From Sphingomonadales bacterium (GTDB lineage: Bacteria > Bacteroidota > Bacteroidia > Chitinophagales > Chitinophagaceae), in assembly GCA_016872155.1 (NCBI GenBank), contig VHBB01000004.1, positions 1 through 64,000 of the forward strand: a DNA stretch of 64,000 nucleotides. The letters are read 5' to 3'. The notes under the pieces are model-generated. The model searched no databases and had not been told where the DNA came from. It saw only the letters and a list, made by a program, of their open reading frames with translations. Shown one piece after another: positions 1 through 64,000 of the stretch (its first letter is position 1; each line of letters starts with the position of its first letter). A program made the translations under genes and the position numbers.

Positions 1-114
1 TAATATTTTCATCTTTGTTTGATCTTAGTTTTGATAATTTTGTTGCCTATTTGTATCCCAATCTTTGTAACATACTGATATTCAGTGAACTTATAATTTT
101 TGTATCGGGAAGTA

Positions 115-1155
115 ATGAATCATTCTGCAGAAAAAAAGTATGTTACTCAACTAAACCCAACCATATGGGGATTGGTAGCATTTTGGGCCTTTGTGGAATC
201 TTTTATGGGGGGTATTCTCCATGCTCTACAAGTGCCCCTGCGGGGTATTGTTCTTGCTGGTGCGGCAGCAGCTTGCTTAACCACGATCGCTGCCGTGACA
301 GGTAGGTATCAAGATAAAAGACCCGTGCAGGCCTTTTCGGTCGATCTGCTCAAAGCCACGCTTGCGGTAATGGCCGTGAAGCTGATCTTAAGCCCTCAGT
401 CACCGCTTACAGCCTATGTGGCTATGTTGTTTCAAGGAGGGGTTGCTTACCTTATATTTGGATGGATACCTTCTTTTCGTTTGGCCGCGATCATATTTTC
501 TGTATTGGCGTTAGTCGAAACTGCATTACAGAAAGTATTGGTACTTTATTTGTTTTTTGGAGCTGATTTCTGGATATCAGTATCGAATTGGGTAAGTGAT
601 CTGCATAAGCAGTTTGGTTTTTTGCCGTTAAGCCTTCGGGGAATCGTAATGGCCTACCTGTTACTTTATTTTGTGGTTGGATTAATGATCGGCTATTGGT
701 TTGGACGTTGGCCAGATCGAATTAAGATGAAAAAGGAATCGCTCATACTCGCCTATCAGCAAGAAAAACAAGGCCTGCTGGCAAAAGCGGCATCTCCGCG
801 GAATGCTCGGTTTCGGGGTTGGCTAATTTTTATTTTTATTGCGCTTGTAATGAGCCTATTTGTCTTACCCTATTCGTTATTGATGACCACGCTGGTACGA
901 GTTATAATTTTTAGTCTGGCTGTATATTTTTTGACCCCACCCCTGCTACGGTGGCTAACCCGTCTGTTGTCGGCAAAGATCCAGCAAAGCATTACCCTAC
1001 GACTTATTGATTCAATGCAAGAGCAACGTTTAATTTTTTATTATTGTTGGCAGCGATTTAGTGGCAGAGGCGTACTTCTGCGATTATTGTTAGCCTTCGA
1101 AGCGGCACTTATTGTCTCTAGCGCTAAGGTGTATCCTGATAACTCATCTACCTAA
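115..1155 (+). CDS. Multi-pass membrane protein of unknown function
   Basis: I do not recognise this 346-residue protein. It has about eight or nine hydrophobic segments (near residues 18-38, 44-63, 78-95, 98-118, 123-150, 176-197, 234-275 as a likely pair, and 318-336). A basic, charged cytoplasmic-looking stretch (near residues 198-232) splits it into an N-terminal six-helix half and a C-terminal half. The small-residue-rich N-half (Gly/Ala helices) is loosely like a transporter substrate-binding membrane component, but no diagnostic motif supports this. ATG 115 is preferred over an in-frame TTG at 100 because a GGGAAG stretch lies just before it. The gene ends 13 bp before recG on the same strand, so the two are probably co-transcribed, though no functional link is evident. 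Confidence 0.75.
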   Translation: MNHSAEKKYVTQLNPTIWGLVAFWAFVESFMGGILHALQVPLRGIVLAGAAAACLTTIAAVTGRYQDKRPVQAFSVDLLKATLAVMAVKLILSPQSPLTAYVAMLFQGGVAYLIFGWIPSFRLAAIIFSVLALVETALQKVLVLYLFFGADFWISVSNWVSDLHKQFGFLPLSLRGIVMAYLLLYFVVGLMIGYWFGRWPDRIKMKKESLILAYQQEKQGLLAKAASPRNARFRGWLIFIFIALVMSLFVLPYSLLMTTLVRVIIFSLAVYFLTPPLLRWLTRLLSAKIQQSITLRLIDSMQEQRLIFYYCWQRFSGRGVLLRLLLAFEAALIVSSAKVYPDNSST

Positions 1156-1168
1156 ATAGGAATGCGTT

Positions 1169-3283
1169 ATGTCTTTCTCGTCTGAACAAAAGCTCCAACA
1201 ACCCATCGAGTACCTAAAAGGGGTAGGGCCCCTTCGTGCCGAGCTGTTAAAGAAAGAGCTGGGCATTTTTACATTTGGCGATCTGCTCGAGTATTACCCG
1301 TTTCGACACATTGACCGTACCCGTATTAACACCATCGATTCGTTACTGCCCGACATGGACTTTGTGCAATTGGCGGGCACCTTGGTGAGCAGCGAGGTGG
1401 TAGGGCAACGCGCCGGAAAGCGATTATTGGTCACCTTCAAAGACCGCACGGGAACCATCGAGTTGGCCTGGTTTCAGGGCATCAACTGGGTACAAAAATT
1501 ACTACAACCGGGCTACTCCTACTTGGTCTATGGGCGTATTAGTTTTTTTAATGGCCGTCCGCAGCTGGTGCATCCCGAGATCGAGAAGATAGAGCCGGAG
1601 CAGCCGCTCGAAAAAAAATTTCTAGAGCCGGTTTATGCTACCACCGAAAAATTAAAATCGAAAGGATTGGGCGGAAGAGCGCTTGGCCGTCTTACGCAAA
1701 CCTTGCTCGCTCAACTTAAGGATAGTGATCTGCCCGAGCCGTTACCGCTCGATGAACTAAAGCCCTTACCCTTGCTGGAGCGCAGCCGGGCCCTTCGGCA
1801 GATTCATTTTCCGGAAACGCCACAGCTGTATCAGCAGGCCTTGCAGCGATTAAAATTCGAGGAACTTTTTATATCGCAGTTGCGCATGCAATTGGTGCGC
1901 ATGCAGCGGCATCGTTTTTCAGAAGGGGTGGTCTTTGAAAAAGTGGGAGATCGTTTCAATGAATTATACAAGCACCATCTTTCGTTCGAGTTAACGGGTG
2001 CTCAAAAAAGGGTCATCAAAGAGATTAGGGCCGACACGGCCAAAGGAAAACAGATGAACCGATTGTTGCAAGGCGATGTGGGCAGTGGAAAGACCATTGT
2101 TGCTGTACTCACGATGTTGCTGGCTATCGACAACGGCTATCAAACTTGTTTGATGGCACCCACCGAGATCTTATGCCAGCAGCATTATGCATCGGTAAAG
2201 GGTCTTTTGGAAAAGGTGGGCGTATCTGTGGGGCTATTGACCGGTTCGATCAAGACAAAAGAGCGAAAGCAATTGCTAGCTCAACTAGCCGATGGGTCAC
2301 TCTCGTTGGTAATAGGGACCCATGCACTCATCGAAGAAACGGTAGCGTTCAAAAAATTAGGACTTGTGATCATCGACGAGCAACATCGGTTTGGCGTGGC
2401 GCAGCGGGCACAGCTTTGGAAAAAATCGTCGCCTCCTCCGCATATGCTGGTGATGACGGCTACTCCGATTCCGCGCACATTGGCCATGACAGCCTATGGC
2501 GATCTGGACTATAGTATCATCGATGAATTGCCACCTGGCAGACAGCCCATCAAGACGGTGCATCGATTCGAAAAAGATCGGGCTAAGGTGATGGATTTTA
2601 TTAAGCAAGAAATTGAACTCGGTCGTCAGATCTATATCATCTATCCGCTGATCGAAGAAAGTGCCAAGCTCGATTACGAAAATCTTATGAAGGGTTACGA
2701 AGAGGTCAAGGCCTTTTTTCCGGAGCCCCGCTATTGGATCAGTATGGTGCACGGACGGCAGCCGGCAGAGCAAAAAGAGATCAATATGAAACGCTTTGTC
2801 GAGGGCGATACACAAATTATGGTGGCCACAACGGTCATCGAGGTTGGGGTCAATGTGCCGAACGCCTCGGTGATGGTCATAGAGAGTGCTGAGAAATTCG
2901 GACTCTCGCAATTGCATCAGTTAAGGGGAAGGGTCGGAAGGGGTACAGAAAAAAGTTACTGTGTCTTGATGACGGGCCCCAAATTGGGCGCCGATGCCCG
3001 CGAGCGAATGCGGATTATGACACATACCGGTAATGGGTTTGAGATCGCTGAGAAGGACCTGATGCTGCGAGGGCCGGGCGAGATCGAAGGGACCCGCCAA
3101 AGCGGCGCCCTGGCCTTTAAGCTGGCCTCACTGGTAGCCGATCGTTCGCTGCTCGAAGTAGCCAGAGAAAAGGCAGCTCAATTACTTGAGGCCGACCCGG
3201 GTCTGGACCAGGCAAGCCACGTCTCCCTTAAAGAGTTTATGAAAATTCGAAAGGGGGCCCTCTCTTGGAGCAAAATATCTTGA
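1169..3283 (+). CDS. recG: ATP-dependent DNA helicase RecG
   Basis: RecG remodels stalled replication forks and branch-migrates Holliday junctions in the cytoplasm. The 704-residue length is normal for the family. The N-terminal wedge/OB domain covers about residues 65-110 (KRLLVTFKDRTG). The helicase core has Walker A GDVGSGKT near residue 302, the DEQH box (IIDEQHRFG) near 402, the TATPIPRTLA motif near 430, and motif VI HQLRGRVGRG near 585. The RecG-specific C-terminal region with MLRGPGEIEGTRQSG is present. It follows the membrane-protein gene by 13 bp. Identification is secure. Confidence 0.98.
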   Translation: MSFSSEQKLQQPIEYLKGVGPLRAELLKKELGIFTFGDLLEYYPFRHIDRTRINTIDSLLPDMDFVQLAGTLVSSEVVGQRAGKRLLVTFKDRTGTIELAWFQGINWVQKLLQPGYSYLVYGRISFFNGRPQLVHPEIEKIEPEQPLEKKFLEPVYATTEKLKSKGLGGRALGRLTQTLLAQLKDSDLPEPLPLDELKPLPLLERSRALRQIHFPETPQLYQQALQRLKFEELFISQLRMQLVRMQRHRFSEGVVFEKVGDRFNELYKHHLSFELTGAQKRVIKEIRADTAKGKQMNRLLQGDVGSGKTIVAVLTMLLAIDNGYQTCLMAPTEILCQQHYASVKGLLEKVGVSVGLLTGSIKTKERKQLLAQLADGSLSLVIGTHALIEETVAFKKLGLVIIDEQHRFGVAQRAQLWKKSSPPPHMLVMTATPIPRTLAMTAYGDLDYSIIDELPPGRQPIKTVHRFEKDRAKVMDFIKQEIELGRQIYIIYPLIEESAKLDYENLMKGYEEVKAFFPEPRYWISMVHGRQPAEQKEINMKRFVEGDTQIMVATTVIEVGVNVPNASVMVIESAEKFGLSQLHQLRGRVGRGTEKSYCVLMTGPKLGADARERMRIMTHTGNGFEIAEKDLMLRGPGEIEGTRQSGALAFKLASLVADRSLLEVAREKAAQLLEADPGLDQASHVSLKEFMKIRKGALSWSKIS

Positions 3284-3307
3284 ACAAAAAGGCGTTATAG
3301 AAGTAAA

Positions 3308-3335
3308 CCAATTTGTCAGGACCTTGTCAAATTGG
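3308..3335. repeat. 8-bp inverted repeat between recG and the adhesin gene
   Basis: CCAATTTG (3308-3315) and CAAATTGG (3328-3335) form a perfect 8-bp inverted repeat with a 12-nt loop. The loop also carries a TTGTC direct repeat. No T-run follows, so it is a poor intrinsic terminator for recG. It could be an operator or a weak transcript-end hairpin ahead of the gene starting at 3412. Confidence 0.5.
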
Positions 3336-3411
3336 GGTTATCCGCCCAGTCTTAACAGATTTTTCGAACCCCCCGAGAGGGAATTTTGTTACCTTAATCG
3401 AAATTGGCCGG

Positions 3412-6400
3412 TTGAAAAAAATCTTCATTTTAGCAGGATTATTTTGCACGTCGTTATTACTGACGGCACAAGGTGCCATTGAGTTCGTAGAGAACAAGGG
3501 GCAATGGAATGCGCAAGTCAAATACCGGGGACAGGTTAACAACGGCTATTTCTTTATTCGCGAAAAGGGGTTTACCGTTTTGCAGCAACATCCCGAAGAC
3601 GTAGCAAAAATGCAAAAGGTAAAGCAGGGAGATACGACCGGATTTCATATTCGCTCCCATGCCTGGAATGTAGATTTTGTCGATGCGAATAAAAAAATTG
3701 TCCAAACCTTGCCGGCGCTGAAAGGAGAAAGCCAGGTTGCTTCGTACGAAAATTATTTTCTAGGCAACGATCCCTCCCGCTGGGCGTCTGCCTGTTCGAT
3801 GTACCAGGTAGTGACCGTTAGCGACATCTATCCAAATATAGATCTGCGTTATTATAGTGACGCCGGTACCCTTAAGTATGATCTGGTCGTTAAACCCGGT
3901 GGCGATCCTTCTGTTATTGCGCTTCGCTACGAAGGAGTCGACGGGTTGTCTATAAAAAATCGGGAGCTGGTAGTAAGTACTTCTGTCGGTTCGTTTCGCG
4001 AATCAACTCCCTTTACCTATCAACCCGCACAGCAAGGCAGAAAAGAAGTGAGCTGCCGCTACCAGCTAAAAGAAAACATACTGCGCTTCGATGTGAGCGC
4101 CTATGATCCTGCTGCCACACTGGTTATCGATCCTTCGTTCGTGTTCTGTTCTTTTTCTGGAAGCACCTCTGATAATTGGGGGTTTACGGCTACCTATGGT
4201 CCGGATGGCAGTATGTATGCCGGTGGGATCGTGTTCAATGAGGGTGGAAGCTTTCCGGTAAGTCCGGGTGCATTTCAGGCTGGCTACCGAGGGGGAAATA
4301 TGGATATCGGATTAATTCGGCTTAGTGCCGATGGCATAAGACGTATTTGGGCCACTTATCTGGGCGGAGCCGGCGAAGAGCAACCCCATAGCTTGGTGGT
4401 CGACGCACAACAAAATCTATATGTAACGGGGCGTACCAATTCTCCGAATGGGGCCAATGGGTATCCGGTTATCTCTAATGGCACGCTCGCAGGCGACGGA
4501 TTCGACATAGTGGTATCGAAGATCAATGCTACCGGTACGACATTGATGGGGTCTCGCAAGATTGGCGGCAGTGGTGCCGATGCCGTTAATATTGCAACAG
4601 CGCGGGCTCTTAATTCGTTGCAGCGTAATTATGGGGATGATGGCAGAGGAGAAATTATTCTCGATGCACAGGGGAATGTATTGGTTACTTCGCATTCACA
4701 GTCTTCCGCTACCGGAACCGGTCGCTTTCCGACAACGAGCGGCGCTTTTCAACCCAATTTTGGGGGAGGGCTACAAGATGCGGTCTTGCTAAAATTATCT
4801 TCCGATCTAAATAATTTGATCTTTGCCAGTTTTCTGGGTGGCAGCGGTAACGATGCCGGATATGTGCTCGCCGTTCATCCCTCTACCGGAGCTATTTATG
4901 TGGCCGGTGGTACCGAGAGCGCTAATTTGATCCCTGCCTCACAAGCAGGTACCGTAGTGGGCCCCTCCTTAGGCGGTACCATCGACGGATATGTGGCTAT
5001 CGTAAGTGCAGATGGTTCGCAACGACTTCGAACCAGCTACATAGGAACAGCAGGAATAGACCAAGTCTTTGGCGTACAATTCGACATCAATGGGTTTCCG
5101 TACGTAATGGGGCAAACCACCGGTAACTGGCCCATCTTTAATGCGGCATTTAATAATCCGACCGGTAAACAATTTATTGCCAAGTTGCAACCCGATCTTT
5201 CGGCCTTTGTGTATTCTACCGCATTCGGCTCGGGTGCCTCGGTCCCTAATATCTCGCCCATCGCTTTCTTAGTAGATCGTTGCGAGAACGTGTATATGTC
5301 GGGCTGGGGAGGTACCGGCTTTGGATCTGGGTTTACCAGTGCGGGTACGGCCGGTCTTCCAACGACTCCCGATGCCTTTAAATCATCGACCGATGGCAAG
5401 GATTTTTATTTTATCGTACTTCGAAAGGATGCAGCCGGAAACACGCCACTGTTCGCCAGTTTTTTTGGAGAAGATAATGCACAGAATGGCGGTAATGATC
5501 ATGTGGATGGTGGTACTAGCCGCTTCGATAGTCGAGGAACCATCTATCAGGCCATTTGCGGTAACTGTAGCGTAGGCACTGCACCCCGACCTAATTTTCC
5601 GGTAACGGCCGGATCTTGGTCTACTTCGAACAATTCCAGTGGAGCCGGGTGTAGTATCACGATGGTAAAGATTGCTATGAATTTATCGGGTGTGCAAAGC
5701 GCCATACGCTCGAGCATCAACAATGTGGCAGGCGATACATTGGGTTGCGTACCCCTGACCGTAGCCTTTACCGATACGGTGGGTAATGCGCAAACATATA
5801 TCTGGAATTTTGGCGACGGGTCGCCCGACGAAACCACCACCACGGCCAGCAATTCTCATCAGTACACGGCGGTGGGCACCTATACGGTTCGACTTATTGC
5901 GGTCGATCTTACTACCTGCAATGGAAGGGATACGTCGTACATCCGCATTAGGGTCGGAAACATTGAGGCCGACCTTGATTTTACTCCTGTAAAGTTGCCC
6001 CCTTGTACGGCCTTTAATTATCGTTTCGATAATTTGTCGAGCACGTTACCGGGTTACCCCTTTAAGCCTACCTCTTTTGTGTGGAATTTTGGCGATGGTA
6101 CTCCATCGGTCGTAGCGGGGCCTGGTCCGGTCAATCATGCTTTTGCGGGTCCGGGTACCTATAACGTACGTCTCTTTTTGCAGGATACCACTTATTGCAA
6201 TGCGCCCGATTTGCTGGTTATTCCACTGAGTGTTGCCGAGAATGTAAAAGCCGGGTTTACTACAGCGGCCCGCGGATGCATCCCCTATCAGCCGGTATTT
6301 ACCAATACATCGCTAGCAGCCCAAACTTATCTATGGAATTTTGGGGATGGCAATACCTCTACGGCTGCTGCTCCTGCTTACACGTATACAACGCCCGGCA

Positions 6401-7011
6401 CCTACACCGTTACACTAATTGCCAGCAATTCTAATACTTGTAACCTAAGCGATACGGTTCGCTTTGTTATTCAGGTGCTCGACGCGCCCTTGACCAATTT
6501 TAGTTTTACACCTGTTGCGGTACAGCCTAATACGCCCCACACGTTTACCAATCTGGCATCGGCCGATGCGGTCCGATTTAAATGGGTATTTGGGGATGGA
6601 GATAGTTTGTTGACCACTTCGCGTGCGCCCGTTACGCATCAATACCGGTCGAGTGGAACTTTCGCTGCTTGTCTAACCGCCTACAATTCGCTGGATTGTC
6701 CGCGTACAATTTGCAGAAACGTACAAGCGAATGTTATTCCCGCCGTCGATCTTCCCACTGCCTTTACGCCCCTTAGCGGAGATATAAATGCCGTACTTAA
6801 GGTAAAAGGATTTGGTATTAGTAAATTAAAGTGGGAGATCTGGAATCGTTGGGGTCAAAAAGTATTTGAGACGGCTGATCAAGAACAAGGATGGAACGGC
6901 ACTTATCAGGGAGTGGTTCAGCCCATGGACGTATATATGTATACCTTGGCGGTCGAATTTTTCGATGGCAGCAAGGTGAGTAGAAAAGGCGATATTACGT
7001 TGATTAGATAA
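3412..7011 (+). CDS. Large secreted PKD-repeat adhesin with T9SS type B sorting domain
   Basis: This is a 1199-residue surface protein. TTG 3412 is chosen because it begins a clean signal peptide (MKKIFILAGLFCTSLLLTAQ); earlier in-frame codons would place unrelated residues before it. The N-terminal third (from ENKGQWN) matches the DUF7948-type domain found ahead of SBBP beta-propeller repeats, and repeats such as YLGGAGEEQ, FLGGSGNDAG and YIGTAGIDQ follow. Four PKD-like modules carry (W/V)NFGDG or VFGDG cores. The last 90 or so residues (FTPLSGDIN..IWNRWGQKVFET..GWNGTYQG..YMYTLAVEF) are a gliding-motility type (type B) C-terminal domain. The PorP/SprF gene follows by 18 bp, the usual partner of type B cargo. 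Its ligand is unknown. Confidence 0.93.
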   Translation: MKKIFILAGLFCTSLLLTAQGAIEFVENKGQWNAQVKYRGQVNNGYFFIREKGFTVLQQHPEDVAKMQKVKQGDTTGFHIRSHAWNVDFVDANKKIVQTLPALKGESQVASYENYFLGNDPSRWASACSMYQVVTVSDIYPNIDLRYYSDAGTLKYDLVVKPGGDPSVIALRYEGVDGLSIKNRELVVSTSVGSFRESTPFTYQPAQQGRKEVSCRYQLKENILRFDVSAYDPAATLVIDPSFVFCSFSGSTSDNWGFTATYGPDGSMYAGGIVFNEGGSFPVSPGAFQAGYRGGNMDIGLIRLSADGIRRIWATYLGGAGEEQPHSLVVDAQQNLYVTGRTNSPNGANGYPVISNGTLAGDGFDIVVSKINATGTTLMGSRKIGGSGADAVNIATARALNSLQRNYGDDGRGEIILDAQGNVLVTSHSQSSATGTGRFPTTSGAFQPNFGGGLQDAVLLKLSSDLNNLIFASFLGGSGNDAGYVLAVHPSTGAIYVAGGTESANLIPASQAGTVVGPSLGGTIDGYVAIVSADGSQRLRTSYIGTAGIDQVFGVQFDINGFPYVMGQTTGNWPIFNAAFNNPTGKQFIAKLQPDLSAFVYSTAFGSGASVPNISPIAFLVDRCENVYMSGWGGTGFGSGFTSAGTAGLPTTPDAFKSSTDGKDFYFIVLRKDAAGNTPLFASFFGEDNAQNGGNDHVDGGTSRFDSRGTIYQAICGNCSVGTAPRPNFPVTAGSWSTSNNSSGAGCSITMVKIAMNLSGVQSAIRSSINNVAGDTLGCVPLTVAFTDTVGNAQTYIWNFGDGSPDETTTTASNSHQYTAVGTYTVRLIAVDLTTCNGRDTSYIRIRVGNIEADLDFTPVKLPPCTAFNYRFDNLSSTLPGYPFKPTSFVWNFGDGTPSVVAGPGPVNHAFAGPGTYNVRLFLQDTTYCNAPDLLVIPLSVAENVKAGFTTAARGCIPYQPVFTNTSLAAQTYLWNFGDGNTSTAAAPAYTYTTPGTYTVTLIASNSNTCNLSDTVRFVIQVLDAPLTNFSFTPVAVQPNTPHTFTNLASADAVRFKWVFGDGDSLLTTSRAPVTHQYRSSGTFAACLTAYNSLDCPRTICRNVQANVIPAVDLPTAFTPLSGDINAVLKVKGFGISKLKWEIWNRWGQKVFETADQEQGWNGTYQGVVQPMDVYMYTLAVEFFDGSKVSRKGDITLIR

Positions 7012-7029
7012 AAGAACGAGCAAAGCGAC

Positions 7030-8073
7030 ATGTTGAAACGATATACGATCATAGTTTCTTTTTTAATCGCAGTCACCGACTTTGCATCGGTGTTATCGGC
7101 ACAAGACCTGCATTTTTCTCAGTTCATGCAGACTCCATTGCTGATCAACCCGGCGCATACCGGATTTATTCCCGATGGCGATTATCGTGTGGGGGTCAAT
7201 TATCGTAACCAGTGGGCCTCGGTGAGCGCCTTTCCTTACAAGACCATGAGTGTTTTTGGAGATATGCAACTGCTGCAAAATAGCGAGCAGACCGGTTGGC
7301 TTGGAATTGGCGGATTGTTACTAAGAGATGTGGCCGGCACTAGTGCCCTTACCTCTACCAAGGTATATGGATCGGTGGCCTATCATCAAATGATTGGTAA
7401 TGGTAGTTTGCTGGGGCTTGGTTTTAATGCAGGGTGGGCCAATAAGAGCATCAATACCAGTGGGCTTACATTTCCTTCGCAGTGGAACGGGCAGTTCTTC
7501 GATATACATCAATCTAACGGCACTCCCATACTGGCCGCCAATAACATCAACTATTTCGATATGCAGGTGGGGCTCAACTACGCCTATTTTCCCAATACCT
7601 CTACATTTTTAAATGCCGGTTTCTCGGCCATGCATTTGAATAGGCCGCAAGAGAGTTTTTTTGATAGCAATAACGGGGTCGATAATCGTATTTCGGTTCG
7701 TTACAATGGGTTTCTAAATGCCAGCTTTAAGCTCAGTGATATGTTGATCTTGAGTCCGCATATGTATGTCTCTTTACAAGCTGCTGCTTCGGAGTGGGTA
7801 ACCGGGGTCAATGCCCAGTATAACCTTTCGGGTGATGGAGAATATACCTTGTCGGGAGGGCTCTATTATCGCTATCGCGAATCATTGATACCCTTGGTGG
7901 GGCTTGGGTTTAAAGAGATGGTATTGCAATTTAGCTACGATGCGACCGCTTCTTCGCTCAAAAACGTTAATAATCGCCGAGGAGCCTTTGAGTTTTCGTT
8001 GGTCAAGCAAGGATTAGCCGATCCATACAGGGGCAATCGCCGCGAATCGATGTGTCCTTCTTTTCGCTATTAG
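7030..8073 (+). CDS. PorP/SprF family type IX secretion outer-membrane protein
   Basis: The protein has 347 residues, a signal peptide ending near LSAQ, then the family opening DLHFSQFMQTPLLINPAHTG. Alternating polar/hydrophobic strands continue to the end, as expected of an outer-membrane barrel. PorP/SprF proteins help the T9SS export or surface-attach large adhesins with type B C-terminal domains. Here the gene lies 18 bp behind just such an adhesin, so the pair is probably an operon and this copy is probably dedicated to that cargo. Genomes of this group usually carry many PorP/SprF paralogues, so a specific symbol is not assigned. Confidence 0.93.
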   Translation: MLKRYTIIVSFLIAVTDFASVLSAQDLHFSQFMQTPLLINPAHTGFIPDGDYRVGVNYRNQWASVSAFPYKTMSVFGDMQLLQNSEQTGWLGIGGLLLRDVAGTSALTSTKVYGSVAYHQMIGNGSLLGLGFNAGWANKSINTSGLTFPSQWNGQFFDIHQSNGTPILAANNINYFDMQVGLNYAYFPNTSTFLNAGFSAMHLNRPQESFFDSNNGVDNRISVRYNGFLNASFKLSDMLILSPHMYVSLQAAASEWVTGVNAQYNLSGDGEYTLSGGLYYRYRESLIPLVGLGFKEMVLQFSYDATASSLKNVNNRRGAFEFSLVKQGLADPYRGNRRESMCPSFRY

Positions 8074-8116
8074 CCTTTTTTAAGTTGCCGATTTATCCCG
8101 ATTTTTGAGGCCCAAC

Positions 8117-8124
8117 TACTTTTG
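8117..8124 (+). promoter_or_regulatory. -7 promoter element of the FAD-linked oxidase gene
   Basis: TACTTTTG matches the Bacteroidota -7 consensus TAnnTTTG. It ends 5 nt before the ATG at 8130, so the transcript would be leaderless or nearly so. No TTG at a proper -33 distance is seen. Confidence 0.55.
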
Positions 8125-8129
8125 CAAGC

Positions 8130-9533
8130 ATGTCAAAAAAAGGTACCCTGTTAGCTTCACATATCGATTCGTTCCGAACTATTGTAGGAGCCGATCATGT
8201 ATTTGTCGATAGCGAAACGCTCGATCATTATGCGCATGACGAAACCGAGAATCTGCATTTTTTGCCCGAGGTGGTCGTTAAACCCAGAACGGCCCAAGAG
8301 ATCAGTGCTATCCTTACGATCTGCAATGCAGATTACATACCTGTAACGCCGCGGGGTGCCGGTACAGGGCTTAGCGGAGGGGCACTGCCACACTTGGGAG
8401 GCGTCTTGCTAAGCACCGAGCGCATGAATAATATTCTTTCGATCGATGAACGCAATTTGCAAGTGACCACCGAGCCAGGGGTCATTACCGAAGTACTTCA
8501 ACTCGCGGTCAAAGAAAAAAAGTTATTCTATCCTCCCGATCCCAGCAGTCGGGGTTCCTGTTTTATTGGAGGCAATATTGCCGAGAACAGTGGGGGACCC
8601 AAGGCCGTCAAATACGGAGTGGTCAAAGATTATGTTCTCAATCTCGAAATGGTGTTGCCTACCGGAGAAATCATTTGGACGGGATCGAATGTGCTCAAGA
8701 ATGTTACTGGTTATAATTTGACCCAATTGGTCGTGGGCAGCGAGGGTACGCTTGGTATCGTTACCAAGATCGTCTTAAAACTAATTCCGCTTCCTACGCA
8801 AGAGTTATTGATGCTGGTTCCTTTTCGTCAACTAGAGCAGGCCGGCGAAGCCGTCAGTGCGATCTTTCGGGCGGGCTTTACTCCCAGCGCACTCGAGCTA
8901 ATGGAGATCGATGCGCTCAAGATCGTAAGCGAATTGGTAGGAAGCGCCGCTGTTCCGATTACCGACGATACGGCCGCCCATCTTATTATTGAGGTGGATG
9001 GTAACAATATGGATGTTTTGATGGGAGAGATGGAGGCTATTGGTAGTCTACTTACCCAATTTGATATTGGAGAGATCTATTTTGCAGAAGATGCCAGCCA
9101 GAAAGACCAATTGTGGAAGCTGCGTCGTCGTGCGGCCGAGGCAGCTAAACTGGTGGGCTATACCATCGAAGAAGATACGGTGGTACCCCGCGCCGAGTTA
9201 CCTGCGTTAATCAAGGGTGTCAAAGCCATGGGTAAGCAACATCATTTCGATGTTATCTGTTATGGCCATGCCGGAGACGGCAATTTGCATATTCGTATTC
9301 GTAAAGAAGGAGTGCCCAATAGCTTTGGTCACGGCCCCATGCAAGCCATCATTGCAGAGTTGTTCGAACTGGTTCACCAACTGGGGGGAACCATCAGTGC
9401 AGAGCATGGAATTGGCCTTATCCAAAAAAGTTTTATGCCGATCGTCTTTTCAGAAACCTCGTTGCGGCTTATGCGCGACATAAAAAAATCGTTCGACCCC
9501 AATGGAATCTTGAATGCGGGTAAGGTCTTTTAA
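8130..9533 (+). CDS. FAD-linked oxidase, GlcD / D-lactate dehydrogenase-like
   Basis: This 467-residue flavoprotein belongs to the VAO/PCMH family and probably oxidises a 2-hydroxy acid such as glycolate or D-lactate. The FAD-binding PRGAGTGLSGG motif lies near residue 74 and GSEGTLGIVTKI follows near 202. The C-terminal FAD-oxidase domain has YGHAGDGNLHIRI near 377 and AEHGIGL near 423, both typical of GlcD. No GlcE or GlcF (iron-sulfur) partner gene is adjacent, so the electron acceptor is not clear. A single-subunit D-lactate dehydrogenase or D-2-hydroxyglutarate dehydrogenase is possible. It appears to have its own promoter at 8117. Confidence 0.9.
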   Translation: MSKKGTLLASHIDSFRTIVGADHVFVDSETLDHYAHDETENLHFLPEVVVKPRTAQEISAILTICNADYIPVTPRGAGTGLSGGALPHLGGVLLSTERMNNILSIDERNLQVTTEPGVITEVLQLAVKEKKLFYPPDPSSRGSCFIGGNIAENSGGPKAVKYGVVKDYVLNLEMVLPTGEIIWTGSNVLKNVTGYNLTQLVVGSEGTLGIVTKIVLKLIPLPTQELLMLVPFRQLEQAGEAVSAIFRAGFTPSALELMEIDALKIVSELVGSAAVPITDDTAAHLIIEVDGNNMDVLMGEMEAIGSLLTQFDIGEIYFAEDASQKDQLWKLRRRAAEAAKLVGYTIEEDTVVPRAELPALIKGVKAMGKQHHFDVICYGHAGDGNLHIRIRKEGVPNSFGHGPMQAIIAELFELVHQLGGTISAEHGIGLIQKSFMPIVFSETSLRLMRDIKKSFDPNGILNAGKVF

Positions 9534-9544
9534 AAAAATCTTCA

Positions 9545-10198
9545 ATGAATAGTGCTAGGTTGAGATCGGTTACGCGAATCGATATACGAATCTTATGTTT
9601 ACTATTGCTGCTTTCTGTCGGCGACTCTTCGCTGCTCGCACAAGGCGAAAAGGAACCCGGTGCCTGGAAAAAAAATCTTTTTACCGGGGGCTCTCTGTCG
9701 TTTGGCATCTTTAACAACACGTTTTTGATCGGGGGCAATCCGGTCTTAGGAACTAGTCTTACTGATTTTGTCGATGCGGCCCTGGTGGTCAATTACACAT
9801 ACAATTCGATCCGTGACTATAACGGTATTTTCAATAATAAACTGCGCCAGTCTACCTATGGCGGGGGCGGGTACCTGCGTATCTATCCGCTACGTAGCAT
9901 TTTTTTTCAAGGGCAAATCGAGCATAATTTTATTCGGCAGCGAAGTATACCCGTACTGGGTCCTCCAGAGGTGCGTACCATCGACGCCGGGAGTGTTTTG
10001 GTAGGCGGGGGCTATACGACCGGGCGCTTCGGAAAAGGGGGCACTCCCTTTTATTACCTTTCGATTCTCTTTGATGTGTCTGGTAATTTATACTCTCCCT
10101 ATACCGATGCCTTTGGTCGTTCCGTACCCTTGTTTAGAGGAGGGGTACAGATTCCGTTATTTCAAGAGAATAACGGACGGGGTCGGATGTTCAGGTAG
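9545..10198 (+). CDS. Predicted outer-membrane beta-barrel protein, unknown function
   Basis: The 217-residue product has a signal peptide (hydrophobic stretch ending near SLLAQ) and short amphipathic strands rich in Gly, Tyr and Phe, such as GGGGYLRIYP and GGGYTTGRFGKGG, consistent with an eight-stranded-type barrel. No specific family is recognised. It starts 11 bp after the FAD-linked oxidase and may be co-transcribed with it, but a functional link is not evident. Its 3' end overlaps the opposite-strand LOG-family gene by 37 bp. Confidence 0.75.
   Translation: MNSARLRSVTRIDIRILCLLLLLSVGDSSLLAQGEKEPGAWKKNLFTGGSLSFGIFNNTFLIGGNPVLGTSLTDFVDAALVVNYTYNSIRDYNGIFNNKLRQSTYGGGGYLRIYPLRSIFFQGQIEHNFIRQRSIPVLGPPEVRTIDAGSVLVGGGYTTGRFGKGGTPFYYLSILFDVSGNLYSPYTDAFGRSVPLFRGGVQIPLFQENNGRGRMFR
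10154..10176. repeat. Hairpin in the convergent gene overlap
   Basis: CCGTTATT (10154-10161) and AATAACGG (10169-10176) form an 8-bp perfect stem with a 7-nt loop. It lies inside the overlapping 3' ends of the barrel gene (+) and LOG gene (-). The LOG stop codon (TCA on +) is the start of the loop. It has no flanking T-run, so a termination role is uncertain. Confidence 0.45.
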
Positions 10199-10737
10199 TG
10201 CTGCAGCTCTTCGACCGTACGAATAACCTGGATGCGGTCAATCGCATCTTGGTAGAGAAATCCTTCTTTTTTCATTTGCTCGATATGCAGTAGCAGCGCA
10301 TCATAAAAGCCATCGCTGTTAAAAATAAAGATCGGTTTGTCGTGTATGGTCAGCTGATTCCAGGTAATAATCTCGAAGAGTTCATCGAGTGTGCCGAATC
10401 CGCCTGGCAACACCAGTGCCGCCTGGCAGCGGCTATACAATTCTTTTTTTCGCTGGTGCATATCTTCTACGATTATCAAGTCAGAAAGTTTTCGATGCTG
10501 TACTTCCCATTCCAATAGCAGTGAAGGAATGATGCCTGTTACCTGCCCGCCTTTCTCTAGTACGGCATCGGCAATTACTCCCATCAATCCTGCACTACCC
10601 CCGCCATACACAAGCCTGATGTTTTGTTGCGCCATCCAATGCCCAAGGGCGATAGCATCGGTGGCAAATGCCGGGTTTGTTCCGTTCTTTGAGCCGCAAA
10701 AAACCGCAATCGTATCAACGCTGTTTATAGAAGGCAT
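10162..10737 (-). CDS. LOG family protein (TIGR00730), nucleotide 5'-monophosphate phosphoribohydrolase-like
   Basis: The 191-residue Rossmann-fold protein has the family signature PGGFGTLDE at residues 111-119, a GGG nucleotide loop at 45-47, and the MHQRKK stretch at 93-98. Characterised LOG proteins cleave N6-modified adenosine monophosphates (cytokinin ribotides), and bacterial relatives cleave AMP or pyrimidine monophosphates. The true substrate here cannot be read from sequence. It is a stand-alone gene, convergent with the barrel gene and divergent from the symporter at 10801. Confidence 0.92.
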   Translation of the reverse strand: MPSINSVDTIAVFCGSKNGTNPAFATDAIALGHWMAQQNIRLVYGGGSAGLMGVIADAVLEKGGQVTGIIPSLLLEWEVQHRKLSDLIIVEDMHQRKKELYSRCQAALVLPGGFGTLDELFEIITWNQLTIHDKPIFIFNSDGFYDALLLHIEQMKKEGFLYQDAIDRIQVIRTVEELQHYLNIRPRPLFS

Positions 10738-10752
10738 ATCGCAAAGGGAGCT

Positions 10753-10760
10753 TATTTTTG
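10753..10760 (+). promoter_or_regulatory. -7 promoter element of the sodium:solute symporter gene
   Basis: TATTTTTG fits TAnnTTTG in the divergent gap before the symporter ATG at 10801, giving a leader of roughly 35-40 nt. No clear -33 TTG is seen. Confidence 0.4.
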
Positions 10761-10800
10761 TTTAACTTCAAAATTCAGTCGAACCTAATTACTGCCGCTT

Positions 10801-12324
10801 ATGTCGCCACTTGTTTTGTTCACGTTCGTGATCGGTTATTTTTTATTGCTGTTGGGCGTAGCCTGGTATACGTCGCGCAATGCCGACAATGATTCTTTTT
10901 TTATCGGTAATCGTAACAGTAACTGGATGCTGGTGGCGTTTGGCATGGTGGGCACCACCTTATCGGGCGTTACATTTGTGAGCGTACCTGGCAATGTAGG
11001 AAGCATCAATTTTTATTATTTTCAGTTGGTGCTCGGTTATGTACTGGGATATCTGGTCATCTCTTTTGTACTGCTGCCCTTGTATTACCGGATGAACTTA
11101 ACGAGTATCTACACCTATCTTGCCTCCCGCTTTGGTGTAAATGCGCATCGCGCAGGGGCTTTCTTTTTTATCTTGTCCAGAACGGTTGGGGCCACGGCCC
11201 GTCTTTATCTGGTCATCAACATTCTTCAGTTATTTATTTTGGATAGGCTTGGTATTCCTTTTTTGGCTACTGCACTCGTTATCTTGCTGCTAATCTTGCT
11301 GTACACGGCCGAAGGGGGTGTTAAGACCATCATTTTTACCGATACCTTACAAACCTCGGGCATGTTGATCGGTCTGGTCGTTTGTTTGGTTGTGTTGGTA
11401 AAGGCGTTGGGGGTGGGGTGGTCCGGTGCCTGGGAGTTAATAACGGCCAAGGGGTTCACCCAGGTAGTAAATACCGATATCAAAAGCCCGCTTAATTTTT
11501 GGAAGCAGTTGTTGGGAGGCATGTTTATTGCCATCACGATGACGGGGCTCGATCAGGAGATGATGCAAAAAAATATCAGTGTGCGCACCCTCAATGATTC
11601 TCAAAAGAACATTATGACCATGAGCACTATTTTGGTGCTGGTCAATGCGCTCTTTTTGCTGCTGGGGGCTGTGTTGCACATCTATGCGGCCAATACGGGC
11701 CTTACTGCCAAAGGAGACGATCTGTTTCCGGCCATTGCCCTTAGTGATAGTTTTTCGGGTACGATCGGTGTGATCTTTATTATTGCGCTCATCTCGGCCC
11801 TTTTTCCGAGTGTGGATGGGGCCATCACTTCGCTTACGTCTAGTTTTTGTATCGATATGCTCGATTTTAATAGGCTGGAGGGTTCTGAAAAAAGCAAACG
11901 TAAAAAAAGACTAACGGTCCATATTGGCTTTGCGTTGGTATTCTTGCTGATGGTCTTGCTGTACAAGCTGGTCGATGATAAATCGATCATACAGTTCATC
12001 ATTAAATTCGCGGGAATTACCTACGGTCCCTTGCTGGGATTATTCGCCTTTGGAATTCTGACTCAGCGCAGTTTGCGCAGTGGACTTATCTGGACCATTT
12101 GTATAGCAGGTCCGCTGTTGGCCCTTACGCTCGATCTGCTGTGTAACCCGGCTTACTATAATGGTTTATTGCATACCGATCTGGGTCTTGACGGTATCTC
12201 AGCAGTCTTGTTCGGAGGCTACAAGATCGGCCCCGAACTCATTTTGCTCAACGGACTCATTACATTCGCCGGCTTGTGGACCATCTCTGTTCCGGCCTCG
12301 AGGGCGGCGGCCGGCAAAGGCTAG
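10801..12324 (+). CDS. Sodium:solute symporter (SSS family)
   Basis: This 507-residue inner-membrane protein has about 13 hydrophobic helices. The first begins at residue 3 and is followed by YTSRNADNDSFFIGNRN, the typical post-TM1 SSS signature. Helix 2 carries GMVGTTLSGVTFVSVPGNVG, which matches the Na+-binding core region of the LeuT-like fold. The family moves sugars, amino acids, vitamins or nucleosides with sodium; the substrate cannot be decided here. A conserved SLTSSFCIDML segment lies near residue 345. Confidence 0.92.
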   Translation: MSPLVLFTFVIGYFLLLLGVAWYTSRNADNDSFFIGNRNSNWMLVAFGMVGTTLSGVTFVSVPGNVGSINFYYFQLVLGYVLGYLVISFVLLPLYYRMNLTSIYTYLASRFGVNAHRAGAFFFILSRTVGATARLYLVINILQLFILDRLGIPFLATALVILLLILLYTAEGGVKTIIFTDTLQTSGMLIGLVVCLVVLVKALGVGWSGAWELITAKGFTQVVNTDIKSPLNFWKQLLGGMFIAITMTGLDQEMMQKNISVRTLNDSQKNIMTMSTILVLVNALFLLLGAVLHIYAANTGLTAKGDDLFPAIALSDSFSGTIGVIFIIALISALFPSVDGAITSLTSSFCIDMLDFNRLEGSEKSKRKKRLTVHIGFALVFLLMVLLYKLVDDKSIIQFIIKFAGITYGPLLGLFAFGILTQRSLRSGLIWTICIAGPLLALTLDLLCNPAYYNGLLHTDLGLDGISAVLFGGYKIGPELILLNGLITFAGLWTISVPASRAAAGKG

Positions 12325-12329
12325 TGTTG

Positions 12330-12337
12330 TACCTTTG
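12330..12337 (+). promoter_or_regulatory. -7 promoter element of the O-methyltransferase gene
   Basis: TACCTTTG is a perfect TAnnTTTG match, followed by GCA, and ends 14 nt before the GTG start at 12352. It supports independent transcription of the methyltransferase despite the short gap after the symporter. Confidence 0.6.
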
Positions 12338-12351
12338 CAAAAATTTTTTAC

Positions 12352-12993
12352 GTGGATATTATTGCTCCGCAAGCTTGGGACTATGCTTTGCTGCATAGCA
12401 GTGGTGCCGATCCGTTGTTAGAGGAGGTCGAGCAATACACTCGCCAGCATCACATCGAGGCCCATATGCTGAGCGGACAACTGCAGGGGCAATTTTTGTC
12501 GCTGTTTAGTCGATTGGTACAGCCCCATGCTGTGCTCGAGATCGGCACCTTTACCGGATACAGTGCGCTTTGTTTGGCCAAAGGCTTGCGTGAAGGCGGA
12601 CAGTTGCACAGTATTGAGCTGCGAGAGCAAGAGGCCGCTGTGGCCAGACGTTTTTTTGATCGCTCTGCCTATGCCCGACAACTACAAGTACATGTGGGGG
12701 ATGCCCGCACGGTATTGACTCGCTTAAACGCAACCTGGGATTTGGTCTTTATGGATGCCGACAAGGTTTCGTATATCGATTATTTTAACATGATTTTGCC
12801 AAGTGTGCGGCCAGGAGGTTTTATCTTAGCGGACAATGTTTTTTTTCATGGGCAGGTCTTTACGGAGAGTCCCGTCGGAAAAAACGCCAAGGCCATAGCT
12901 GCATTTAATACGTTTGTGCGCCATTGCCCGGCGGTGGAGGTGCTAATGCTTCCGATTCGTGATGGCATTAGCGTAATTCAAAAGAAAGGTTGA
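12352..12993 (+). CDS. Class I SAM-dependent O-methyltransferase (caffeoyl-CoA type)
   Basis: The 213-residue protein begins with GTG. Motif I LEIGTFTGYSALCLAKGL lies near residue 62, the acidic SAM-binding SIELREQE near 87, and DLVFMDADKVSYIDY near 130 supplies the metal-binding aspartates of the family. A second metal-site region follows at GGFILADNVFFHG. Members methylate catechol-like hydroxyls in a divalent-metal-dependent way; the bacterial substrate is unknown. The GTG is used because no ATG exists upstream in frame after the promoter at 12330. Confidence 0.92.
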   Translation: MDIIAPQAWDYALLHSSGADPLLEEVEQYTRQHHIEAHMLSGQLQGQFLSLFSRLVQPHAVLEIGTFTGYSALCLAKGLREGGQLHSIELREQEAAVARRFFDRSAYARQLQVHVGDARTVLTRLNATWDLVFMDADKVSYIDYFNMILPSVRPGGFILADNVFFHGQVFTESPVGKNAKAIAAFNTFVRHCPAVEVLMLPIRDGISVIQKKG

Positions 12994-13014
12994 TCAAAAA
13001 AGAAGTAGCACACA

Positions 13015-13929
13015 ATGCCTAACAAGATACCGATCGTTTTTCTGCTCTTGCTGCTACTCAGCTTGGTCACGTATGGGCAACGCAAGGAAGTGATCGACGA
13101 ATATATTGCCAAATACGAATCGCTGGCCATGGCCGAGATGCAACGAACCGGTGTGCCCGCTTCGATCAAGTTAGCACAGGGTATTCACGAGACACAAGCC
13201 GGCACCAGTGTCTTGGTGCAACGTTCCAATAATCATTTTGGAATTAAATGCAAAACAGGGTGGAGTGGTCCGTCGGTTCGTCACGATGATGATGCACGAG
13301 CGGAATGTTTTCGCAAGTACGAAACACCCGAGGCTTCCTATGTCGACCATTCTAATTTTTTAAAGAATAGTCCACGCTATTTTGCTTTGTTCGACCTGTC
13401 ACCCACCGATTACCAGGGGTGGGCCTGGGGCCTCAAGAAAGCAGGCTATGCCACTAACCCGCAATATGCGCAAACGCTCATTCGTCTTATAGAAGAATAC
13501 GATCTTAACCGCTATACGCTATTGGCGCTGGGACAATCGCCGTCCACCCCTACTACGCCTTCCATATCCGAGTCAGCACCGGCCGGCGCTCCCGCTGTCA
13601 GTGATCCGGTACCCCCCGTTGTGGCAGCCCAAAAACCGGCACTTGAAAAAAAAGCAGATGCGATTGGTAAACCACCCCCCGTGCAGGAGACTTTGTATCC
13701 CGCTGGTGTTTTTGAAAAGGAGGGATGTCGTGCTGTATGGGTCAAGGCAGGAACTCCTTTTTTGGCCATCGCTGAGCAATACGATATTCCCCTTTCAAAA
13801 CTCTTTGCCTTTAACGAGATGGAGCCCGCCCTCGCGGCAAACCGAGACCAAGTGATCTTGCTTGAGCGACGCGCCGGTCTGACCGCCCGTTGGCCGATTC
13901 GCACCAAAAGATCGCGCGACCCACAATAA
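13015..13929 (+). CDS. Secreted glucosaminidase (GH73-like) with C-terminal LysM-like domain
   Basis: This 304-residue exported peptidoglycan hydrolase has a signal peptide at residues 1-22 (ending TYGQ). The glucosaminidase domain spans about 28-165, with PASIKLAQGIHETQAGTS carrying the conserved catalytic Glu, then NNHFGIKC and the Tyr/Gly-rich GWAWGLKKAGYATNP segment. A Pro/Ala-rich linker of about 50 residues follows, and the C-terminus (WVKAGTPFLAIAEQYDIPLSKLFAFNEM) fits a LysM-like wall-binding module. It probably trims glycan strands in the periplasm. Start spacing of 21 bp after the methyltransferase allows co-transcription. Confidence 0.9.
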   Translation: MPNKIPIVFLLLLLLSLVTYGQRKEVIDEYIAKYESLAMAEMQRTGVPASIKLAQGIHETQAGTSVLVQRSNNHFGIKCKTGWSGPSVRHDDDARAECFRKYETPEASYVDHSNFLKNSPRYFALFDLSPTDYQGWAWGLKKAGYATNPQYAQTLIRLIEEYDLNRYTLLALGQSPSTPTTPSISESAPAGAPAVSDPVPPVVAAQKPALEKKADAIGKPPPVQETLYPAGVFEKEGCRAVWVKAGTPFLAIAEQYDIPLSKLFAFNEMEPALAANRDQVILLERRAGLTARWPIRTKRSRDPQ

Positions 13930-13989
13930 AAGATTGCGCGAATAGCAACAGATCAGGGCAAGCCACTAACTTCGGGTAACGTTTTTACC

Positions 13990-14544
13990 ATGCAACGCAT
14001 TCGTGTACACGATAAAACCTTTGTTCCTTTTTTAACGGCCGATCAGATCAAGGAGCGCGTGGCCGAAATGGCAATGCAGATCAGCCATGATTACCGCGAT
14101 AAGAAGCCCCTTTTGTTGGCAGTGCTCAATGGCTCATTTATGTTCGCGGCCGATCTGTTTCGGTTACTCACCATCGATGCCGAGATCAGTTTTATCAAGA
14201 TCGCTTCTTATCAGGGAATGCGCTCGTCCGGAAAAGTGGTAACGGCCATTGGTATGGAGCATGACCTGAATGGGCGGGCTGTCATTTTGGTAGAAGACAT
14301 CGTAGATACGGGTAAGACCTTGCACCATTTTATTCCTACGTTGCAACAACAACATCCTGCCTCTATTGCTGTGGCTACATTTCTGCATAAGCCCGAGGCG
14401 ACTCTTTATCCGCTATCGTTACAGTATGTGGGCTTTCAAATTCCCAATCGATTTGTGGTGGGCTATGGGTTGGACTACGACGGGTTAGGAAGAAATTATT
14501 ACCAGGTCTACCAGCTGGCACCTGATTCCTTGAACGAGTCTTGA
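13990..14544 (+). CDS. hpt: Hypoxanthine phosphoribosyltransferase
   Basis: This 184-residue purine salvage enzyme makes IMP or GMP from hypoxanthine or guanine and PRPP. The PRPP-binding motif VILVEDIVDTGKTL lies near residues 97-110, the SFIKIASYQGM region near 68, and the C-terminal YGLDYDGLGRN lies near 161, all diagnostic of the family. Length is normal. The upstream TAACTTCG at 13967 is a one-mismatch version of the TAnnTTTG promoter box. The VWA gene follows by 18 bp, probably by chance of packing. Confidence 0.96.
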   Translation: MQRIRVHDKTFVPFLTADQIKERVAEMAMQISHDYRDKKPLLLAVLNGSFMFAADLFRLLTIDAEISFIKIASYQGMRSSGKVVTAIGMEHDLNGRAVILVEDIVDTGKTLHHFIPTLQQQHPASIAVATFLHKPEATLYPLSLQYVGFQIPNRFVVGYGLDYDGLGRNYYQVYQLAPDSLNES

Positions 14545-14562
14545 TAAAAATTCATCAGCATC

Positions 14563-16356
14563 ATGATGCGTACACTGCTTCTTGCCCTATTGGTTGGATG
14601 GCTTAGCTGTTCGGTCTTGGCGCAGCAGCAAACCTATTTTCGGGGAGAGGTCAGTGATGAGTCGGGCAATACGCTGCAACAAGTTTCCATTCGACAATTA
14701 TCGACTGGTTTTTTATTTAAAACGGGTATGGGCGGACGCTTCGGCATAAGCAGTAATGCGGTCGTAGATTCATTTTATTTTTCGCTCGAAGGGTATCAAC
14801 CCGAAAAGTGGAGCGGAACGGCCGATGCTTTTTTGCAGATCCGGCTACGCTTGCTGCCTTCTTCGCTATCGAATCCCGACAGGCCTCGTTTGTCTTCGCG
14901 CACCGCCAATATGAGCCGCCAAGACGAGCGAAGAGCCTTTATTGGTAACGAGACCTATACCTCACTCATCGAAAATGCCTGGATCAACACGACTCAGTAT
15001 CCCACAACCGGTCTTGCCCTGAATGTAGACAGGGCTTCGTATAGCAATATCAGGCGATTTTTAAATCGCGCCACCTTTGTTCCTGCCGATGCGGTTCGTA
15101 TAGAGGAGATGCTGAATTACTTTCCGGTACCGGCCACTTCGCTGGCGTCTTCAACGGATACCGCTATGTTCAAGGTCGGTTCCTTGTTGGGTCCTTGTCC
15201 CTGGAATTGGGATCACCAGTTGTTGCAAGTGCAGGTGGCCGCGCGTCAACTCGACCTCGATACATTGCCTGCCTCGCATCTTGTTTTTTTGATCGATGTT
15301 TCAGCATCGATGGATATGCCTAACCGGCTTCCGCTGTTGCAGTCGGCCTTTAGGATGCTTACGCTTAACCTTCGTGAAAAAGATACAGTGTCGATCGTTG
15401 CCTATGGCGGTATCACGGCCGTGCTGTTGCGTGCGGTCAGCGGTTGCGAAAAAGATAGTATCATGCACGTGATCGATTCGTTAACGCCGGGCGGTGCCAC
15501 ACCGGGCGAGTCGGGCATTAGAATGGCCTATCAACTTGCCAAAGATCATTTTATAGAAAATGGCAACAACCGGGTCATCCTTGCCACCGATGGAGATTTT
15601 AATGTGGGCCTTCGTACCGAGAGTGAACTCGATGAACTGATCACGTCGCAACGCGCAAAAGGAATTTATTTGACTTGTTTGGGGGTGGGGATGGGTAATT
15701 ACAAAGATTCGAAGATTCAGTTGCTGGCCGAAAAGGGCAATGGCAATTTTGCGTATATCGATACCGAGCGCGAGGCCGAAAAGATCATGATGAAAGAGTT
15801 TGCACAAACGCTGTACACTGTTGCCGATAATGCCTATATGCAAGTTAGTTTCTCGCCGAACTGGGTCAAGCAATATCGGTTGATCGGATTCGACAATAAG
15901 GTATCGGCCCTGCTGGATTCTCTCTGTTCTATCGAAGGCGGCGAGATGGGCTCGGGTAATACCCTTACGGCCTTGTTCGAGCTGGATCCTACCGATTCGT
16001 TATGGCTCGCGCAAAAAGATCATCGTAATGAATTGCTGGCACAGGTATCACTTCGATATCGTTCTACTCTCGATACCCTCCCTCAACTTCGAATGGCCCA
16101 TCTGGATGCTAACCAGGCCTCCTCGCTCCTTGAATTGCGTACGCATCAGTTCTATGCGGCCGTAGCCTTGTTTGGTATGAAGCTAAAAGAATCTTCGCAG
16201 GTAAAAAATTATAGCTGGGCACAATTGCAACTACTGGTCGATCAAGTGATCGACGGGGCGCAGCCTCTGCAGGTCGAGTTCGCTCAATTGGTGGCACAGG
16301 CCGCTGCTCGTTACGAGCCTAAGAAGAAAAAACGTTCGGCCAAACGAAAAGGGTGA
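14563..16356 (+). CDS. Exported VWA-domain protein with carboxypeptidase-regulatory-like N-terminus (YfbK-like)
   Basis: The protein has 597 residues. A signal peptide (ending VLAQQ) is followed by a short CarboxypepD-regulatory-like beta domain (YFRGEVSDESGNTLQQV onward, to about 100). A YfbK-type segment (NVDRASYSNIRRFLN..EEMLNYFP) precedes a von Willebrand A domain with MIDAS residues DVSAS near 245 and ATDGDFNVG near 342. The C-terminal region matches the DUF3520-like extension and ends in a Lys/Arg-rich tail. VWA domains bind partner proteins through a metal ion; the partner is unknown. The gene ends exactly one base before the dnaJ stop on the other strand. Confidence 0.9.
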   Translation: MMRTLLLALLVGWLSCSVLAQQQTYFRGEVSDESGNTLQQVSIRQLSTGFLFKTGMGGRFGISSNAVVDSFYFSLEGYQPEKWSGTADAFLQIRLRLLPSSLSNPDRPRLSSRTANMSRQDERRAFIGNETYTSLIENAWINTTQYPTTGLALNVDRASYSNIRRFLNRATFVPADAVRIEEMLNYFPVPATSLASSTDTAMFKVGSLLGPCPWNWDHQLLQVQVAARQLDLDTLPASHLVFLIDVSASMDMPNRLPLLQSAFRMLTLNLREKDTVSIVAYGGITAVLLRAVSGCEKDSIMHVIDSLTPGGATPGESGIRMAYQLAKDHFIENGNNRVILATDGDFNVGLRTESELDELITSQRAKGIYLTCLGVGMGNYKDSKIQLLAEKGNGNFAYIDTEREAEKIMMKEFAQTLYTVADNAYMQVSFSPNWVKQYRLIGFDNKVSALLDSLCSIEGGEMGSGNTLTALFELDPTDSLWLAQKDHRNELLAQVSLRYRSTLDTLPQLRMAHLDANQASSLLELRTHQFYAAVALFGMKLKESSQVKNYSWAQLQLLVDQVIDGAQPLQVEFAQLVAQAAARYEPKKKKRSAKRKG

Positions 16357-17511
16357 TTACTGAAACAAGTCTTTGATCCGGTCAAAGAAGTTTCGTTCTG
16401 ACTTTTCGGGTTGGGGGGCAAAGTTGGGAGAGCTGCTGAGTTTTTCGAGCGCTGCTTTTTCGTCTGCAGAAAGTTGTTGCGGGGTCCAGATGCTCACTTG
16501 TATCAATTGGTCGCCTTTTTCGTAGGCATTGACCGCCGGAAATCCTTTTCCTTTTAGTCTAAAAATTTTTCCACTCTGCGTACCGGGCGGAATTTTGATC
16601 TTGGCACGGCCATCGATAGTGGGCACTTCGGCCTGGGTGCCAAAGACCGCATCGGTAAAGGAAAGGTGCAATTCGTAGGCCACATTGAGCCCTTCGCGAT
16701 GCAATTCTTTGTGCGCTTCTTCTTCGACAAGTATTATCAGATCGCCATTGCTGCCGCCGCGCTCGCCCGCATTGCCTTTGCCGGTAACGTTCAGTTGCAT
16801 TCCCTCTTGCACGCCCGCCGGAATATCGATACTGACGGTCTCTTCTCCGTACACGCGGCCATCTCCTTTGCAAGCTCCGCATTTGGCGGTTACGGTAGAG
16901 CCCTCGCCATTGCAATCGGGACAGGTGGCCACGGTTTGCATCTGGCCCAGAAAAGTATTCTGTACGCGGCGCACTTGTCCGTTTCCGCCACAGGTAGAAC
17001 AGGTCTGTGTGCTATTCTTGTCTTTGGCCCCACTGCCGCTGCAGGTGGTGCAACCCACATATTTTTTTACTTTGATATTTTTAGAAACACCTTTGGCGAT
17101 CTCTTCGTAATTCAATTTTAATTTGATGCGCAGGTTGCTGCCACGTGTGCCCCGGCTGCGTTGCCGTCCACCACCGCCACGCTGTCCGCCGCCAAAGAAA
17201 CTCCCAAACAGGTCGTCTCCAAAAATATCTCCGAACTGACTAAAGATATCATCCATGTTCATGCCGCCGCCTCTGCCACCGGCACCACCCACGCCCGCAT
17301 GACCAAAGCGGTCGTACTGGGCCTTTTTTTCGGGATCGCTTAGTATCTCGTAGGCCTCTGCCGCCTCTTTGAATTTTTCTTCTGCCGCCTTATCGCCGGG
17401 ATTACGATCGGGGTGATATTGCATGGCAACTTTTCGATACGATTTTTTGATCTCATCGGCCGAAGCAGACTTGCCCACCCCCAGTACTTCGTAATAATCT
17501 CTTTTGCTCAT
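16357..17511 (-). CDS. dnaJ: Chaperone protein DnaJ
   Basis: This is the Hsp40 co-chaperone that stimulates DnaK ATPase and delivers unfolded clients. It has 384 residues in the full type I arrangement: J domain with HPD ([11 protein letters not shown]) near residue 35, Gly/Phe-rich linker (70-125), four CxxCxGxG zinc motifs ([32 protein letters not shown]) near 155-220, then the C-terminal substrate-binding domains. It lies 3 bp behind grpE in the same operon. dnaK is not in the window, which is common in this phylum. Confidence 0.98.
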
Positions 17512-17514
17512 GTT

Positions 17515-18057
17515 TTATTTGCCGACCACCACTTTGGGATGACGGATCATTTTCTCGTTTAATGAATAACCCTTTACCACCTCGTCGATCACTTTTCCTT
17601 TAAGCTCTTCGCTGGGGGCCGGTATCTCGGTGATGGCCTCGTGCAGGTCCGCATCAAAATCTTGGTGCAGGGTATCGACCACCTTTAGTCCGCGTGATTG
17701 CAGTTTGTGTCGAAGTTTATTAAAGACCAGCAACACACCCTCCATCAGGGGAGCCGCCTCGGGGTTACCCTCTAATGTTTTTTGGGCCCGGTCGCAATCA
17801 TCCAGTACTTCGAGCAGCTCACCGATCACTTCGCGGCCTGCCGTTTGCATCAGCTCAATGCGTTCTTTGGCATTGCGACGTTTGTAATTGTCAAATTCAG
17901 CTACCGTTCTCAGGTATTTGTCTTTGTACTCCTCCAGGGCAGCCTTTGTCTTATCGAGCTCGCTCAATTCGTTGGCGGCGCTATTCGCTGGCTGCGACCC
18001 GGTTATTTCTTCGGAGGTTGGGTCCACTTCGACTGACTTTTGTTCTTGCTCTGACAT
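17515..18057 (-). CDS. grpE: Nucleotide exchange factor GrpE
   Basis: GrpE releases ADP from DnaK. The 180-residue protein has an acidic disordered N-terminus (EQEQKSVEVDPTSEEI), a long coiled-coil helix with the family segment YLRTVAEFDNYKRR near residue 50, and the C-terminal beta domain with DLHEAITEIPAPSEELKG and GYSLNEKMIRHPKVVVGK. It is the first gene of the grpE-dnaJ operon, driven by the promoter at 18077. No CIRCE-like heat-shock operator is evident in the leader. Confidence 0.98.
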   Translation of the reverse strand: MSEQEQKSVEVDPTSEEITGSQPANSAANELSELDKTKAALEEYKDKYLRTVAEFDNYKRRNAKERIELMQTAGREVIGELLEVLDDCDRAQKTLEGNPEAAPLMEGVLLVFNKLRHKLQSRGLKVVDTLHQDFDADLHEAITEIPAPSEELKGKVIDEVVKGYSLNEKMIRHPKVVVGK

Positions 18058-18076
18058 GGCTCTACTAAATTGGTTG

Positions 18077-18084
18077 CAAAGGTA
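18077..18084 (-). promoter_or_regulatory. -7 promoter element of grpE-dnaJ
   Basis: On the minus strand this reads TACCTTTG, a perfect TAnnTTTG box followed by GCA. It lies 19 nt before the grpE start. No matching -33 TTG is obvious. Confidence 0.6.
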
Positions 18085-18194
18085 AGGTGGTCAATTTTAT
18101 TGCCAGCCCGTTTTCGGTGCCTCCTTATTGTATATTCTGGACAAAATGACCTTGTCTGTCAGTGCTTTCGGTCTTTATGTCTGTCTTTAAGGGC

Positions 18195-18202
18195 TATCTT
18201 CG
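18195..18202 (+). promoter_or_regulatory. Possible -7 element (TAnnTTCG variant) of the rRNA methyltransferase gene
   Basis: TATCTTCG differs from TAnnTTTG at one base and ends 6 nt before ATG 18209. Two copies of TGTCTGTC (18153-18160 and 18178-18185) lie just upstream; their role is unknown. Confidence 0.35.
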
Positions 18203-18208
18203 CTCGGC

Positions 18209-19381
18209 ATGATCAACGTAATACTAAAGCGAAAGATCGCGCCCCGGGTATTATTGGGGCACCCCTGGATATTTGCTAACGAGGTCGACCGAGTAGAGGG
18301 GGAACTGAGTGGCGGAGAGGTAGTGGCCGTTTACACCCACGACAAAAAATGGGTGGGGCAGGGTTATGCCAATCCCCGATCACAAATATTGGTTCGCTTA
18401 CTTACGCGCGAAGAGGCGGTAACTATCGATGATTCTTTTTTTCTGGAAAAACTCCGCAGTTGTTGGGCCTATCGAAAGCGGATCGGCTACACCGAAAACT
18501 GTCGTCTGGTATTTGGAGAGGCCGATGGTTTGCCACAACTGATCATCGATAAGTTCAATGATTACTTCGTGCTTCAGACCTTGGCCTTGGGTATCGATCG
18601 CTGGAAGCCCGCACTGGTCAACGCCTTGCAAGAACTTTTTAGCCCCAAGGGAATCTATGAGCGCAACGATGTTCCGGTTCGAGAATTAGAGGGGCTGCCG
18701 CAACAAAAAGGTTTTTTGTCTGCGCCTTTCGATACGCGCATCGTTATTCAAGAAAATGGACTGCGTTTTTATGTAGACCTGGCCCAGGGGCAAAAGACAG
18801 GCTATTTTTTAGACCAGCAAGATAACCGAAGGGCCATTCGCTCTATTGTAAAAGATGCCGATGTGCTCGGCGCCTTTACCTACACCGGCACCTTCGAGAT
18901 TCATGCAGCACACTATGGGGCTCGCTCGGTGCTTGGTCTTGATATCTCGGCACAGGCCGTGGCACAGGCCAACGAAAATGCAAGACTGAGTGGTTTGCAA
19001 GATCGCTGTCGCTTCGAAGAGGCCAATGCCTTTGATGTACTCAAGCAATGGGCCAAAGAGAAAAAACAGTATGATGTGGTCATGCTCGATCCGCCGGCAT
19101 TTACCAAGAGCCGGGCCACTTTACAAAAAGCCATCACCGGTTACAAAGAAATCAACTTGCGAGGCATGAAGCTGGTTAAGCCCGGAGGATTTTTGGTTAC
19201 CTCGTCTTGCACCAACCTGGTGGCGCCCGATCTATTTATAGAGATCATCGCCATGGCAGCCAAAGATGCAAGGCGGTCCATACGACAGGTCTGTTTTCAG
19301 ACACAATCGCCCGATCATCCCATTATACCTGCCATGGAAAATACCCATTACCTGAAATTTCTAATCATTCAAGTGCAATAG
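18209..19381 (+). CDS. Class I SAM-dependent rRNA methyltransferase, RlmI/RlmK-like with PUA domain
   Basis: The 390-residue protein resembles 23S rRNA cytosine-5 methyltransferase RlmI. The N-terminal PUA domain (about 1-80, with HPWIFANEVDRVEGELSGGE) binds RNA. The central region has the EEHI-like segment VYERND-type (GIYERNDVPVR) and GQKTGYFLDQQDNR. The Rossmann core carries GAFTYTGTFEIHAAHYGA, and the catalytic loop LDPPAFTKSR lies near residue 295. SSCTN follows near 332. The exact target base is not proven, since the family also contains RlmK/RlmL-type members. Confidence 0.92.
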   Translation: MINVILKRKIAPRVLLGHPWIFANEVDRVEGELSGGEVVAVYTHDKKWVGQGYANPRSQILVRLLTREEAVTIDDSFFLEKLRSCWAYRKRIGYTENCRLVFGEADGLPQLIIDKFNDYFVLQTLALGIDRWKPALVNALQELFSPKGIYERNDVPVRELEGLPQQKGFLSAPFDTRIVIQENGLRFYVDLAQGQKTGYFLDQQDNRRAIRSIVKDADVLGAFTYTGTFEIHAAHYGARSVLGLDISAQAVAQANENARLSGLQDRCRFEEANAFDVLKQWAKEKKQYDVVMLDPPAFTKSRATLQKAITGYKEINLRGMKLVKPGGFLVTSSCTNLVAPDLFIEIIAMAAKDARRSIRQVCFQTQSPDHPIIPAMENTHYLKFLIIQVQ

Positions 19382-19433
19382 TAAAATGGAACCCCGGTAG
19401 ACTGGGCTTATGCTAGAGATGATTGGCAAACGA

Positions 19434-19778
19434 TTACTTGCTTACCTGAAACTTTCCTGACTCAATAATTTTTCCGTTGGCGTCGGTCAGGTGATAGATG
19501 TAAATACCGCGGGGAAATTCGTTAAGATTTAATACCAACTTTTCTTGCGACAAGGAGGTGGCAAACAATTTTTTTCCTAAAATGCCGCTATAGACTTGCA
19601 AGGTCAGACCGCGTTTGAAGCTCTCGCGCAAGTCGAAGGTGATATAGCTAACGGCGGGGTTTGGATATAGCTTTACCATCCGTGCGTTGGGCTCTGGCAA
19701 CGAAGAGGCAGGCTGCTGCTGCGAGAAGGCAGACAACTGCAGACCCAGCACAAACAATATAACCGCTATTCTTTTCAA
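19434..19778 (-). CDS. Small secreted protein with T9SS type A sorting domain
   Basis: This 114-residue protein begins with TTG 19778, chosen because it gives a neat signal peptide (MKRIAVILFVLGLQLSAFSQ) and lies just after a strong promoter box; a longer TTG start at 19814 would fall inside the -33 element. After a short linker, nearly all the mature protein is a type A C-terminal domain (MVKLYPNPAVSYITFDL, GILGKKLFAT, FPRGIYIYHLTD..SGKFQVSK). It therefore has no separate passenger domain. It might be a surface-attached minimal protein or a remnant of a larger cargo. Confidence 0.8.
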   Translation of the reverse strand: MKRIAVILFVLGLQLSAFSQQQPASSLPEPNARMVKLYPNPAVSYITFDLRESFKRGLTLQVYSGILGKKLFATSLSQEKLVLNLNEFPRGIYIYHLTDANGKIIESGKFQVSK

Positions 19779-19783
19779 GTATT

Positions 19784-19814
19784 CAAATATAATACATGCA
19801 ATGGCCTTTTCCAA
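19784..19814 (-). promoter_or_regulatory. -33/-7 promoter of the small T9SS protein gene
   Basis: On the minus strand TTG (19814-19812) is followed after 20 nt by TATATTTG (19791-19784), matching the Bacteroidota TTG-N17-23-TAnnTTTG arrangement. The -7 box ends 5 nt before the TTG start codon at 19778, so the mRNA would be essentially leaderless. Confidence 0.65.
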
Positions 19815-19884
19815 ACAGTGGGACAGCCTTTTATGCCTAACGGCATCATAATCAATTGCTGAAAACCCTTTTTTGGGGCTGAGA

Positions 19885-20355
19885 TCAGGCCAGTTCGCTC
19901 AGCTTGGCATTGATCTTCTCGAAATCGGGAATATCGCCGGCACTTTCGAGCACTTCGGCATATTGCACGATGCCCTTGCGATCGATCACAAAGGCCGAAC
20001 GCTTCGAGACCCCCTTCATATCGAGGATCCAGTCGTGATAGATACTATCGTAGCTTTCAGAAACTTTTTTATTGAAGTCGCTGAGCAACGGAAAGTTCAA
20101 CTGCTGCTCTTCTTTGAATTTTCCCAGGGTAAAGACAGAATCGACAGAGATGCCAAATACCTTGGCATGGGCATTATTGTACAGTGCAATATTGTCTCGA
20201 ACGGAACAAAGCTCTTTGGTGCACACGCCTGTAAACGATTGCGGAAAAAATAGCAGGAGCACATTATTTCCTTGCAAGGCAGAGAGCTGTACAGGATTTT
20301 TGTCCGAATCGAACAGGGTAAAATCGGGTGCTGATTGTCCAACTTGTACGGGCAT
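19885..20355 (-). CDS. Peroxiredoxin / redoxin family protein
   Basis: This 156-residue cytosolic thiol peroxidase is of the AhpC/TSA fold. The active-site segment QSFTGVCTKELCSVRDN carries the peroxidatic Cys in TxxC context and a second Cys four residues on. ALQGNNVLLLFFP and FGISVDSVFTLGKFKEEQ are typical strands. The sequence fits AhpE/BCP-like single-domain peroxiredoxins; the resolving mechanism is unsure. The gene is divergent from the Nif3-like gene. A CATCTTTG box (minus strand, 20400-20393), one mismatch from TAnnTTTG, may be its promoter. Confidence 0.9.
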   Translation of the reverse strand: MPVQVGQSAPDFTLFDSDKNPVQLSALQGNNVLLLFFPQSFTGVCTKELCSVRDNIALYNNAHAKVFGISVDSVFTLGKFKEEQQLNFPLLSDFNKKVSESYDSIYHDWILDMKGVSKRSAFVIDRKGIVQYAEVLESAGDIPDFEKINAKLSELA

Positions 20356-20417
20356 AGATTAATTTTTAAGAGTTACAGGACTGCAAAGATGAATAAAATG
20401 GATGTATTTTAGGGCCT

Positions 20418-21524
20418 ATGATAAAAATAGTTGATGTACTGGCCGTGCTCGAACGTTGGGCCCCCCCTGTGTTGCAGGAATCGTACGATAACGCCGGATT
20501 GCTTACGGGGGACCGGAGTGATGGTTGCACCGGTGTGCTATGCTGCCTGGATGTAACCGAGGCCGTGCTCGACGAAGCGTTGTCTAAGGGCTGTAATCTG
20601 ATCGTGGCCCATCACCCCCTGATCTTTAAAGGCATTACAAAACTCAGTGGGGGTAGTGGCCTCGAAAGGACCTTGATCAAAGCGATCAAAAAAGACCTGG
20701 CCATCTATGCGATTCATACGAATCTCGATAATGTAATGAGCGGGGTCAACGGAAAGATCGCCTCGCTGTTACAACTAAGCAATACTCGGGTGTTGTTACC
20801 CAAGGGAGACACCTTGCAAAAACTGATCACCTATGTGCCCGTGCAGCATACCGAAACGGTTCGCCAAGCCCTTTTTACCGCCGGCGCCGGTCAGATCGGG
20901 GCCTATAGCGAATGCAGTTTTTCTGTGGCAGGAGAGGGCAGTTTTAAACCCGGTGCGGGCACTCGGCCTTTCGTCGGTAAGCAAGACCAGCGGCATACCG
21001 AAAAAGAAGATCGGCTAGAGGTCATCTTTCCGGTCTATTTACAAGGAGCGCTATTAGAGGCCCTGCGAAAGGCGCATCCCTACGAAGAGGTAGCCTACGA
21101 CATCGTCCCCCTGGTCAATGCAAACCAAGAACTGGGCGCCGGGCTGGTGGGCGAACGGGAGCAACCCCTAGAAGAGTCGGCTTTTTTAAAAAAACTGGCT
21201 CAAACCTTTGGGGTCGGTCAGCTCCGACACAGCCCTTTATTGGGCAGGCCCATAAGAAGGGTGGCCGTTTGCGGAGGGGCAGGCAGCTTTCTGATTTCCA
21301 AGGCCTTGGCTGCAGGTGCCGACCTTTTTGTAACGGCCGATCTTAAGTACCACGACTTTTTTCTGGCCGATGGGAGAATGGTCTTGGCCGATATCGGGCA
21401 CTTTGAGTCTGAGCAGTTTACGATCGATCTGCTGGCCGATCATTTAGCCGAAAAATTTCTTAACTTTGCCGTCCTCAAAACAAGCATATCCACTAATCCC
21501 GTCAACTATTTATGGCACAAGTAA
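20418..21524 (+). CDS. Nif3-like dinuclear metal-centre hexameric protein
   Basis: The 368-residue protein has the Nif3/YqfO/YbgI signature: ESYDNAGLLTGD near residue 20, HHPLIF near 65 and HTNLDNVMSG near 99 supply His and Asp metal ligands, and GHFESEQFTIDLLADHL near 332 supplies the C-terminal His/Glu. A middle insert of about 120 residues (LQKLITYVPVQHTETVRQALF to HPYEEVAYDIVPL) is the PII-like YqfO insertion. Function is debated (GTP cyclohydrolase-like, or folate-related). Its last 13 bp overlap the zinc-ribbon gene, so the two are translationally coupled. Confidence 0.93.
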   Translation: MIKIVDVLAVLERWAPPVLQESYDNAGLLTGDRSDGCTGVLCCLDVTEAVLDEALSKGCNLIVAHHPLIFKGITKLSGGSGLERTLIKAIKKDLAIYAIHTNLDNVMSGVNGKIASLLQLSNTRVLLPKGDTLQKLITYVPVQHTETVRQALFTAGAGQIGAYSECSFSVAGEGSFKPGAGTRPFVGKQDQRHTEKEDRLEVIFPVYLQGALLEALRKAHPYEEVAYDIVPLVNANQELGAGLVGEREQPLEESAFLKKLAQTFGVGQLRHSPLLGRPIRRVAVCGGAGSFLISKALAAGADLFVTADLKYHDFFLADGRMVLADIGHFESEQFTIDLLADHLAEKFLNFAVLKTSISTNPVNYLWHK

Positions 21525-22267
21525 AAGATTTTTCGATCCAAGAGAAGCTGGTGTCTTTGGTAACCCTTCAACAGATCGACAGCAAGCTCGACGAGATCAA
21601 GATCCTCAAAGGCGAGCTTCCGATGGAGGTAGCCGATCTGGAGGACGAGATCACCGGATTGCATGCCCGTCTTACCCGCATCGAAGAAGAGATTAACGGG
21701 GTCACCGAATTTATTGAGCAGCGCAAGCTGGCCATTAAGGCTGCCGAGGCGCAGGTGGCCAAGTACGAAAAGCAAAGTGAGAACGTAAAGAATAACCGGG
21801 AGTACGAGGCCATCAACAAAGAGATCGAAATGCAGCAACTCGATGTAAAGCTGGCCGAAAAACACATTAAGGATGCCACCGACGAGATCGCCGAAAAAGC
21901 TGTCTTGCTCGATAAGGCCAAAAAGAATATCGCTGCCAAAGAAGGCGTGCTCGCTACCAAAAAAGAAGAGCTCGAAAAGATTATCGTGGCCAACGAAAAA
22001 GAAGAGAAACAATTTAACAAACTGGCGGGCGAAGCCAAGCAACAGGTTGATCCCCGACTGTTGGCCAGTTACGAAAAGATCCGCGGCAATTATCGCAACG
22101 GACTGGCCGTGGTACCCGTAGAGCGGGATGCTTGTGGGGGTTGCTTCAATGCCATTCCTCCGCAAAAACAAAGCGAGATCCGTCAGCATAAAAAGATCAT
22201 GATCTGCGAGAACTGTGGTCGTATCTTGGTCGACGAGGAGTTGGCCAACGGCGTTCAGCTGGCCTAA
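21512..22267 (+). CDS. Coiled-coil zinc-ribbon protein (CT398/C4-type family)
   Basis: The 251-residue protein is mainly one long alpha-helical coiled coil (residues about 10-180, rich in E, K, L and A, such as VAKYEKQSENVKNNREYEA) followed by a C4 zinc ribbon with CGGC near residue 207 and CENC near 231. This architecture matches the CT398/HP0958 family, where the H. pylori protein acts in RpoN stability and flagellar control and the chlamydial protein binds sigma54 and secretion parts; neither role can be assumed here. It overlaps the Nif3-like gene by 13 bp, a pairing I recall as common in this phylum. Confidence 0.92.
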   Translation: MAQVKDFSIQEKLVSLVTLQQIDSKLDEIKILKGELPMEVADLEDEITGLHARLTRIEEEINGVTEFIEQRKLAIKAAEAQVAKYEKQSENVKNNREYEAINKEIEMQQLDVKLAEKHIKDATDEIAEKAVLLDKAKKNIAAKEGVLATKKEELEKIIVANEKEEKQFNKLAGEAKQQVDPRLLASYEKIRGNYRNGLAVVPVERDACGGCFNAIPPQKQSEIRQHKKIMICENCGRILVDEELANGVQLA

Positions 22268-22303
22268 AGGAACTTGCTGACTAGCCCAACAAGAAATTTA
22301 AAT

Positions 22304-22333
22304 AAATCCCGTTTTTTAAAAGCGGGATTTTTT
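22304..22333 (+). terminator. Intrinsic terminator after the Nif3/zinc-ribbon operon
   Basis: AAATCCCG (22304-22311) pairs with CGGGATTT (22323-22330), then TTT follows, so the stem ends in a T-rich tract of six. The loop is an 11-nt T6A4G tract that can pair further. It separates the zinc-ribbon gene from recN. Confidence 0.8.
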
Positions 22334-22401
22334 GTGAAAGCCCCTCTCGTTTTTCGCGCTTTAGTCTTTGTGGTGGGCGTAAATCCAACTAATTTGTGCC
22401 C

Positions 22402-24063
22402 ATGCTCCTGCGACTTTTTGTTCAGAACTATGCCATTATCGATGAGCTAGAGATCGGTTTCTCTCCGCACTTTAGTGTTATTACCGGCGAAACGGGTGCC
22501 GGTAAATCAATCTTGATGGGAGCGATGGGATTAATTTTAGGAGCACGCGCCGATGCATCGGTACTGGGCAACAGAGATAAAAAACTAATTGTTGAGGGGC
22601 AATTCGATATTCGTCAAAAAAAAGCGGTGCTGGACTGGCTGGCTCAAGAGGAGCTCGATCAAGAAGAAGCCCTGATTATTCGAAGAGAGATTGCGGCGGC
22701 CGGCAAGTCCAGGGCCTTCGTAAATGACACCCCGGTAACGCTAGCGCAACTACAACAGCTTTGCTCACTGCTGGTCGATCTGCACCAGCAGTTCGATACC
22801 CTCGAGCTAGAAGAGACTTCTTTTCAACGAGAAGTGCTCGATGCGCTGGCCGGACAATTCGATGCGCTCGAGCAGTACCATGCGCTCTACCGAACACTAG
22901 TACAGTTGCGGCAATCGGTCAGTACGCTCCTCGAACAAAAACGTACGTTCGAGTCAAGGGCAGCGTACGACCGGTTTCAGCTCGAAGAGTTAGACGAAGC
23001 TGCTTTTGTGGCCGGAGAGCTCGAGGCCGCTGCTACCGAGTTAAAGACCCTTACGCATGCCGAATCGATTCGTACCACCTTGCAACAACTGTCCTTTTCT
23101 TTTTTGACCGGCGAGGAGGCCCTGCTACCCGCCTTTAAGTTGTTGCTCAACGAACTTGCTTCGCAAAAAGAATTTCATCCCGAACTGCCTGCACTCGAAG
23201 AAAGGCTTCGTTCTTCGTACGAAGAGATGCACGATGTGGCGCGCGACCTCGAACGTTTAAGCGAAAAGGTGCAGGTGCAGCCCGAGCGCACCGCCCAACT
23301 TAACGAAAGGCTTTCGTTGGGGTATCGTCTTTGTAAAAAGCACCAGGTAAACACGACCGATGAGTTATTGTCGGTGCAACAAGTGCTTCGCGAAAAATGT
23401 AAATCGGTTGTCGATATAGACGAGCAGTTGCAGGCCCAACAAAAAGCGGTAATCGAGACCGAAAAAAAAGCGAGACAATTGGCTGCGACCCTTTCTGCCG
23501 CTCGAAAAAAGCAAATTGCCCCGCTAGAAAAAAAGGTCAATGCCTTACTGAAACAAGTGGGAATGCCTGCCGCTCAATTGCAGGTGCAGATCAACGAAGT
23601 GGAATTAGGTCGGGATGGCTTCGACGACGTTTCGTTTCTTTTCGATGCCAACCGAAGCGGCCAGTTTCAGTCGTTACGCAAAGTGGCCAGTGGCGGAGAG
23701 TTAAGTCGACTGATGCTTTGTGTCAAATCGTTGGTAGCGGCCTCGCTTGATCTGCCCACGCTAATTTTTGATGAGATCGATACGGGCATCTCCGGCGAAG
23801 CGGCCCGGCAAGTGGGACTTTTGTTAAATGATCTCGCCAAGAGCCGTCAGGTTATTTGTATTACCCATCAGCCTCAAATCGCGGGAAAGGCGCAGTCGCA
23901 TTTTTTTGTTTACAAGCAGCTAGATAAGGATCCCAAGGCCGCCGCAATTACTCGTATAAAATTACTTGAACAACAGGAGCGGATCGATGTGATGGCCCGT
24001 ATGTTGGGTGGCGATCAGCCGTCGGCCGCGGCCCTGGCCAATGCCCGCGAAATGCTCTCCTGA
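22402..24063 (+). CDS. recN: DNA repair protein RecN
   Basis: This SMC-like ATPase of double-strand break repair has 553 residues. Walker A ITGETGAGKSILMGA lies near residue 30. A long coiled coil (about 150-370) with a Leu/Glu-rich arm follows, then signature motif VASGGELSRLMLC near 435, Walker B LIFDEIDTGISGE near 460 and the D-loop/His ITHQPQIAG near 496. ATG 22402 is chosen over GTG 22396 two codons earlier. It is preceded by a terminator at 22304 and is probably a single-gene unit. Confidence 0.97.
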   Translation: MLLRLFVQNYAIIDELEIGFSPHFSVITGETGAGKSILMGAMGLILGARADASVLGNRDKKLIVEGQFDIRQKKAVLDWLAQEELDQEEALIIRREIAAAGKSRAFVNDTPVTLAQLQQLCSLLVDLHQQFDTLELEETSFQREVLDALAGQFDALEQYHALYRTLVQLRQSVSTLLEQKRTFESRAAYDRFQLEELDEAAFVAGELEAAATELKTLTHAESIRTTLQQLSFSFLTGEEALLPAFKLLLNELASQKEFHPELPALEERLRSSYEEMHDVARDLERLSEKVQVQPERTAQLNERLSLGYRLCKKHQVNTTDELLSVQQVLREKCKSVVDIDEQLQAQQKAVIETEKKARQLAATLSAARKKQIAPLEKKVNALLKQVGMPAAQLQVQINEVELGRDGFDDVSFLFDANRSGQFQSLRKVASGGELSRLMLCVKSLVAASLDLPTLIFDEIDTGISGEAARQVGLLLNDLAKSRQVICITHQPQIAGKAQSHFFVYKQLDKDPKAAAITRIKLLEQQERIDVMARMLGGDQPSAAALANAREMLS

Positions 24064-24064
24064 T

Positions 24065-24073
24065 TGTGGATAA
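24065..24073 (-). promoter_or_regulatory. Perfect DnaA box ahead of dnaB
   Basis: On the minus strand this reads TTATCCACA, the consensus DnaA box. It lies in the 124-bp gap between recN and dnaB, about 115 bp before the dnaB start. A single 9-mer can arise by chance, so a role in dnaB control is only suggested. Confidence 0.5.
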
Positions 24074-24101
24074 CCCACCGGTTTGCCGTGCGAAAAAGGT
24101 G

Positions 24102-24127
24102 CAGAAAGAAAAATTTTTTCTGTTTTT
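24102..24127 (+). terminator. Weak terminator-like hairpin after recN
   Basis: CAGAAA (24102-24107) and TTTCTG (24117-24122) pair around an A/T-rich centre and a T5 tract follows at 24123-24127. The stem is AT-rich and weak, so termination is plausible but unsure. Confidence 0.35.
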
Positions 24128-24187
24128 CATTTGGGGTTTATTTCGCTGTTCGCTCACCTGTTATCGAACCCTCAAATAGCCCCTTGT

Positions 24188-25750
24188 ATGGATGTACCCA
24201 ACCTGAACAAAGACCGAAAAGCAAAACGTAAAACCGCCGTAGACCTGGGCACGATGGTGTATGGCAAGGTGCCTCCCCAGGCCCGCGAACTCGAAGAAGC
24301 GGTGCTAGGGGCCATCATGCTCGAGCGCGGCGCTTTCGATATCGTGGTCGAGATCTTGAAGCCGGGTTGCTTCTATACCGAGGCTCATCAGCGCATTTTC
24401 GCGGCCATGCAATCGCTGTCGAATAAAAGTCAGCCCATCGATATCTTGACCGTTACCGAAGAACTGCGGTTTAAAGAAGAGCTCGATATTGTTGGCGGCC
24501 CGTATGTGCTGACCAAGTTGACCAATGCGGTCGTATCAGCTGCCAATATCGAGGCGCATGCGCGCATTATCTTACAAAAATTTATTCAACGCGAACTCAT
24601 TCGGGTCAGCGGCGAAATTATTGGCGATGCGTACGAAGATTCCACCGATGTCTTTGATCTGCTCGATGATGCCGAGACCAAACTGTTCGAGATCACCAAC
24701 AATAACCTGCGCAAGAATTTTGAGACCATCGACTCGGTGCTGGTCAATACCATCAAGCGAATCGAAGACTTACGCAATAAGAACGAAGATCTAACGGGTG
24801 TGCCCAGCGGATTTGCCACCCTTGACCGTATTACCTATGGCTGGCAGCGCACCGATCTGATTATATTGGCCGCTCGCCCGGCGGTGGGTAAGACGGCTTT
24901 TGCCCTCAACCTGGCCCGCAATGCCGTAATGCATCCGACCAAAACGACACCCGTCGCTTTCTTTTCGCTCGAGATGAGTGCCGCACAGCTGGTACAGCGA
25001 ATCTTGTCTGCCGAAAGTGAGATCTGGCTCGAAAAGATCAGCCGCGGAAAAATGGAAGAGCACGAGATGAAACAACTGTATGCACGAGGTGTGCAACGAT
25101 TGGCTCAAGCACCACTGTTCATTGACGACACACCTGCTTTGAATATTTTTGAACTTCGTGCCAAGTGTCGTCGCTTAAAGAACAAACATAACATTGGCAT
25201 GATCATTGTCGATTACCTGCAATTGATGAGCGGTACCGGCGAAAACAGAAATAGCAATCGAGAGCAAGAGATCAGCAATATCTCCAGAAACTTAAAAGCA
25301 CTGGCCAAAGAGCTGAGCATTCCTATTATTGCACTGTCTCAGTTGAGTCGTGCGGTAGAGACACGCGGGGCCGGTAAGGACGGCTCCAAAATGCCACAGT
25401 TGAGCGATCTGCGCGAATCGGGTGCCATTGAACAAGATGCCGATCTGGTTATGTTCTTGTATCGTCCCGAGTATTACGATATTACCACCACCGAGATGGG
25501 CGAGAATAACCGTGGCGAAACGCATGTACGTATCGCTAAGCATCGAAATGGTTCGCTAGAGACCATCAAGTTGCGTGCACTGCTCAACATTCAGAAGTTT
25601 ACCGAAGAAGAAGGGGGGTTGGGTATGAGTGGACTTAGTTCGAATTGGAAACCGGTGAGTGATGTGGATGGACAGGGTGGGGCGCGCGTATTCGTGCAGA
25701 CCGGTAGCCGAATGAACGATATCGATCCTGATGATGATATGCCAGCCTAA
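24188..25750 (+). CDS. dnaB: Replicative DNA helicase DnaB
   Basis: This is the hexameric fork helicase, 520 residues. ATG 24188 (MDVPNLNKD) is preferred over one 35 codons upstream whose extension (MPCEKGAERK..) is not DnaB-like. The N-terminal DnaB domain (PPQARELEEAVLGAIMLE..) covers about 25-130. The RecA-like core has Walker A ARPAVGKTAF near residue 235, FFSLEMSAAQLVQRIL near 258, Walker B MIIVDYLQLM near 340, and IALSQLSRAVE near 383. The tail is acidic (NDIDPDDDMPA). No intein is present. rsmE follows 2 bp after the stop. Confidence 0.98.
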   Translation: MDVPNLNKDRKAKRKTAVDLGTMVYGKVPPQARELEEAVLGAIMLERGAFDIVVEILKPGCFYTEAHQRIFAAMQSLSNKSQPIDILTVTEELRFKEELDIVGGPYVLTKLTNAVVSAANIEAHARIILQKFIQRELIRVSGEIIGDAYEDSTDVFDLLDDAETKLFEITNNNLRKNFETIDSVLVNTIKRIEDLRNKNEDLTGVPSGFATLDRITYGWQRTDLIILAARPAVGKTAFALNLARNAVMHPTKTTPVAFFSLEMSAAQLVQRILSAESEIWLEKISRGKMEEHEMKQLYARGVQRLAQAPLFIDDTPALNIFELRAKCRRLKNKHNIGMIIVDYLQLMSGTGENRNSNREQEISNISRNLKALAKELSIPIIALSQLSRAVETRGAGKDGSKMPQLSDLRESGAIEQDADLVMFLYRPEYYDITTTEMGENNRGETHVRIAKHRNGSLETIKLRALLNIQKFTEEEGGLGMSGLSSNWKPVSDVDGQGGARVFVQTGSRMNDIDPDDDMPA

Positions 25751-25752
25751 GT

Positions 25753-26469
25753 ATGACGACTCCTTTTTTTTATATATCGTCTTACGGACCGGGACAAACC
25801 AGCGTTACCCTCGACGAGATCAACAGCAAGCATGCTATACAGGTGTTGCGCTTAAGAAAAGGAGATACTGTTTTACTGACCGATGGATGTGGCACACTGT
25901 TACAGGGCACGATCGCCGACGAACACCGTAAAGCCTGTGTGATACAGATCGAATCGGTGCAGACAGTACCGCCTCCGACATCCCCTGTACTACTGGCCGT
26001 ATCGCCGTTAAAAAATACCAGCCGATTTGAGTGGCTGCTCGAGAAGGTTACCGAGTTGGGTGTTCACCGCATTATTCCGATTCGTTGCGATCGAACCGAA
26101 AAAGAAAATCTTCGTACCGATCGGTTACGCTCCGTACTTGTTAGTGCCCTGTTGCAAAGCCGCCAGTGTTGGTTACCGGTCTTAGAAGAGCCAATGCCTT
26201 TTACAATACTTACGGAGCTAACCGACTTGGCCGCTAATCGTTGTATCGCCTATTGTGGCGAAGCGAAAAAAATTTCATTGAATAACTGGCATCCCGGCCA
26301 AGGTGCTACGCTGGTCTGTATTGGCCCCGAAGGTGATTTTACAGAGGCCGAGCATGCAAAGGCGCTACAGAGTGGTTTTACAATGGTGCACTTGGGTGCC
26401 AACCGACTTCGCACCGAGACCGCCGCGATGGTGGCGGTAGCCCTGCTTACCCAGCGCGCGGGCGCTTGA
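25753..26469 (+). CDS. rsmE: 16S rRNA (uracil-1498-N3)-methyltransferase RsmE
   Basis: This 238-residue SPOUT-fold enzyme methylates U1498 of 16S rRNA. An N-terminal PUA-like domain (about 1-70: HAIQVLRLRKGDTVLLTDG) precedes the trefoil-knot SAM-binding domain, with KNTSRFEWLLEKVTELGV near 90, IGPEGDFTEAE near 194, and LGANRLRTETAAMVA near 215, all family hallmarks. It begins 2 bp after dnaB, so it is co-transcribed with it. Convergent pyrD ends 5 bp away. Confidence 0.96.
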   Translation: MTTPFFYISSYGPGQTSVTLDEINSKHAIQVLRLRKGDTVLLTDGCGTLLQGTIADEHRKACVIQIESVQTVPPPTSPVLLAVSPLKNTSRFEWLLEKVTELGVHRIIPIRCDRTEKENLRTDRLRSVLVSALLQSRQCWLPVLEEPMPFTILTELTDLAANRCIAYCGEAKKISLNNWHPGQGATLVCIGPEGDFTEAEHAKALQSGFTMVHLGANRLRTETAAMVAVALLTQRAGA

Positions 26470-26474
26470 CAGGG

Positions 26475-27521
26475 TTAACTTTCGCTGCAAATATTTTTTG
26501 CGATAGCAGGCCCTTCGTAAACGAATCCGGTCCACACTTGCAATAGGGTGGCTCCTGCGGCTTGTTTCTCTTTTGCATCGGCCGCCGTAAAGATTCCACC
26601 CGAAGCGATCAGTGGAATTTTTCCTCGGGTGCGCTCAGCGATATAATGAAGCAGTAAACTATTTTTTTCTTTTAGCGGTGCCCCACTTAGCCCTCCGGCA
26701 CCAATACGACTCACCTGATTCTCGTCGGTTAACAGACCCTCGCGGCTAATGGTGGTGTTACTTACTACCAACCCATCGAGTTGAATCTCGAGGGCCAGCG
26801 TAATTACATCATCTACTTGGGCCGGGGTCAGATCGGGTGCGATCTTGAGAAACAGGGGTCGTTGTATTTTTTTTTCGCGATTACGTTGTTGCAAGAGCGT
26901 CAAAATTTTTTGGAGGGAATCTTTTTCTTGCAACGCTCTTAGTCCCGGTGTGTTGGGCGAACTAACATTGACCACAAAATAATCGACCCAGGGGTGTAGT
27001 CGCTCGAAGCAAAACTCATAATCCCTCCAGGCCTCTTCGTTGGGGGTAATCTTATTCTTTCCGATGTTACCGCCGATAATGAGCGGCGGGTCGGTATCGG
27101 CTTTTTTTTGTCCGTGCTCCCTCCATTCCTTGAGTCGTCTTGCAATCGTAACCACACCATCATTGTTAAAACCCATCCGATTAATTAGCGCCTTGTCTTT
27201 AGTTAATCGAAACAAGCGGGGCCTTTCGTTGCCACGTTGGGGTTGCGGGGTTACCGTGCCGATCTCTACGTGTCCGAATCCAAGACAACTCAGTTCGCGC
27301 AGATGCAAGGCATTCTTATCGAAGCCGGCGGCCAGTCCCACCTGATTTTTAAAGACGAGTGGTCCCAGTTGAACGGGTTGTGGCTGACCCGGGTCCAAGA
27401 GTTTTCTAATGAACCGACGCGAGGCAGCCGTACTGCAGGCCAGTTTTAAAAAGAACATCGATACCTGGTGGGCTTCTTCGGGCGGGAGTAAAAAAAGGAG
27501 TTGACGCAGCAGCTTGTACAT
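26475..27521 (-). CDS. pyrD: Dihydroorotate dehydrogenase (quinone), class 2
   Basis: PyrD oxidises dihydroorotate to orotate in pyrimidine synthesis, passing electrons to quinone. ATG 27521 gives 348 residues starting MYKLLRQLLFLLPPEEAHQ, the membrane-associating helix of class 2 enzymes; an upstream in-frame start would add 11 unrelated residues. FMN/substrate motifs include AAGFDKNA near 62, MGFNNDG near 110, NVSSPNTPGL near 180 with the class 2 catalytic Ser, and GLVVSNTT near 250. A T9 run (26867-26875) lies inside but gives no immediate stop on slippage. The product sits at the inner membrane. Confidence 0.97.
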   Translation of the reverse strand: MYKLLRQLLFLLPPEEAHQVSMFFLKLACSTAASRRFIRKLLDPGQPQPVQLGPLVFKNQVGLAAGFDKNALHLRELSCLGFGHVEIGTVTPQPQRGNERPRLFRLTKDKALINRMGFNNDGVVTIARRLKEWREHGQKKADTDPPLIIGGNIGKNKITPNEEAWRDYEFCFERLHPWVDYFVVNVSSPNTPGLRALQEKDSLQKILTLLQQRNREKKIQRPLFLKIAPDLTPAQVDDVITLALEIQLDGLVVSNTTISREGLLTDENQVSRIGAGGLSGAPLKEKNSLLLHYIAERTRGKIPLIASGGIFTAADAKEKQAAGATLLQVWTGFVYEGPAIAKNICSES

Positions 27522-27529
27522 CGGTGTTG

Positions 27530-27537
27530 CAAATATA
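27530..27537 (-). promoter_or_regulatory. -7 promoter element of pyrD
   Basis: On the minus strand this reads TATATTTG (TAnnTTTG), ending 8 nt before the pyrD ATG at 27521. A transcript start at or near the ATG is implied. Confidence 0.5.
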
Positions 27538-27647
27538 ACGCAAGATGCTCCCACCGGGTGTGCCGTTCGTTTGGAAGGATGCTAACACCGCTGTAAATTT
27601 GAGATCAAAAGGTTGCATAAACAACTTTATAGTCTTCAATTTATTTT

Positions 27648-28826
27648 ATGCAAGAAGCTTACATCGTAGCCGGTTACAGAACAGCTGTTACCAAAGCCAA
27701 GAAAGGTGGTTTTCGTTTTACCCGTCCCGACGACCTGGCCATTACCTTGATAAAGGGATTGATGGCTTCGGTGCCGCAATTACAGGGTGATCAGGTAGAT
27801 GATGTGATCGTCGGCAATGCCGTTCCCGAAGCGGAGCAAGGGTTGCAGGTCGCTCGCATAATTGCGGCTCGTTCGCTCGGTATTACCGTGCCGGGCGTAA
27901 CGATCAATCGCTATTGTGCCTCGGGGTTAGAAGCGATTGCCATGGCTACGGCCAAGATCAGGTCGGGTCAGGCCGATTGTGTGGTAGCCGGTGGCACAGA
28001 GAGTATGAGCTTAGTACCTACTGCAGGATGGAAAACGGCTCCGGCTTATTCGATCGCTTCAGATAATCCCGATTATTATCTCAACATGGGACTCACGGCC
28101 GAGGCTGTTGCCGCAGACTATACGATCAGTCGCGCATCGCAAGATGAGTTTGCTTATTTCTCTCACCAAAAAGCGATCGCTGCCATCGAGGCCGGTCATT
28201 TTAAAAAGGGCATCTTACCGGTAACGGTAGAAGAAGTTTATGTCGATGCCGCCGGAAAAAAGAAACAGCGCAGCTTTGTGGTCGATACCGACGAAGGACC
28301 CCGGGGGGATACTTCGCTTGACGCACTCGCAAAATTGAAACCTGCTTTTGCTGCCAAAGGAGTCATTACGGCCGGCAACTCTTCGCAAACCTCGGATGGG
28401 GCTGCTTTTGTGATCGTGATGAGCGAACGCAAGGTCAACGAACTGGGCCTTACCCCACTGGCCCGATTGGTAAGTGTGGCCGTGGCTGGTGTCGATCCCC
28501 GCATAATGGGTATTGGCCCGGTCAGTGCTATACCAAAGGCTCTTGAACGGGCAGGAATGCGGCTTGACCAAATCGATCTGATCGAGCTGAACGAAGCTTT
28601 CGCCTCGCAAGCGCTGGCTGTTATACAACAGGCCGGGCTGGATGCGCAAAAAGTTAATATTAATGGCGGAGCCATTGCGCTGGGGCATCCACTGGGCTGT
28701 ACCGGGTGTAAACTGACCATTCAGAATATCAATGATCTTCAGCGACTTAATAAAAAATACGGAATGATTACCGCCTGTGTAGGCGGAGGCCAGGGTATTG
28801 CCGGAATCATCGAAAGAGTCAGTTAG
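27648..28826 (+). CDS. Thiolase family protein (acetyl-CoA acyltransferase)
   Basis: The 392-residue enzyme either cleaves 3-ketoacyl-CoA in beta-oxidation or condenses acetyl-CoA. The nucleophilic Cys lies in NRYCASGLEAIA near residue 89, NEAFASQAL lies near 311, GGAIALGHPLGCTG near 341 supplies the catalytic His, and CVGGGQGIAGI near 380 the proton-relay Cys. It is closest in style to FadA/acetyl-CoA C-acyltransferase. A FadB-type partner is not adjacent; in this phylum FadB and FadA genes often lie together elsewhere, so substrate range is left open. Confidence 0.94.
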   Translation: MQEAYIVAGYRTAVTKAKKGGFRFTRPDDLAITLIKGLMASVPQLQGDQVDDVIVGNAVPEAEQGLQVARIIAARSLGITVPGVTINRYCASGLEAIAMATAKIRSGQADCVVAGGTESMSLVPTAGWKTAPAYSIASDNPDYYLNMGLTAEAVAADYTISRASQDEFAYFSHQKAIAAIEAGHFKKGILPVTVEEVYVDAAGKKKQRSFVVDTDEGPRGDTSLDALAKLKPAFAAKGVITAGNSSQTSDGAAFVIVMSERKVNELGLTPLARLVSVAVAGVDPRIMGIGPVSAIPKALERAGMRLDQIDLIELNEAFASQALAVIQQAGLDAQKVNINGGAIALGHPLGCTGCKLTIQNINDLQRLNKKYGMITACVGGGQGIAGIIERVS

Positions 28827-28894
28827 GTAGCAACGCTTAGTTTTTTTAATCGCCCCCTTGCGGTTTTGGCATTTATTTTACATATCTTTTCGGT

Positions 28895-30532
28895 ATGAAT
28901 GCGGCCGAGACCATGGGGAGTACTGCCCCTTTTCGTACTCAATCGGGTTTGACCCCTTATTCGGGCCCCTTTACGGAGGCCGATTTGGTGCATTTGCTTC
29001 GCCGCACGATGTTCGGTGTTAAGCGTTCCGATCTAAGTTATTTCAAAGGGCGTACTCTAAACCAGGTTGTCGGTGAATTACTAACGCCAACCGCACCATC
29101 TCCCGCCCCCCCTGTAAAAGAATATACGATAGCCGCCACCCCCGGCGTAAATCCCGATACTACTGTTGCGCAGGGAACGACCTGGGTCAACAATTTCAAT
29201 AACGATGGAACCGTACAATCGTTGCGACGGTCATCGCTCAAAAAATGGCTAACGGGAAATATGATCAATCAAGATCGTAGCATTCTCGAAAAAATGATCA
29301 TGTTATGGACCGATCATTTTGGTAATGAGGCGGTCGATATCGGATATGGCAATTGGGTCTATACGCAACACCAGCTGATCCGTCAGTACGCCTTGGGTAA
29401 TTTCAGAACGCTGGTGACCAACATTACCACTGACGTGGCCATGTTGCGTTACCTAAATGGATTTTTGAACAATGCTACGGCCCCCGACGAAAACTATGCC
29501 CGTGAATTATTCGAATTGTTTACGCTCGGAAAAGGCCCTGATTCTCGCTACACCGAAGCCGATGTTAAGGAAGCGGCCAAGGTGCTTACCGGATGGACCA
29601 TCAATTTTACAACCTATCAACCGGTCTTTACGAGTACACGTCACAGCACGGTCAATAAAACCTTCTCCCCATTTTTTAATAATACGGTGATTGCCGGTAG
29701 AACGGGTGCAACCGCGGGCACACTAGAGATCAATGATCTGATGACGATGCTCTTTGCCCAGCGCGAAGTAGCTAAATTTATTGCGCGTAAGGTCTATCGC
29801 TGGTTCGTCTACTATACCATCGATGCGGCTACCGAGCAAAATGTAATTACACCGCTGGCCGATATTTTTAGAGACAGCGGCTACGAGATTAAGCCGATGC
29901 TCAATGCGCTCTTTAAAAGTGAACATTTCTTCGATCAAATGAATCGGGGTTGTTATATCAAGACACCGGCCGATCTGGTGATAGGTTCACTTCGCGAGAT
30001 GAATGTGACGTTCGCTCCGGCCACCGACTGGGACACCAATTATGGGCTGTGGAATACGTTCTATTCATGGATGAGCAATATGGGGCAAAATCTCTATGAT
30101 CCTCCGAATGTATCGGGTCTGCCTGCTTATTACCAAGAGCCCAGTTTTCATGAACTCTGGATTACCTCCGATTCGTTACCCAAACGTAATCAGTATACCG
30201 ATATCATGATCTCGACGGGGTATCTGCGTAACAATGTTCGAGTGCAATTCAATTGTGTGGAGTGGGCTCGCTCGCTCTATAACCCCGGCAATCCCAATGA
30301 CCTCATTAACGGGGCCATCAACTACTTGTTTCAAAACACACTCAGTGATATTGCCAAGACGCAGATCAAAACCCAGCTTTTACTGACCGGACAGCAATGG
30401 GACTATTATTGGACCAACGCGTGGATGGCCTATGAGTCGAATCCTACGACCGCCAATTTCAATATCGTCAATAGTCGCCTTCGATCGCTGTTTCAATATT
30501 TATTTAAATTATCCGAATACCAGTTGATCTGA
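28895..30532 (+). CDS. DUF1800 family protein
   Basis: The 545-residue protein matches the DUF1800 family, with HLLRRTMFGVKRSDL near residue 34, IMLWTDHFGNE near 127, ENYARELFELFTLG near 200, and KVLTGWTINF near 228. The function of DUF1800 proteins is not known. No signal peptide or lipobox is evident at the N-terminus, unlike its partner, so it could be exported by riding with another protein or stay inside. It is 1 bp upstream of the DUF1501 gene, the standard pairing of these families, so the two are certainly one operon. Confidence 0.92.
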   Translation: MNAAETMGSTAPFRTQSGLTPYSGPFTEADLVHLLRRTMFGVKRSDLSYFKGRTLNQVVGELLTPTAPSPAPPVKEYTIAATPGVNPDTTVAQGTTWVNNFNNDGTVQSLRRSSLKKWLTGNMINQDRSILEKMIMLWTDHFGNEAVDIGYGNWVYTQHQLIRQYALGNFRTLVTNITTDVAMLRYLNGFLNNATAPDENYARELFELFTLGKGPDSRYTEADVKEAAKVLTGWTINFTTYQPVFTSTRHSTVNKTFSPFFNNTVIAGRTGATAGTLEINDLMTMLFAQREVAKFIARKVYRWFVYYTIDAATEQNVITPLADIFRDSGYEIKPMLNALFKSEHFFDQMNRGCYIKTPADLVIGSLREMNVTFAPATDWDTNYGLWNTFYSWMSNMGQNLYDPPNVSGLPAYYQEPSFHELWITSDSLPKRNQYTDIMISTGYLRNNVRVQFNCVEWARSLYNPGNPNDLINGAINYLFQNTLSDIAKTQIKTQLLLTGQQWDYYWTNAWMAYESNPTTANFNIVNSRLRSLFQYLFKLSEYQLI

Positions 30533-30533
30533 T

Positions 30534-32126
30534 ATGAAAAGAAGAGACTTCTTAGCCGGGGCCGTTCCAATGGCTGCACTCTTTCCGGAGTTGATCAACG
30601 GGTATTCCGTCAATGCCTTTACCATGCAGTCCTCGCTGGTGCAGGCACTGATGCGCGGCGAGACGCTCACCGATCATGTACTAGTGATTATTCAACTTTC
30701 GGGGGGCAATGACGGACTCAACATGGTAATTCCTGTTGCAGACTATTCAAAATATTTCAATGCCCGCAGCAATATCGCCATTCCCGAAGCTGCAGTATTG
30801 CCAATCGCGGGTGTTACCGGAACCGGACTGCATCCTGCCATGACCGGCCTGCAAACACTTTTTGCCGAGGGAAAGGCTAAGCTAATACAGTCGGTGGGTT
30901 ATCCGCAACCTAATTTCTCTCACTTTAGGGCGACTGATATTTGGATGAGCGGATCTAACAGTAACCAAGAGGTCTATAGCGGATGGGCGGGTCGTTATCT
31001 CGATTACGAGTATCCCGGTTATCCGGATGGATTTCCTAATGCGGCAATGCCCGATCCCCTGGCCATACAGATCGGTGCGAGTACATCGCTCACCTTGCAG
31101 GGTCCTACTCGCAACATGGGACTCAGCATTACCAACCCCTCTTCGTTCTACAATTTACTCTCGGGTGCAACCGACTATGCGCCCAACACGCGTGCCGGAA
31201 AGGAGTTAACCTACATTCGTCAGATTAATCAGCAAACGCAGGGCTATGCCAGCGTAATTCGCACGGCTGCCAACGCAGTGACGGTGCAGGCCCCTTATCC
31301 TACCGGAAATAGTTTGGCCGATCAACTCAAGATCGTAGCTCGTTTAATAAAAGGCGGTCTTAAGACCCGCGTGTACATGGTAAGCTTTGGTGGCTTCGAT
31401 ACGCACTCCGTACAAGTGAATGCCGATAAGGTAACCGGAACGCATGCTACGCTGTTGGGTCGTGTCTCTGCCGCGATCAGGGCATTCCAAGACGATCTTA
31501 AGTTTTTATCGATAGAAGACCGCGTAATGGGGATGACCTTTAGTGAATTTGGTCGTCGGGTGCGCTCTAACTCCAGTGTGGGAACCGACCACGGCGCGGC
31601 CGCACCGCTGTTCTTGTTCGGCAGCCAGGTAGATCCGGGTATGCTGGGGGTTAATCCCACACTACCTGCATCGGCAACGGTCAATGATAACCTGCCCATG
31701 CAGTACGATTTTAGAAGTGTGTACGGAACTCTTCTCGAAAAATGGTTTTGTCTCGATAAGTCGGTGGTCCAATCGTTGTTTCCCCCCAACATCAACAGCC
31801 AGTTACAAACGCTTCCATTGGTCAAGCAGGGTGCTTGCAGTGGTGTAACGCCTCCGCCATTGCCTCCGCTACAGATGGCGATCACCAATTTTCCCAATCC
31901 GTTTACCACGCGCACGACCATTCAGTTTACCACAGAAGGGGGTCATACTTTATTACAGGTCTTCGATACACTCGGAAGACTCATCACGATACTGGCCAAC
32001 AAAGAATTTGTAGCGGGCACCCACCGAATTGATTTTGATAGTGAGGGATTGCCCCCCGGTATCTACTACGCGCGTTTACAAAATGGTATTGCGCAAGAAG
32101 TACGCGCGATGATGAAGGTGCGATGA
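30534..32126 (+). CDS. DUF1501 family protein with Tat-like signal and T9SS type A sorting domain
   Basis: This 530-residue protein belongs to DUF1501, a branch of the alkaline phosphatase/sulfatase-like superfamily. The N-terminus MKRRDFLAGAVPMAALFPE has a twin-Arg motif and hydrophobic stretch typical of Tat export. Family motifs are VLVIIQLSGGNDGLNMVIP near residue 49, SHFRATDIWMSG near 127, and GFDTHSVQ and GRRVRSNSSVGTDHGAA. The final 80 residues (ITNFPNPFTTRTTIQF to YYARLQNG) are a type A sorting domain, so it is probably secreted or surface-anchored after Tat export. It follows DUF1800 by 1 bp. The substrate is unknown. Confidence 0.93.
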   Translation: MKRRDFLAGAVPMAALFPELINGYSVNAFTMQSSLVQALMRGETLTDHVLVIIQLSGGNDGLNMVIPVADYSKYFNARSNIAIPEAAVLPIAGVTGTGLHPAMTGLQTLFAEGKAKLIQSVGYPQPNFSHFRATDIWMSGSNSNQEVYSGWAGRYLDYEYPGYPDGFPNAAMPDPLAIQIGASTSLTLQGPTRNMGLSITNPSSFYNLLSGATDYAPNTRAGKELTYIRQINQQTQGYASVIRTAANAVTVQAPYPTGNSLADQLKIVARLIKGGLKTRVYMVSFGGFDTHSVQVNADKVTGTHATLLGRVSAAIRAFQDDLKFLSIEDRVMGMTFSEFGRRVRSNSSVGTDHGAAAPLFLFGSQVDPGMLGVNPTLPASATVNDNLPMQYDFRSVYGTLLEKWFCLDKSVVQSLFPPNINSQLQTLPLVKQGACSGVTPPPLPPLQMAITNFPNPFTTRTTIQFTTEGGHTLLQVFDTLGRLITILANKEFVAGTHRIDFDSEGLPPGIYYARLQNGIAQEVRAMMKVR

Positions 32127-32155
32127 GAAGCAAAAGTTAACCCTTAGTACTGCGA

Positions 32156-32713
32156 TCAATCTGTAATGCGGTGACCCGCATTGACCCAATCTGTAATTTT
32201 TTGTTTGTCGATGGCCGTCAGCTGTCCGTTTTGTGGCATAAAAGTAGGCGCGCCGTTTACGCACCGAATGCGAATGCGGTCCCAACTGGCCACGATCGAG
32301 GCGTCGGTATCTAAGTTTTTTCCTCCACTGGCCCCTCCATTTAAGTGGCAAGGACCACAATACCCGCTTATGATCTGTTTTATGGCCGCGTACTTGGGTC
32401 CATAGGCTTCGATCGTAGTGCTAGTGGTATCGGAGCAACCTTTTTTATTGATGACCCAGATCACGTAATTGCCCGGCGCCAGTCCGGTAAAATTGGGATT
32501 GGCTTGCGGAGCTCCATTGTTGAGTTGATACCGAAGGGTGTCGCCGCGAGGATAAAAAATGGCGATACTGCCATTGTTCACACCTCCAATGGCAGGATTC
32601 TTGGTAAACTGAATATCGTAGTTGGTGCCCACGCAGCGATCGTTGTTATCTTGCTTCGAGCAGCCGGCCCCAAGTGCAAGTATTCCCAACCCAAAAGCGA
32701 TGAGTCGTTTCAT
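32156..32713 (-). CDS. Lipoprotein with SprB-like repeat and c-type haem-binding motif
   Basis: This 185-residue predicted lipoprotein has a signal peptide ending GAGC with the acylated Cys at residue 18. Residues about 34-101 (PAIGGVNNGSIAIF, YQLNNGAPQANPNF, LAPGNYVIWVINKKGC) look like a single SprB-type adhesin repeat. The C-terminal part has CGPCH at 119-123, a CxxCH haem c attachment site, and a candidate axial Met in PTFMPQNGQ near 159, followed by a helix. So it appears to be a one-haem electron carrier in the envelope. It is convergent with DUF1501, 29 bp apart. The fusion of the two modules is my reading and was not tested by search. Confidence 0.82.
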   Translation of the reverse strand: MKRLIAFGLGILALGAGCSKQDNNDRCVGTNYDIQFTKNPAIGGVNNGSIAIFYPRGDTLRYQLNNGAPQANPNFTGLAPGNYVIWVINKKGCSDTTSTTIEAYGPKYAAIKQIISGYCGPCHLNGGASGGKNLDTDASIVASWDRIRIRCVNGAPTFMPQNGQLTAIDKQKITDWVNAGHRITD

Positions 32714-32767
32714 GTAGGTACAAGATAGTACAAATTTTAATGGATGAGGCGCGGAAAGGTTCTGCTC

Positions 32768-32809
32768 TTGTCACAGGCGATTTTCTTATATTTGCAATAT
32801 TGTTGCAAA
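32768..32809 (+). promoter_or_regulatory. Promoter and 17-19-bp palindromic operator ahead of the TonB receptor operon
   Basis: TTG (32768-32770) and TATATTTG (32787-32794) form a Bacteroidota-type promoter with 16-nt spacing. Overlapping the -7 box is TTGCAA-N5-TTGCAA (32792-32808), a 17-bp 8-1-8 palindrome with one mismatch, which one further pair (T32791/A32809) extends to 19 bp. A repressor there would block transcription. A matching site lies at 35707. Confidence 0.65.
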
Positions 32810-32840
32810 ATAATCGGACCGGGTCCGACTCCTTTTCGCT

Positions 32841-35150
32841 GTGCGGTACGTTGTTATTTTTTTACACCTGGTTGGAATACTATTGGCCTTGCCTCTGCAC
32901 GAGGCTTCCGCCCAACAGACTCCCTGTGTGTTGACCCTGTCGGGTAGTGTGGCCGATGCCGACGAGAGAGTACCGCTCGAAAAAGCCATCTTGCTGATCA
33001 AGGAGTTGGGGCGTAGCACCGAAACGGATGCCGAAGGGCATTATCATTTTTACCAGCTTTGCCCAGGTACTTATACTTTTTTGATAACCCACGCCGATTG
33101 TGATACCCTTAGCCTGCGTATAAAGATCGAATCGAATCTGGTCAAGAATTTTTCTTTACCGCATCAGTATAACCAGCTGACTGCTGTGCAGGTTTTATCT
33201 ACGCAACAGTCGCAAGCGCTGCAGGTACGCGCGTTGCTCAGTACTAAAGATATGGCCGAGACCCGCGGACAAACGCTCGGAGAGGTCCTCAAGCGCGTTA
33301 CAGGCGTTACCGTATTACAAACGGGTAGTACCATTTTTAAACCGGTCATACATGGATTGCATAGCCAACGCATTTTGCTCATCAACAATGGTGTTCGCCT
33401 GGAGGGACAACAGTGGGGGAGTGAGCATGCTCCCGAGATAGATCCCTTTGTGGCCGATCGGTTCGTGGTCGTAAAGGGTGCAGGGGCTATTCGGTATGGC
33501 GCTGATGCCATTGGCGGGGCCGTCTTGATCGAGCCCAGGCCCTTACCCCAAGATCAAAAGTTTCACGCTCGATTTAACACGGGCTTTTTCTCTAACAACC
33601 GCCAATACGTGGGCAATCTGCAGTTGGAGCAACAACCTAGGTCTGCTCCTGCCTTTAGCTGGCGCACGCATCTAACCTTTAAAAAAGGGGGTAATGCTCG
33701 CACGCCAGCATACTGGCTACAGAACACGGGCCTCGAAGAATTGAATGGAGCCATTATGGCCGCTTATCGAAAACCCGGTTACCGCGCCGAACTTTATCTC
33801 AGCGGATTTAGTACGACCATAGGTATTTTCTCGGGTTCGCATATTGGCAATCTCACCGATTTGCAGACAGCGATCGCCAGCGAGAGACCCTTGCAAAATA
33901 TCGATCGTTTTTCGTACCGCATCGGCAGGCCCTATCAGCAAGTACACCACTACTTGGCAAAATTCAAATTATTTTGGTCCGGTGCCCAAGGTCATCGCTG
34001 GCAATTGGTAGCAGCCCATCAAGAGAACAATAGAAACGAATACGACCGTGCATTACTTACCGATCGTCCCGAGTTATCACTCAGTGTGGGCACCAGTAGT
34101 ATCGACCTGTTGCGCGAGACGGCCCGCAGCACTACCCGCAGCAGTGGACGGGGGCTACAGGCCATTTATCAACAAAATGTCTGGTCGGGGAGTCGTTTTT
34201 TTATTCCCAATTTTAGAGCGATCAATATGGGTCTGTATGCCACCGAAACCGTACAGGCAGGGCACTACAACCTAGAGGGGGCGCTACGCGTTGATTACCG
34301 TTCGCTCGTGGCCTTTAGAAATAGAAATGGAATTACCAGTAGTACGGCCCGCAGTTTTTTAAATCCCTCATCTACCCTTAGTATTACTCGAAAACTAAAC
34401 GATAAGGCGCAGTTGCGCTTCAATACCAGTTGGGCTTGGCGCGCGCCGCAGGTCAATGAATTGTTTGTAAATGGGCTCCATCATGGTACTGCCAGTTTTG
34501 AGATCGGCGACTCTAGTTTTAACGCAGAGCGATCGCTCAAGCAATTAGTACAGTGGGAGTATCAACAAGACAGTACCTGGGCCATCGATATTACGATGCA
34601 TGGAAACTATGTTTCGAATTTCATCAACCTGGTTCCTTCTCTTCCTGCGACCCTTACCCTGCGGGGTGCATATCCGACCTTTCGTTTTGCGCAGATCAAT
34701 GCCCTTATTTACGGCATTGATGCTCGGTTCGAACATCAGTGGGATCGTTCGTGGAAGGGTGGCGTAAAAGGCACATTGCTCTGGGCGCGAGATCTGACTG
34801 CGAGCGATTGGTTGCAACAGATGCCTGCACACCGGGCAGAGGCGCAACTGAGTTATCTATTCACCGTGGGTCATTTTCGCAATGGCTATGTGACCCCCTC
34901 GGTGCTGCATGTGATGCGCCAGACAAGGGTCCCGACTGCCTTTATCGATTATCTGCCTCCTCCGGCTGCGTATACACTCCTACAGCTTACCATGGGAACT
35001 GATTGGCAAATTGGAACGCGCAGGGGTGGTATCGTAGTGGGGGTTTATAATTTGCTCAATCTTCGTTATCGTGATTATATGAATCGGTTTCGCTATTTTA
35101 CCGATGAGGTGGGGCGAAATTTTACTGTACAATTAAATTGGAAATTATGA
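32841..35150 (+). CDS. TonB-dependent outer-membrane receptor, probable metal uptake
   Basis: The 769-residue receptor starts at GTG 32841 with a signal peptide (RYVVIFLHLVGILLALPLHEASAQQ region). A CarboxypepD-regulatory-like domain (about 28-105) is followed by a plug domain with GVTVLQTGSTIFKPVIHGL and NNGVRLEGQQWGSEHAPEIDPF, typical of ZnuD-like zinc/metal receptors, and then by the 22-strand barrel. The last strand ends YFTDEVGRNFTVQLNWKL. It overlaps the next lipoprotein gene by 4 bp (ATGA) and is preceded by an operator-like palindrome. Zinc is the best guess for the substrate, but other metals are possible. Confidence 0.92.
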   Translation: MRYVVIFLHLVGILLALPLHEASAQQTPCVLTLSGSVADADERVPLEKAILLIKELGRSTETDAEGHYHFYQLCPGTYTFLITHADCDTLSLRIKIESNLVKNFSLPHQYNQLTAVQVLSTQQSQALQVRALLSTKDMAETRGQTLGEVLKRVTGVTVLQTGSTIFKPVIHGLHSQRILLINNGVRLEGQQWGSEHAPEIDPFVADRFVVVKGAGAIRYGADAIGGAVLIEPRPLPQDQKFHARFNTGFFSNNRQYVGNLQLEQQPRSAPAFSWRTHLTFKKGGNARTPAYWLQNTGLEELNGAIMAAYRKPGYRAELYLSGFSTTIGIFSGSHIGNLTDLQTAIASERPLQNIDRFSYRIGRPYQQVHHYLAKFKLFWSGAQGHRWQLVAAHQENNRNEYDRALLTDRPELSLSVGTSSIDLLRETARSTTRSSGRGLQAIYQQNVWSGSRFFIPNFRAINMGLYATETVQAGHYNLEGALRVDYRSLVAFRNRNGITSSTARSFLNPSSTLSITRKLNDKAQLRFNTSWAWRAPQVNELFVNGLHHGTASFEIGDSSFNAERSLKQLVQWEYQQDSTWAIDITMHGNYVSNFINLVPSLPATLTLRGAYPTFRFAQINALIYGIDARFEHQWDRSWKGGVKGTLLWARDLTASDWLQQMPAHRAEAQLSYLFTVGHFRNGYVTPSVLHVMRQTRVPTAFIDYLPPPAAYTLLQLTMGTDWQIGTRRGGIVVGVYNLLNLRYRDYMNRFRYFTDEVGRNFTVQLNWKL

Positions 35151-35701
35151 AACGGCTACGCGCATATGTTGTGGTGAGCATAGGATTTCTGTACCTGCTT
35201 TTGACCCTTTCTTGTAAAAAGCCCTCAAATGCCAATGATGAGAACGAACACGAGGCCATTAACAAAGTAACGCTTACGTTTAGCAGGCCCGGTGTACCCT
35301 CACTGGTTTTTATAGCCGAAGATCCGGATGGAGACGGAGGGCAGCCGCCTTCTCGGATCGATACCCTTCGCTTGGCAGCAGCCCAAGGTTATAGCACCGA
35401 GATTCGTTTTATCAACATCGTCAACGGCGTAGAAAGAGATATCACACCCACTGTTATTGCACAAGGTCGTTCGCACGAGGTTTTTTACATCACTACCGGG
35501 GTACAGGTGGGTATCGTTAAAACAGACCGCGATCTAAGTGGCTTTCCGATTGGCGTCAACTCTACCTGGCAAACGGGTCCTGCTGCTGTAGGATCGGTAC
35601 TGATAAAGTTGATGCATAAGACCGGGATTAAAGGCCCTTCCGATAGCCCCGACCTGGGTCACAGCGATCTGCAATTGCCAATGCCGATTCGGTTGAATTA
35701 A
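35147..35701 (+). CDS. Lipoprotein of the TonB-receptor-associated family
   Basis: The 184-residue protein starts at ATG 35147, overlapping the receptor stop as ATGA; a TTG 3 codons earlier is less likely. The lipobox LTLSC places the acylated Cys at residue 23. The mature protein has NEHEAI, EDPDGDGGQPP, INIVNGVERDI, SHEVFYI and NSTWQTGPAA, a pattern I recall from lipoproteins annotated as type 1 periplasmic-binding-fold superfamily protein next to TonB receptors. His and Asp clusters (ENEHE, LGHSD) could bind metal. It probably works with the receptor at the cell surface or in the periplasm. Confidence 0.82.
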   Translation: MKRLRAYVVVSIGFLYLLLTLSCKKPSNANDENEHEAINKVTLTFSRPGVPSLVFIAEDPDGDGGQPPSRIDTLRLAAAQGYSTEIRFINIVNGVERDITPTVIAQGRSHEVFYITTGVQVGIVKTDRDLSGFPIGVNSTWQTGPAAVGSVLIKLMHKTGIKGPSDSPDLGHSDLQLPMPIRLN

Positions 35702-35706
35702 TTTTT

Positions 35707-35733
35707 TTGCAACATTGTTTCATATTATTTTTG
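35707..35733 (+). promoter_or_regulatory. Promoter and second palindromic operator, ahead of the barrel gene
   Basis: TTGCAACATTGTTTCAT (35707-35723) repeats the 32792 palindrome with few changes. TATTTTTG (35726-35733) is the -7 box and the TTG inside the palindrome (35707-35709) is at a 16-nt -33 spacing, the same as in the first promoter. The operator would therefore cover the -33 region and block polymerase. Confidence 0.6.
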
Positions 35734-35752
35734 CTCATTAAAACTAATAATT

Positions 35753-36358
35753 ATGAAAACAAACCTGCTGATCGTTTTTATGCTTGTTGCCGCATGCAGC
35801 CTCTCGGCCCAGACTCGTCTTGGACTAAAGACAGGCATTGCCCTTGGTTCTGTTACTACCAATGATGACGAGATCAAAGAAGATGGCTCAAACCTGGCCT
35901 CTTTTCAATTTGGAGGTGTTTTTGATACCAAGTTATCTTCTTCGCTTTCGTTGCAGACCCAGGTATTGTTTCTAGGAAAAGGTACAGCGGTAGCACACGA
36001 TGACCATAAAGATCAGTTCCGATTTGCAGCAATAGATATACCGCTGCAGGTGCTGTATCGTGGTAAAAGTGGATTATTTATTGGCGGGGGTCCGAACTTG
36101 GGCTTTAATTTATCGGCCAAGCATATCCACGAGGGAGAAAAAGAAGAGATCGCAATTGGTGACGCAGCCGGACAGGTAAAAGGATTTGACTTTGGCGTAA
36201 CCGGAAGTGCCGGCTATCAGTCAAAATCGGGACTTGTGCTTAGCGTGAGTTATGTAAAGGGGATAACGAATTTGCAAAATGCGCCCAACTTTGAATGGCA
36301 AAACAATGTAGTGGGTTTGAATATCGGTTACCTGTTGCCAACCCGTGCTAAGAAGTAG
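35753..36358 (+). CDS. Outer-membrane beta-barrel protein (porin family, PorT/OmpX-like fold)
   Basis: This 201-residue protein has a signal peptide (ending CSLSAQ) and a barrel of alternating strands (TRLGLKTGIALGSVTT, SLSLQTQVLFLGKGT, ending VVGLNIGYLLPTRAKK). Its loops are rich in Asp, His and Glu (AVAHDDHKDQF, AKHIHEGEKEE), which could attract metal ions. The promoter carries the same operator as the TonB receptor, so it is probably co-regulated. It might be a general diffusion channel or a metal-responsive membrane protein. The gene's 3' end overlaps the ABC gene by 11 bp. Confidence 0.85.
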   Translation: MKTNLLIVFMLVAACSLSAQTRLGLKTGIALGSVTTNDDEIKEDGSNLASFQFGGVFDTKLSSSLSLQTQVLFLGKGTAVAHDDHKDQFRFAAIDIPLQVLYRGKSGLFIGGGPNLGFNLSAKHIHEGEKEEIAIGDAAGQVKGFDFGVTGSAGYQSKSGLVLSVSYVKGITNLQNAPNFEWQNNVVGLNIGYLLPTRAKK

Positions 36359-38138
36359 GCGTAGCTTTTCTTTCTCCGATCTGTTGACGCCACATAGCGT
36401 AATACAGGCCTTTCTCGGCCAGTAAGGTCTCGTGCTGCCCTGTCTCGGTCACTTCTCCTTTTTCGAGCACATAGATACGGTCTGCATGCATAATGGTCGA
36501 TAGTCGGTGAGCGATCAAGATCGTGATCTGCTGTCCTTGTCGAGACACGGCTCGAATGGTGTGCGTGATCTCTTCTTCGGTCAGCGAGTCGAGGGCCGAC
36601 GTGGCCTCATCAAAAAGAAGAAGCCGGGGTTTTCTCAGTAATGCCCTGGCTATGGAGAGGCGTTGTTTTTCCCCACCCGAAAGTTTTAGTCCACCCTCGC
36701 CGATCACCGTGTCGAGACCACTGTCGGCGCGTTGGAGCAGCGAGTGGCAAGCTGCTTTTTCGAGCACCTGCTGTAATTCTTGCGTCGTGGCGTCTGGGCA
36801 AACAAAAAGTAGATTTTCTCGAATGGTACCCGAGAACAGTTGTGTGTCTTGGGTCACAAAACCGATCTGGTTACGCAGGTCATCGAAGTTGATGCTGTTT
36901 TCGTCGAGTCCATTATATAAAATTCGCCCTTGATCGGGTCGGTACAATCCCACCAGCAGTTTCATCATGGTCGTCTTTCCAGACCCGGACGGACCTACAA
37001 AGGCAATGGTTTCGCCCGTGCGAACCTGAAAGCTAATTCCATTTACAGCTTTTTGAGAAGAGGCGGGATGTTGAAATCCTACTTGCTCAAAGGCCAGGGT
37101 TTCGATAGCCCCCAGGTGCGAAGGATGGGCGGGCACGGCCTCGGGTGATTTTTGCATCAATTGATCGAAATTCTCCAAAGAGGTCTGCGCTTCGCGGTAG
37201 GTAAGAATGATATTGCCGATCTCTTGCAGCGGGCCAAATACAAAAAAGGAGAAGATCTGCATGGTTACCAGTTCGCCCGCATTCATCTCGCCGCGAAAGA
37301 TCAGAAACATGAGCAAGAATAAGATGATCTGTCTGAGCGTATTGACAAAAGTGCCTTGCAGAAAACTGATACTTCTGATCTTTTTTACCTTGGTGATCTC
37401 GAGCCCTAGTATCTTGAATGTATTTTGATTAAGCCGATTGACCTCTTGGTGGGTGAGCCCCAGACTTTTGACCAGCTCTATATTGCGAAGTGACTCGGTA
37501 GTGGCACCGGCCAGGGCCGTGGTCTGCGAGACGATCTTCTTTTGGATCACCTTTACTTTATGGCTGAATTTATTGGAGAGGTAGGCCAGTAAAAAAATAC
37601 CACCAAAATAAAAGATAGGTAACCGCCAGTCAATGAGCATGGCATAGACGGCCACGAATAAAATACCTACGAGTACCGGAAATAGTACGTTGATGAACGA
37701 AGCAACCAGTCGCTCGGTGTCCACTCTTACTTTTTGCAAGATGCTCAGGGTTTCACCGCTACGCGCATCTTCGAATTCCCGAAACGGAAGCTTCATGGCA
37801 TGCTGCAGCCCTTCTGTAAAAACGCTGGCCCCGAATTTTTGCGTTACCAGATTCAGGCAATAATCCTGAAAGGCTTTCGCAATACGGCTTACCATCGCTA
37901 CCGATATAGAGGCCAGCAGCAAAGCGATTACACCATAGTGCGGAGCCTCACGAAACGAAAAGAAAAAACTATCGTAGGTATAGGCATTGCGATGTTGTGC
38001 AAAGTGGTTGGCCAGGTTGACCAACTTTCCAAAGATGATCGGATCGATCAGCGAGAAACCGATGTTGATAGCGGACAGTAACAACACTAAGGCCACTAGT
38101 AATCGGTGCGGTCGTAAATACGTGAATAGAATTTTCAT
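36348..38138 (-). CDS. ABC transporter, fused permease and ATP-binding subunits
   Basis: The 596-residue exporter-type half-transporter acts in the inner membrane. ATG 38138 (MKILFTYLRPHR) is chosen over an upstream in-frame start because it begins the membrane domain directly. Six hydrophobic segments span about residues 12-300. The ATPase has Walker A FVGPSGSGKTTMMK near 375, Q-loop FVTQDTQLFS near 415, signature LSGGEKQRLSIARALL near 476, Walker B LLLFDEATSALDS and the H-loop IAHRLST. The family includes lipid A, lipid and peptide exporters; the substrate is unknown. The last 11 bp overlap the barrel gene. Confidence 0.94.
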   Translation of the reverse strand: MKILFTYLRPHRLLVALVLLLSAINIGFSLIDPIIFGKLVNLANHFAQHRNAYTYDSFFFSFREAPHYGVIALLLASISVAMVSRIAKAFQDYCLNLVTQKFGASVFTEGLQHAMKLPFREFEDARSGETLSILQKVRVDTERLVASFINVLFPVLVGILFVAVYAMLIDWRLPIFYFGGIFLLAYLSNKFSHKVKVIQKKIVSQTTALAGATTESLRNIELVKSLGLTHQEVNRLNQNTFKILGLEITKVKKIRSISFLQGTFVNTLRQIILFLLMFLIFRGEMNAGELVTMQIFSFFVFGPLQEIGNIILTYREAQTSLENFDQLMQKSPEAVPAHPSHLGAIETLAFEQVGFQHPASSQKAVNGISFQVRTGETIAFVGPSGSGKTTMMKLLVGLYRPDQGRILYNGLDENSINFDDLRNQIGFVTQDTQLFSGTIRENLLFVCPDATTQELQQVLEKAACHSLLQRADSGLDTVIGEGGLKLSGGEKQRLSIARALLRKPRLLLFDEATSALDSLTEEEITHTIRAVSRQGQQITILIAHRLSTIMHADRIYVLEKGEVTETGQHETLLAEKGLYYAMWRQQIGERKATPTS

Positions 38139-38195
38139 TGCGGTAGTCGATAGTAAAGTACAAAAGTCGACATAAACGGGCAATTCATCATCATC

Positions 38196-39743
38196 TTACA
38201 GGGCCCAATTGTCGCGATCCAAGCTGCGGTATTGAATGGCCTCCGCCAGGTGAGAGGGTCGAATGGCCTCTTCTTGCTCCAGATCGGCAATGGTGCGGGC
38301 GATCTTTAGTAAGCGGCTATGGGCCCGGGCCGATAATTTTAGTTTTTCCATAGCTTTTCTTAATAATTGCCGACCCGCCAGGTCGATGAAACAGAACTTT
38401 TCTAGTACTTCTCCCTCTAGTTGTGCGTTGCAGTAAAGACCGCTCTGGTCGCATAATCGATCGGCTTGTCGTTGTCTGGCTTTTTCTACCCGGGCACGAA
38501 TAAGCGGCGACCCCTCCGATGATGCCGGTGGCCCCATTTGCTCCGGCTCTACGGGCAAGATTTCTATTTGCAGATCGATCCTGTCCAAAAGAGGTCCGGA
38601 GATTCGCTGCAAATAGCGCCTTACCATGCCCGGGGCACATTGACACTGTCGAGAAGGGTGATTGTAATAACCGCAGGGGCAGGGATTCATAGCGGCGATA
38701 AGCATAAAGGAGGCAGGAAACTCGAGGGTTCTGCCGGCTCTGGCAATGCATACTTTTCTTTCTTCGATGGGTTGACGCAGCATGTCGAGCACTGTTTTTT
38801 TGAACTCGGGTAACTCATCTAAAAAAAGTACTCCATGATGAGCCAGCGAGATCTCGCCGGGTTGAGGATGAGCCCCTCCGCCGATCAACGCCTTGTCTGA
38901 GATCGAGTGATGCGGGTTTCTAAAGGGGCGCTCCGTAAGTAAGCAGCTACTGCCATGGGTCTTGCCGGCCGCAGAGTAGATGCGGGTTGTCTCTATCGAC
39001 TCTGCATAGGTAAAAGAAGGGAGTATCGAAGCGACTCTTTTTGCCAGCATGGTCTTGCCCGCACCGGGAGCGCCCACCAAAAGGGCATGGTGCCCTCCCG
39101 CTGCTGCGATCTCGAGGGCTCTTTTGGCCTGCTGTTGTCCTCGTACTTGCGAAAAATCGAGAGGATGGGGTTTTGTCTCTTGAAAGAAAGGATAGGTCCC
39201 TTTGTTCGAAACGGTCTGCAAAGCATTACGTTGGCCTGCAAAAAAAGAAGTGATGTCCGATAGTTGTCGTGCCCCCCATACCGACAATCCCTCGACCCAT
39301 CCGGCCTCGCCGAGGTTATCGGCTGGCAAGATCAATTTTTTTCCCGGCTCTTTTTTTGCTTGCAAGGCAATGGGTAGTGCTCCTTTGATGCCTCGTACGG
39401 CACCATTCAAGGATAGTTCTCCCATAATGATATACTCAGAAAGTTCATCTGCTTTTTCTAATTGGTCTGATGCACCCAGTATGCCCAGTGCAATGGGCAG
39501 GTCAAAGGCCGTTCCATTTTTTCGGATATCGGCCGGTGCCAGGTTGATGATGAGCTTAGTTCTTGGAAACCGAAACCCATTGGTCTTGAAGGCACTCTCG
39601 ATCCGCTCCAGACTTTCGCGAACGGCACTATCCGGTAGGCCTACGATCAACGATGATTTACCCGTGAGTAACCAATTTACTTCTATGGTAATCGGGAGGG
39701 CTTCCACTCCTTGCACTGCGCAGCCGTAGGTAGTAATGAGCAT
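38196..39743 (-). CDS. YifB family Mg-chelatase-like AAA ATPase (ComM-like)
   Basis: The 515-residue protein has an N-terminal Lon-type protease-fold domain (about 1-175), an AAA+ ATPase with Walker A VGAPGAGKTMLAKR near 220 and Walker B VLFLDELPEF near 300, and a C-terminal MgChlI-like lid with ending SRLLKIARTIADLE. Near 355 a Cys-rich stretch NPCPCGYYNHPSRQCQC can bind zinc. Related ComM proteins promote branch migration during natural transformation, so a role in DNA uptake or recombination is plausible. No neighbouring competence gene is seen. Confidence 0.94.
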   Translation of the reverse strand: MLITTYGCAVQGVEALPITIEVNWLLTGKSSLIVGLPDSAVRESLERIESAFKTNGFRFPRTKLIINLAPADIRKNGTAFDLPIALGILGASDQLEKADELSEYIIMGELSLNGAVRGIKGALPIALQAKKEPGKKLILPADNLGEAGWVEGLSVWGARQLSDITSFFAGQRNALQTVSNKGTYPFFQETKPHPLDFSQVRGQQQAKRALEIAAAGGHHALLVGAPGAGKTMLAKRVASILPSFTYAESIETTRIYSAAGKTHGSSCLLTERPFRNPHHSISDKALIGGGAHPQPGEISLAHHGVLFLDELPEFKKTVLDMLRQPIEERKVCIARAGRTLEFPASFMLIAAMNPCPCGYYNHPSRQCQCAPGMVRRYLQRISGPLLDRIDLQIEILPVEPEQMGPPASSEGSPLIRARVEKARQRQADRLCDQSGLYCNAQLEGEVLEKFCFIDLAGRQLLRKAMEKLKLSARAHSRLLKIARTIADLEQEEAIRPSHLAEAIQYRSLDRDNWAL

Positions 39744-39798
39744 GCTTTAATATAACAGCTCGGCGCACCATTGGCAAGAGAGTTATGCCGTTGTTGTC

Positions 39799-40533
39799 TT
39801 ACCCCTCGAGATGAATGGTAAAGACGATCATGCGGCTTTGTATCTTATCGAATACGTTCGAAAAACGAAGGTTCTCGTCGCGAGCATGAATGTTGCGAAT
39901 GCCGTTACTGATCTTGATCTCGGGAGAGAAAATAAAACTCGGAAAAAAGAAATTGAAACCGATCCCTAACTCGGGGCCATAATCATTCTTCTCTATTTTG
40001 ACCAACTCTTCGGCCCGTTTGGCACGAGCATTGCTCGCCATATCGATATCGGCTTTGAATCCGGCCAATGTATAGACCCTGAAATTTCCAATACGATCGC
40101 TCTGAAATTTCAATTGAATCGGAAAAGACATGGTAACAGACTCCACTTTTTTTATTACCTCTGTTTCGTTGTTATTGTAAGGATGGGTCAGCTTGTAATA
40201 GATGTTTCGTTCCACAAAGAATAACTGCGGATTGAATCTTGCCTGAAATCGATTCGAGATACGGGCCGTTGCCGAAAGGCCCAGCGAAAGTCCTCCGGAG
40301 TTTGTGGGCTCTGCTACCAGTACACTATCGTGTTGAAAAAAAACCGGATGAAATTGGGTATGAAAGCGAGACAGATTTCCACCAATGCTAATACCAAAGT
40401 AATAGGGCTTGCTATCGTGATCATGTAAGTTGATCTCGAGGGTACTGCCGGGTGATTGCGCCTGCAACATACCCGACAATAAAAAAATGAGCAAAAAGGT
40501 CAAAGAGGGTTTATGGCGGTGTATAAGCAGCAT
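39799..40533 (-). CDS. porT: PorT-like outer-membrane protein of the type IX secretion system
   Basis: The 244-residue protein has a signal peptide (ending GMLQAQ) and an eight-strand barrel-like body with the family features PYYFGISIGGNLSRFH, ARFNPQLFFVERNIYY, VIKKVESVTMSFPIQLKF and FRVYTLAGFKADIDMASN. PorT is an outer-membrane component required for T9SS export. The start ATG lies inside the end of ubiE on the same strand, a 34-bp overlap, and ubiE next to porT/sprT is a conserved arrangement in this phylum as I recall. This context is the main support beyond the sequence. Confidence 0.85.
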   Translation of the reverse strand: MLLIHRHKPSLTFLLIFLLSGMLQAQSPGSTLEINLHDHDSKPYYFGISIGGNLSRFHTQFHPVFFQHDSVLVAEPTNSGGLSLGLSATARISNRFQARFNPQLFFVERNIYYKLTHPYNNNETEVIKKVESVTMSFPIQLKFQSDRIGNFRVYTLAGFKADIDMASNARAKRAEELVKIEKNDYGPELGIGFNFFFPSFIFSPEIKISNGIRNIHARDENLRFSNVFDKIQSRMIVFTIHLEG

Positions 40534-41252
40534 ATTCCAAAAGTCATTGGCTTGAACGTTGCGTTCGTATACCCCGCTTCGTTTAGTAACCCCACAAATG
40601 CGTCTCGATCGGGAAAGGCATTCGAGGAACGATTCAAGTAAGCATACGCTTCGCCGTCAGAATTTAATTGTTGGGCTAGTCGGGGTGCCCATCCCTTCAT
40701 ATAGCCATTGTAAAGGGCCCGAAAAAAACGATTGCGGGGGGTGGCGAATTCCAGAACCACCAATTGGCCGCCAGGTTTTAAGACCCTGCGCATTTCGGTG
40801 AGTCCGGCCTGCAGGTTTTCGAAATTACGGACCCCAAAGGCCACCATCACCGCATCAAACGACCGATCGGGGGCATTTATTGTCTCGGCATCACCCGTTA
40901 CCAGCCGAATCTGCTGTTCGAGCTGTTGTTGTCGTACTTTTTGTCGACCCACGGCCAGCATGCCTTCCGAGATATCGATACCTGTTATTTGAACGGGTTG
41001 TAAAAGACGATAGGCCAAGAGTGACATGTCGGCTGTACCGGTGGCCACATCGAGCAGTGTTTTGGGGGCTGATCGCTGTAAATGAGCGATCGCTTTTTTT
41101 CGCCAGTACAGATCGATCCTGGCCGACAAGAATCGATTCATTAGGTCGTAGCGTTTGGCGATTCGATCGAACATAGCCGCCACCTGTTCTTTCTTGGATT
41201 GGGTGCTGTCGGAGCGGGGGGTTACACGATCATGCGGAAGCGGTTGGCGCAT
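40500..41252 (-). CDS. ubiE: Demethylmenaquinone methyltransferase (UbiE/MenG)
   Basis: The 250-residue SAM enzyme performs the final C-methylation of menaquinone. Motif I LLDVATGTADMSLLA lies near residue 60, GIDISEGMLAVGRQK near 88, APDRSFDAVMVAFGVRNFENL near 122, and LKPGGQLVVLEFATP near 155, all family hallmarks. The N-terminus is Ser/Gln-rich. In this group of bacteria menaquinone is the usual quinone, so MenG activity is expected. It shares an operon with porT. Confidence 0.96.
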   Translation of the reverse strand: MRQPLPHDRVTPRSDSTQSKKEQVAAMFDRIAKRYDLMNRFLSARIDLYWRKKAIAHLQRSAPKTLLDVATGTADMSLLAYRLLQPVQITGIDISEGMLAVGRQKVRQQQLEQQIRLVTGDAETINAPDRSFDAVMVAFGVRNFENLQAGLTEMRRVLKPGGQLVVLEFATPRNRFFRALYNGYMKGWAPRLAQQLNSDGEAYAYLNRSSNAFPDRDAFVGLLNEAGYTNATFKPMTFGICCLYTAINPL

Positions 41253-41256
41253 CGGG

Positions 41257-41264
41257 CAAATATA
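41257..41264 (-). promoter_or_regulatory. -7 promoter element of ubiE-porT
   Basis: On the minus strand this reads TATATTTG, ending 4 nt before the ubiE ATG at 41252. The predicted transcript has almost no leader. A matching -33 TTG is not seen. Confidence 0.5.
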
Positions 41265-41314
41265 GCCACAGTTGAGTAATTGGCGCAGAAGCGTTTACTT
41301 CGTAGCGAATACGT

Positions 41315-41941
41315 ATGAAAGAAGTTATACAATCTGCCCGCTATCTGATCAGCAGCGCTACCCACAAGCAGTGTCCGCCTGCCGATAGACCCGAGTATGC
41401 GTTTATCGGCCGCAGCAATGTGGGCAAATCTTCGCTCATCAACATGCTGACGGCGCAACAACGACTAGCAAAGACATCGGCTACACCCGGAAAAACACAG
41501 CTTATCAATCATTTCGAAGTAGTGGGGACCGATAAGAAAAAATGGTATCTGGTCGATCTGCCCGGGTATGGCTATGCCGCCACAGTATCTCAAAAAGCCC
41601 GCAACAACTGGGGCAATATGATCGAATCGTACATCCGCAAGCGAGAGAACCTGGTCTCTTTATTTGTACTGATCGACAGTCGTCATCTGCCCCAGGCCAT
41701 CGATCTTGAATTTATTAGACAACTGGGCGAATGGAAAGTGCCGTTCTCGATTATTTTTACCAAGACCGATAAAAATAAACCTGGTGCCACGATTAGAAAT
41801 GTAGAGACATTTAAAAAAGCATTACTGCAAGAGTGGCAATCGCTGCCCCCGTTATTTTTAACATCCGCTGTAAAAAAAGAAGGAAGAGAGGAGTTGTTGT
41901 TTCATATCCGCTCGCTGTACGACACGTACGGCGCACCCTAA
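41315..41941 (+). CDS. engB: Ribosome biogenesis GTPase EngB/YihA
   Basis: EngB (YsxC) is a cytosolic GTPase for large-subunit assembly. The 208-residue protein has G1 GRSNVGKSSLIN near residue 32, G2 TPGKTQLIN, G3 DLPGYGYA near 81, G4 TKTDK near 149, and a C-terminal SAVKKEG G5-like stretch. Length is typical. The gene is alone and divergent from ubiE; a TTTACTTCG stretch before it is a possible but weak promoter box. Confidence 0.97.
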   Translation: MKEVIQSARYLISSATHKQCPPADRPEYAFIGRSNVGKSSLINMLTAQQRLAKTSATPGKTQLINHFEVVGTDKKKWYLVDLPGYGYAATVSQKARNNWGNMIESYIRKRENLVSLFVLIDSRHLPQAIDLEFIRQLGEWKVPFSIIFTKTDKNKPGATIRNVETFKKALLQEWQSLPPLFLTSAVKKEGREELLFHIRSLYDTYGAP

Positions 41942-41980
41942 AGCATCCTCAGTTTGGCTTTCTAAGGCTACCGCAGAAAA

Positions 41981-42454
41981 TCAGTTGACCGCTTTATTAG
42001 CGCAACTGCTACTGGCAAAGGCCTCGGGTTTGGCTTTAAAGGCAAAGCCCATCCCCAGAATATAACCCATGGCCTCACGAAGCGCATCATTGCTTTTGAA
42101 TTGCGGATTGGTATTGATATCGGCATGCACTTCCATGTCTACCTCGTATTGTGTAAACAAGGGGCAAAGTTGGTAGGCAATATCGATACTCTTGGCCACT
42201 TCGGTGAGCATTCGTTCTTTGATGGTAAAGGGCTGTTGTGTCTTCTCGTTGTGCAAGAACATAAACCCTCCTTGTCCGGTACGCAAAAAAACAATCACGG
42301 TGGCAAATTCGGTTTCCTTTCCCTTAACCTGCGAGTCGGTACCAATACAAACTTTAAGTCGATAGCCATTGGCCGTTTCGCGACAGATCGCTTTTTCTAC
42401 GGCTTCATATAAGGGAAACTCCAGTAGATCACCATTGAATTTTCTCCATTGCAT
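41981..42454 (-). CDS. YkuK/DUF458 family RNase H-like protein
   Basis: This small cytosolic protein has 157 residues from ATG 42454 (MQWRKFNGD) or 163 from TTG 42472; the ATG is favoured. KVCIGTDSQVKGKETEFATVIVF near residue 35 holds the first acidic motif of the RNase H-like fold, and YEVDMEVHADINTNPQFKSN near 105 holds further Asp/His residues. The C-terminal GMGFAFKAKPEAFASSSCANKAVN ends with a conserved-looking stretch. Catalytic function is not established for the family. The 60-bp gap before it shows no strong promoter box. Confidence 0.88.
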   Translation of the reverse strand: MQWRKFNGDLLEFPLYEAVEKAICRETANGYRLKVCIGTDSQVKGKETEFATVIVFLRTGQGGFMFLHNEKTQQPFTIKERMLTEVAKSIDIAYQLCPLFTQYEVDMEVHADINTNPQFKSNDALREAMGYILGMGFAFKAKPEAFASSSCANKAVN

Positions 42455-42534
42455 AAACGAGGGTTTATACAATTTACTACATGGTCCTTACGATCACCGA
42501 ATCGCTGTGCACAAAATATGCACAACACTAAAAG

Positions 42535-42912
42535 TTAATAGAGAGAATACTGGCCGGTTCGCAACAGTACCAGTGTACAGGCCTCTTGTGCCACCATTCC
42601 TGCCGAGCGGACCCTGTCAGCGAACTCTTCATTTTCGGTGCCCGGATTAAAGATGATGCGACGGGGGCGAAGCGACAAGATCGCTTCGTAATAATCTCTT
42701 TGTTGTTGGGGATTTAGATAAAGCGTAACCGTATCGATCTTCCAGTCGGGTGCCAGGGTCGTTTGAATGGGCACATCCAGCACTTGTCCTGATCTTCTGC
42801 CGACCGCATACACCGAGTGGTTTTCTTTTCGTAGTTGCACAATGGCCAAGTGGCTATAGCGCTCGGGATTTTCGGAGGCGCCCAATACCAGGGTGGTCAG
42901 GGAAGCAGTCAT
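42535..42912 (-). CDS. CoA-binding domain protein
   Basis: The 125-residue protein is a single Rossmann-like CoA-binding domain with TTLVLGASENPERYSHLAI at the N-terminus, HSVYAVGRRSG near 32, and IIFNPGTENEEFADRV near 88. It resembles YccU/YdaE-type small CoA-binding proteins of unknown role. It sits between the YkuK-like gene and pdhC on the same strand and could share a transcript with either, but no functional tie is evident. Confidence 0.88.
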   Translation of the reverse strand: MTASLTTLVLGASENPERYSHLAIVQLRKENHSVYAVGRRSGQVLDVPIQTTLAPDWKIDTVTLYLNPQQQRDYYEAILSLRPRRIIFNPGTENEEFADRVRSAGMVAQEACTLVLLRTGQYSLY

Positions 42913-42934
42913 GGATTAGATGATGAGGACCTTA

Positions 42935-44524
42935 TCAAAGAAATAACCGAACCGGATTTTCAAGAAATCTTTTTACCGTTTGCAAGAAAGCAGCCCCTGT
43001 GGCCCCGTCTACACTGCGGTGATCGCAGCTTAGCGTGAGTTTCATTACCTGCGTGGCGGCAAACCCTTCTCCTTTGCGAACGATCTTTTCGCTAATGCGA
43101 CCCACGGCCATAATGCAACTGTCGGGAGGATTAATGATGGCTGTAAATTCGTCGATGTCCATCATTCCCAAATTAGAGATCGTAAACGTATTGCCGGTAA
43201 ACTCGTTGGGTTGAAGTTTTTTATTCTTGGCCTTAGAGGCGAGTTCTTTGGTCTCGGCTGCGATCTGTGGTAGCGTTTTATGATCGGCAAATCGAATGAC
43301 CGGTACGATAAGACCATCTTCGATGGCCACGGCTACGCCAATATGAACGTGTTGGTAGCGCCTGATCTTGTCGCCCATCCAAGAGGCATTGACAGCGGGA
43401 TGTTCGCGTAGGGCCAGTGAGACCGCTTTTACGATCATATCGTTAAAACTGACCTTAACCGGGCTAAATTCGTTAAGCTGTGTTCTGGCAGAGATGGCAT
43501 TGTCCATGTTCACTTCCATCTTAAGATAGAAATGAGGCGCACTGAATTTACTTTCGGCCAGTCGCTTGGCAATGACCCCACGCATTTGTGAATTGGGAAT
43601 ATCTGTAAAGGCTTCGGTGGCCTGTCCGGTAAAGGCAGGTAACGCAACTGGCTTCATCGTTGGGGCCGGAGTCGAGCTGGCACCCGGTTCAAATCGATCG
43701 ATATCCGATTTAATGATGCGTCCGCCGTCTCCGCTTCCTTTTAGCATGCGAAGGTCAACCCCTTTTTCTTGCGCAATTTTTTTGGCCAGTGGCGAGGCTA
43801 TAACACGACCTGTAGAAATCGTGTCAGGGCTTTGGGTCACGGGCTGCGCAACGGCCGTGGCTGTTTGCGAAGGAGTCGTAACCACTGCAGCAGCAGGGGT
43901 AGAGGGTGCTGCCGCAAGAATGGCATCTATATCTACCTTTCCTTTTTCTCCAATAATGCACAGTAATCCATTAACGGGAATCTTTTCTCCTTGCTGGGCG
44001 CCAATGTAGAGCAGGGTTCCGTTCTTGTAACTTTCAAGCTCCATGGTGGCCTTATCGGTTTCGATATCGGCCAGTACATCTCCTTTTTTTACGCGATCAC
44101 CGACCTGTTTGTTCCAACTGGCAATAACGCCCGCTTCCATGGTGTCGCTTAAACGCGGCATCAATACCACCTCTTCGACCTTAGACAGATCGAGCGATTG
44201 CGATTGATGGGCAGCAGGGGTTGGCGTTGATTCCGCAATGGGAGCAGCGGGTTTAGGATTGGTGAGTAAAGAAGAAATATCTTCTCCGGCTTTTCCTATA
44301 ATGGCCAGCAGGTCGTTGACCTGTAATTTAGAACCTTTGTCTGCACCTATGTGTAACAAGACGCCATCCTTATAACTCTCGAGTTCCATGGTGGCCTTAT
44401 CGGTCTCGACCTCTGCCAGCAAGTCTCCTTTTTTTACCGTGTCGCCTACCTTTTTGTGCCAGGCGGCGATCACACCCTCCGTCATGGTATCACTCAATCG
44501 GGGCATTAAAATCACATCTGCCAT
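42935..44524 (-). CDS. pdhC: Pyruvate dehydrogenase complex dihydrolipoamide acetyltransferase (E2)
   Basis: The 529-residue E2 core transfers acetyl from lipoamide to CoA. ATG 44524 (MADVILMPRLSDTM) is chosen over a longer start 19 codons upstream. It has two tandem lipoyl domains (about 1-80 and 115-200), each with ETDKATMELES, where the Lys is lipoylated; a peripheral-subunit-binding domain (VIASPLAKKIAQEKGVDLRML) near 255; and the catalytic domain with DHRSVDGATG near 500. Pro/Ala-rich linkers join them. No E1 or E3 gene is adjacent, as the E1 genes are elsewhere. Confidence 0.95.
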   Translation of the reverse strand: MADVILMPRLSDTMTEGVIAAWHKKVGDTVKKGDLLAEVETDKATMELESYKDGVLLHIGADKGSKLQVNDLLAIIGKAGEDISSLLTNPKPAAPIAESTPTPAAHQSQSLDLSKVEEVVLMPRLSDTMEAGVIASWNKQVGDRVKKGDVLADIETDKATMELESYKNGTLLYIGAQQGEKIPVNGLLCIIGEKGKVDIDAILAAAPSTPAAAVVTTPSQTATAVAQPVTQSPDTISTGRVIASPLAKKIAQEKGVDLRMLKGSGDGGRIIKSDIDRFEPGASSTPAPTMKPVALPAFTGQATEAFTDIPNSQMRGVIAKRLAESKFSAPHFYLKMEVNMDNAISARTQLNEFSPVKVSFNDMIVKAVSLALREHPAVNASWMGDKIRRYQHVHIGVAVAIEDGLIVPVIRFADHKTLPQIAAETKELASKAKNKKLQPNEFTGNTFTISNLGMMDIDEFTAIINPPDSCIMAVGRISEKIVRKGEGFAATQVMKLTLSCDHRSVDGATGAAFLQTVKRFLENPVRLFL

Positions 44525-44577
44525 TCGCCGTTCAATTTTAAGGCTCGAAATTAAGGAAAATGCGCTATTGGACCCTT

Positions 44578-46347
44578 TCAATAGTCCAGCTCAAGGCGAA
44601 GTCGATCTTTGAGCTCTTGTACCAGCGGATATTGTTTAACCAACTCTTGAAATTGTTCTTTGCTGCTCAGCATTCCTTCGGCAGTGGGCTGATGCCCGGC
44701 GGGCTCCTCTACCAGCACGGTAAATTTGAGGCCGATCACTTGCAGCTGTTGCTGTAAGAATTGAAAAAGGGTGTTGCGTTCTTGCTCAATGAATTTTTGC
44801 TCGATGTTATTGGTGGTTACGACTTCGAAGCTGCTGCCATCACTCACGCGTAGGCGGGCCGCCTCGAAGGGCTGTGCCGCGGGATTGCGCTCTAAGCGAA
44901 GTTGCTCGGTGTATTGAATCCAGGCGGCATTGAGCGAAGCCGATTCGAGCGTATGGCCGCTGCGTTGCCCGACCTCACTGCCTTGATGCTTGAACTGTTG
45001 CCGAATTTTATCTAGTGCACTTAAGCGGGGTGTCTCTATGACCAGTCGGGCCGAAGGCAGTTCCGAAGCGGGAGACTGAACGGGCTTTTGTTCAGGAACT
45101 GGCGTTGTAGCGACCGAAGCCTTTTGTTCGGATGCAGGTGTTGGGGTAACGGCCCCATTTGTATACAACCGAATGGGCGAGATTTTGAACGCCAGCGAGG
45201 CGTCAGCTATTTTTTTTTTAACCAGCCCGGGGCCGTCGGCAACGATCGTGAGCGCTTGTTGCAGATAGGCCAGTTTGATGAGGGCCATCTCTACATGCAG
45301 CCGTTTGTTACGGGCGCTACGGTAATTGATCTCGGCCTCACTGATTAGTTGAAGGGCACTTACCAGGTAAGCGGCCGTAACCGTAGTGGCGGTTTGACTG
45401 TATTGCTGCTTAAAATTCTCTACGGTATCGAGTAAAGCGATCGCTTGCGGGTCTTTGCATACCAAGAGATTTCTAAAAAATTCGGCCAGTCCGTTGAGTA
45501 CCGAATCGCCTTCGAATCCTTTGCTGTTGATTTCGTCGTACAAACGAATCATGCCACTCAGGTCTTGTTGCTGCATCATCGACAGCAGCCGAAAATAATA
45601 ATCGGCATCCAATATGTTCAGGTGCTCCAAGGTGGTGGCATACAGCAGATTTCCATTGGAGAAACTCACGATCTTATCGAACAGGCTTAGTGCATCGCGC
45701 AGACAGCCTTCGCTTTTTTGGGCAATCAGTTGCAAAGCGGCCCGCTCGGCTTTTACCTGCTCTTGCTGGGCTATCTTTTCGAGATGCGCTACGGTGTCTT
45801 CGGTAGTGATGCGTTTAAAGTCAAAGAGCTGACAACGACTTAGGATCGTGGGTAATATCTTGTGTTTTTCGGTGGTAGCCAAAATAAAGATCGCATAGGG
45901 CGGGGGCTCCTCGAGGGTCTTTAAAAAAGCATTGAAAGCCGATGCAGACAGCATGTGCACCTCGTCTATAACATACACTTTATAGCGTCCGGCCTGTGGG
46001 GCAAAGCGAACTTGCTCGGTAAGTTGTCTAATATCGTCCACCGAATTGTTCGAGGCGGCATCGAGCTCGAAATAATTCATCGATGCGCCCTCGTTAAAAG
46101 AGGTACAGCTGCTGCAGCTGTTACAAGCCTCGCCGGCAGCGGTGGGCTGCTCACAATTGATGGTCTTGGCAAGAATTCTGGCGCAGGTCGTCTTTCCTAC
46201 TCCGCGGGGTCCGCAAAATAGAAAGGCATGGGCCAGTTGTTGATTACGAATGGAATTTTTGAGCGTGGTGGTAATATGGTCTTGCCCCAGTACGCTATCG
46301 AACTGTTGTGGTCTGTACTTACGGGCCGAAACAATAAACCGCTCCAT
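44578..46347 (-). CDS. dnaX: DNA polymerase III subunit gamma/tau
   Basis: The 589-residue clamp-loader subunit has the ATPase domain with Walker A CGPRGVGKTTCAR near residue 45, a four-Cys zinc site (CEQP..CNSCSSC) near 65-80, DEVHMLS Walker B near 127, sensor I TTEKHKILP near 158, and domain III ending near 375. A long Pro/Ala-rich linker and a tau C-terminus for polymerase contact follow. An A10 run at codons 377-380 (minus strand 45219-45210), followed by a hairpin and by stops in both other frames, probably makes a short gamma form (see the recoding entry). The neighbour pdhC is unrelated. Confidence 0.97.
   Translation of the reverse strand: MERFIVSARKYRPQQFDSVLGQDHITTTLKNSIRNQQLAHAFLFCGPRGVGKTTCARILAKTINCEQPTAAGEACNSCSSCTSFNEGASMNYFELDAASNNSVDDIRQLTEQVRFAPQAGRYKVYVIDEVHMLSASAFNAFLKTLEEPPPYAIFILATTEKHKILPTILSRCQLFDFKRITTEDTVAHLEKIAQQEQVKAERAALQLIAQKSEGCLRDALSLFDKIVSFSNGNLLYATTLEHLNILDADYYFRLLSMMQQQDLSGMIRLYDEINSKGFEGDSVLNGLAEFFRNLLVCKDPQAIALLDTVENFKQQYSQTATTVTAAYLVSALQLISEAEINYRSARNKRLHVEMALIKLAYLQQALTIVADGPGLVKKKIADASLAFKISPIRLYTNGAVTPTPASEQKASVATTPVPEQKPVQSPASELPSARLVIETPRLSALDKIRQQFKHQGSEVGQRSGHTLESASLNAAWIQYTEQLRLERNPAAQPFEAARLRVSDGSSFEVVTTNNIEQKFIEQERNTLFQFLQQQLQVIGLKFTVLVEEPAGHQPTAEGMLSSKEQFQELVKQYPLVQELKDRLRLELDY
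45188..45219 (-). other. dnaX: Candidate programmed slippage/frameshift element in dnaX
   Basis: Reading the minus strand, an A10 run (45219-45210) in frame GTT AAA AAA AAA ATA is followed by TAGCT and a 6-bp hairpin (GACGCC/GGCGTT with one G-T pair, loop TCGCT, 45204-45188). Losing one A creates an immediate TAG; gaining one gives AAT AGC TGA. Either way translation stops at residue 379 or 381, just after the clamp-loader domains. Runs of this kind produce gamma in Thermus dnaX by transcriptional slippage, and E. coli uses a run plus hairpin for ribosomal frameshifting. Confidence 0.65.
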
Positions 46348-46413
46348 GGCTGCAAGATAACGAACGGCACAACATGGGCCGATCTTTGCGGTCTGTTGTG
46401 AATAAGTAAACGG

Positions 46414-47577
46414 CTATAGCACCGGATGTCGTTCTACCGCGCGGCTGCGATCGAAGGAGTAACGCCAGGTAATGAGCTTTCGGGTAGGATAGGTGTCGCC
46501 AATCCCTTGTGCCACATTGAGCATTTTGGGGTTAAAGTCTCCGATCCACTGAAGCTCGTAATAGGTGTAGCGATGCAAGGATTGGATCACGAATTTGGCC
46601 TCGTTGATCATATAAGCATCTACCCCCTTGCCCTGAAATTCCGGGATCACCCCAAAGATGATGCCCGTAAAGCGCGGGTTGGGTCGGGTATATTTAATAA
46701 ACAGAAATTTTAGTTGATGCCACCAGTCGAACTTTCCATTCAGGTACTTGAACCATTGGTTGAGATCGGGGATATTGACAAAAAAACCAATGGGTTCGTT
46801 ATGATAGTAAACAAACCAAACGATCTTCTCGTCCATAACCGGCTTCATTCTTTTGAACAGCGATAGGGCCACCTCTTCTCTCATCTCTTTTAATCCGCCA
46901 TGACCGGCCCAGGCTTTATTGTAGATGGTGGTAAAATCGTGTGCGAATTTTTCAAGTTGATTTTTGTTGATAAAGACCGCTTTGTAGGCCGGATCTTCTT
47001 TGAGGATCGAATGCCTGTCCAGTATTTTTTGATTGATCTCTTTGGTCGGGTCCAGCCCAAAACAGATCTGGTCAAAAAAGGGTATAAACCCATAGCCCTC
47101 GAATAGCTGCCGGTAATAGGGTTTATTGTAATTCATGCAATAAAGGGGGGGCTGAAATCCTTCTACGATCAATCCCCACCAGCGGTCCCTTTCTCCAAAA
47201 TTGATGGGCCCGTCCATCCCTTCCATGCCGCGGGCCTGTAGCCAGGCCTTGGCCGTGTCGAAGAGAAGATTCGCCGCCGTTTGGTCGTTTATACAATCAA
47301 AAAAACCGATCCCGCCCACCGGATATTGGTCTCCTTTGGTTCGATAGCGGCTATTGACAAAGGCCGCGATCCGGCCAATTTTTTCGCCGGTTTCGCTTAC
47401 TAATATCCAGCGAATGACCTCTCCGAAGCGAAAGGCCTTGTTTTTTTTAGGGTCGAACACCTCTTCTACATCCTTGTCTAACGGGCGAATATAGTTGGGG
47501 TCGCCGGCGTAGAGCCGAACATTGACCTCCAAAAAAGCCTTGCGTAGCCGGGGGGTATTTACTTCTTGTACCTGCAC
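46414..47577 (-). CDS. GNAT-like acetyltransferase family protein of unknown substrate
   Basis: The 387-residue protein begins with GTG 47577; no other start is available nearby. Its C-terminal half includes a GNAT-like core: IIFGVIPEFQGKGVDAYMINEAKF near residue 300, then YTYYELQWIGDFNPKMLNVAQGIG near 345. The N-terminal part (VRLYAGDPNYIRPLDKDVEEVF) and MDGPINFGERDRWWGLIVEGFQPP near 135 fit a second GNAT-like repeat. This double-domain form is widespread in Bacteroidota but, to my knowledge, has no assigned function. It is divergent from atpD, with mirrored promoters. Confidence 0.82.
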   Translation of the reverse strand: MQVQEVNTPRLRKAFLEVNVRLYAGDPNYIRPLDKDVEEVFDPKKNKAFRFGEVIRWILVSETGEKIGRIAAFVNSRYRTKGDQYPVGGIGFFDCINDQTAANLLFDTAKAWLQARGMEGMDGPINFGERDRWWGLIVEGFQPPLYCMNYNKPYYRQLFEGYGFIPFFDQICFGLDPTKEINQKILDRHSILKEDPAYKAVFINKNQLEKFAHDFTTIYNKAWAGHGGLKEMREEVALSLFKRMKPVMDEKIVWFVYYHNEPIGFFVNIPDLNQWFKYLNGKFDWWHQLKFLFIKYTRPNPRFTGIIFGVIPEFQGKGVDAYMINEAKFVIQSLHRYTYYELQWIGDFNPKMLNVAQGIGDTYPTRKLITWRYSFDRSRAVERHPVL

Positions 47578-47582
47578 AGCCG

Positions 47583-47590
47583 CAAAGGTA
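47583..47590 (-). promoter_or_regulatory. -7 promoter element of the GNAT-like gene
   Basis: The minus strand reads TACCTTTG, ending 5 nt before GTG 47577. It mirrors the atpD promoter across the divergent gap. Confidence 0.6.
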
Positions 47591-47667
47591 ACAAACCGGG
47601 GCCCGACCTCGGGTTTCGAGGGCCGGTGGGGGCCTATTTTTCTTTTCGATTTTTCGTGCCCCGCCCT

Positions 47668-47675
47668 TACCTTTG
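47668..47675 (+). promoter_or_regulatory. -7 promoter element of atpDC
   Basis: TACCTTTG followed by GCGG is a perfect TAnnTTTG box, about 50 nt ahead of ATG 47726. Confidence 0.6.
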
Positions 47676-47722
47676 CGGCCAGAAAAATAAGGGTCGACAG
47701 ACCGCTTACTTTTAAATTCTAA

Positions 47723-49225
<1,503 letters not shown>

Positions 49226-49243
49226 TGCCCAAATCGCAACCCT

Positions 49244-49498
49244 ATGAAGATCGAGATACTTACGCCCGAAAAAAAACTTTTCAGCGGCGACGCCTATGGA
49301 GTTCAAATGCCCGGACTGACCGGTTCTTTCGAAGTCTTAGAAAAGCATGCTCCTCTTATTAGTGCCCTTAAAGCGGGTACTGTAAAAGTGTTGGGTAACA
49401 AGCAGCAAGATCTTGCCAAATTTTCTATTCAGGGTGGCTTTGTTGAGGTACTACAAAATCAAGTGACGGTATTGGTAGAAGGAGGCGCTGCGATCTAA
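49244..49498 (+). CDS. atpC: F1F0 ATP synthase subunit epsilon (short form)
   Basis: The 84-residue product covers only the N-terminal beta-sandwich of epsilon (MKIEILTPEKKLFSGDAYGVQMPG, then EVLEKHAPLISALKAG, ending EVLQNQVTVLVEGGAAI). It lacks the C-terminal helix pair that blocks ATP hydrolysis in other bacteria. Such a short AtpC is usual for Bacteroidota as I recall. It is 18 bp after atpD in an operon, and its stop codon overlaps the yqgE stop on the other strand. Confidence 0.95.
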   Translation: MKIEILTPEKKLFSGDAYGVQMPGLTGSFEVLEKHAPLISALKAGTVKVLGNKQQDLAKFSIQGGFVEVLQNQVTVLVEGGAAI

Positions 49499-50046
49499 TT
49501 GAGTTGTGGATCGATCGGAAAATTGATCATCATCGCATAGTCGTTGCCCATGCTTTTTAAGGTCTCGTTCCAGATCTCCTGCGGTTTTTTATGAAACACC
49601 AATGATGATTGCGCAGTGGCGGTCATCCAGCTGTTTTGGTGCAACTCTTCTTGTAACTGGCCGGGCTCCCAACCGGCGTATCCAACAAAAAAGCGCAGCC
49701 GCGCGGGTTCGAGTGCATCCTCTTTCAATAAGTTTATGACGGTACTAAAATCGCCACCCCACCAGATGCCTTTTTTAATTTCGCGGCTGCCCGGAATCAA
49801 TCGGGGATATTGATGAATAAAATGCAGCGAATCGGTCTGTACGGGCCCGCCGTAGAACAAAGGCCATTTTTTTGATTGTAACTCGGGAACCAGCTGACTC
49901 AGATTTTGTTTATAGCGTCGGTTCAACACGAATCCTACCGATCCTTCTTTGTCGTGCGAGCACAACAGCACCACACTACGCAAAAAGTTAGCATCCTTTA
50001 AAAAGGGCTCAGCGACCAGCAGTGTACCCGGGGTTATTGAAGACAT
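49495..50046 (-). CDS. YqgE/AlgH family protein
   Basis: The protein has 183 residues from ATG 50046 (MSSITPGTLLVAEPFLKD); upstream in-frame starts add 25 unrelated residues. Family features are FLRSVVLLCSHDKEGSVGFVLNRR near residue 20-45, LFYGGPVQTDSLHFIHQ near 67, and FVGYAGWEPGQLQEELHQNSW near 115. The molecular role of YqgE/AlgH is not known. Its TAG and the atpC TAA share two bases (49496-49497), so the genes converge without a terminator between them. Confidence 0.93.
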   Translation of the reverse strand: MSSITPGTLLVAEPFLKDANFLRSVVLLCSHDKEGSVGFVLNRRYKQNLSQLVPELQSKKWPLFYGGPVQTDSLHFIHQYPRLIPGSREIKKGIWWGGDFSTVINLLKEDALEPARLRFFVGYAGWEPGQLQEELHQNSWMTATAQSSLVFHKKPQEIWNETLKSMGNDYAMMINFPIDPQLN

Positions 50047-50150
50047 GCTTGAATTTAAGCATTTTTGGTAATATTGACAACTCGTTAAAAAAATGTGAAG
50101 GCCTTTGTTTACGTTTATCAACTGAGACTCACTTAGTACTTTTATCGGCT

Positions 50151-51482
50151 GTGAAAAAAGTTTTCTCCCTAATTATCTTGTTGATCAGCCTCTCGCTGAT
50201 CGGTATCATATTGCTCCAGGTATCGTGGATCCGCAATATGGTCTTGGTTAGACAAGAACAGGTCAAGTACCAAGTAATTGAGGTGGTCAGGCAAGTAACG
50301 GACGATATAATGGGTTACAAGGGGTCTTTTCAACCCGGCCCGCGACGTAACTGGCTCGACGGGTTAGGGTGGGAGCCTTTTAGTCCCGGTTCGGTGGCCA
50401 GTCGGTATTCGATCGAAGACCTGGACCGAAAGTTCAGGTTAGCGTTTCGCAAGAGCGAACTGCCTGCGCTCAAATACGAGTTTGCCTTGGCCTCTTTCGA
50501 TAGAATGGGGTACAACGTATTCGAGAAAGTATCGTCGGGGTTTTATGCTGCCATTCAAGATACGGTCAACAATTTTAAAGTGAACAGGGGCTTTACGCCT
50601 TACAGCGGAACGGCCGGCGAAAGTTTAATGGCCAGTGAGGTCTTGTTCGTAGTGGTGCCCGATTTGCAGCGGGTCGTGCTTCGTTCACTGCGGTGGAACA
50701 TTGCGGCTTCCATTTTATTTACGCTTATTATTATTCTGGCTTTTTACGTAACGGTACGAACGCTATTGCAGCAAAAGAAACTCAGCGAGATCAAAAATGA
50801 TTTTATCAATAACATGACCCACGAGTTCAAAACCCCGCTTGCTACCATCTCGCTGGCTGTCGATGCCATGCGAAACGAAAAAGTGCTGCAAGACCGAGAA
50901 CGACTCGCTTATTTTAATGGGATCATCAAAGAAGAGAACCTACGCATGAATCGACAAGTCGAAACCATACTCAAGGCTTCACAACTAGAGCGAGATGAAT
51001 TGCAATTGACCATGAAGCCGGTTTCTTTGCACGCGATCGTTAGCCACGTGGTCGCAACGTTCGGGCTACAGCTCGATAATGCGCAGGGAACGATCGATCT
51101 GCAACTAAAGGCCGCTGCCGACCGCGTGCTGGCCGACGAAATTCATTTATCCAATCTTATTACCAACTTAATCGATAACGCCATCAAGTATGCTAAAGAG
51201 GGTGTGCCCCCGCGTATTCAGATCAGCTCTTCGGTGCAAGCGAAACAATGTACGCTATGTATTGAAGATAATGGCCTGGGTATGGGCCGCGACACGCTTA
51301 AGCGGATCTTCGAGAAGTTTTACCGCGCGCATACGGGCAACCGGCACAATGTAAAAGGATTTGGCCTTGGCCTTAGCTATGTTAAAACGGTCACCGAGGC
51401 CATGGGCGGTCAGATCAAAGCCGATAGTACACTTGGCAAAGGCAGCCAGTTTACCTTATCGCTTCCACTGGCCTCTTACTGA
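50151..51482 (+). CDS. Membrane sensor histidine kinase, orphan
   Basis: The 443-residue kinase starts at GTG 50151, which begins directly at the first transmembrane helix (VKKVFSLIILLISLSLIGIILLQ); an upstream start at 50022 would overlap yqgE. A periplasmic sensing domain of about 150 residues ends at a second helix (WNIAASILFTLIIILAFYVTV) near 185. The DHp domain has HEFKTPLATISL near 225, with catalytic motifs NLITNLIDNAIKYA (N box) near 340, IEDNGLGMG (G1) near 375 and FGLGLSY (G2) near 404. No response regulator gene is beside it in the window. The end overlaps queA by 7 bp. Confidence 0.93.
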   Translation: MKKVFSLIILLISLSLIGIILLQVSWIRNMVLVRQEQVKYQVIEVVRQVTDDIMGYKGSFQPGPRRNWLDGLGWEPFSPGSVASRYSIEDLDRKFRLAFRKSELPALKYEFALASFDRMGYNVFEKVSSGFYAAIQDTVNNFKVNRGFTPYSGTAGESLMASEVLFVVVPDLQRVVLRSLRWNIAASILFTLIIILAFYVTVRTLLQQKKLSEIKNDFINNMTHEFKTPLATISLAVDAMRNEKVLQDRERLAYFNGIIKEENLRMNRQVETILKASQLERDELQLTMKPVSLHAIVSHVVATFGLQLDNAQGTIDLQLKAAADRVLADEIHLSNLITNLIDNAIKYAKEGVPPRIQISSSVQAKQCTLCIEDNGLGMGRDTLKRIFEKFYRAHTGNRHNVKGFGLGLSYVKTVTEAMGGQIKADSTLGKGSQFTLSLPLASY

Positions 51483-52699
51483 TCGTTTCTCCACAGTAAA
51501 CTTCCATCGCCATAGCTCAAAAATCGATACGAGTGATCAAGGGCATGTCGATAGATCTTTCGCCAGTCTTCGTTGACCAGCGCAGCGATCAACAAGAGTA
51601 ACGTAGAGCGCGGCTGATGAAAGTTGGTCAGCAAGGCGTTGACCACTTGAAAGGGATAGCCGGGTGCTACCAGTAGCGAGGTTTGTGTTACGAAATGCTC
51701 TATTTTTTTTCGTTCCATCCATTCAATAAGTGTATCGATCACTTTTTCTAAGGGCGCGGTATAGTGCTGCAAGCTGTACCAGTCCCATTGAGAGAGCAAG
51801 GGCGGTTGTGGGTGGTCCTCTCTCAGAATTTTAAGGCCCAACCAATACAGACTTTCCAGGGTGCGTAGTGAAGTAGTGCCCACCGCCACCAATGGTTTGT
51901 CGAGTTGAGCCCGCCAGTTTTTTAGAAAAGAAAGTTTTACATCGATCCACTCTGCATGCATGTCATGCTCTTGCATCGTTGCAGCTTTGACAGGCTTAAA
52001 AGTGCCTGCCCCAACATGGAGTGTTAGAAAATCAAAATCGATCTTTTTGTCGCGCAGTAGGCCCAGTAGTTCATCTGTAAAATGTAGCCCTGCGGTGGGT
52101 GCGGCCACGGAGCCCTCTTGCTTGGCATAGACCGTTTGATAGGCGGTGCGATCGATTTTTTGGGCGGGTCTTTTGATATAGGGTGGCAGGGGAGTGGAGC
52201 CCGCCAATTCTAGCACCTGGGCCAGGGTTAGTGTAAAGGGGCTCCAACTAAGATCGATCAGAAAATGATCGTTCTCTTTTTTTTGTATCGCTGCTTGCAG
52301 TTGTACAGCGCCGATCTGTTTGATAAGCGAAACGCCCGGCTTCCACTTCGCAGCACCACCCACCAAACAGTGCAGCGTTACCGTTGATGTTGCCTGCAAG
52401 GCCTCACTCATTTCTTTGTAGGCAGGACCGGGTTGCAGGCAAAAGATCTCGATGGTGCCTCCCGTATTTTTTTCGAATAGCAGGCGAGCCGGAATTACTT
52501 TGGTTTCATTGAAGACCAAAAAACTATTCGTAGGCAACAAGGCGGCGAGATCCAGGTAGTGATGATCGCTGATAACACCGTTTTTGTAACAAAGCAACTT
52601 TGATTCGTGACGAACAGAAAGGGGGGCCACCGCAATTTTTTCTGCGGGCAGTTCGTAGGTGTAATCGTCAATGGAGAGCAAACGGGGGTCCTGCTTCAT
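51476..52699 (-). CDS. queA: S-adenosylmethionine:tRNA ribosyltransferase-isomerase QueA-like
   Basis: QueA transfers the ribose of SAM to queuosine precursor on tRNA. The 407-residue protein has IDDYTYELPAEKIAVAPL at the N-terminus, FLVFNETKVIPARL near 55-80, GSVAAPTAGLHFTDELL near 195, TLHVGAGTFKPV near 225, and near the C-terminus the YPFQVVNALLTNFHQPRSTLLLL motif. All are family features, and it is somewhat longer than the E. coli protein. The start is downstream of a GATATTTG box (minus strand, 52729-52722), one mismatch from TAnnTTTG. Confidence 0.94.
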   Translation of the reverse strand: MKQDPRLLSIDDYTYELPAEKIAVAPLSVRHESKLLCYKNGVISDHHYLDLAALLPTNSFLVFNETKVIPARLLFEKNTGGTIEIFCLQPGPAYKEMSEALQATSTVTLHCLVGGAAKWKPGVSLIKQIGAVQLQAAIQKKENDHFLIDLSWSPFTLTLAQVLELAGSTPLPPYIKRPAQKIDRTAYQTVYAKQEGSVAAPTAGLHFTDELLGLLRDKKIDFDFLTLHVGAGTFKPVKAATMQEHDMHAEWIDVKLSFLKNWRAQLDKPLVAVGTTSLRTLESLYWLGLKILREDHPQPPLLSQWDWYSLQHYTAPLEKVIDTLIEWMERKKIEHFVTQTSLLVAPGYPFQVVNALLTNFHQPRSTLLLLIAALVNEDWRKIYRHALDHSYRFLSYGDGSLLWRNDQ

Positions 52700-52758
52700 G
52701 CAACCAACTGTTGATGGGGTGCAAATATCGGAATAAGGGCTCCTTTTTTTGGGTCATG

Positions 52759-52795
52759 CACAGGTTTTCCACAGTAATCCACAGGCTATCCACCG
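52759..52795 (-). promoter_or_regulatory. Phased CACAG/DnaA-box-like repeat array ahead of queA and mraZ
   Basis: On the plus strand CACAG or CACCG starts at 52759, 52770, 52780 and 52791, that is every 10-11 bp. The array includes three DnaA-box-like 9-mers: TTTTCCACA (52765), TAATCCACA (52775) and CTATCCACC (52786), each one or two mismatches from TTATCCACA. On the minus strand the same bases read as GTGG-containing repeats, like the MraZ boxes at 52903. It may serve DnaA or MraZ. Confidence 0.5.
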
Positions 52796-52891
52796 AAATA
52801 TCGAAAAAGACATGCTCCCACTCAATAAAACTCAAGCCAGTAAAGGGTTATAGCCAATTTATTAATGGGGATAAATTAAGAAGCGAAAAAT

Positions 52892-52932
52892 TTGGAATGC
52901 TAGTGGTAAAAAGTGTTATTTTGTGGTAATTC
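52892..52932 (+). promoter_or_regulatory. mraZ (dcw) promoter with three 10-bp-phased MraZ-like boxes
   Basis: TTG (52892-52894) and the near-consensus TATTTTG (52917-52923) make a promoter about 36 nt before mraZ. Three decamers start at 52903, 52913 and 52923, each opening with GTGG, GTGT and GTGG. Known MraZ binds direct repeats with one-turn spacing next to its own promoter, so autorepression is likely. Confidence 0.6.
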
Positions 52933-52959
52933 GAAAAAAAATTACTCAAATCACTGATA

Positions 52960-53418
52960 ATGACTGGCTTTCTAGGAGAATTCGAGGCTACGTTAGATGC
53001 AAAGGGGCGTTTTCTGCTTCCGGCCGGCTTTAAGCGCCAGGTTAAGGAAGAGGAGCTGGACCGCTTTGTGATCAATCGTGGATTTGAGCAATGCTTGGCC
53101 CTATACACGCTCAAGGAGTGGGAGCCTTTGTTCGAAAAGATCAAAGGCCTCAATGAATTCGATCCCCGGCAGCGTGAATTCCGTCGGGCTTTTTTGAATG
53201 GCGCTACGTATGTAGAGCCCGATACGGCGGGTCGTATTCTGTTGCCGCCAAACCTAAAGGCCTATGCGCAGCTCGAGAAAGATATCGTGATCGCATCGGC
53301 TGGTAACAAAATGGAAATCTGGGATAGTAATAAGTACAAAAAGTTCTTTGACTCCTTTTCTTCGGATGCTTTTAGCAATCTGGGCAATGAAGTGATGGGA
53401 GGCGGACCCGCTAATTGA
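52960..53418 (+). CDS. mraZ: Transcriptional regulator MraZ
   Basis: MraZ is the DNA-binding first gene of the dcw cluster and represses it in E. coli. The 152-residue protein has two MraZ (AbrB-like) domains: FLGEFEATLDAKGRFLLPAGFK near residue 4-25 and VEPDTAGRILLPPNLKAYAQL near 86-105, with the DxKGR and DxxGR motifs of the family. It lies 9 bp before rsmH and downstream of an array of boxes that it probably binds itself. Confidence 0.97.
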   Translation: MTGFLGEFEATLDAKGRFLLPAGFKRQVKEEELDRFVINRGFEQCLALYTLKEWEPLFEKIKGLNEFDPRQREFRRAFLNGATYVEPDTAGRILLPPNLKAYAQLEKDIVIASAGNKMEIWDSNKYKKFFDSFSSDAFSNLGNEVMGGGPAN

Positions 53419-53427
53419 TCGAACCAC

Positions 53428-54336
53428 TTGCAGCCTTCGTATCACATACCTGTACTGCTGGCTGAGGTGATCGAGGGTCTCTCCATCAAACCCGAGGGCG
53501 TTTATGTCGACTGCACGTTTGGAGGCGGTGGCCATGCTCGTGCCATACTCGATAAACTGGGACCCAAGGGACGGCTGGTGGCTTTTGATCAGGACAGTGA
53601 TGCCAGGGCCAATCTTCCGGCCGATGATCGAATCGTTTTTGTGCCAGAGAATTTCAGGTACCTGCATCGTTTTTTGCGGCTGCATGGATTGCTTCCGGTA
53701 GATGGATTACTGGCCGACCTCGGAGTCAGCAGTCATCAGTTCGATGAGGCCTCCAGAGGTTTTTCTACTCGCTTTGATGCTCCTCTCGACATGCGGATGG
53801 ACCAGCGACTCACGAAGACGGCCTTTTGGGTGGTGGATACCTATCCTTTAGCAAAGCTGCACAAGATTTTTGAGCAGTATGGAGAGGTGACCAATGCCAA
53901 GACACTGGCCAAAACCATTGTAGAGGTTCGCGCCACGCAGTCCCTTCGCACTATCGATGGATTCAAGCAAGCAATCCGAGAATCGGTAAAAGGAAATCCT
54001 AACAAATACTTTGCCCAGGTATTTCAGGCCTTGCGCATGGAGGTAAACGATGAGTTGGATGCGCTCAAAGAACTGCTCTCGCAATTGCCACAGGTCATCA
54101 AACCCGGAGGCCGGGTGGCCATTATAAGTTTTCACTCGCTAGAAGACAGAATGGTCAAGCAGTTTTTTAAAGAAGGTACCCTCGAGCAAAGACAGGATCA
54201 TCCTTTTCTTTCTACCCCTTCTTCGTCGCCTTGGAAGCCACTTACCAAAAAGCCGATCGTGGCCGGCCACGAAGAGTTGAAAAAGAATTCGCGTGCGCGC
54301 AGTGCCAAACTGCGGGTCGCACTAAAAACAGAATAG
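53428..54336 (+). CDS. rsmH: 16S rRNA (cytosine-1402-N4)-methyltransferase RsmH
   Basis: RsmH (MraW) methylates C1402 of 16S rRNA. The 302-residue protein starts with TTG 53428, giving MQPSYHIPVLL; no ATG is in range. HIPVLLAEVIEGL near 6, VDCTFGGGGHARAIL near 27, LLADLGVSSHQFDEASRGFS near 93, and FQALRMEVNDELDAL near 200 are all family motifs. A C-terminal KSHSLEDR-type stretch (ISFHSLEDRMVKQFF) follows. Gene order is that of the classical dcw cluster. Confidence 0.97.
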   Translation: MQPSYHIPVLLAEVIEGLSIKPEGVYVDCTFGGGGHARAILDKLGPKGRLVAFDQDSDARANLPADDRIVFVPENFRYLHRFLRLHGLLPVDGLLADLGVSSHQFDEASRGFSTRFDAPLDMRMDQRLTKTAFWVVDTYPLAKLHKIFEQYGEVTNAKTLAKTIVEVRATQSLRTIDGFKQAIRESVKGNPNKYFAQVFQALRMEVNDELDALKELLSQLPQVIKPGGRVAIISFHSLEDRMVKQFFKEGTLEQRQDHPFLSTPSSSPWKPLTKKPIVAGHEELKKNSRARSAKLRVALKTE

Positions 54337-54345
54337 GCACGGTAC

Positions 54346-54678
54346 ATGGAGAATAAAACGAACGAACGAAAAATGAATTGGAGTCGCTGGTTTCATTACC
54401 AGTCACTGGTGCAGCAGGTGCCTTTCTTTTTGTTTTTGGCCTTGCTGGCCGTACTCTATATCTACAATGGGCATTATGCGAACAAAAGCATTCGCGATAT
54501 CAACAGAACCGAAAAAGAAGTAAGAGAACTCAAATACGAATACAAAATGATCAAAGGAGAGTTGTTGTCGAGGACCAAACAGAGCGAGCTGATCAATGCC
54601 GTAGCCCCCTTGGGGTTGCAAGAGCTGACGGTTTCTCCGGTGGTCTTGGTCGATAGTCTTTCCGAACAGGGTCAATAA
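54346..54678 (+). CDS. ftsL: FtsL-like cell division protein
   Basis: This is a 110-residue bitopic membrane protein. A cytoplasmic N-terminus (about 1-20) is followed by one transmembrane helix (VPFFLFLALLAVLYIYNG) near 26-43 and a periplasmic coiled coil (SIRDINRTEKEVRELKYEYKMIKGELL). The position between rsmH and ftsI is that of ftsL, and the topology is correct, but FtsL sequences diverge strongly, so the name rests on topology and synteny. Confidence 0.88.
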   Translation: MENKTNERKMNWSRWFHYQSLVQQVPFFLFLALLAVLYIYNGHYANKSIRDINRTEKEVRELKYEYKMIKGELLSRTKQSELINAVAPLGLQELTVSPVVLVDSLSEQGQ

Positions 54679-54686
54679 AAAAGGCG

Positions 54687-56819
54687 ATGCAGGTAAAACG
54701 TGACATATTGTGGAGGGTGTACATCAGCTTTATGGGCCTGGCGCTGCTGGGCGCTGGTGTGGTGGGTCGTGCTTTTTACATTCAGCGTTTTCAAGGGGCG
54801 TATTGGAAACGACTCAGCGATAGTTTGCACCAGCGGTATGTAACGCTCGATGCGCAGCGGGGCACGATCTACTCAGAAGATGGACAGTTTCTCAGTACTT
54901 CTATTCCTACGTTCGATATTTATCTTGATCTCTGTGCCGATGGCTTGCGCGAAAAGAAAGGACGCCGATTTAAAGAAAATATCGATTCGTTCTGCGTTGC
55001 CCTCTCGGGCTTATTCGAGGACCAAACGCCGGCGCAGTATAAGAGCGCCATTACAGCCGCCTACGAAAAGAAGTCGAGGTACTATCCCTTAAAAAAGAAA
55101 TTGAGTTTTGCCCAGTACAAGGCTTTTCGCGAATTGCCATTGGTAAGACTGGGCCCTAACCGAAGCGGCGTGATCGTAGAGACCAATAGTAAACGGTTAC
55201 TACCCTATGGAATTTTGGCCGGACGTACCATCGGGCTTTCGCGCGAACACTTAGCCAGTGATGGCAAGGTTAGAAAGCAAAATGTGGGCTTAGAAAAAAG
55301 TTACGACTCGCTGCTGAGTGGAAAAGAGGGTGTGCGGCTGGTCCGTTTTATTGCGGGCGGTGCAGCCATTCCCATAGCGGGTTCTGAGACCGAGCCCGAG
55401 AATGGAAAAGATCTGTATACCACGATCGATCTGCCCATGCAAGACATTACCGAGACGGCCCTGATGCGGATGATGGTGCAAAGCGAGGCGCTCTATGGTA
55501 CGGCCATCGTTATGGAGACCGCAACCGGAAAGATCAAGGCCATGGCCAATCTGGGTCGTCGGCCCGATGGACATTACTGGGAAGACGATAACTACGCGCT
55601 TCGGGCTACAGAGCCTGGCTCTACTATTAAATTGGCAACGTTGCTAGCCGTGCTCGATAAAGGAACGAGCCGCATAGATGATCCTGTCGAGATCGGCAGT
55701 GCGGGGCGCGCCATGGTGGGCCCTAAAATGGTTGTCGATGCCGAGCGTTCGCCTAAGCCTTTTTTAACGGTGAAAGAATGTTATGCGCATAGTTCTAATG
55801 TGGGCATGAGTAAGTTGGCCTTGAAAGCATTTGGCAAAGATCCAAAAGAGATCAAGACCTTTTTTTCGCGGTTTCATTTAGATAGACGTGCGGCGATCGA
55901 TCTGAGCAATGTGCCCAAACCCAGTATGGCGCCCCTCAACGAAAAAGGAAGTTCATTGGGCAATATGCTTTGGATGAGTTTTGGGTATGCGATACAAGTA
56001 AGCCCGTTACATACACTAACGCTTTACAATGCGGTGGCCAATGGCGGTAAGATGATGAAGCCCTATTTGGTAAGCCGCATTCAGCAGGGCGGAACTATTT
56101 ATCGCGAAGTAGAGCCCACGGTACTCGACGCACAACTGTGCAAGCCCGAGGTAATTACCGCGGCCCGCAGTGCCATGGAGGCCGTTGTTACCGAAGGAAC
56201 AGCAAGAAGAGCTTTTGACGGGGTTCCCTTCGCCGTAGCCGGAAAGACGGGTACCGCATTGGTATCGGATGGTCCCATCAAATATGCCGACAGGGTATAC
56301 CAAGCTTCTTTTGTCGGCTACTTTCCGGCCGATCGGCCCCAATACACCTGTATCGTAGTGGTTCGTACCAAACCCTATGCCGCTTCGCACTATGGCGGTA
56401 CGGTAGCTGCTCCTGTTTTTCGAGAGATCGCTACCAAGGTCTATGCGATGTATGTCGACAGAAAAGATCCTTCGCAGTTCGTAAAGAAAAGCGACAGCAC
56501 CCTTTTCTACTATGCCGGTTACGGCAGCGATCTGCGAAATGTATTTCAAACACTTCGATTGCCCTATGCCGACTCCATACAACAGCAAGTATGGGTCAAG
56601 GCCTACAATGCGCAAGGAAAGACCGTGTTAAAAGCACAACCCTTGCGAGCCCGGGTAATGCCGAATGTAAAGGGAATGGGATTAAAAGATGCCTTGTTCT
56701 TATTGGAGAATATGGGCGTAAAGGTGCAGGTAAGAGGAAGGGGAAGGATCGTATCGCAGTCGGTGGCTCCCGGAACGGCACTCGATCGTCCCTTACAGAT
56801 CGTACTTGAATTGAGTTAA
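54687..56819 (+). CDS. ftsI: Septal peptidoglycan transpeptidase FtsI (PBP3) with PASTA domain
   Basis: The 710-residue penicillin-binding protein has a membrane anchor (YISFMGLALLGAGVVGRAFYI) near residues 10-31 and a dimerisation region to about 200. The transpeptidase domain has SxxK STIK near 311, SxN SSN near 370, and KTG near 519, in the family order. A C-terminal PASTA domain (VMPNVKGMGLKDALFLLENMG) occupies about 655-708 and probably senses cell-wall fragments. It cross-links septal peptidoglycan with FtsW. Confidence 0.96.
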   Translation: MQVKRDILWRVYISFMGLALLGAGVVGRAFYIQRFQGAYWKRLSDSLHQRYVTLDAQRGTIYSEDGQFLSTSIPTFDIYLDLCADGLREKKGRRFKENIDSFCVALSGLFEDQTPAQYKSAITAAYEKKSRYYPLKKKLSFAQYKAFRELPLVRLGPNRSGVIVETNSKRLLPYGILAGRTIGLSREHLASDGKVRKQNVGLEKSYDSLLSGKEGVRLVRFIAGGAAIPIAGSETEPENGKDLYTTIDLPMQDITETALMRMMVQSEALYGTAIVMETATGKIKAMANLGRRPDGHYWEDDNYALRATEPGSTIKLATLLAVLDKGTSRIDDPVEIGSAGRAMVGPKMVVDAERSPKPFLTVKECYAHSSNVGMSKLALKAFGKDPKEIKTFFSRFHLDRRAAIDLSNVPKPSMAPLNEKGSSLGNMLWMSFGYAIQVSPLHTLTLYNAVANGGKMMKPYLVSRIQQGGTIYREVEPTVLDAQLCKPEVITAARSAMEAVVTEGTARRAFDGVPFAVAGKTGTALVSDGPIKYADRVYQASFVGYFPADRPQYTCIVVVRTKPYAASHYGGTVAAPVFREIATKVYAMYVDRKDPSQFVKKSDSTLFYYAGYGSDLRNVFQTLRLPYADSIQQQVWVKAYNAQGKTVLKAQPLRARVMPNVKGMGLKDALFLLENMGVKVQVRGRGRIVSQSVAPGTALDRPLQIVLELS

Positions 56820-56837
56820 TAAAAATAAACAGCGTCA

Positions 56838-58301
56838 GTGAAGCTGAGCGAATTGTTATACGGGGTATCGGTTGTATCGGTGAGTGGTTCTACCGCAGTG
56901 GAGCCGCTCAGCATCACCACCGACTCTCGTAAGGTGATACCCGGCGCTTTGTTTATTGCCGTGCGCGGCACCCGTGTGGATGGGCAGCAATTTATAGAGC
57001 AGGCCTTGCAGCAAGGAGCCATTGCCATTGTTACCGAGACCATGCCGTTGTCTGTCGCCGATGGTAAAACCTATGTGCAAGTACCCGATGCGGCATTGGC
57101 ATCGGCCCAGATCGCCGCTCAATTCTATGGGGCTGCGTCGACCCGCCTGCAGGTGGTAGGTGTAACCGGCACCAATGGCAAAACGACCATTGCCACCTTG
57201 CTTTATAAATTATTTTCTGAGCTGGGCTATACGTGCGGATTGATCAGTACGGTCGAAAACCGAGTGGCCGATCGTTCGATCCCTTCTACTCATACCACGC
57301 CCGATCCCTTGCAGCTACACCAGTTGTTGCAACAAATGGAGCAAGCCGGATGCACGCATGTGTTCATGGAGGTCAGCTCCCATGCCATTCACCAACATCG
57401 CATTGCCGGGATTCAGTTTGCGGGAGGCATCTTTAGTAACATCACGCATGATCACCTCGATTATCACAAGACATTCGATGAATACATCAAGGTAAAAAAA
57501 TCATTCTTCGATGCGTTACCGGCCTCGGCCTTTGCACTCAGCAATGCCGACGACAAGCGAGGTGCCGTTATGTTGCAGAATTGCAGCGCGCGTCGTCTGT
57601 ATTATGCACTTCGTACCCTGGCCGATTTTAAGGGCAAACTACTCGATAACGGATTAGACGGATTGCAACTGAATATCGATGAGGTAGAGGTACATTTTAG
57701 ATTGATCGGCACCTTTAATGCCTACAACTTACTGGCCGTTTATGGTGCGGCCTGTGCCTTGGGTCTCGATAAAACAGCGGTGCTTACTTGTCTGAGTAAA
57801 CTGCAAGGTGCGCCCGGTCGCTTTGAATGTATTCTATCTGCCAATGAGCAAATAATGGCCGTGGTCGATTATGCGCATACACCCGACGCATTGCTCAATG
57901 TGTTGACCACCTTAAAACACTCACGTAGGCCCGATCAGCAGCTAACGACCGTAACGGGTTGCGGAGGCGATCGAGATCGTACCAAACGTCCGTTGATGGC
58001 CGCTGCCGTAGCCGCACATAGTGACCGTTTCATTTTTACCAGCGATAATCCCCGTTCCGAAGATCCTACGGCGATCATCAAGGATATGGAAGAGGGATTG
58101 GCCGCTGCTGATTTCAAAAAATACATTCCGATCGTAGATCGTGATGCCGCTATTAAAACAGCGATCAACTTGTCGTCTCCCCACGATATTATTCTGGTGG
58201 CCGGTAAGGGACACGAGACCTATCAGGATGTAAAGGGAACTAAAGAACATTTTGACGATCGAGCTACCGTTCGCAAATGGTTTGTAGCGCTCAATAAATA
58301 A
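56838..58301 (+). CDS. murE: UDP-MurNAc-tripeptide synthetase MurE (meso-DAP type)
   Basis: The 487-residue ligase adds the third amino acid to UDP-MurNAc-dipeptide. It starts at GTG 56838. ATP-binding GVTGTNGKTTIATLLY lies near residue 109, and DYAHTPDALLNVL near 341. The DNPR motif in TSDNPRSEDP near 402 marks enzymes that add meso-diaminopimelate, so mDAP peptidoglycan is expected. No murF follows; the next gene is mraY, 10 bp away. Confidence 0.97.
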   Translation: MKLSELLYGVSVVSVSGSTAVEPLSITTDSRKVIPGALFIAVRGTRVDGQQFIEQALQQGAIAIVTETMPLSVADGKTYVQVPDAALASAQIAAQFYGAASTRLQVVGVTGTNGKTTIATLLYKLFSELGYTCGLISTVENRVADRSIPSTHTTPDPLQLHQLLQQMEQAGCTHVFMEVSSHAIHQHRIAGIQFAGGIFSNITHDHLDYHKTFDEYIKVKKSFFDALPASAFALSNADDKRGAVMLQNCSARRLYYALRTLADFKGKLLDNGLDGLQLNIDEVEVHFRLIGTFNAYNLLAVYGAACALGLDKTAVLTCLSKLQGAPGRFECILSANEQIMAVVDYAHTPDALLNVLTTLKHSRRPDQQLTTVTGCGGDRDRTKRPLMAAAVAAHSDRFIFTSDNPRSEDPTAIIKDMEEGLAAADFKKYIPIVDRDAAIKTAINLSSPHDIILVAGKGHETYQDVKGTKEHFDDRATVRKWFVALNK

Positions 58302-58311
58302 AAGAGGAACT

Positions 58312-59589
58312 ATGTTATATCATTTTTTTGACTGGCTGACCGAAGAGGGAATTCGCTTTCCGGGTAGCCGTGTCTTTGATTATATCACGTTCCGCACCCT
58401 GTTGGCCATTCTGTTATCGCTGTTCATTACGCTGGTGTATGGAAAGAAGCTCATCACCTTTTTACAAAAAAGACAGATCGGAGAAAGTATCCGTGAAGAA
58501 GGGTTGGCCGGTGAAGCCAGCAAGAAGGGTACTCCCACCATGGGGGGTATCATTATTATTTTGGCCATACTAATCCCCACCTTGCTATTGGCCGATCTGA
58601 CCAAGGTATACGTGCAATTGATGTTGGTCAGCACCGTTTGGTTGGGTATTATTGGTTTTATCGACGATTACCTGAAACTGCGCAGCAAGCGATTGGCCCA
58701 GCAGCAAGGCAAAGAATATAAAAAGTCGAATGCCGATGGGTTGGCAGGTTGGTTCAAGATCTTGGGCCAGGTGGGTCTGGGTATTACGGTAGGGGCTACG
58801 CTCTACTTTAACTCAGAAGTAATGATCTGGCGGGAGTACCGGGGGCAGCATCCACAAACGGACAGCACCGTCTTTGCCAAAACATTCAATGGCAAGACAC
58901 ATTATTATGTATCGACCAAGACCCCCATCACTACGATCCCCTTTGTAAAGGATCACGAGTTCAATTACGCCAAGTTGTTGCCGGCGGGGGCAAGAGACTA
59001 TACCTGGTTATTGTACATACTGATCGTGATCTTTATTATCACGGCAGTTTCGAATGGCGCTAATCTTACAGACGGCCTTGACGGACTAGCCACCGGAACA
59101 GCCGCACTCATTGGGGTCTTGCTGGGCATTTTTGCCTACGCCAGTGGTAATCTGGTCTTTGCCGATTATCTCAACATTATGTACATCCCCGACCTGGGAG
59201 AGCTTTCTGTGTACATCGCTGCATTGATCGGAGCCTGTATTGGATTTCTGTGGTACAACTCGTATCCCGCGCAATTATTTATGGGCGATACGGGCAGCTT
59301 GACCCTCGGTGGTATCATTGCGGCTTTGTCCATTATCGTACACAAAGAACTGTTGATCCCGATCTTTTGTGGCGTTTTTCTGGTCGAGTCGTTAAGTGTG
59401 ATCATTCAGGTCAGCTATTTCAAGTACACAAAAAAGAAGTTTGGCGAAGGACAACGAATTTTTCTTAAAGCACCCATACATCATCATTACCAGGTTAAAG
59501 GATATCATGAGGTCAAGATCGTCAACCGGTTTTGGATCGTTACGGTGCTATTGGTGGTATTCAGTATCGTAACCCTCAAACTTCGGTAA
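58312..59589 (+). CDS. mraY: Phospho-N-acetylmuramoyl-pentapeptide transferase MraY
   Basis: The 425-residue inner-membrane enzyme makes lipid I from UDP-MurNAc-pentapeptide and undecaprenyl phosphate. It has about ten helices. GTPTMGGIIIILAILIPTL lies near residue 75, NLTDGLDGLATG near 255 holds catalytic aspartates, MGDTGSLTLGGI lies near 324, and the catalytic APIHHHYQ lies near 386. A loop of about 70 residues (150-230) is longer than in E. coli MraY and extends before the catalytic Asp; this looks like a lineage feature. Confidence 0.96.
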   Translation: MLYHFFDWLTEEGIRFPGSRVFDYITFRTLLAILLSLFITLVYGKKLITFLQKRQIGESIREEGLAGEASKKGTPTMGGIIIILAILIPTLLLADLTKVYVQLMLVSTVWLGIIGFIDDYLKLRSKRLAQQQGKEYKKSNADGLAGWFKILGQVGLGITVGATLYFNSEVMIWREYRGQHPQTDSTVFAKTFNGKTHYYVSTKTPITTIPFVKDHEFNYAKLLPAGARDYTWLLYILIVIFIITAVSNGANLTDGLDGLATGTAALIGVLLGIFAYASGNLVFADYLNIMYIPDLGELSVYIAALIGACIGFLWYNSYPAQLFMGDTGSLTLGGIIAALSIIVHKELLIPIFCGVFLVESLSVIIQVSYFKYTKKKFGEGQRIFLKAPIHHHYQVKGYHEVKIVNRFWIVTVLLVVFSIVTLKLR

Positions 59590-59601
59590 GACGAAGCCGG
59601 T

Positions 59602-60942
59602 ATGAAAAAAAGGGTAGTGATACTGGGTGGTGGCGAGAGCGGGGTCGGAGCCGCTTTGCTGGCCAAGCGAAAAGGATACGAGGTGTTTGTCTCAGACGGA
59701 AGTTCTTTGAAAGAAAACTATCGTAACGAACTGCTGCAAGAGGAAATTCCTTTTGAAGAACAGACGCATTCGCTCGAACGCATCCTGCAGGCCGACGAAG
59801 TGATCAAGAGTCCGGGTATTCCCGAGACGGCCTCTGTTGTCAGGGCTATTCGCAACAAAGGAATTCCGGTTATCAGTGAGGTAGAGTTGGCTTATCGCTT
59901 CAAGGGGAACAGTCGGATTGTGGCCATAACCGGAAGCAATGGAAAGACCACGACCACTTCGCTGGTATATCAACTCTGCCGAAGGGCGGGGCTACAGGTG
60001 GCGCTGGTCGGCAATATCGGCTACTCATTTGCCCGACAAGTGGCTCTCGATCCACACGAGCTCTATGTGGTAGAGATCAGCAGTTTTCAGCTCGATGATA
60101 TCGATCAGTTCAGACCCGATGTGGCGATTTTGACCAATATCACCGAAGATCATCTGGATCGTTACGGCTACGTTTTCTTGAATTATATCAATAGCAAGTT
60201 CAGGATCGCCCTCAATCAACGACCGCAGGATTACTTCATTTACTGCGCCGATGATCCGGTGACCGAACACCACCTAAAAAATTTTAGTATTCTATCTAAC
60301 CAACTACCCATTAGCATGAAAAGAGAAGTATCACCTGGTGCATTTATCAAAGACGGAGACATGTACGTGCGGACCGGCAACGAAGTGATGACGATGAGCG
60401 TCTTCGACTTTGCGCTAAAGGGCAAGCATAACCAGTATAACACCATGGCCGCTTGTGTGGCCGCCGCTACGCTCGATATTCGAAAAGACAAGATTCGCGA
60501 TGCCGTACAACATTTCGAGCAACTCGAACACCGCATGGAATATGTGGCAACGGTTCGCGGAGTAGAGTTTATCAATGATAGCAAGGCTACCAATATCAAC
60601 TCTACCTGGTATGCGCTCGAGAGCATGACACGCCCCACCATTCTGATCTTGGGCGGTGTCGATAAAGGAAACGATTATTCCTTGTTGGCCGAAGGTGTTG
60701 GCGAAAAGGTCAAAGCCATTATTTGTCTTGGAAAAGATACCAAGAAGATTCACGAGGCTTTTGCAAAGTTGGTTCCTGTACTAGTCGATACCGAGCGTGC
60801 AGAAGATGCGGTACAAATGGCTTTTCGCTTGGCGACGAAGGGCGATACCGTACTGCTAAGTCCGGCTTGCGCCAGTTTCGATCTGTTCAAGAATTACGAA
60901 GACCGTGGACAACAATTTAAAAATGCCGTAAAAGAACTTTGA
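59602..60942 (+). CDS. murD: UDP-MurNAc-L-Ala:D-Glu ligase MurD
   Basis: The 446-residue cytosolic ligase adds D-Glu. It starts with KKRVVILGGGESGVGAALLA near residues 2-20, a Rossmann-like nucleotide start, and has AITGSNGKTTTTSLVY near 112 for ATP binding, NITEDHLDRYG near 183, and FINDSKATNINSTWYAL near 323 for substrate. Length and motif order are normal. It lies between mraY and ftsW, spaced 12 and 3 bp. Confidence 0.97.
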   Translation: MKKRVVILGGGESGVGAALLAKRKGYEVFVSDGSSLKENYRNELLQEEIPFEEQTHSLERILQADEVIKSPGIPETASVVRAIRNKGIPVISEVELAYRFKGNSRIVAITGSNGKTTTTSLVYQLCRRAGLQVALVGNIGYSFARQVALDPHELYVVEISSFQLDDIDQFRPDVAILTNITEDHLDRYGYVFLNYINSKFRIALNQRPQDYFIYCADDPVTEHHLKNFSILSNQLPISMKREVSPGAFIKDGDMYVRTGNEVMTMSVFDFALKGKHNQYNTMAACVAAATLDIRKDKIRDAVQHFEQLEHRMEYVATVRGVEFINDSKATNINSTWYALESMTRPTILILGGVDKGNDYSLLAEGVGEKVKAIICLGKDTKKIHEAFAKLVPVLVDTERAEDAVQMAFRLATKGDTVLLSPACASFDLFKNYEDRGQQFKNAVKEL

Positions 60943-60945
60943 TCA

Positions 60946-62223
60946 ATGGAAGCTACCCGCGACATACGACTGACCGATCTGCGCAGCAGCTTTACGACCG
61001 ATAATCTGCTCAAGAAGACCCGTGGTGATAAAGTGATCTGGGCATTGGTGGTCGTGCTTACACTGGTATCGTTATTGGCCGTGTACAGTGCTACCGGTTC
61101 ATTGGCCTATAAGAATTATAAGGGTAATACAGAGGTGTATCTCTTTAAACAGGTGGTCTTTATTTTGGGCGGTCTTTTAGTGATCTACTTTGCACATTTG
61201 GTCAACTATACCTTTTATTCAAAGGCGGCCCGAATTGTCTTTTTGATCTCGCTACCCTTATTGTTCTACACACTTTTCTTTGGCGTTAAGATGAACGAGG
61301 GCAGCCGCTGGATTAAACTGCCTATCATCAACATGACCATGCAGACCTCCGATCTGGCCAAGTTGGCACTGTTTATGTACTTGGCCAGACTGCTCAGTAA
61401 GAAGCAAGACCTGATCAAAGATTTCAAGAAAGGATATCTGATGGTCATTTGGCCCGTGCTCTTGACTTGTATGTTGATTGCACCGGCCAATCTCTCGACC
61501 GCTTTATTGCTGGGGGCTAGCTGTTTGTTGCTCCTCTTTATTGGTCGGGCCAGTGCCAAGCATTTATTACTGACCGTAGGGTTGGCTATGATCCCGATCG
61601 TACTATTGATCGCAACGGCAGTTGTACGACATCATAATGAGAGTGGCGAAGAAGCAGCAGTGGCCAAGGCACCCACTTCGGCCCTTACGGCTCGGGTCGA
61701 TACCTGGATCAACCGCGTAGAGACCTTTATTTATGGAGGACAAGACAGTGATACCGACGCCTACCAGGTTAACCAGGCCAAGGTAGCCATTTCGAAAGGG
61801 GGATTGCTGGGTGTAGGACCGGGCAATAGCACCACGCGCGACTTTTTGCCGCAGGCCTATAACGATTTTATCTATGCGATCATCATAGAAGAGTACGGAA
61901 TAGTGGGAGGAGGGTTTATGGTGTTCATTTATTTGGTCTTCTTGTTTCGATGCATACGAATATTCAAACGATGCCCATTTGCGTTCGGCGCTTTTTTGGC
62001 ACTGGGACTCAGTTTTACACTGGTCATACAGGCGCTGGCCAATATGGCGGTAACGGTCAATCTGTTTCCGGTAACCGGGGTAACCCTGCCGCTGGTTAGT
62101 ATGGGAGGAAGCAGCTTCATCTTTACTTGTCTGGCGATCGGTATTATTCTGAGTGTGGCCAGAAATGTGGAACAGCTCGAGGGTAATGCAGCGGCAACAC
62201 CGGCTAAAACCGCTGCTGCATGA
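60946..62223 (+). CDS. ftsW: Cell-division SEDS protein FtsW (glycosyltransferase)
   Basis: The 425-residue SEDS protein polymerises lipid II at the septum with FtsI. About ten transmembrane segments begin near residue 28. The catalytic-region segment near 100-118 (GVKMNEGSRWIKLP) and GLLGVGPGNSTTRDFLPQAYNDFIYAIIIEEYG near 285 carry conserved SEDS features. An N-terminal cytoplasmic stretch of about 25 residues precedes helix 1. The last 4 bp overlap murG (ATGA), so translation is coupled. Confidence 0.95.
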   Translation: MEATRDIRLTDLRSSFTTDNLLKKTRGDKVIWALVVVLTLVSLLAVYSATGSLAYKNYKGNTEVYLFKQVVFILGGLLVIYFAHLVNYTFYSKAARIVFLISLPLLFYTLFFGVKMNEGSRWIKLPIINMTMQTSDLAKLALFMYLARLLSKKQDLIKDFKKGYLMVIWPVLLTCMLIAPANLSTALLLGASCLLLLFIGRASAKHLLLTVGLAMIPIVLLIATAVVRHHNESGEEAAVAKAPTSALTARVDTWINRVETFIYGGQDSDTDAYQVNQAKVAISKGGLLGVGPGNSTTRDFLPQAYNDFIYAIIIEEYGIVGGGFMVFIYLVFLFRCIRIFKRCPFAFGAFLALGLSFTLVIQALANMAVTVNLFPVTGVTLPLVSMGGSSFIFTCLAIGIILSVARNVEQLEGNAAATPAKTAAA

Positions 62224-63320
62224 GCAGCCGGATTCTGATAGCGGGGGGTGGAACAGGGGGACATATTTTTCCTGCACTGGCTATTGCAGGAGCGATCAAG
62301 TGTCAAGAGCCTTCGGCCGAGATCTTGTTCGTAGGGGCCAACGGTAAAATGGAGATGGAGAAAGTACCCCAGGCTGGCTACAAGATCGTGGGGTTAACGA
62401 TAGCGGGGTTTGACAGAAGTTCTTTGACAAAAAATATTGCACTGCCTTTCAAGCTGCTTAAAAGCTTTTGGCAGGTAAGAAATGTATTGCGAAGATTTTC
62501 GGCCGATGCGGTGCTGGGAGTAGGAGGGTACTCCAGTTTTCCGGTGCTGCGTTATGCACAGGCCAAAGGCATTCCAACTTTTTTGCATGAGTCCAATGCC
62601 TTTGCCGGAAAATCCAATCAGCTCTTGGCCAAGCGGGCAACGCTCATTTTTACCGGGGCCCGGGGTCTCGAAAAATTCTTTCCTGCGCAAAAGATCTGCT
62701 TTACCGGTAATCCGATTAGAGATGCAATCGGCCTGGCGTTGCCCGATCGTGAAAAAGCCGTTGCTCATTTTGGATTGTCTGCGCATCGGCCGGTTCTGCT
62801 GGTCATGGGAGGGAGTCTGGGCGCACGCTCGATCAACGAGGCGATCGATGACGGAATTGAACAGCTACAACAAGCGGGCATACAGTTGATCTGGCAAACC
62901 GGCAAGCCTTATGCGGCGCAGGCAGCAAAGCGTGTTGCAGGTCAACAGGGATGTTTTACGGCCGACTTTATTCAGCAAATAGAGATGGCCTATGCCGCTG
63001 CCAACGTAGTTATTGCAAGGGCCGGTGCCATGACCGTTGCTGAGTTGGCCGTGGTCGCTAAGCCAGTCGTGTTTGTGCCTTTTCCGCAGGCGGCCGAAGA
63101 TCACCAGCGTGTCAATGCCGAACAACTGGTAAGTAAACAAGCTGCCTTGTTGGTCCCCGACGCGGCTACAAAAGAGTCGCTAGTGAATACGGCCGTATCG
63201 CTTTGTCTGGATGATCAAAAACAGCGATCGCTTAGCAGTGTCATTGCCACGTTTGCGGTTCGGGATGCGGCCCAGCGGGTAGCGACAGAACTGTTACAAA
63301 AATTGAAAGAAAAAAAATGA
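62220..63320 (+). CDS. murG: UDP-GlcNAc:lipid I transferase MurG
   Basis: This 366-residue peripheral membrane glycosyltransferase converts lipid I to lipid II. The glycine-rich loops ILIAGGGTGGHIFPALAIA near residue 4 and VLGVGGYSSFPV near 100, the donor-binding LLVMGGSLGARSINE near 195, and AGAMTVAELAVVAKP near 262 all match MurG. The AGAMTVAEL motif contacts UDP-GlcNAc. It overlaps ftsW by 4 bp and murC by 4 bp, so three genes are tightly coupled. Confidence 0.97.
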   Translation: MSSRILIAGGGTGGHIFPALAIAGAIKCQEPSAEILFVGANGKMEMEKVPQAGYKIVGLTIAGFDRSSLTKNIALPFKLLKSFWQVRNVLRRFSADAVLGVGGYSSFPVLRYAQAKGIPTFLHESNAFAGKSNQLLAKRATLIFTGARGLEKFFPAQKICFTGNPIRDAIGLALPDREKAVAHFGLSAHRPVLLVMGGSLGARSINEAIDDGIEQLQQAGIQLIWQTGKPYAAQAAKRVAGQQGCFTADFIQQIEMAYAAANVVIARAGAMTVAELAVVAKPVVFVPFPQAAEDHQRVNAEQLVSKQAALLVPDAATKESLVNTAVSLCLDDQKQRSLSSVIATFAVRDAAQRVATELLQKLKEKK

Positions 63321-64000
63321 GAGCAACGATCGATACGACGCTTTTGCAACAGCCCTTTCAACGTCCCGAGGCGCTGCGCGAACTCTGTTTTATCGGAATA
63401 GGAGGAATTGGAATGAGTGCATTGGCTCGTTTTTTTCATGAGCAAGGTGTAACGGTGAGTGGTTACGACAAAACACCCACTGCAATAACGCGCTCGCTCG
63501 AGACATCGGGTATAGCGGTGCACTATAGCGAAGATCTCAGCGCGCTAGCGCGTTCGGCTGATGCGGTGGTGTATACGCCGGCCATACCCGATACGCATCT
63601 CGAGCTGCGATGGTATAGAGAGAATGGATATACAATTTGGAAAAGAAGCGATCTGTTACAACAGATCACAAAAAGTTCTTTGAATGTCTGTATTGCCGGC
63701 ACCCACGGCAAGACCACTACTTCGACAATGGTGGCGCATTTGTTGCGACACAGTGGATTTGGCGGTAATGCTTTTTTGGGCGGTATCGCTGCTAACTATG
63801 GTACTAACCAATGGAGCAGTCCGGTAAATTGTTGTGTGGTCGAGGCCGATGAGTACGACAGAAGTTTTCTAAAACTGTTGCCTCACATTGCCTTGATCAG
63901 CGCTATGGATCCCGATCATCTCGATATCTATGGGGATGCGACTTCGATGGAACAGGCCTTTATTGATTTTAGTGCCTTGATGCCTTCTGGCGGATTACTA
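63317..64000 (+). CDS. murC: UDP-MurNAc:L-alanine ligase MurC (5' part, cut by window end)
   Basis: ATG 63317 overlaps the murG stop (ATGA). The visible 228 residues cover about half of MurC. CFIGIGGIGMSALARFFHEQG near residue 24 is the UDP-binding Rossmann loop, SGYDKTPTAITRSL follows near 49, and CIAGTHGKTTTSTMVAHLLR near 121 is the ATP-binding motif. Near 165 VVEADEYDRSFL and near 193 AMDPDHLDIYGD are also present. No stop codon is reached, so this entry is partial only because of the window edge. Confidence 0.95.
   Translation, partial: MRATIDTTLLQQPFQRPEALRELCFIGIGGIGMSALARFFHEQGVTVSGYDKTPTAITRSLETSGIAVHYSEDLSALARSADAVVYTPAIPDTHLELRWYRENGYTIWKRSDLLQQITKSSLNVCIAGTHGKTTTSTMVAHLLRHSGFGGNAFLGGIAANYGTNQWSSPVNCCVVEADEYDRSFLKLLPHIALISAMDPDHLDIYGDATSMEQAFIDFSALMPSGGLL

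Follow-up and report, generated by a model that had tools for sequence, protein, structure and literature searches.

The run of ten A's (A10) that closes the clamp-loader portion of dnaX, in the 64,000-nucleotide stretch of DNA analysed here (the window), is likely to be a selected slippage site of the transcriptional, Thermus type that yields both the γ and the τ form of DnaX. RNA polymerase would slip on the run and release mRNAs whose A count departs from ten. Translation would give τ if the count is 10 or 10 ± 3n, and any other count would lead into a stop within a few codons and give γ, of 379–381 residues in the window, so that one dnaX gene would supply both clamp-loader forms. We infer from sequence that slippage takes place and that it is transcriptional, and the same holds for the ratio of γ to τ and for any use of γ. 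Slippage or frameshifting at an A-run of dnaX is already known, and the window gene belongs with the known examples; what goes beyond them is a genomic frame that has changed repeatedly and in both directions about a fixed run and, in a rumen lineage, an in-frame UAG followed by a conserved 3′ element.

The dnaX gene of the window and its A10 run

The product of the window gene scores 694.7 bits against the NCBIfam model NF011531 (cut-off 685), which places it in the DnaX γ/τ family, and contains the Pfam domains DNA_pol3_delta2, DNAX_ATPase_lid and DNA_pol3_gamma3, the match to the last of these stopping at residue 364 (Table 1). The coding strand at the site reads GGG CTG GTT AAA AAA AAA ATA and continues as GCT GAC GCC TCG CTG GCG TTC; the sequence 3′ of the run is TAGCTGACGCC. 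Removal of one A produces GTT AAA AAA AAA TAG, an immediate stop, and addition of one produces AAA AAT AGC TGA, a stop two codons on. An earlier note on this DNA had read both stops from the letters, placing the run after codon 376 of 589, and the sequence bears it out, as it does the presence of a 6-bp GACGCC/GGCGTT hairpin 5 nt past the run. The window gene thus has the features of the Thermus type, namely nine or more consecutive A's at the γ/τ junction and near stops in both other frames.

The draft genome that contains the window is 1.79 Mb long and 98% complete, and the closest named-record matches are uncultured Bacteroidota and Chitinophagaceae. It has two A10 runs and none longer, the one in dnaX being the only one inside a long open reading frame (ORF). 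A long A-run is by itself unremarkable in this genome: of its ~42 runs of at least nine A's, 28 were examined, 26 of them A9, and 12 of these A9 runs sit inside mechanically called sense ORFs of at least 150 codons. It is as judged by conservation that the A10 run and double stops of the window dnaX exceed chance. The ORF adjoining dnaX (42935–44581, minus strand) resembles, by eye, a dihydrolipoamide acyltransferase with two lipoyl domains.

Table 1. Features of the dnaX locus in the window, and location of the in-frame UAG in the rumen genus g566
Feature	Position	Strand	Basis
dnaX, DNA polymerase III subunit γ/τ, 589 aa, τ in frame	44578..46347	-	NCBIfam and Pfam matches
Part common to γ and τ, codons 1–376, AAA+ core and domain III	45220..46347	-	Pfam
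A10 slippery run (putative), codons 377–379 and first base of 380	45210..45219	-	Sequence; conserved in genus
TAG, +1 frame; one A lost, predicted γ of 379 aa	45207..45209	-	Sequence
TGA, -1 frame; one A added, predicted γ of 381 aa	45203..45205	-	Sequence
τ-specific tail, ~210 codons	44581..45209	-	Homologous tails in relatives, in frame or shifted
6-bp hairpin GACGCC-TCGCT-GGCGTT	45188..45204	-	Present here, not conserved, probably incidental
In-frame UAG, g566 genes L261, L256, L469, L482–L498, L502, L504–L510	dnaX codon 363–389		

The run and its flanking stops in related genomes

Within the genus, 40 of 42 genomes have a readable dnaX site (one lacks a dnaX match and one is cut). The run is at the same place in 39 of the 40, as A9 in 15, A10 in 18 and A11 in 6, and L036 is the sole member in which it is broken (AAAAAGAAA). 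Where the window gene encodes lysine with AAA, the 38 genus relatives with a run use AAA for 109 of 109 lysines at the site versus 277 of 338 elsewhere, while 2,916 of 4,672 four-fold-type third bases differ between the window gene and these relatives. A stop lies within three codons of the run in the -1 frame in 38 of the 39 members with a run and in the +1 frame in 35 of 39, directly after the run in 20. Thus, the run and the double stops expected by the earlier note are kept while synonymous sites vary, the hairpin is not kept in the four closest relatives, and the AAG-broken runs that it had named as evidence against slippage were seen in L036 alone, one of 40.

For a broader view, we assembled 362 non-redundant dnaX genes with a readable site, ranging from genus to phylum; the set is non-random, consisting of best matches and chosen regions. 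The genus contributed 40 of its 42 genomes, the family 84 of 138 matches besides the window, six of them chosen for a short open frame, the order 52 of 54 matches outside the family, and the class 87 of 112 matches outside the family together with further class members. From outside the class came 36 of 109 matches. A further 80 named loci were added, many of them the same genes. Where genes were identical over 600 nt, one was kept, and seven loci were left out because the site could not be read. The loci of genera g580 and g581, 25 genes of g566, and L441 were analysed outside the 362.

At least nine A's occur at the junction in 312 of the 362 genes. The length distribution there has a step at nine (A7, 7 genes; A8, 2; A9, 106; A10, 178; A11, 26; A12, 2). 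Runs elsewhere in 314 of these genes number 179 for A7, 42 for A8, 8 for A9, 2 for A10 and 4 for A11, and three of the four A11 are probably displaced junction runs (L240, L241 and L246). The junction run begins at codon phase 0, 1 or 2 in 109, 115 and 88 genes, respectively, and encodes KKK, EKKN, VKKK and so on; because all three phases occur, the encoded amino acids vary and lysine itself is not conserved. Among 271 genes with a run, AAA makes up 706 of 747 lysine codons at the site versus 4,563 of 6,350 elsewhere. Selection for poly-lysine is rejected by this AAA bias, by the differing residues and by the use of all three phases, and what these sequences indicate is that selection is on the nucleotide run and not on the lysines.

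In 248 of the genes τ is in the genomic frame, a frame open for at least 90 codons being taken as τ (L235 is so classed although it closes after 96 codons). A -1 stop occurs within three codons of the run in 234 of the 248, compared with 27% at background, and a +1 stop within three codons in 128 (background 19–21%). Stops in both other frames within nine codons are found in 220 of 248, far above the 22–25% at random places in 223 such genes, from which all these backgrounds are taken. These double stops count against chance, as the earlier note had argued for the window. Cultured relatives with A9 and τ in frame include Segetibacter koreensis (L229), Niastella yeongjuensis (L227) and Terrimonas pollutisoli (L211).

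Fifty of the 362 genes lack nine A's near the junction (for example L316, L317, L248, L259, L266, L331, L402, L423 and L435). Most of them have τ in frame, and these lineages may have lost γ or make it otherwise. Meanwhile, L364, from a 0.5-Mb genome (G268), has a DnaX of γ length only, 353 residues, in which the τ HMM finds no tail.

Genes with γ in the genomic frame and the nature of the probable frame change

In 64 sampled genes the genomic frame closes a few codons from the run, and τ lies in the -1 frame (54 genes) or the +1 frame (10 genes). To annotators, many intact dnaX genes of this group would appear truncated or frameshifted. In every one of the 46 genes tested, out of the final 64, the tail that matches the τ HMM is in the frame left open across the run; these are 38 genes with τ in -1 and 8 with τ in +1. 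A tail that is unreachable without a frame change should decay, so its retention implies that the frame change occurs. Taken together, the run in 39 of 40 genus members and in 312 of 362 sampled genes, the double stops far above background and the tails in 46 of 46 strongly support the proposal of the earlier note, in which a selected slippery run would give γ beside τ.

On a quick tree (FastTree, about the first 340 residues of DnaX), the genes with γ in frame form 38 separate groups, 13 with at least two species and 25 with a single species; L159, L168 and L283 make up a +1 clade of three species. One of the ten +1 genes, L096, is doubtful, as its stop codon shares bases with the first part of the run. 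L410 (A9, γ in frame) and L440 (A10, τ in frame) have a near-identical context and both come from one-contig genomes. Natural pairs of this kind, one A apart, are material for a direct measurement of polymerase slippage. One-contig genomes with γ in frame include those of L398, L399, L405, L410 and L411, and those with τ in frame include L440, L391 and L396. Sequencing error was rejected as the sole source of the γ-in-frame genes; it is insufficient alone because 13 groups hold at least two species and one-contig genomes show both forms. The 25 single-species groups may include some homopolymer errors of draft genomes, and since the sample is non-random, the share of γ-in-frame genes gives no estimate of frequency. 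In genus g580 (family f117), 13 of 14 loci have γ in frame with A9–A11, the remaining locus (L522) being cut, and the τ HMM places the tail of these 13 in the -1 frame in 11, finds none in L512 and finds it elsewhere in L524.

Four observations fit slippage by RNA polymerase, as in Thermus: run lengths that step up at nine A's, no dependence on codon phase or on the base that follows, downstream folding no stronger than background, and genes in which τ lies in +1. The -1 direction is favoured over +1, both in the tighter -1 stops and in the 54:10 split of the γ-in-frame genes. Plain two-way slippage need not give such a bias whereas -1 ribosomal slippage would, which counts against the transcriptional reading; the bias could be explained if slippage chiefly inserted a single A, or if a share of the shifting were ribosomal and -1.

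Ribosomal -1 frameshifting on A_AAA_AAA within the run, either wholly or mixed with transcriptional slippage, is unlikely but has several points in its favour. In every run of nine A's or longer there is an A_AAA_AAA in phase, stops lie closer in the -1 frame than in the +1 frame (234 versus 128 of 248 within three codons), and 54 of the 64 γ-in-frame genes require a -1 shift. Moreover, the only lysine tRNA found in the window genome has anticodon TTT, with none for CTT among 30 tRNA matches; the list also misses the tRNAs for Asn and Ile, and the absence of CTT is accordingly weak. However, seven A's suffice for such a shift, yet A7 and A8 are rare and A9 and A10 usual. There is no preference for A_AAA_AAG, the base following the run in the 312 genes being C in 119, T in 103 and G in 90, and the ten genes that need a +1 shift (L096 with its doubt) are beyond the reach of -1 shifting.

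Downstream structure likewise speaks against the ribosome as the site of slippage. In a comparison of the 50 nt downstream of the run with one random N-terminal window per gene, folding was at background across the 312 genes (mean z -0.32 versus -0.27, and z below -2 in 29 genes each). The stem of the window is not kept in its four closest relatives (L005–L008), but at its position and spacing L008 forms another stem, of 4 bp, a point for the ribosomal reading. A 100-nt fold of the window, which includes a second stem further down, has a z of -2.25, with 4 of 200 shuffles as good; nothing like it was seen across the 312-gene sample. The hairpin as a frameshift stimulator, which the earlier note had put forward, is therefore rejected, since the stem is not kept in the four closest relatives and downstream folding is that of background.

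Just upstream of the run, purine-rich Shine-Dalgarno-like 4-mers are enriched weakly, in agreement with a ribosomal component, occurring in 71 of the 312 genes (22.8% versus 9.0%, and 16.9% in composition-matched shuffles). This signal may be either a true signal or the composition of the linker. GGAG, GAGG and AGGA are absent at -18 to -4 of the window run, which tells against ribosomal shifting there. Across the 312 genes, the region from -18 to -1 shows a sharp local peak both in these 4-mers and in G content.

A contingency tract at the DNA level, in which run length would vary between cells or generations and switch between τ and γ as in phase variation, is highly improbable. Close relatives that differ by one A, such as L410 and L440, are what it would produce. 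However, a clamp-loader gene, taken to be essential, is an unlikely on/off switch, and entire clades keep the γ-in-frame form (the 13 groups with at least two species, as well as g580 with its 13 of 14 loci and its -1 tails). Least credible of all is chance or constraint on the protein, that is, a linker rich in lysine in genomes where AAA is the preferred codon: AAA is already the commoner lysine codon and synonymous codons picked from within each gene still give at least nine A's in ~110 of 271 genes, but all 271 have the run (they were preselected for it from 314), and the three phases, the differing residues, the stops in both frames and the conserved out-of-frame tails stand against it.

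Known dnaX systems and junctions without an A-run

The dnaX gene of Thermus thermophilus undergoes transcriptional slippage on an A-run (Larsen et al. 2000, as described in PMC1088944 and PMC5009743). As far as these accounts describe it, the two genes share the A-run, a genomic frame that encodes τ, stops in each of the other two frames and a short product without the τ tail. They differ in that Thermus has A9 and the window A10, in phylum, and in the position of the run, at about two thirds of the gene's length in the window and seven eighths in Thermus; slippage in the window is predicted from sequence. Slippage in Thermus has been linked to its having two lysine tRNAs (PMC5009743). E. coli has a lysine tRNA with TTT and none with CTT, as does the window genome in its incomplete tRNA list. 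With the E. coli -1 ribosomal frameshift, as outlined in PMC5009743 and PMC3711429, the window shares the gene, the products and a -1 stop right after the site. Unlike E. coli dnaX, it has no A_AAA_AAG, as a T follows the run (A_AAA_AAA is present), and no upstream Shine-Dalgarno-like 4-mer, and its hairpin is not conserved.

The GeneTack survey reported 17 two-ORF dnaX genes in 12 genera, nine with A10 and all of the -1 kind, and proposed slippage (PMC3711429). The paper names three Chlorobi species in its text and the data set included 20 Bacteroidetes species, so some of the nine A10 species may be Bacteroidota. The two-ORF genes described there share with ours a poly-A run, mostly A10, at the γ/τ junction, and their arrangement, with the genomic frame ending at the run and τ in -1, is that of the 54 relatives; the window differs, having τ in frame. 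The +1 arrangement of the ten relatives is not described in the dnaX section of that paper. Among the titles listed by a literature search in which subscription journals were thinly covered, none dealt with readthrough of a dnaX stop or with slippage at dnaX in Bacteroidota at large, and likewise none with the breadth in the phylum, the +1 arrangement or the many two-way changes of genomic frame.

One lineage has a different junction. In an uncultured rumen genus of Bacteroidales (g566, family f117), the A-run is absent and an in-frame TAG is found in all 27 unique genes read, two named records (L256 and L261) included. The TAG is followed by AT[AT] GCA AG[AGT] (the AUWGCAAG element); all 27 genes use GCA, one of four codons that would serve. 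The τ tail is in the same frame, open directly past the TAG, and matches the τ HMM in 27 of 27. Just past the element a short stem can be drawn in each gene, which differs between species yet remains paired (CGC/GCG, GCC/GGC, GTC/GAC, and GTCC/GGGC with one G-U). The case for this hairpin rests on a per-sequence stem search, with a mean score of 10.7 (shuffles, 3.5) when the register is picked for each sequence separately; RNAalifold gave no consensus structure for a 90-nt alignment of the 27 genes around the UAG, and Rfam returned two matches for four UAG-element loci, both far below the gathering scores. The next in-frame stop is TGA in 13 genes, TAA in 8 and TAG in 6, and because six genes use TAG there, it is probably also an ordinary stop in g566. 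The arrangement looks like a candidate for programmed UAG readthrough that would make τ in place of the A-run. In genus g581 of the same family (L499–L501 and L503), τ is in frame and the UAG element is absent.

Together, these observations incline us towards a wider view, in which dnaX of Bacteroidota and their allies is indifferent to the genomic frame. Slippage on a fixed A9–A12 run would fill all three frames; the run, the stops in every non-τ frame and the τ tail would be kept, and the genomic frame, being near-neutral, would have drifted repeatedly and in both directions. In one rumen lineage of Bacteroidales the run would have been lost and the UAG with its conserved 3′ element put in its stead. 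The role of γ has long been disputed in E. coli (PMC5009743). A slippage site in most sampled genes, with the frame flipping round it, would mean that these bacteria are under selection for both forms, and the UAG device of g566 supports that view.

Two related Bacteroidales genes without an A-run, L245 and L265, have yet another arrangement, with γ ending at about codon 380 and the τ tail in +1. Both carry GTCAGGCAATC shortly before the stop (codons ~375–381), possibly a +1 frameshift site, in these two sequences only.
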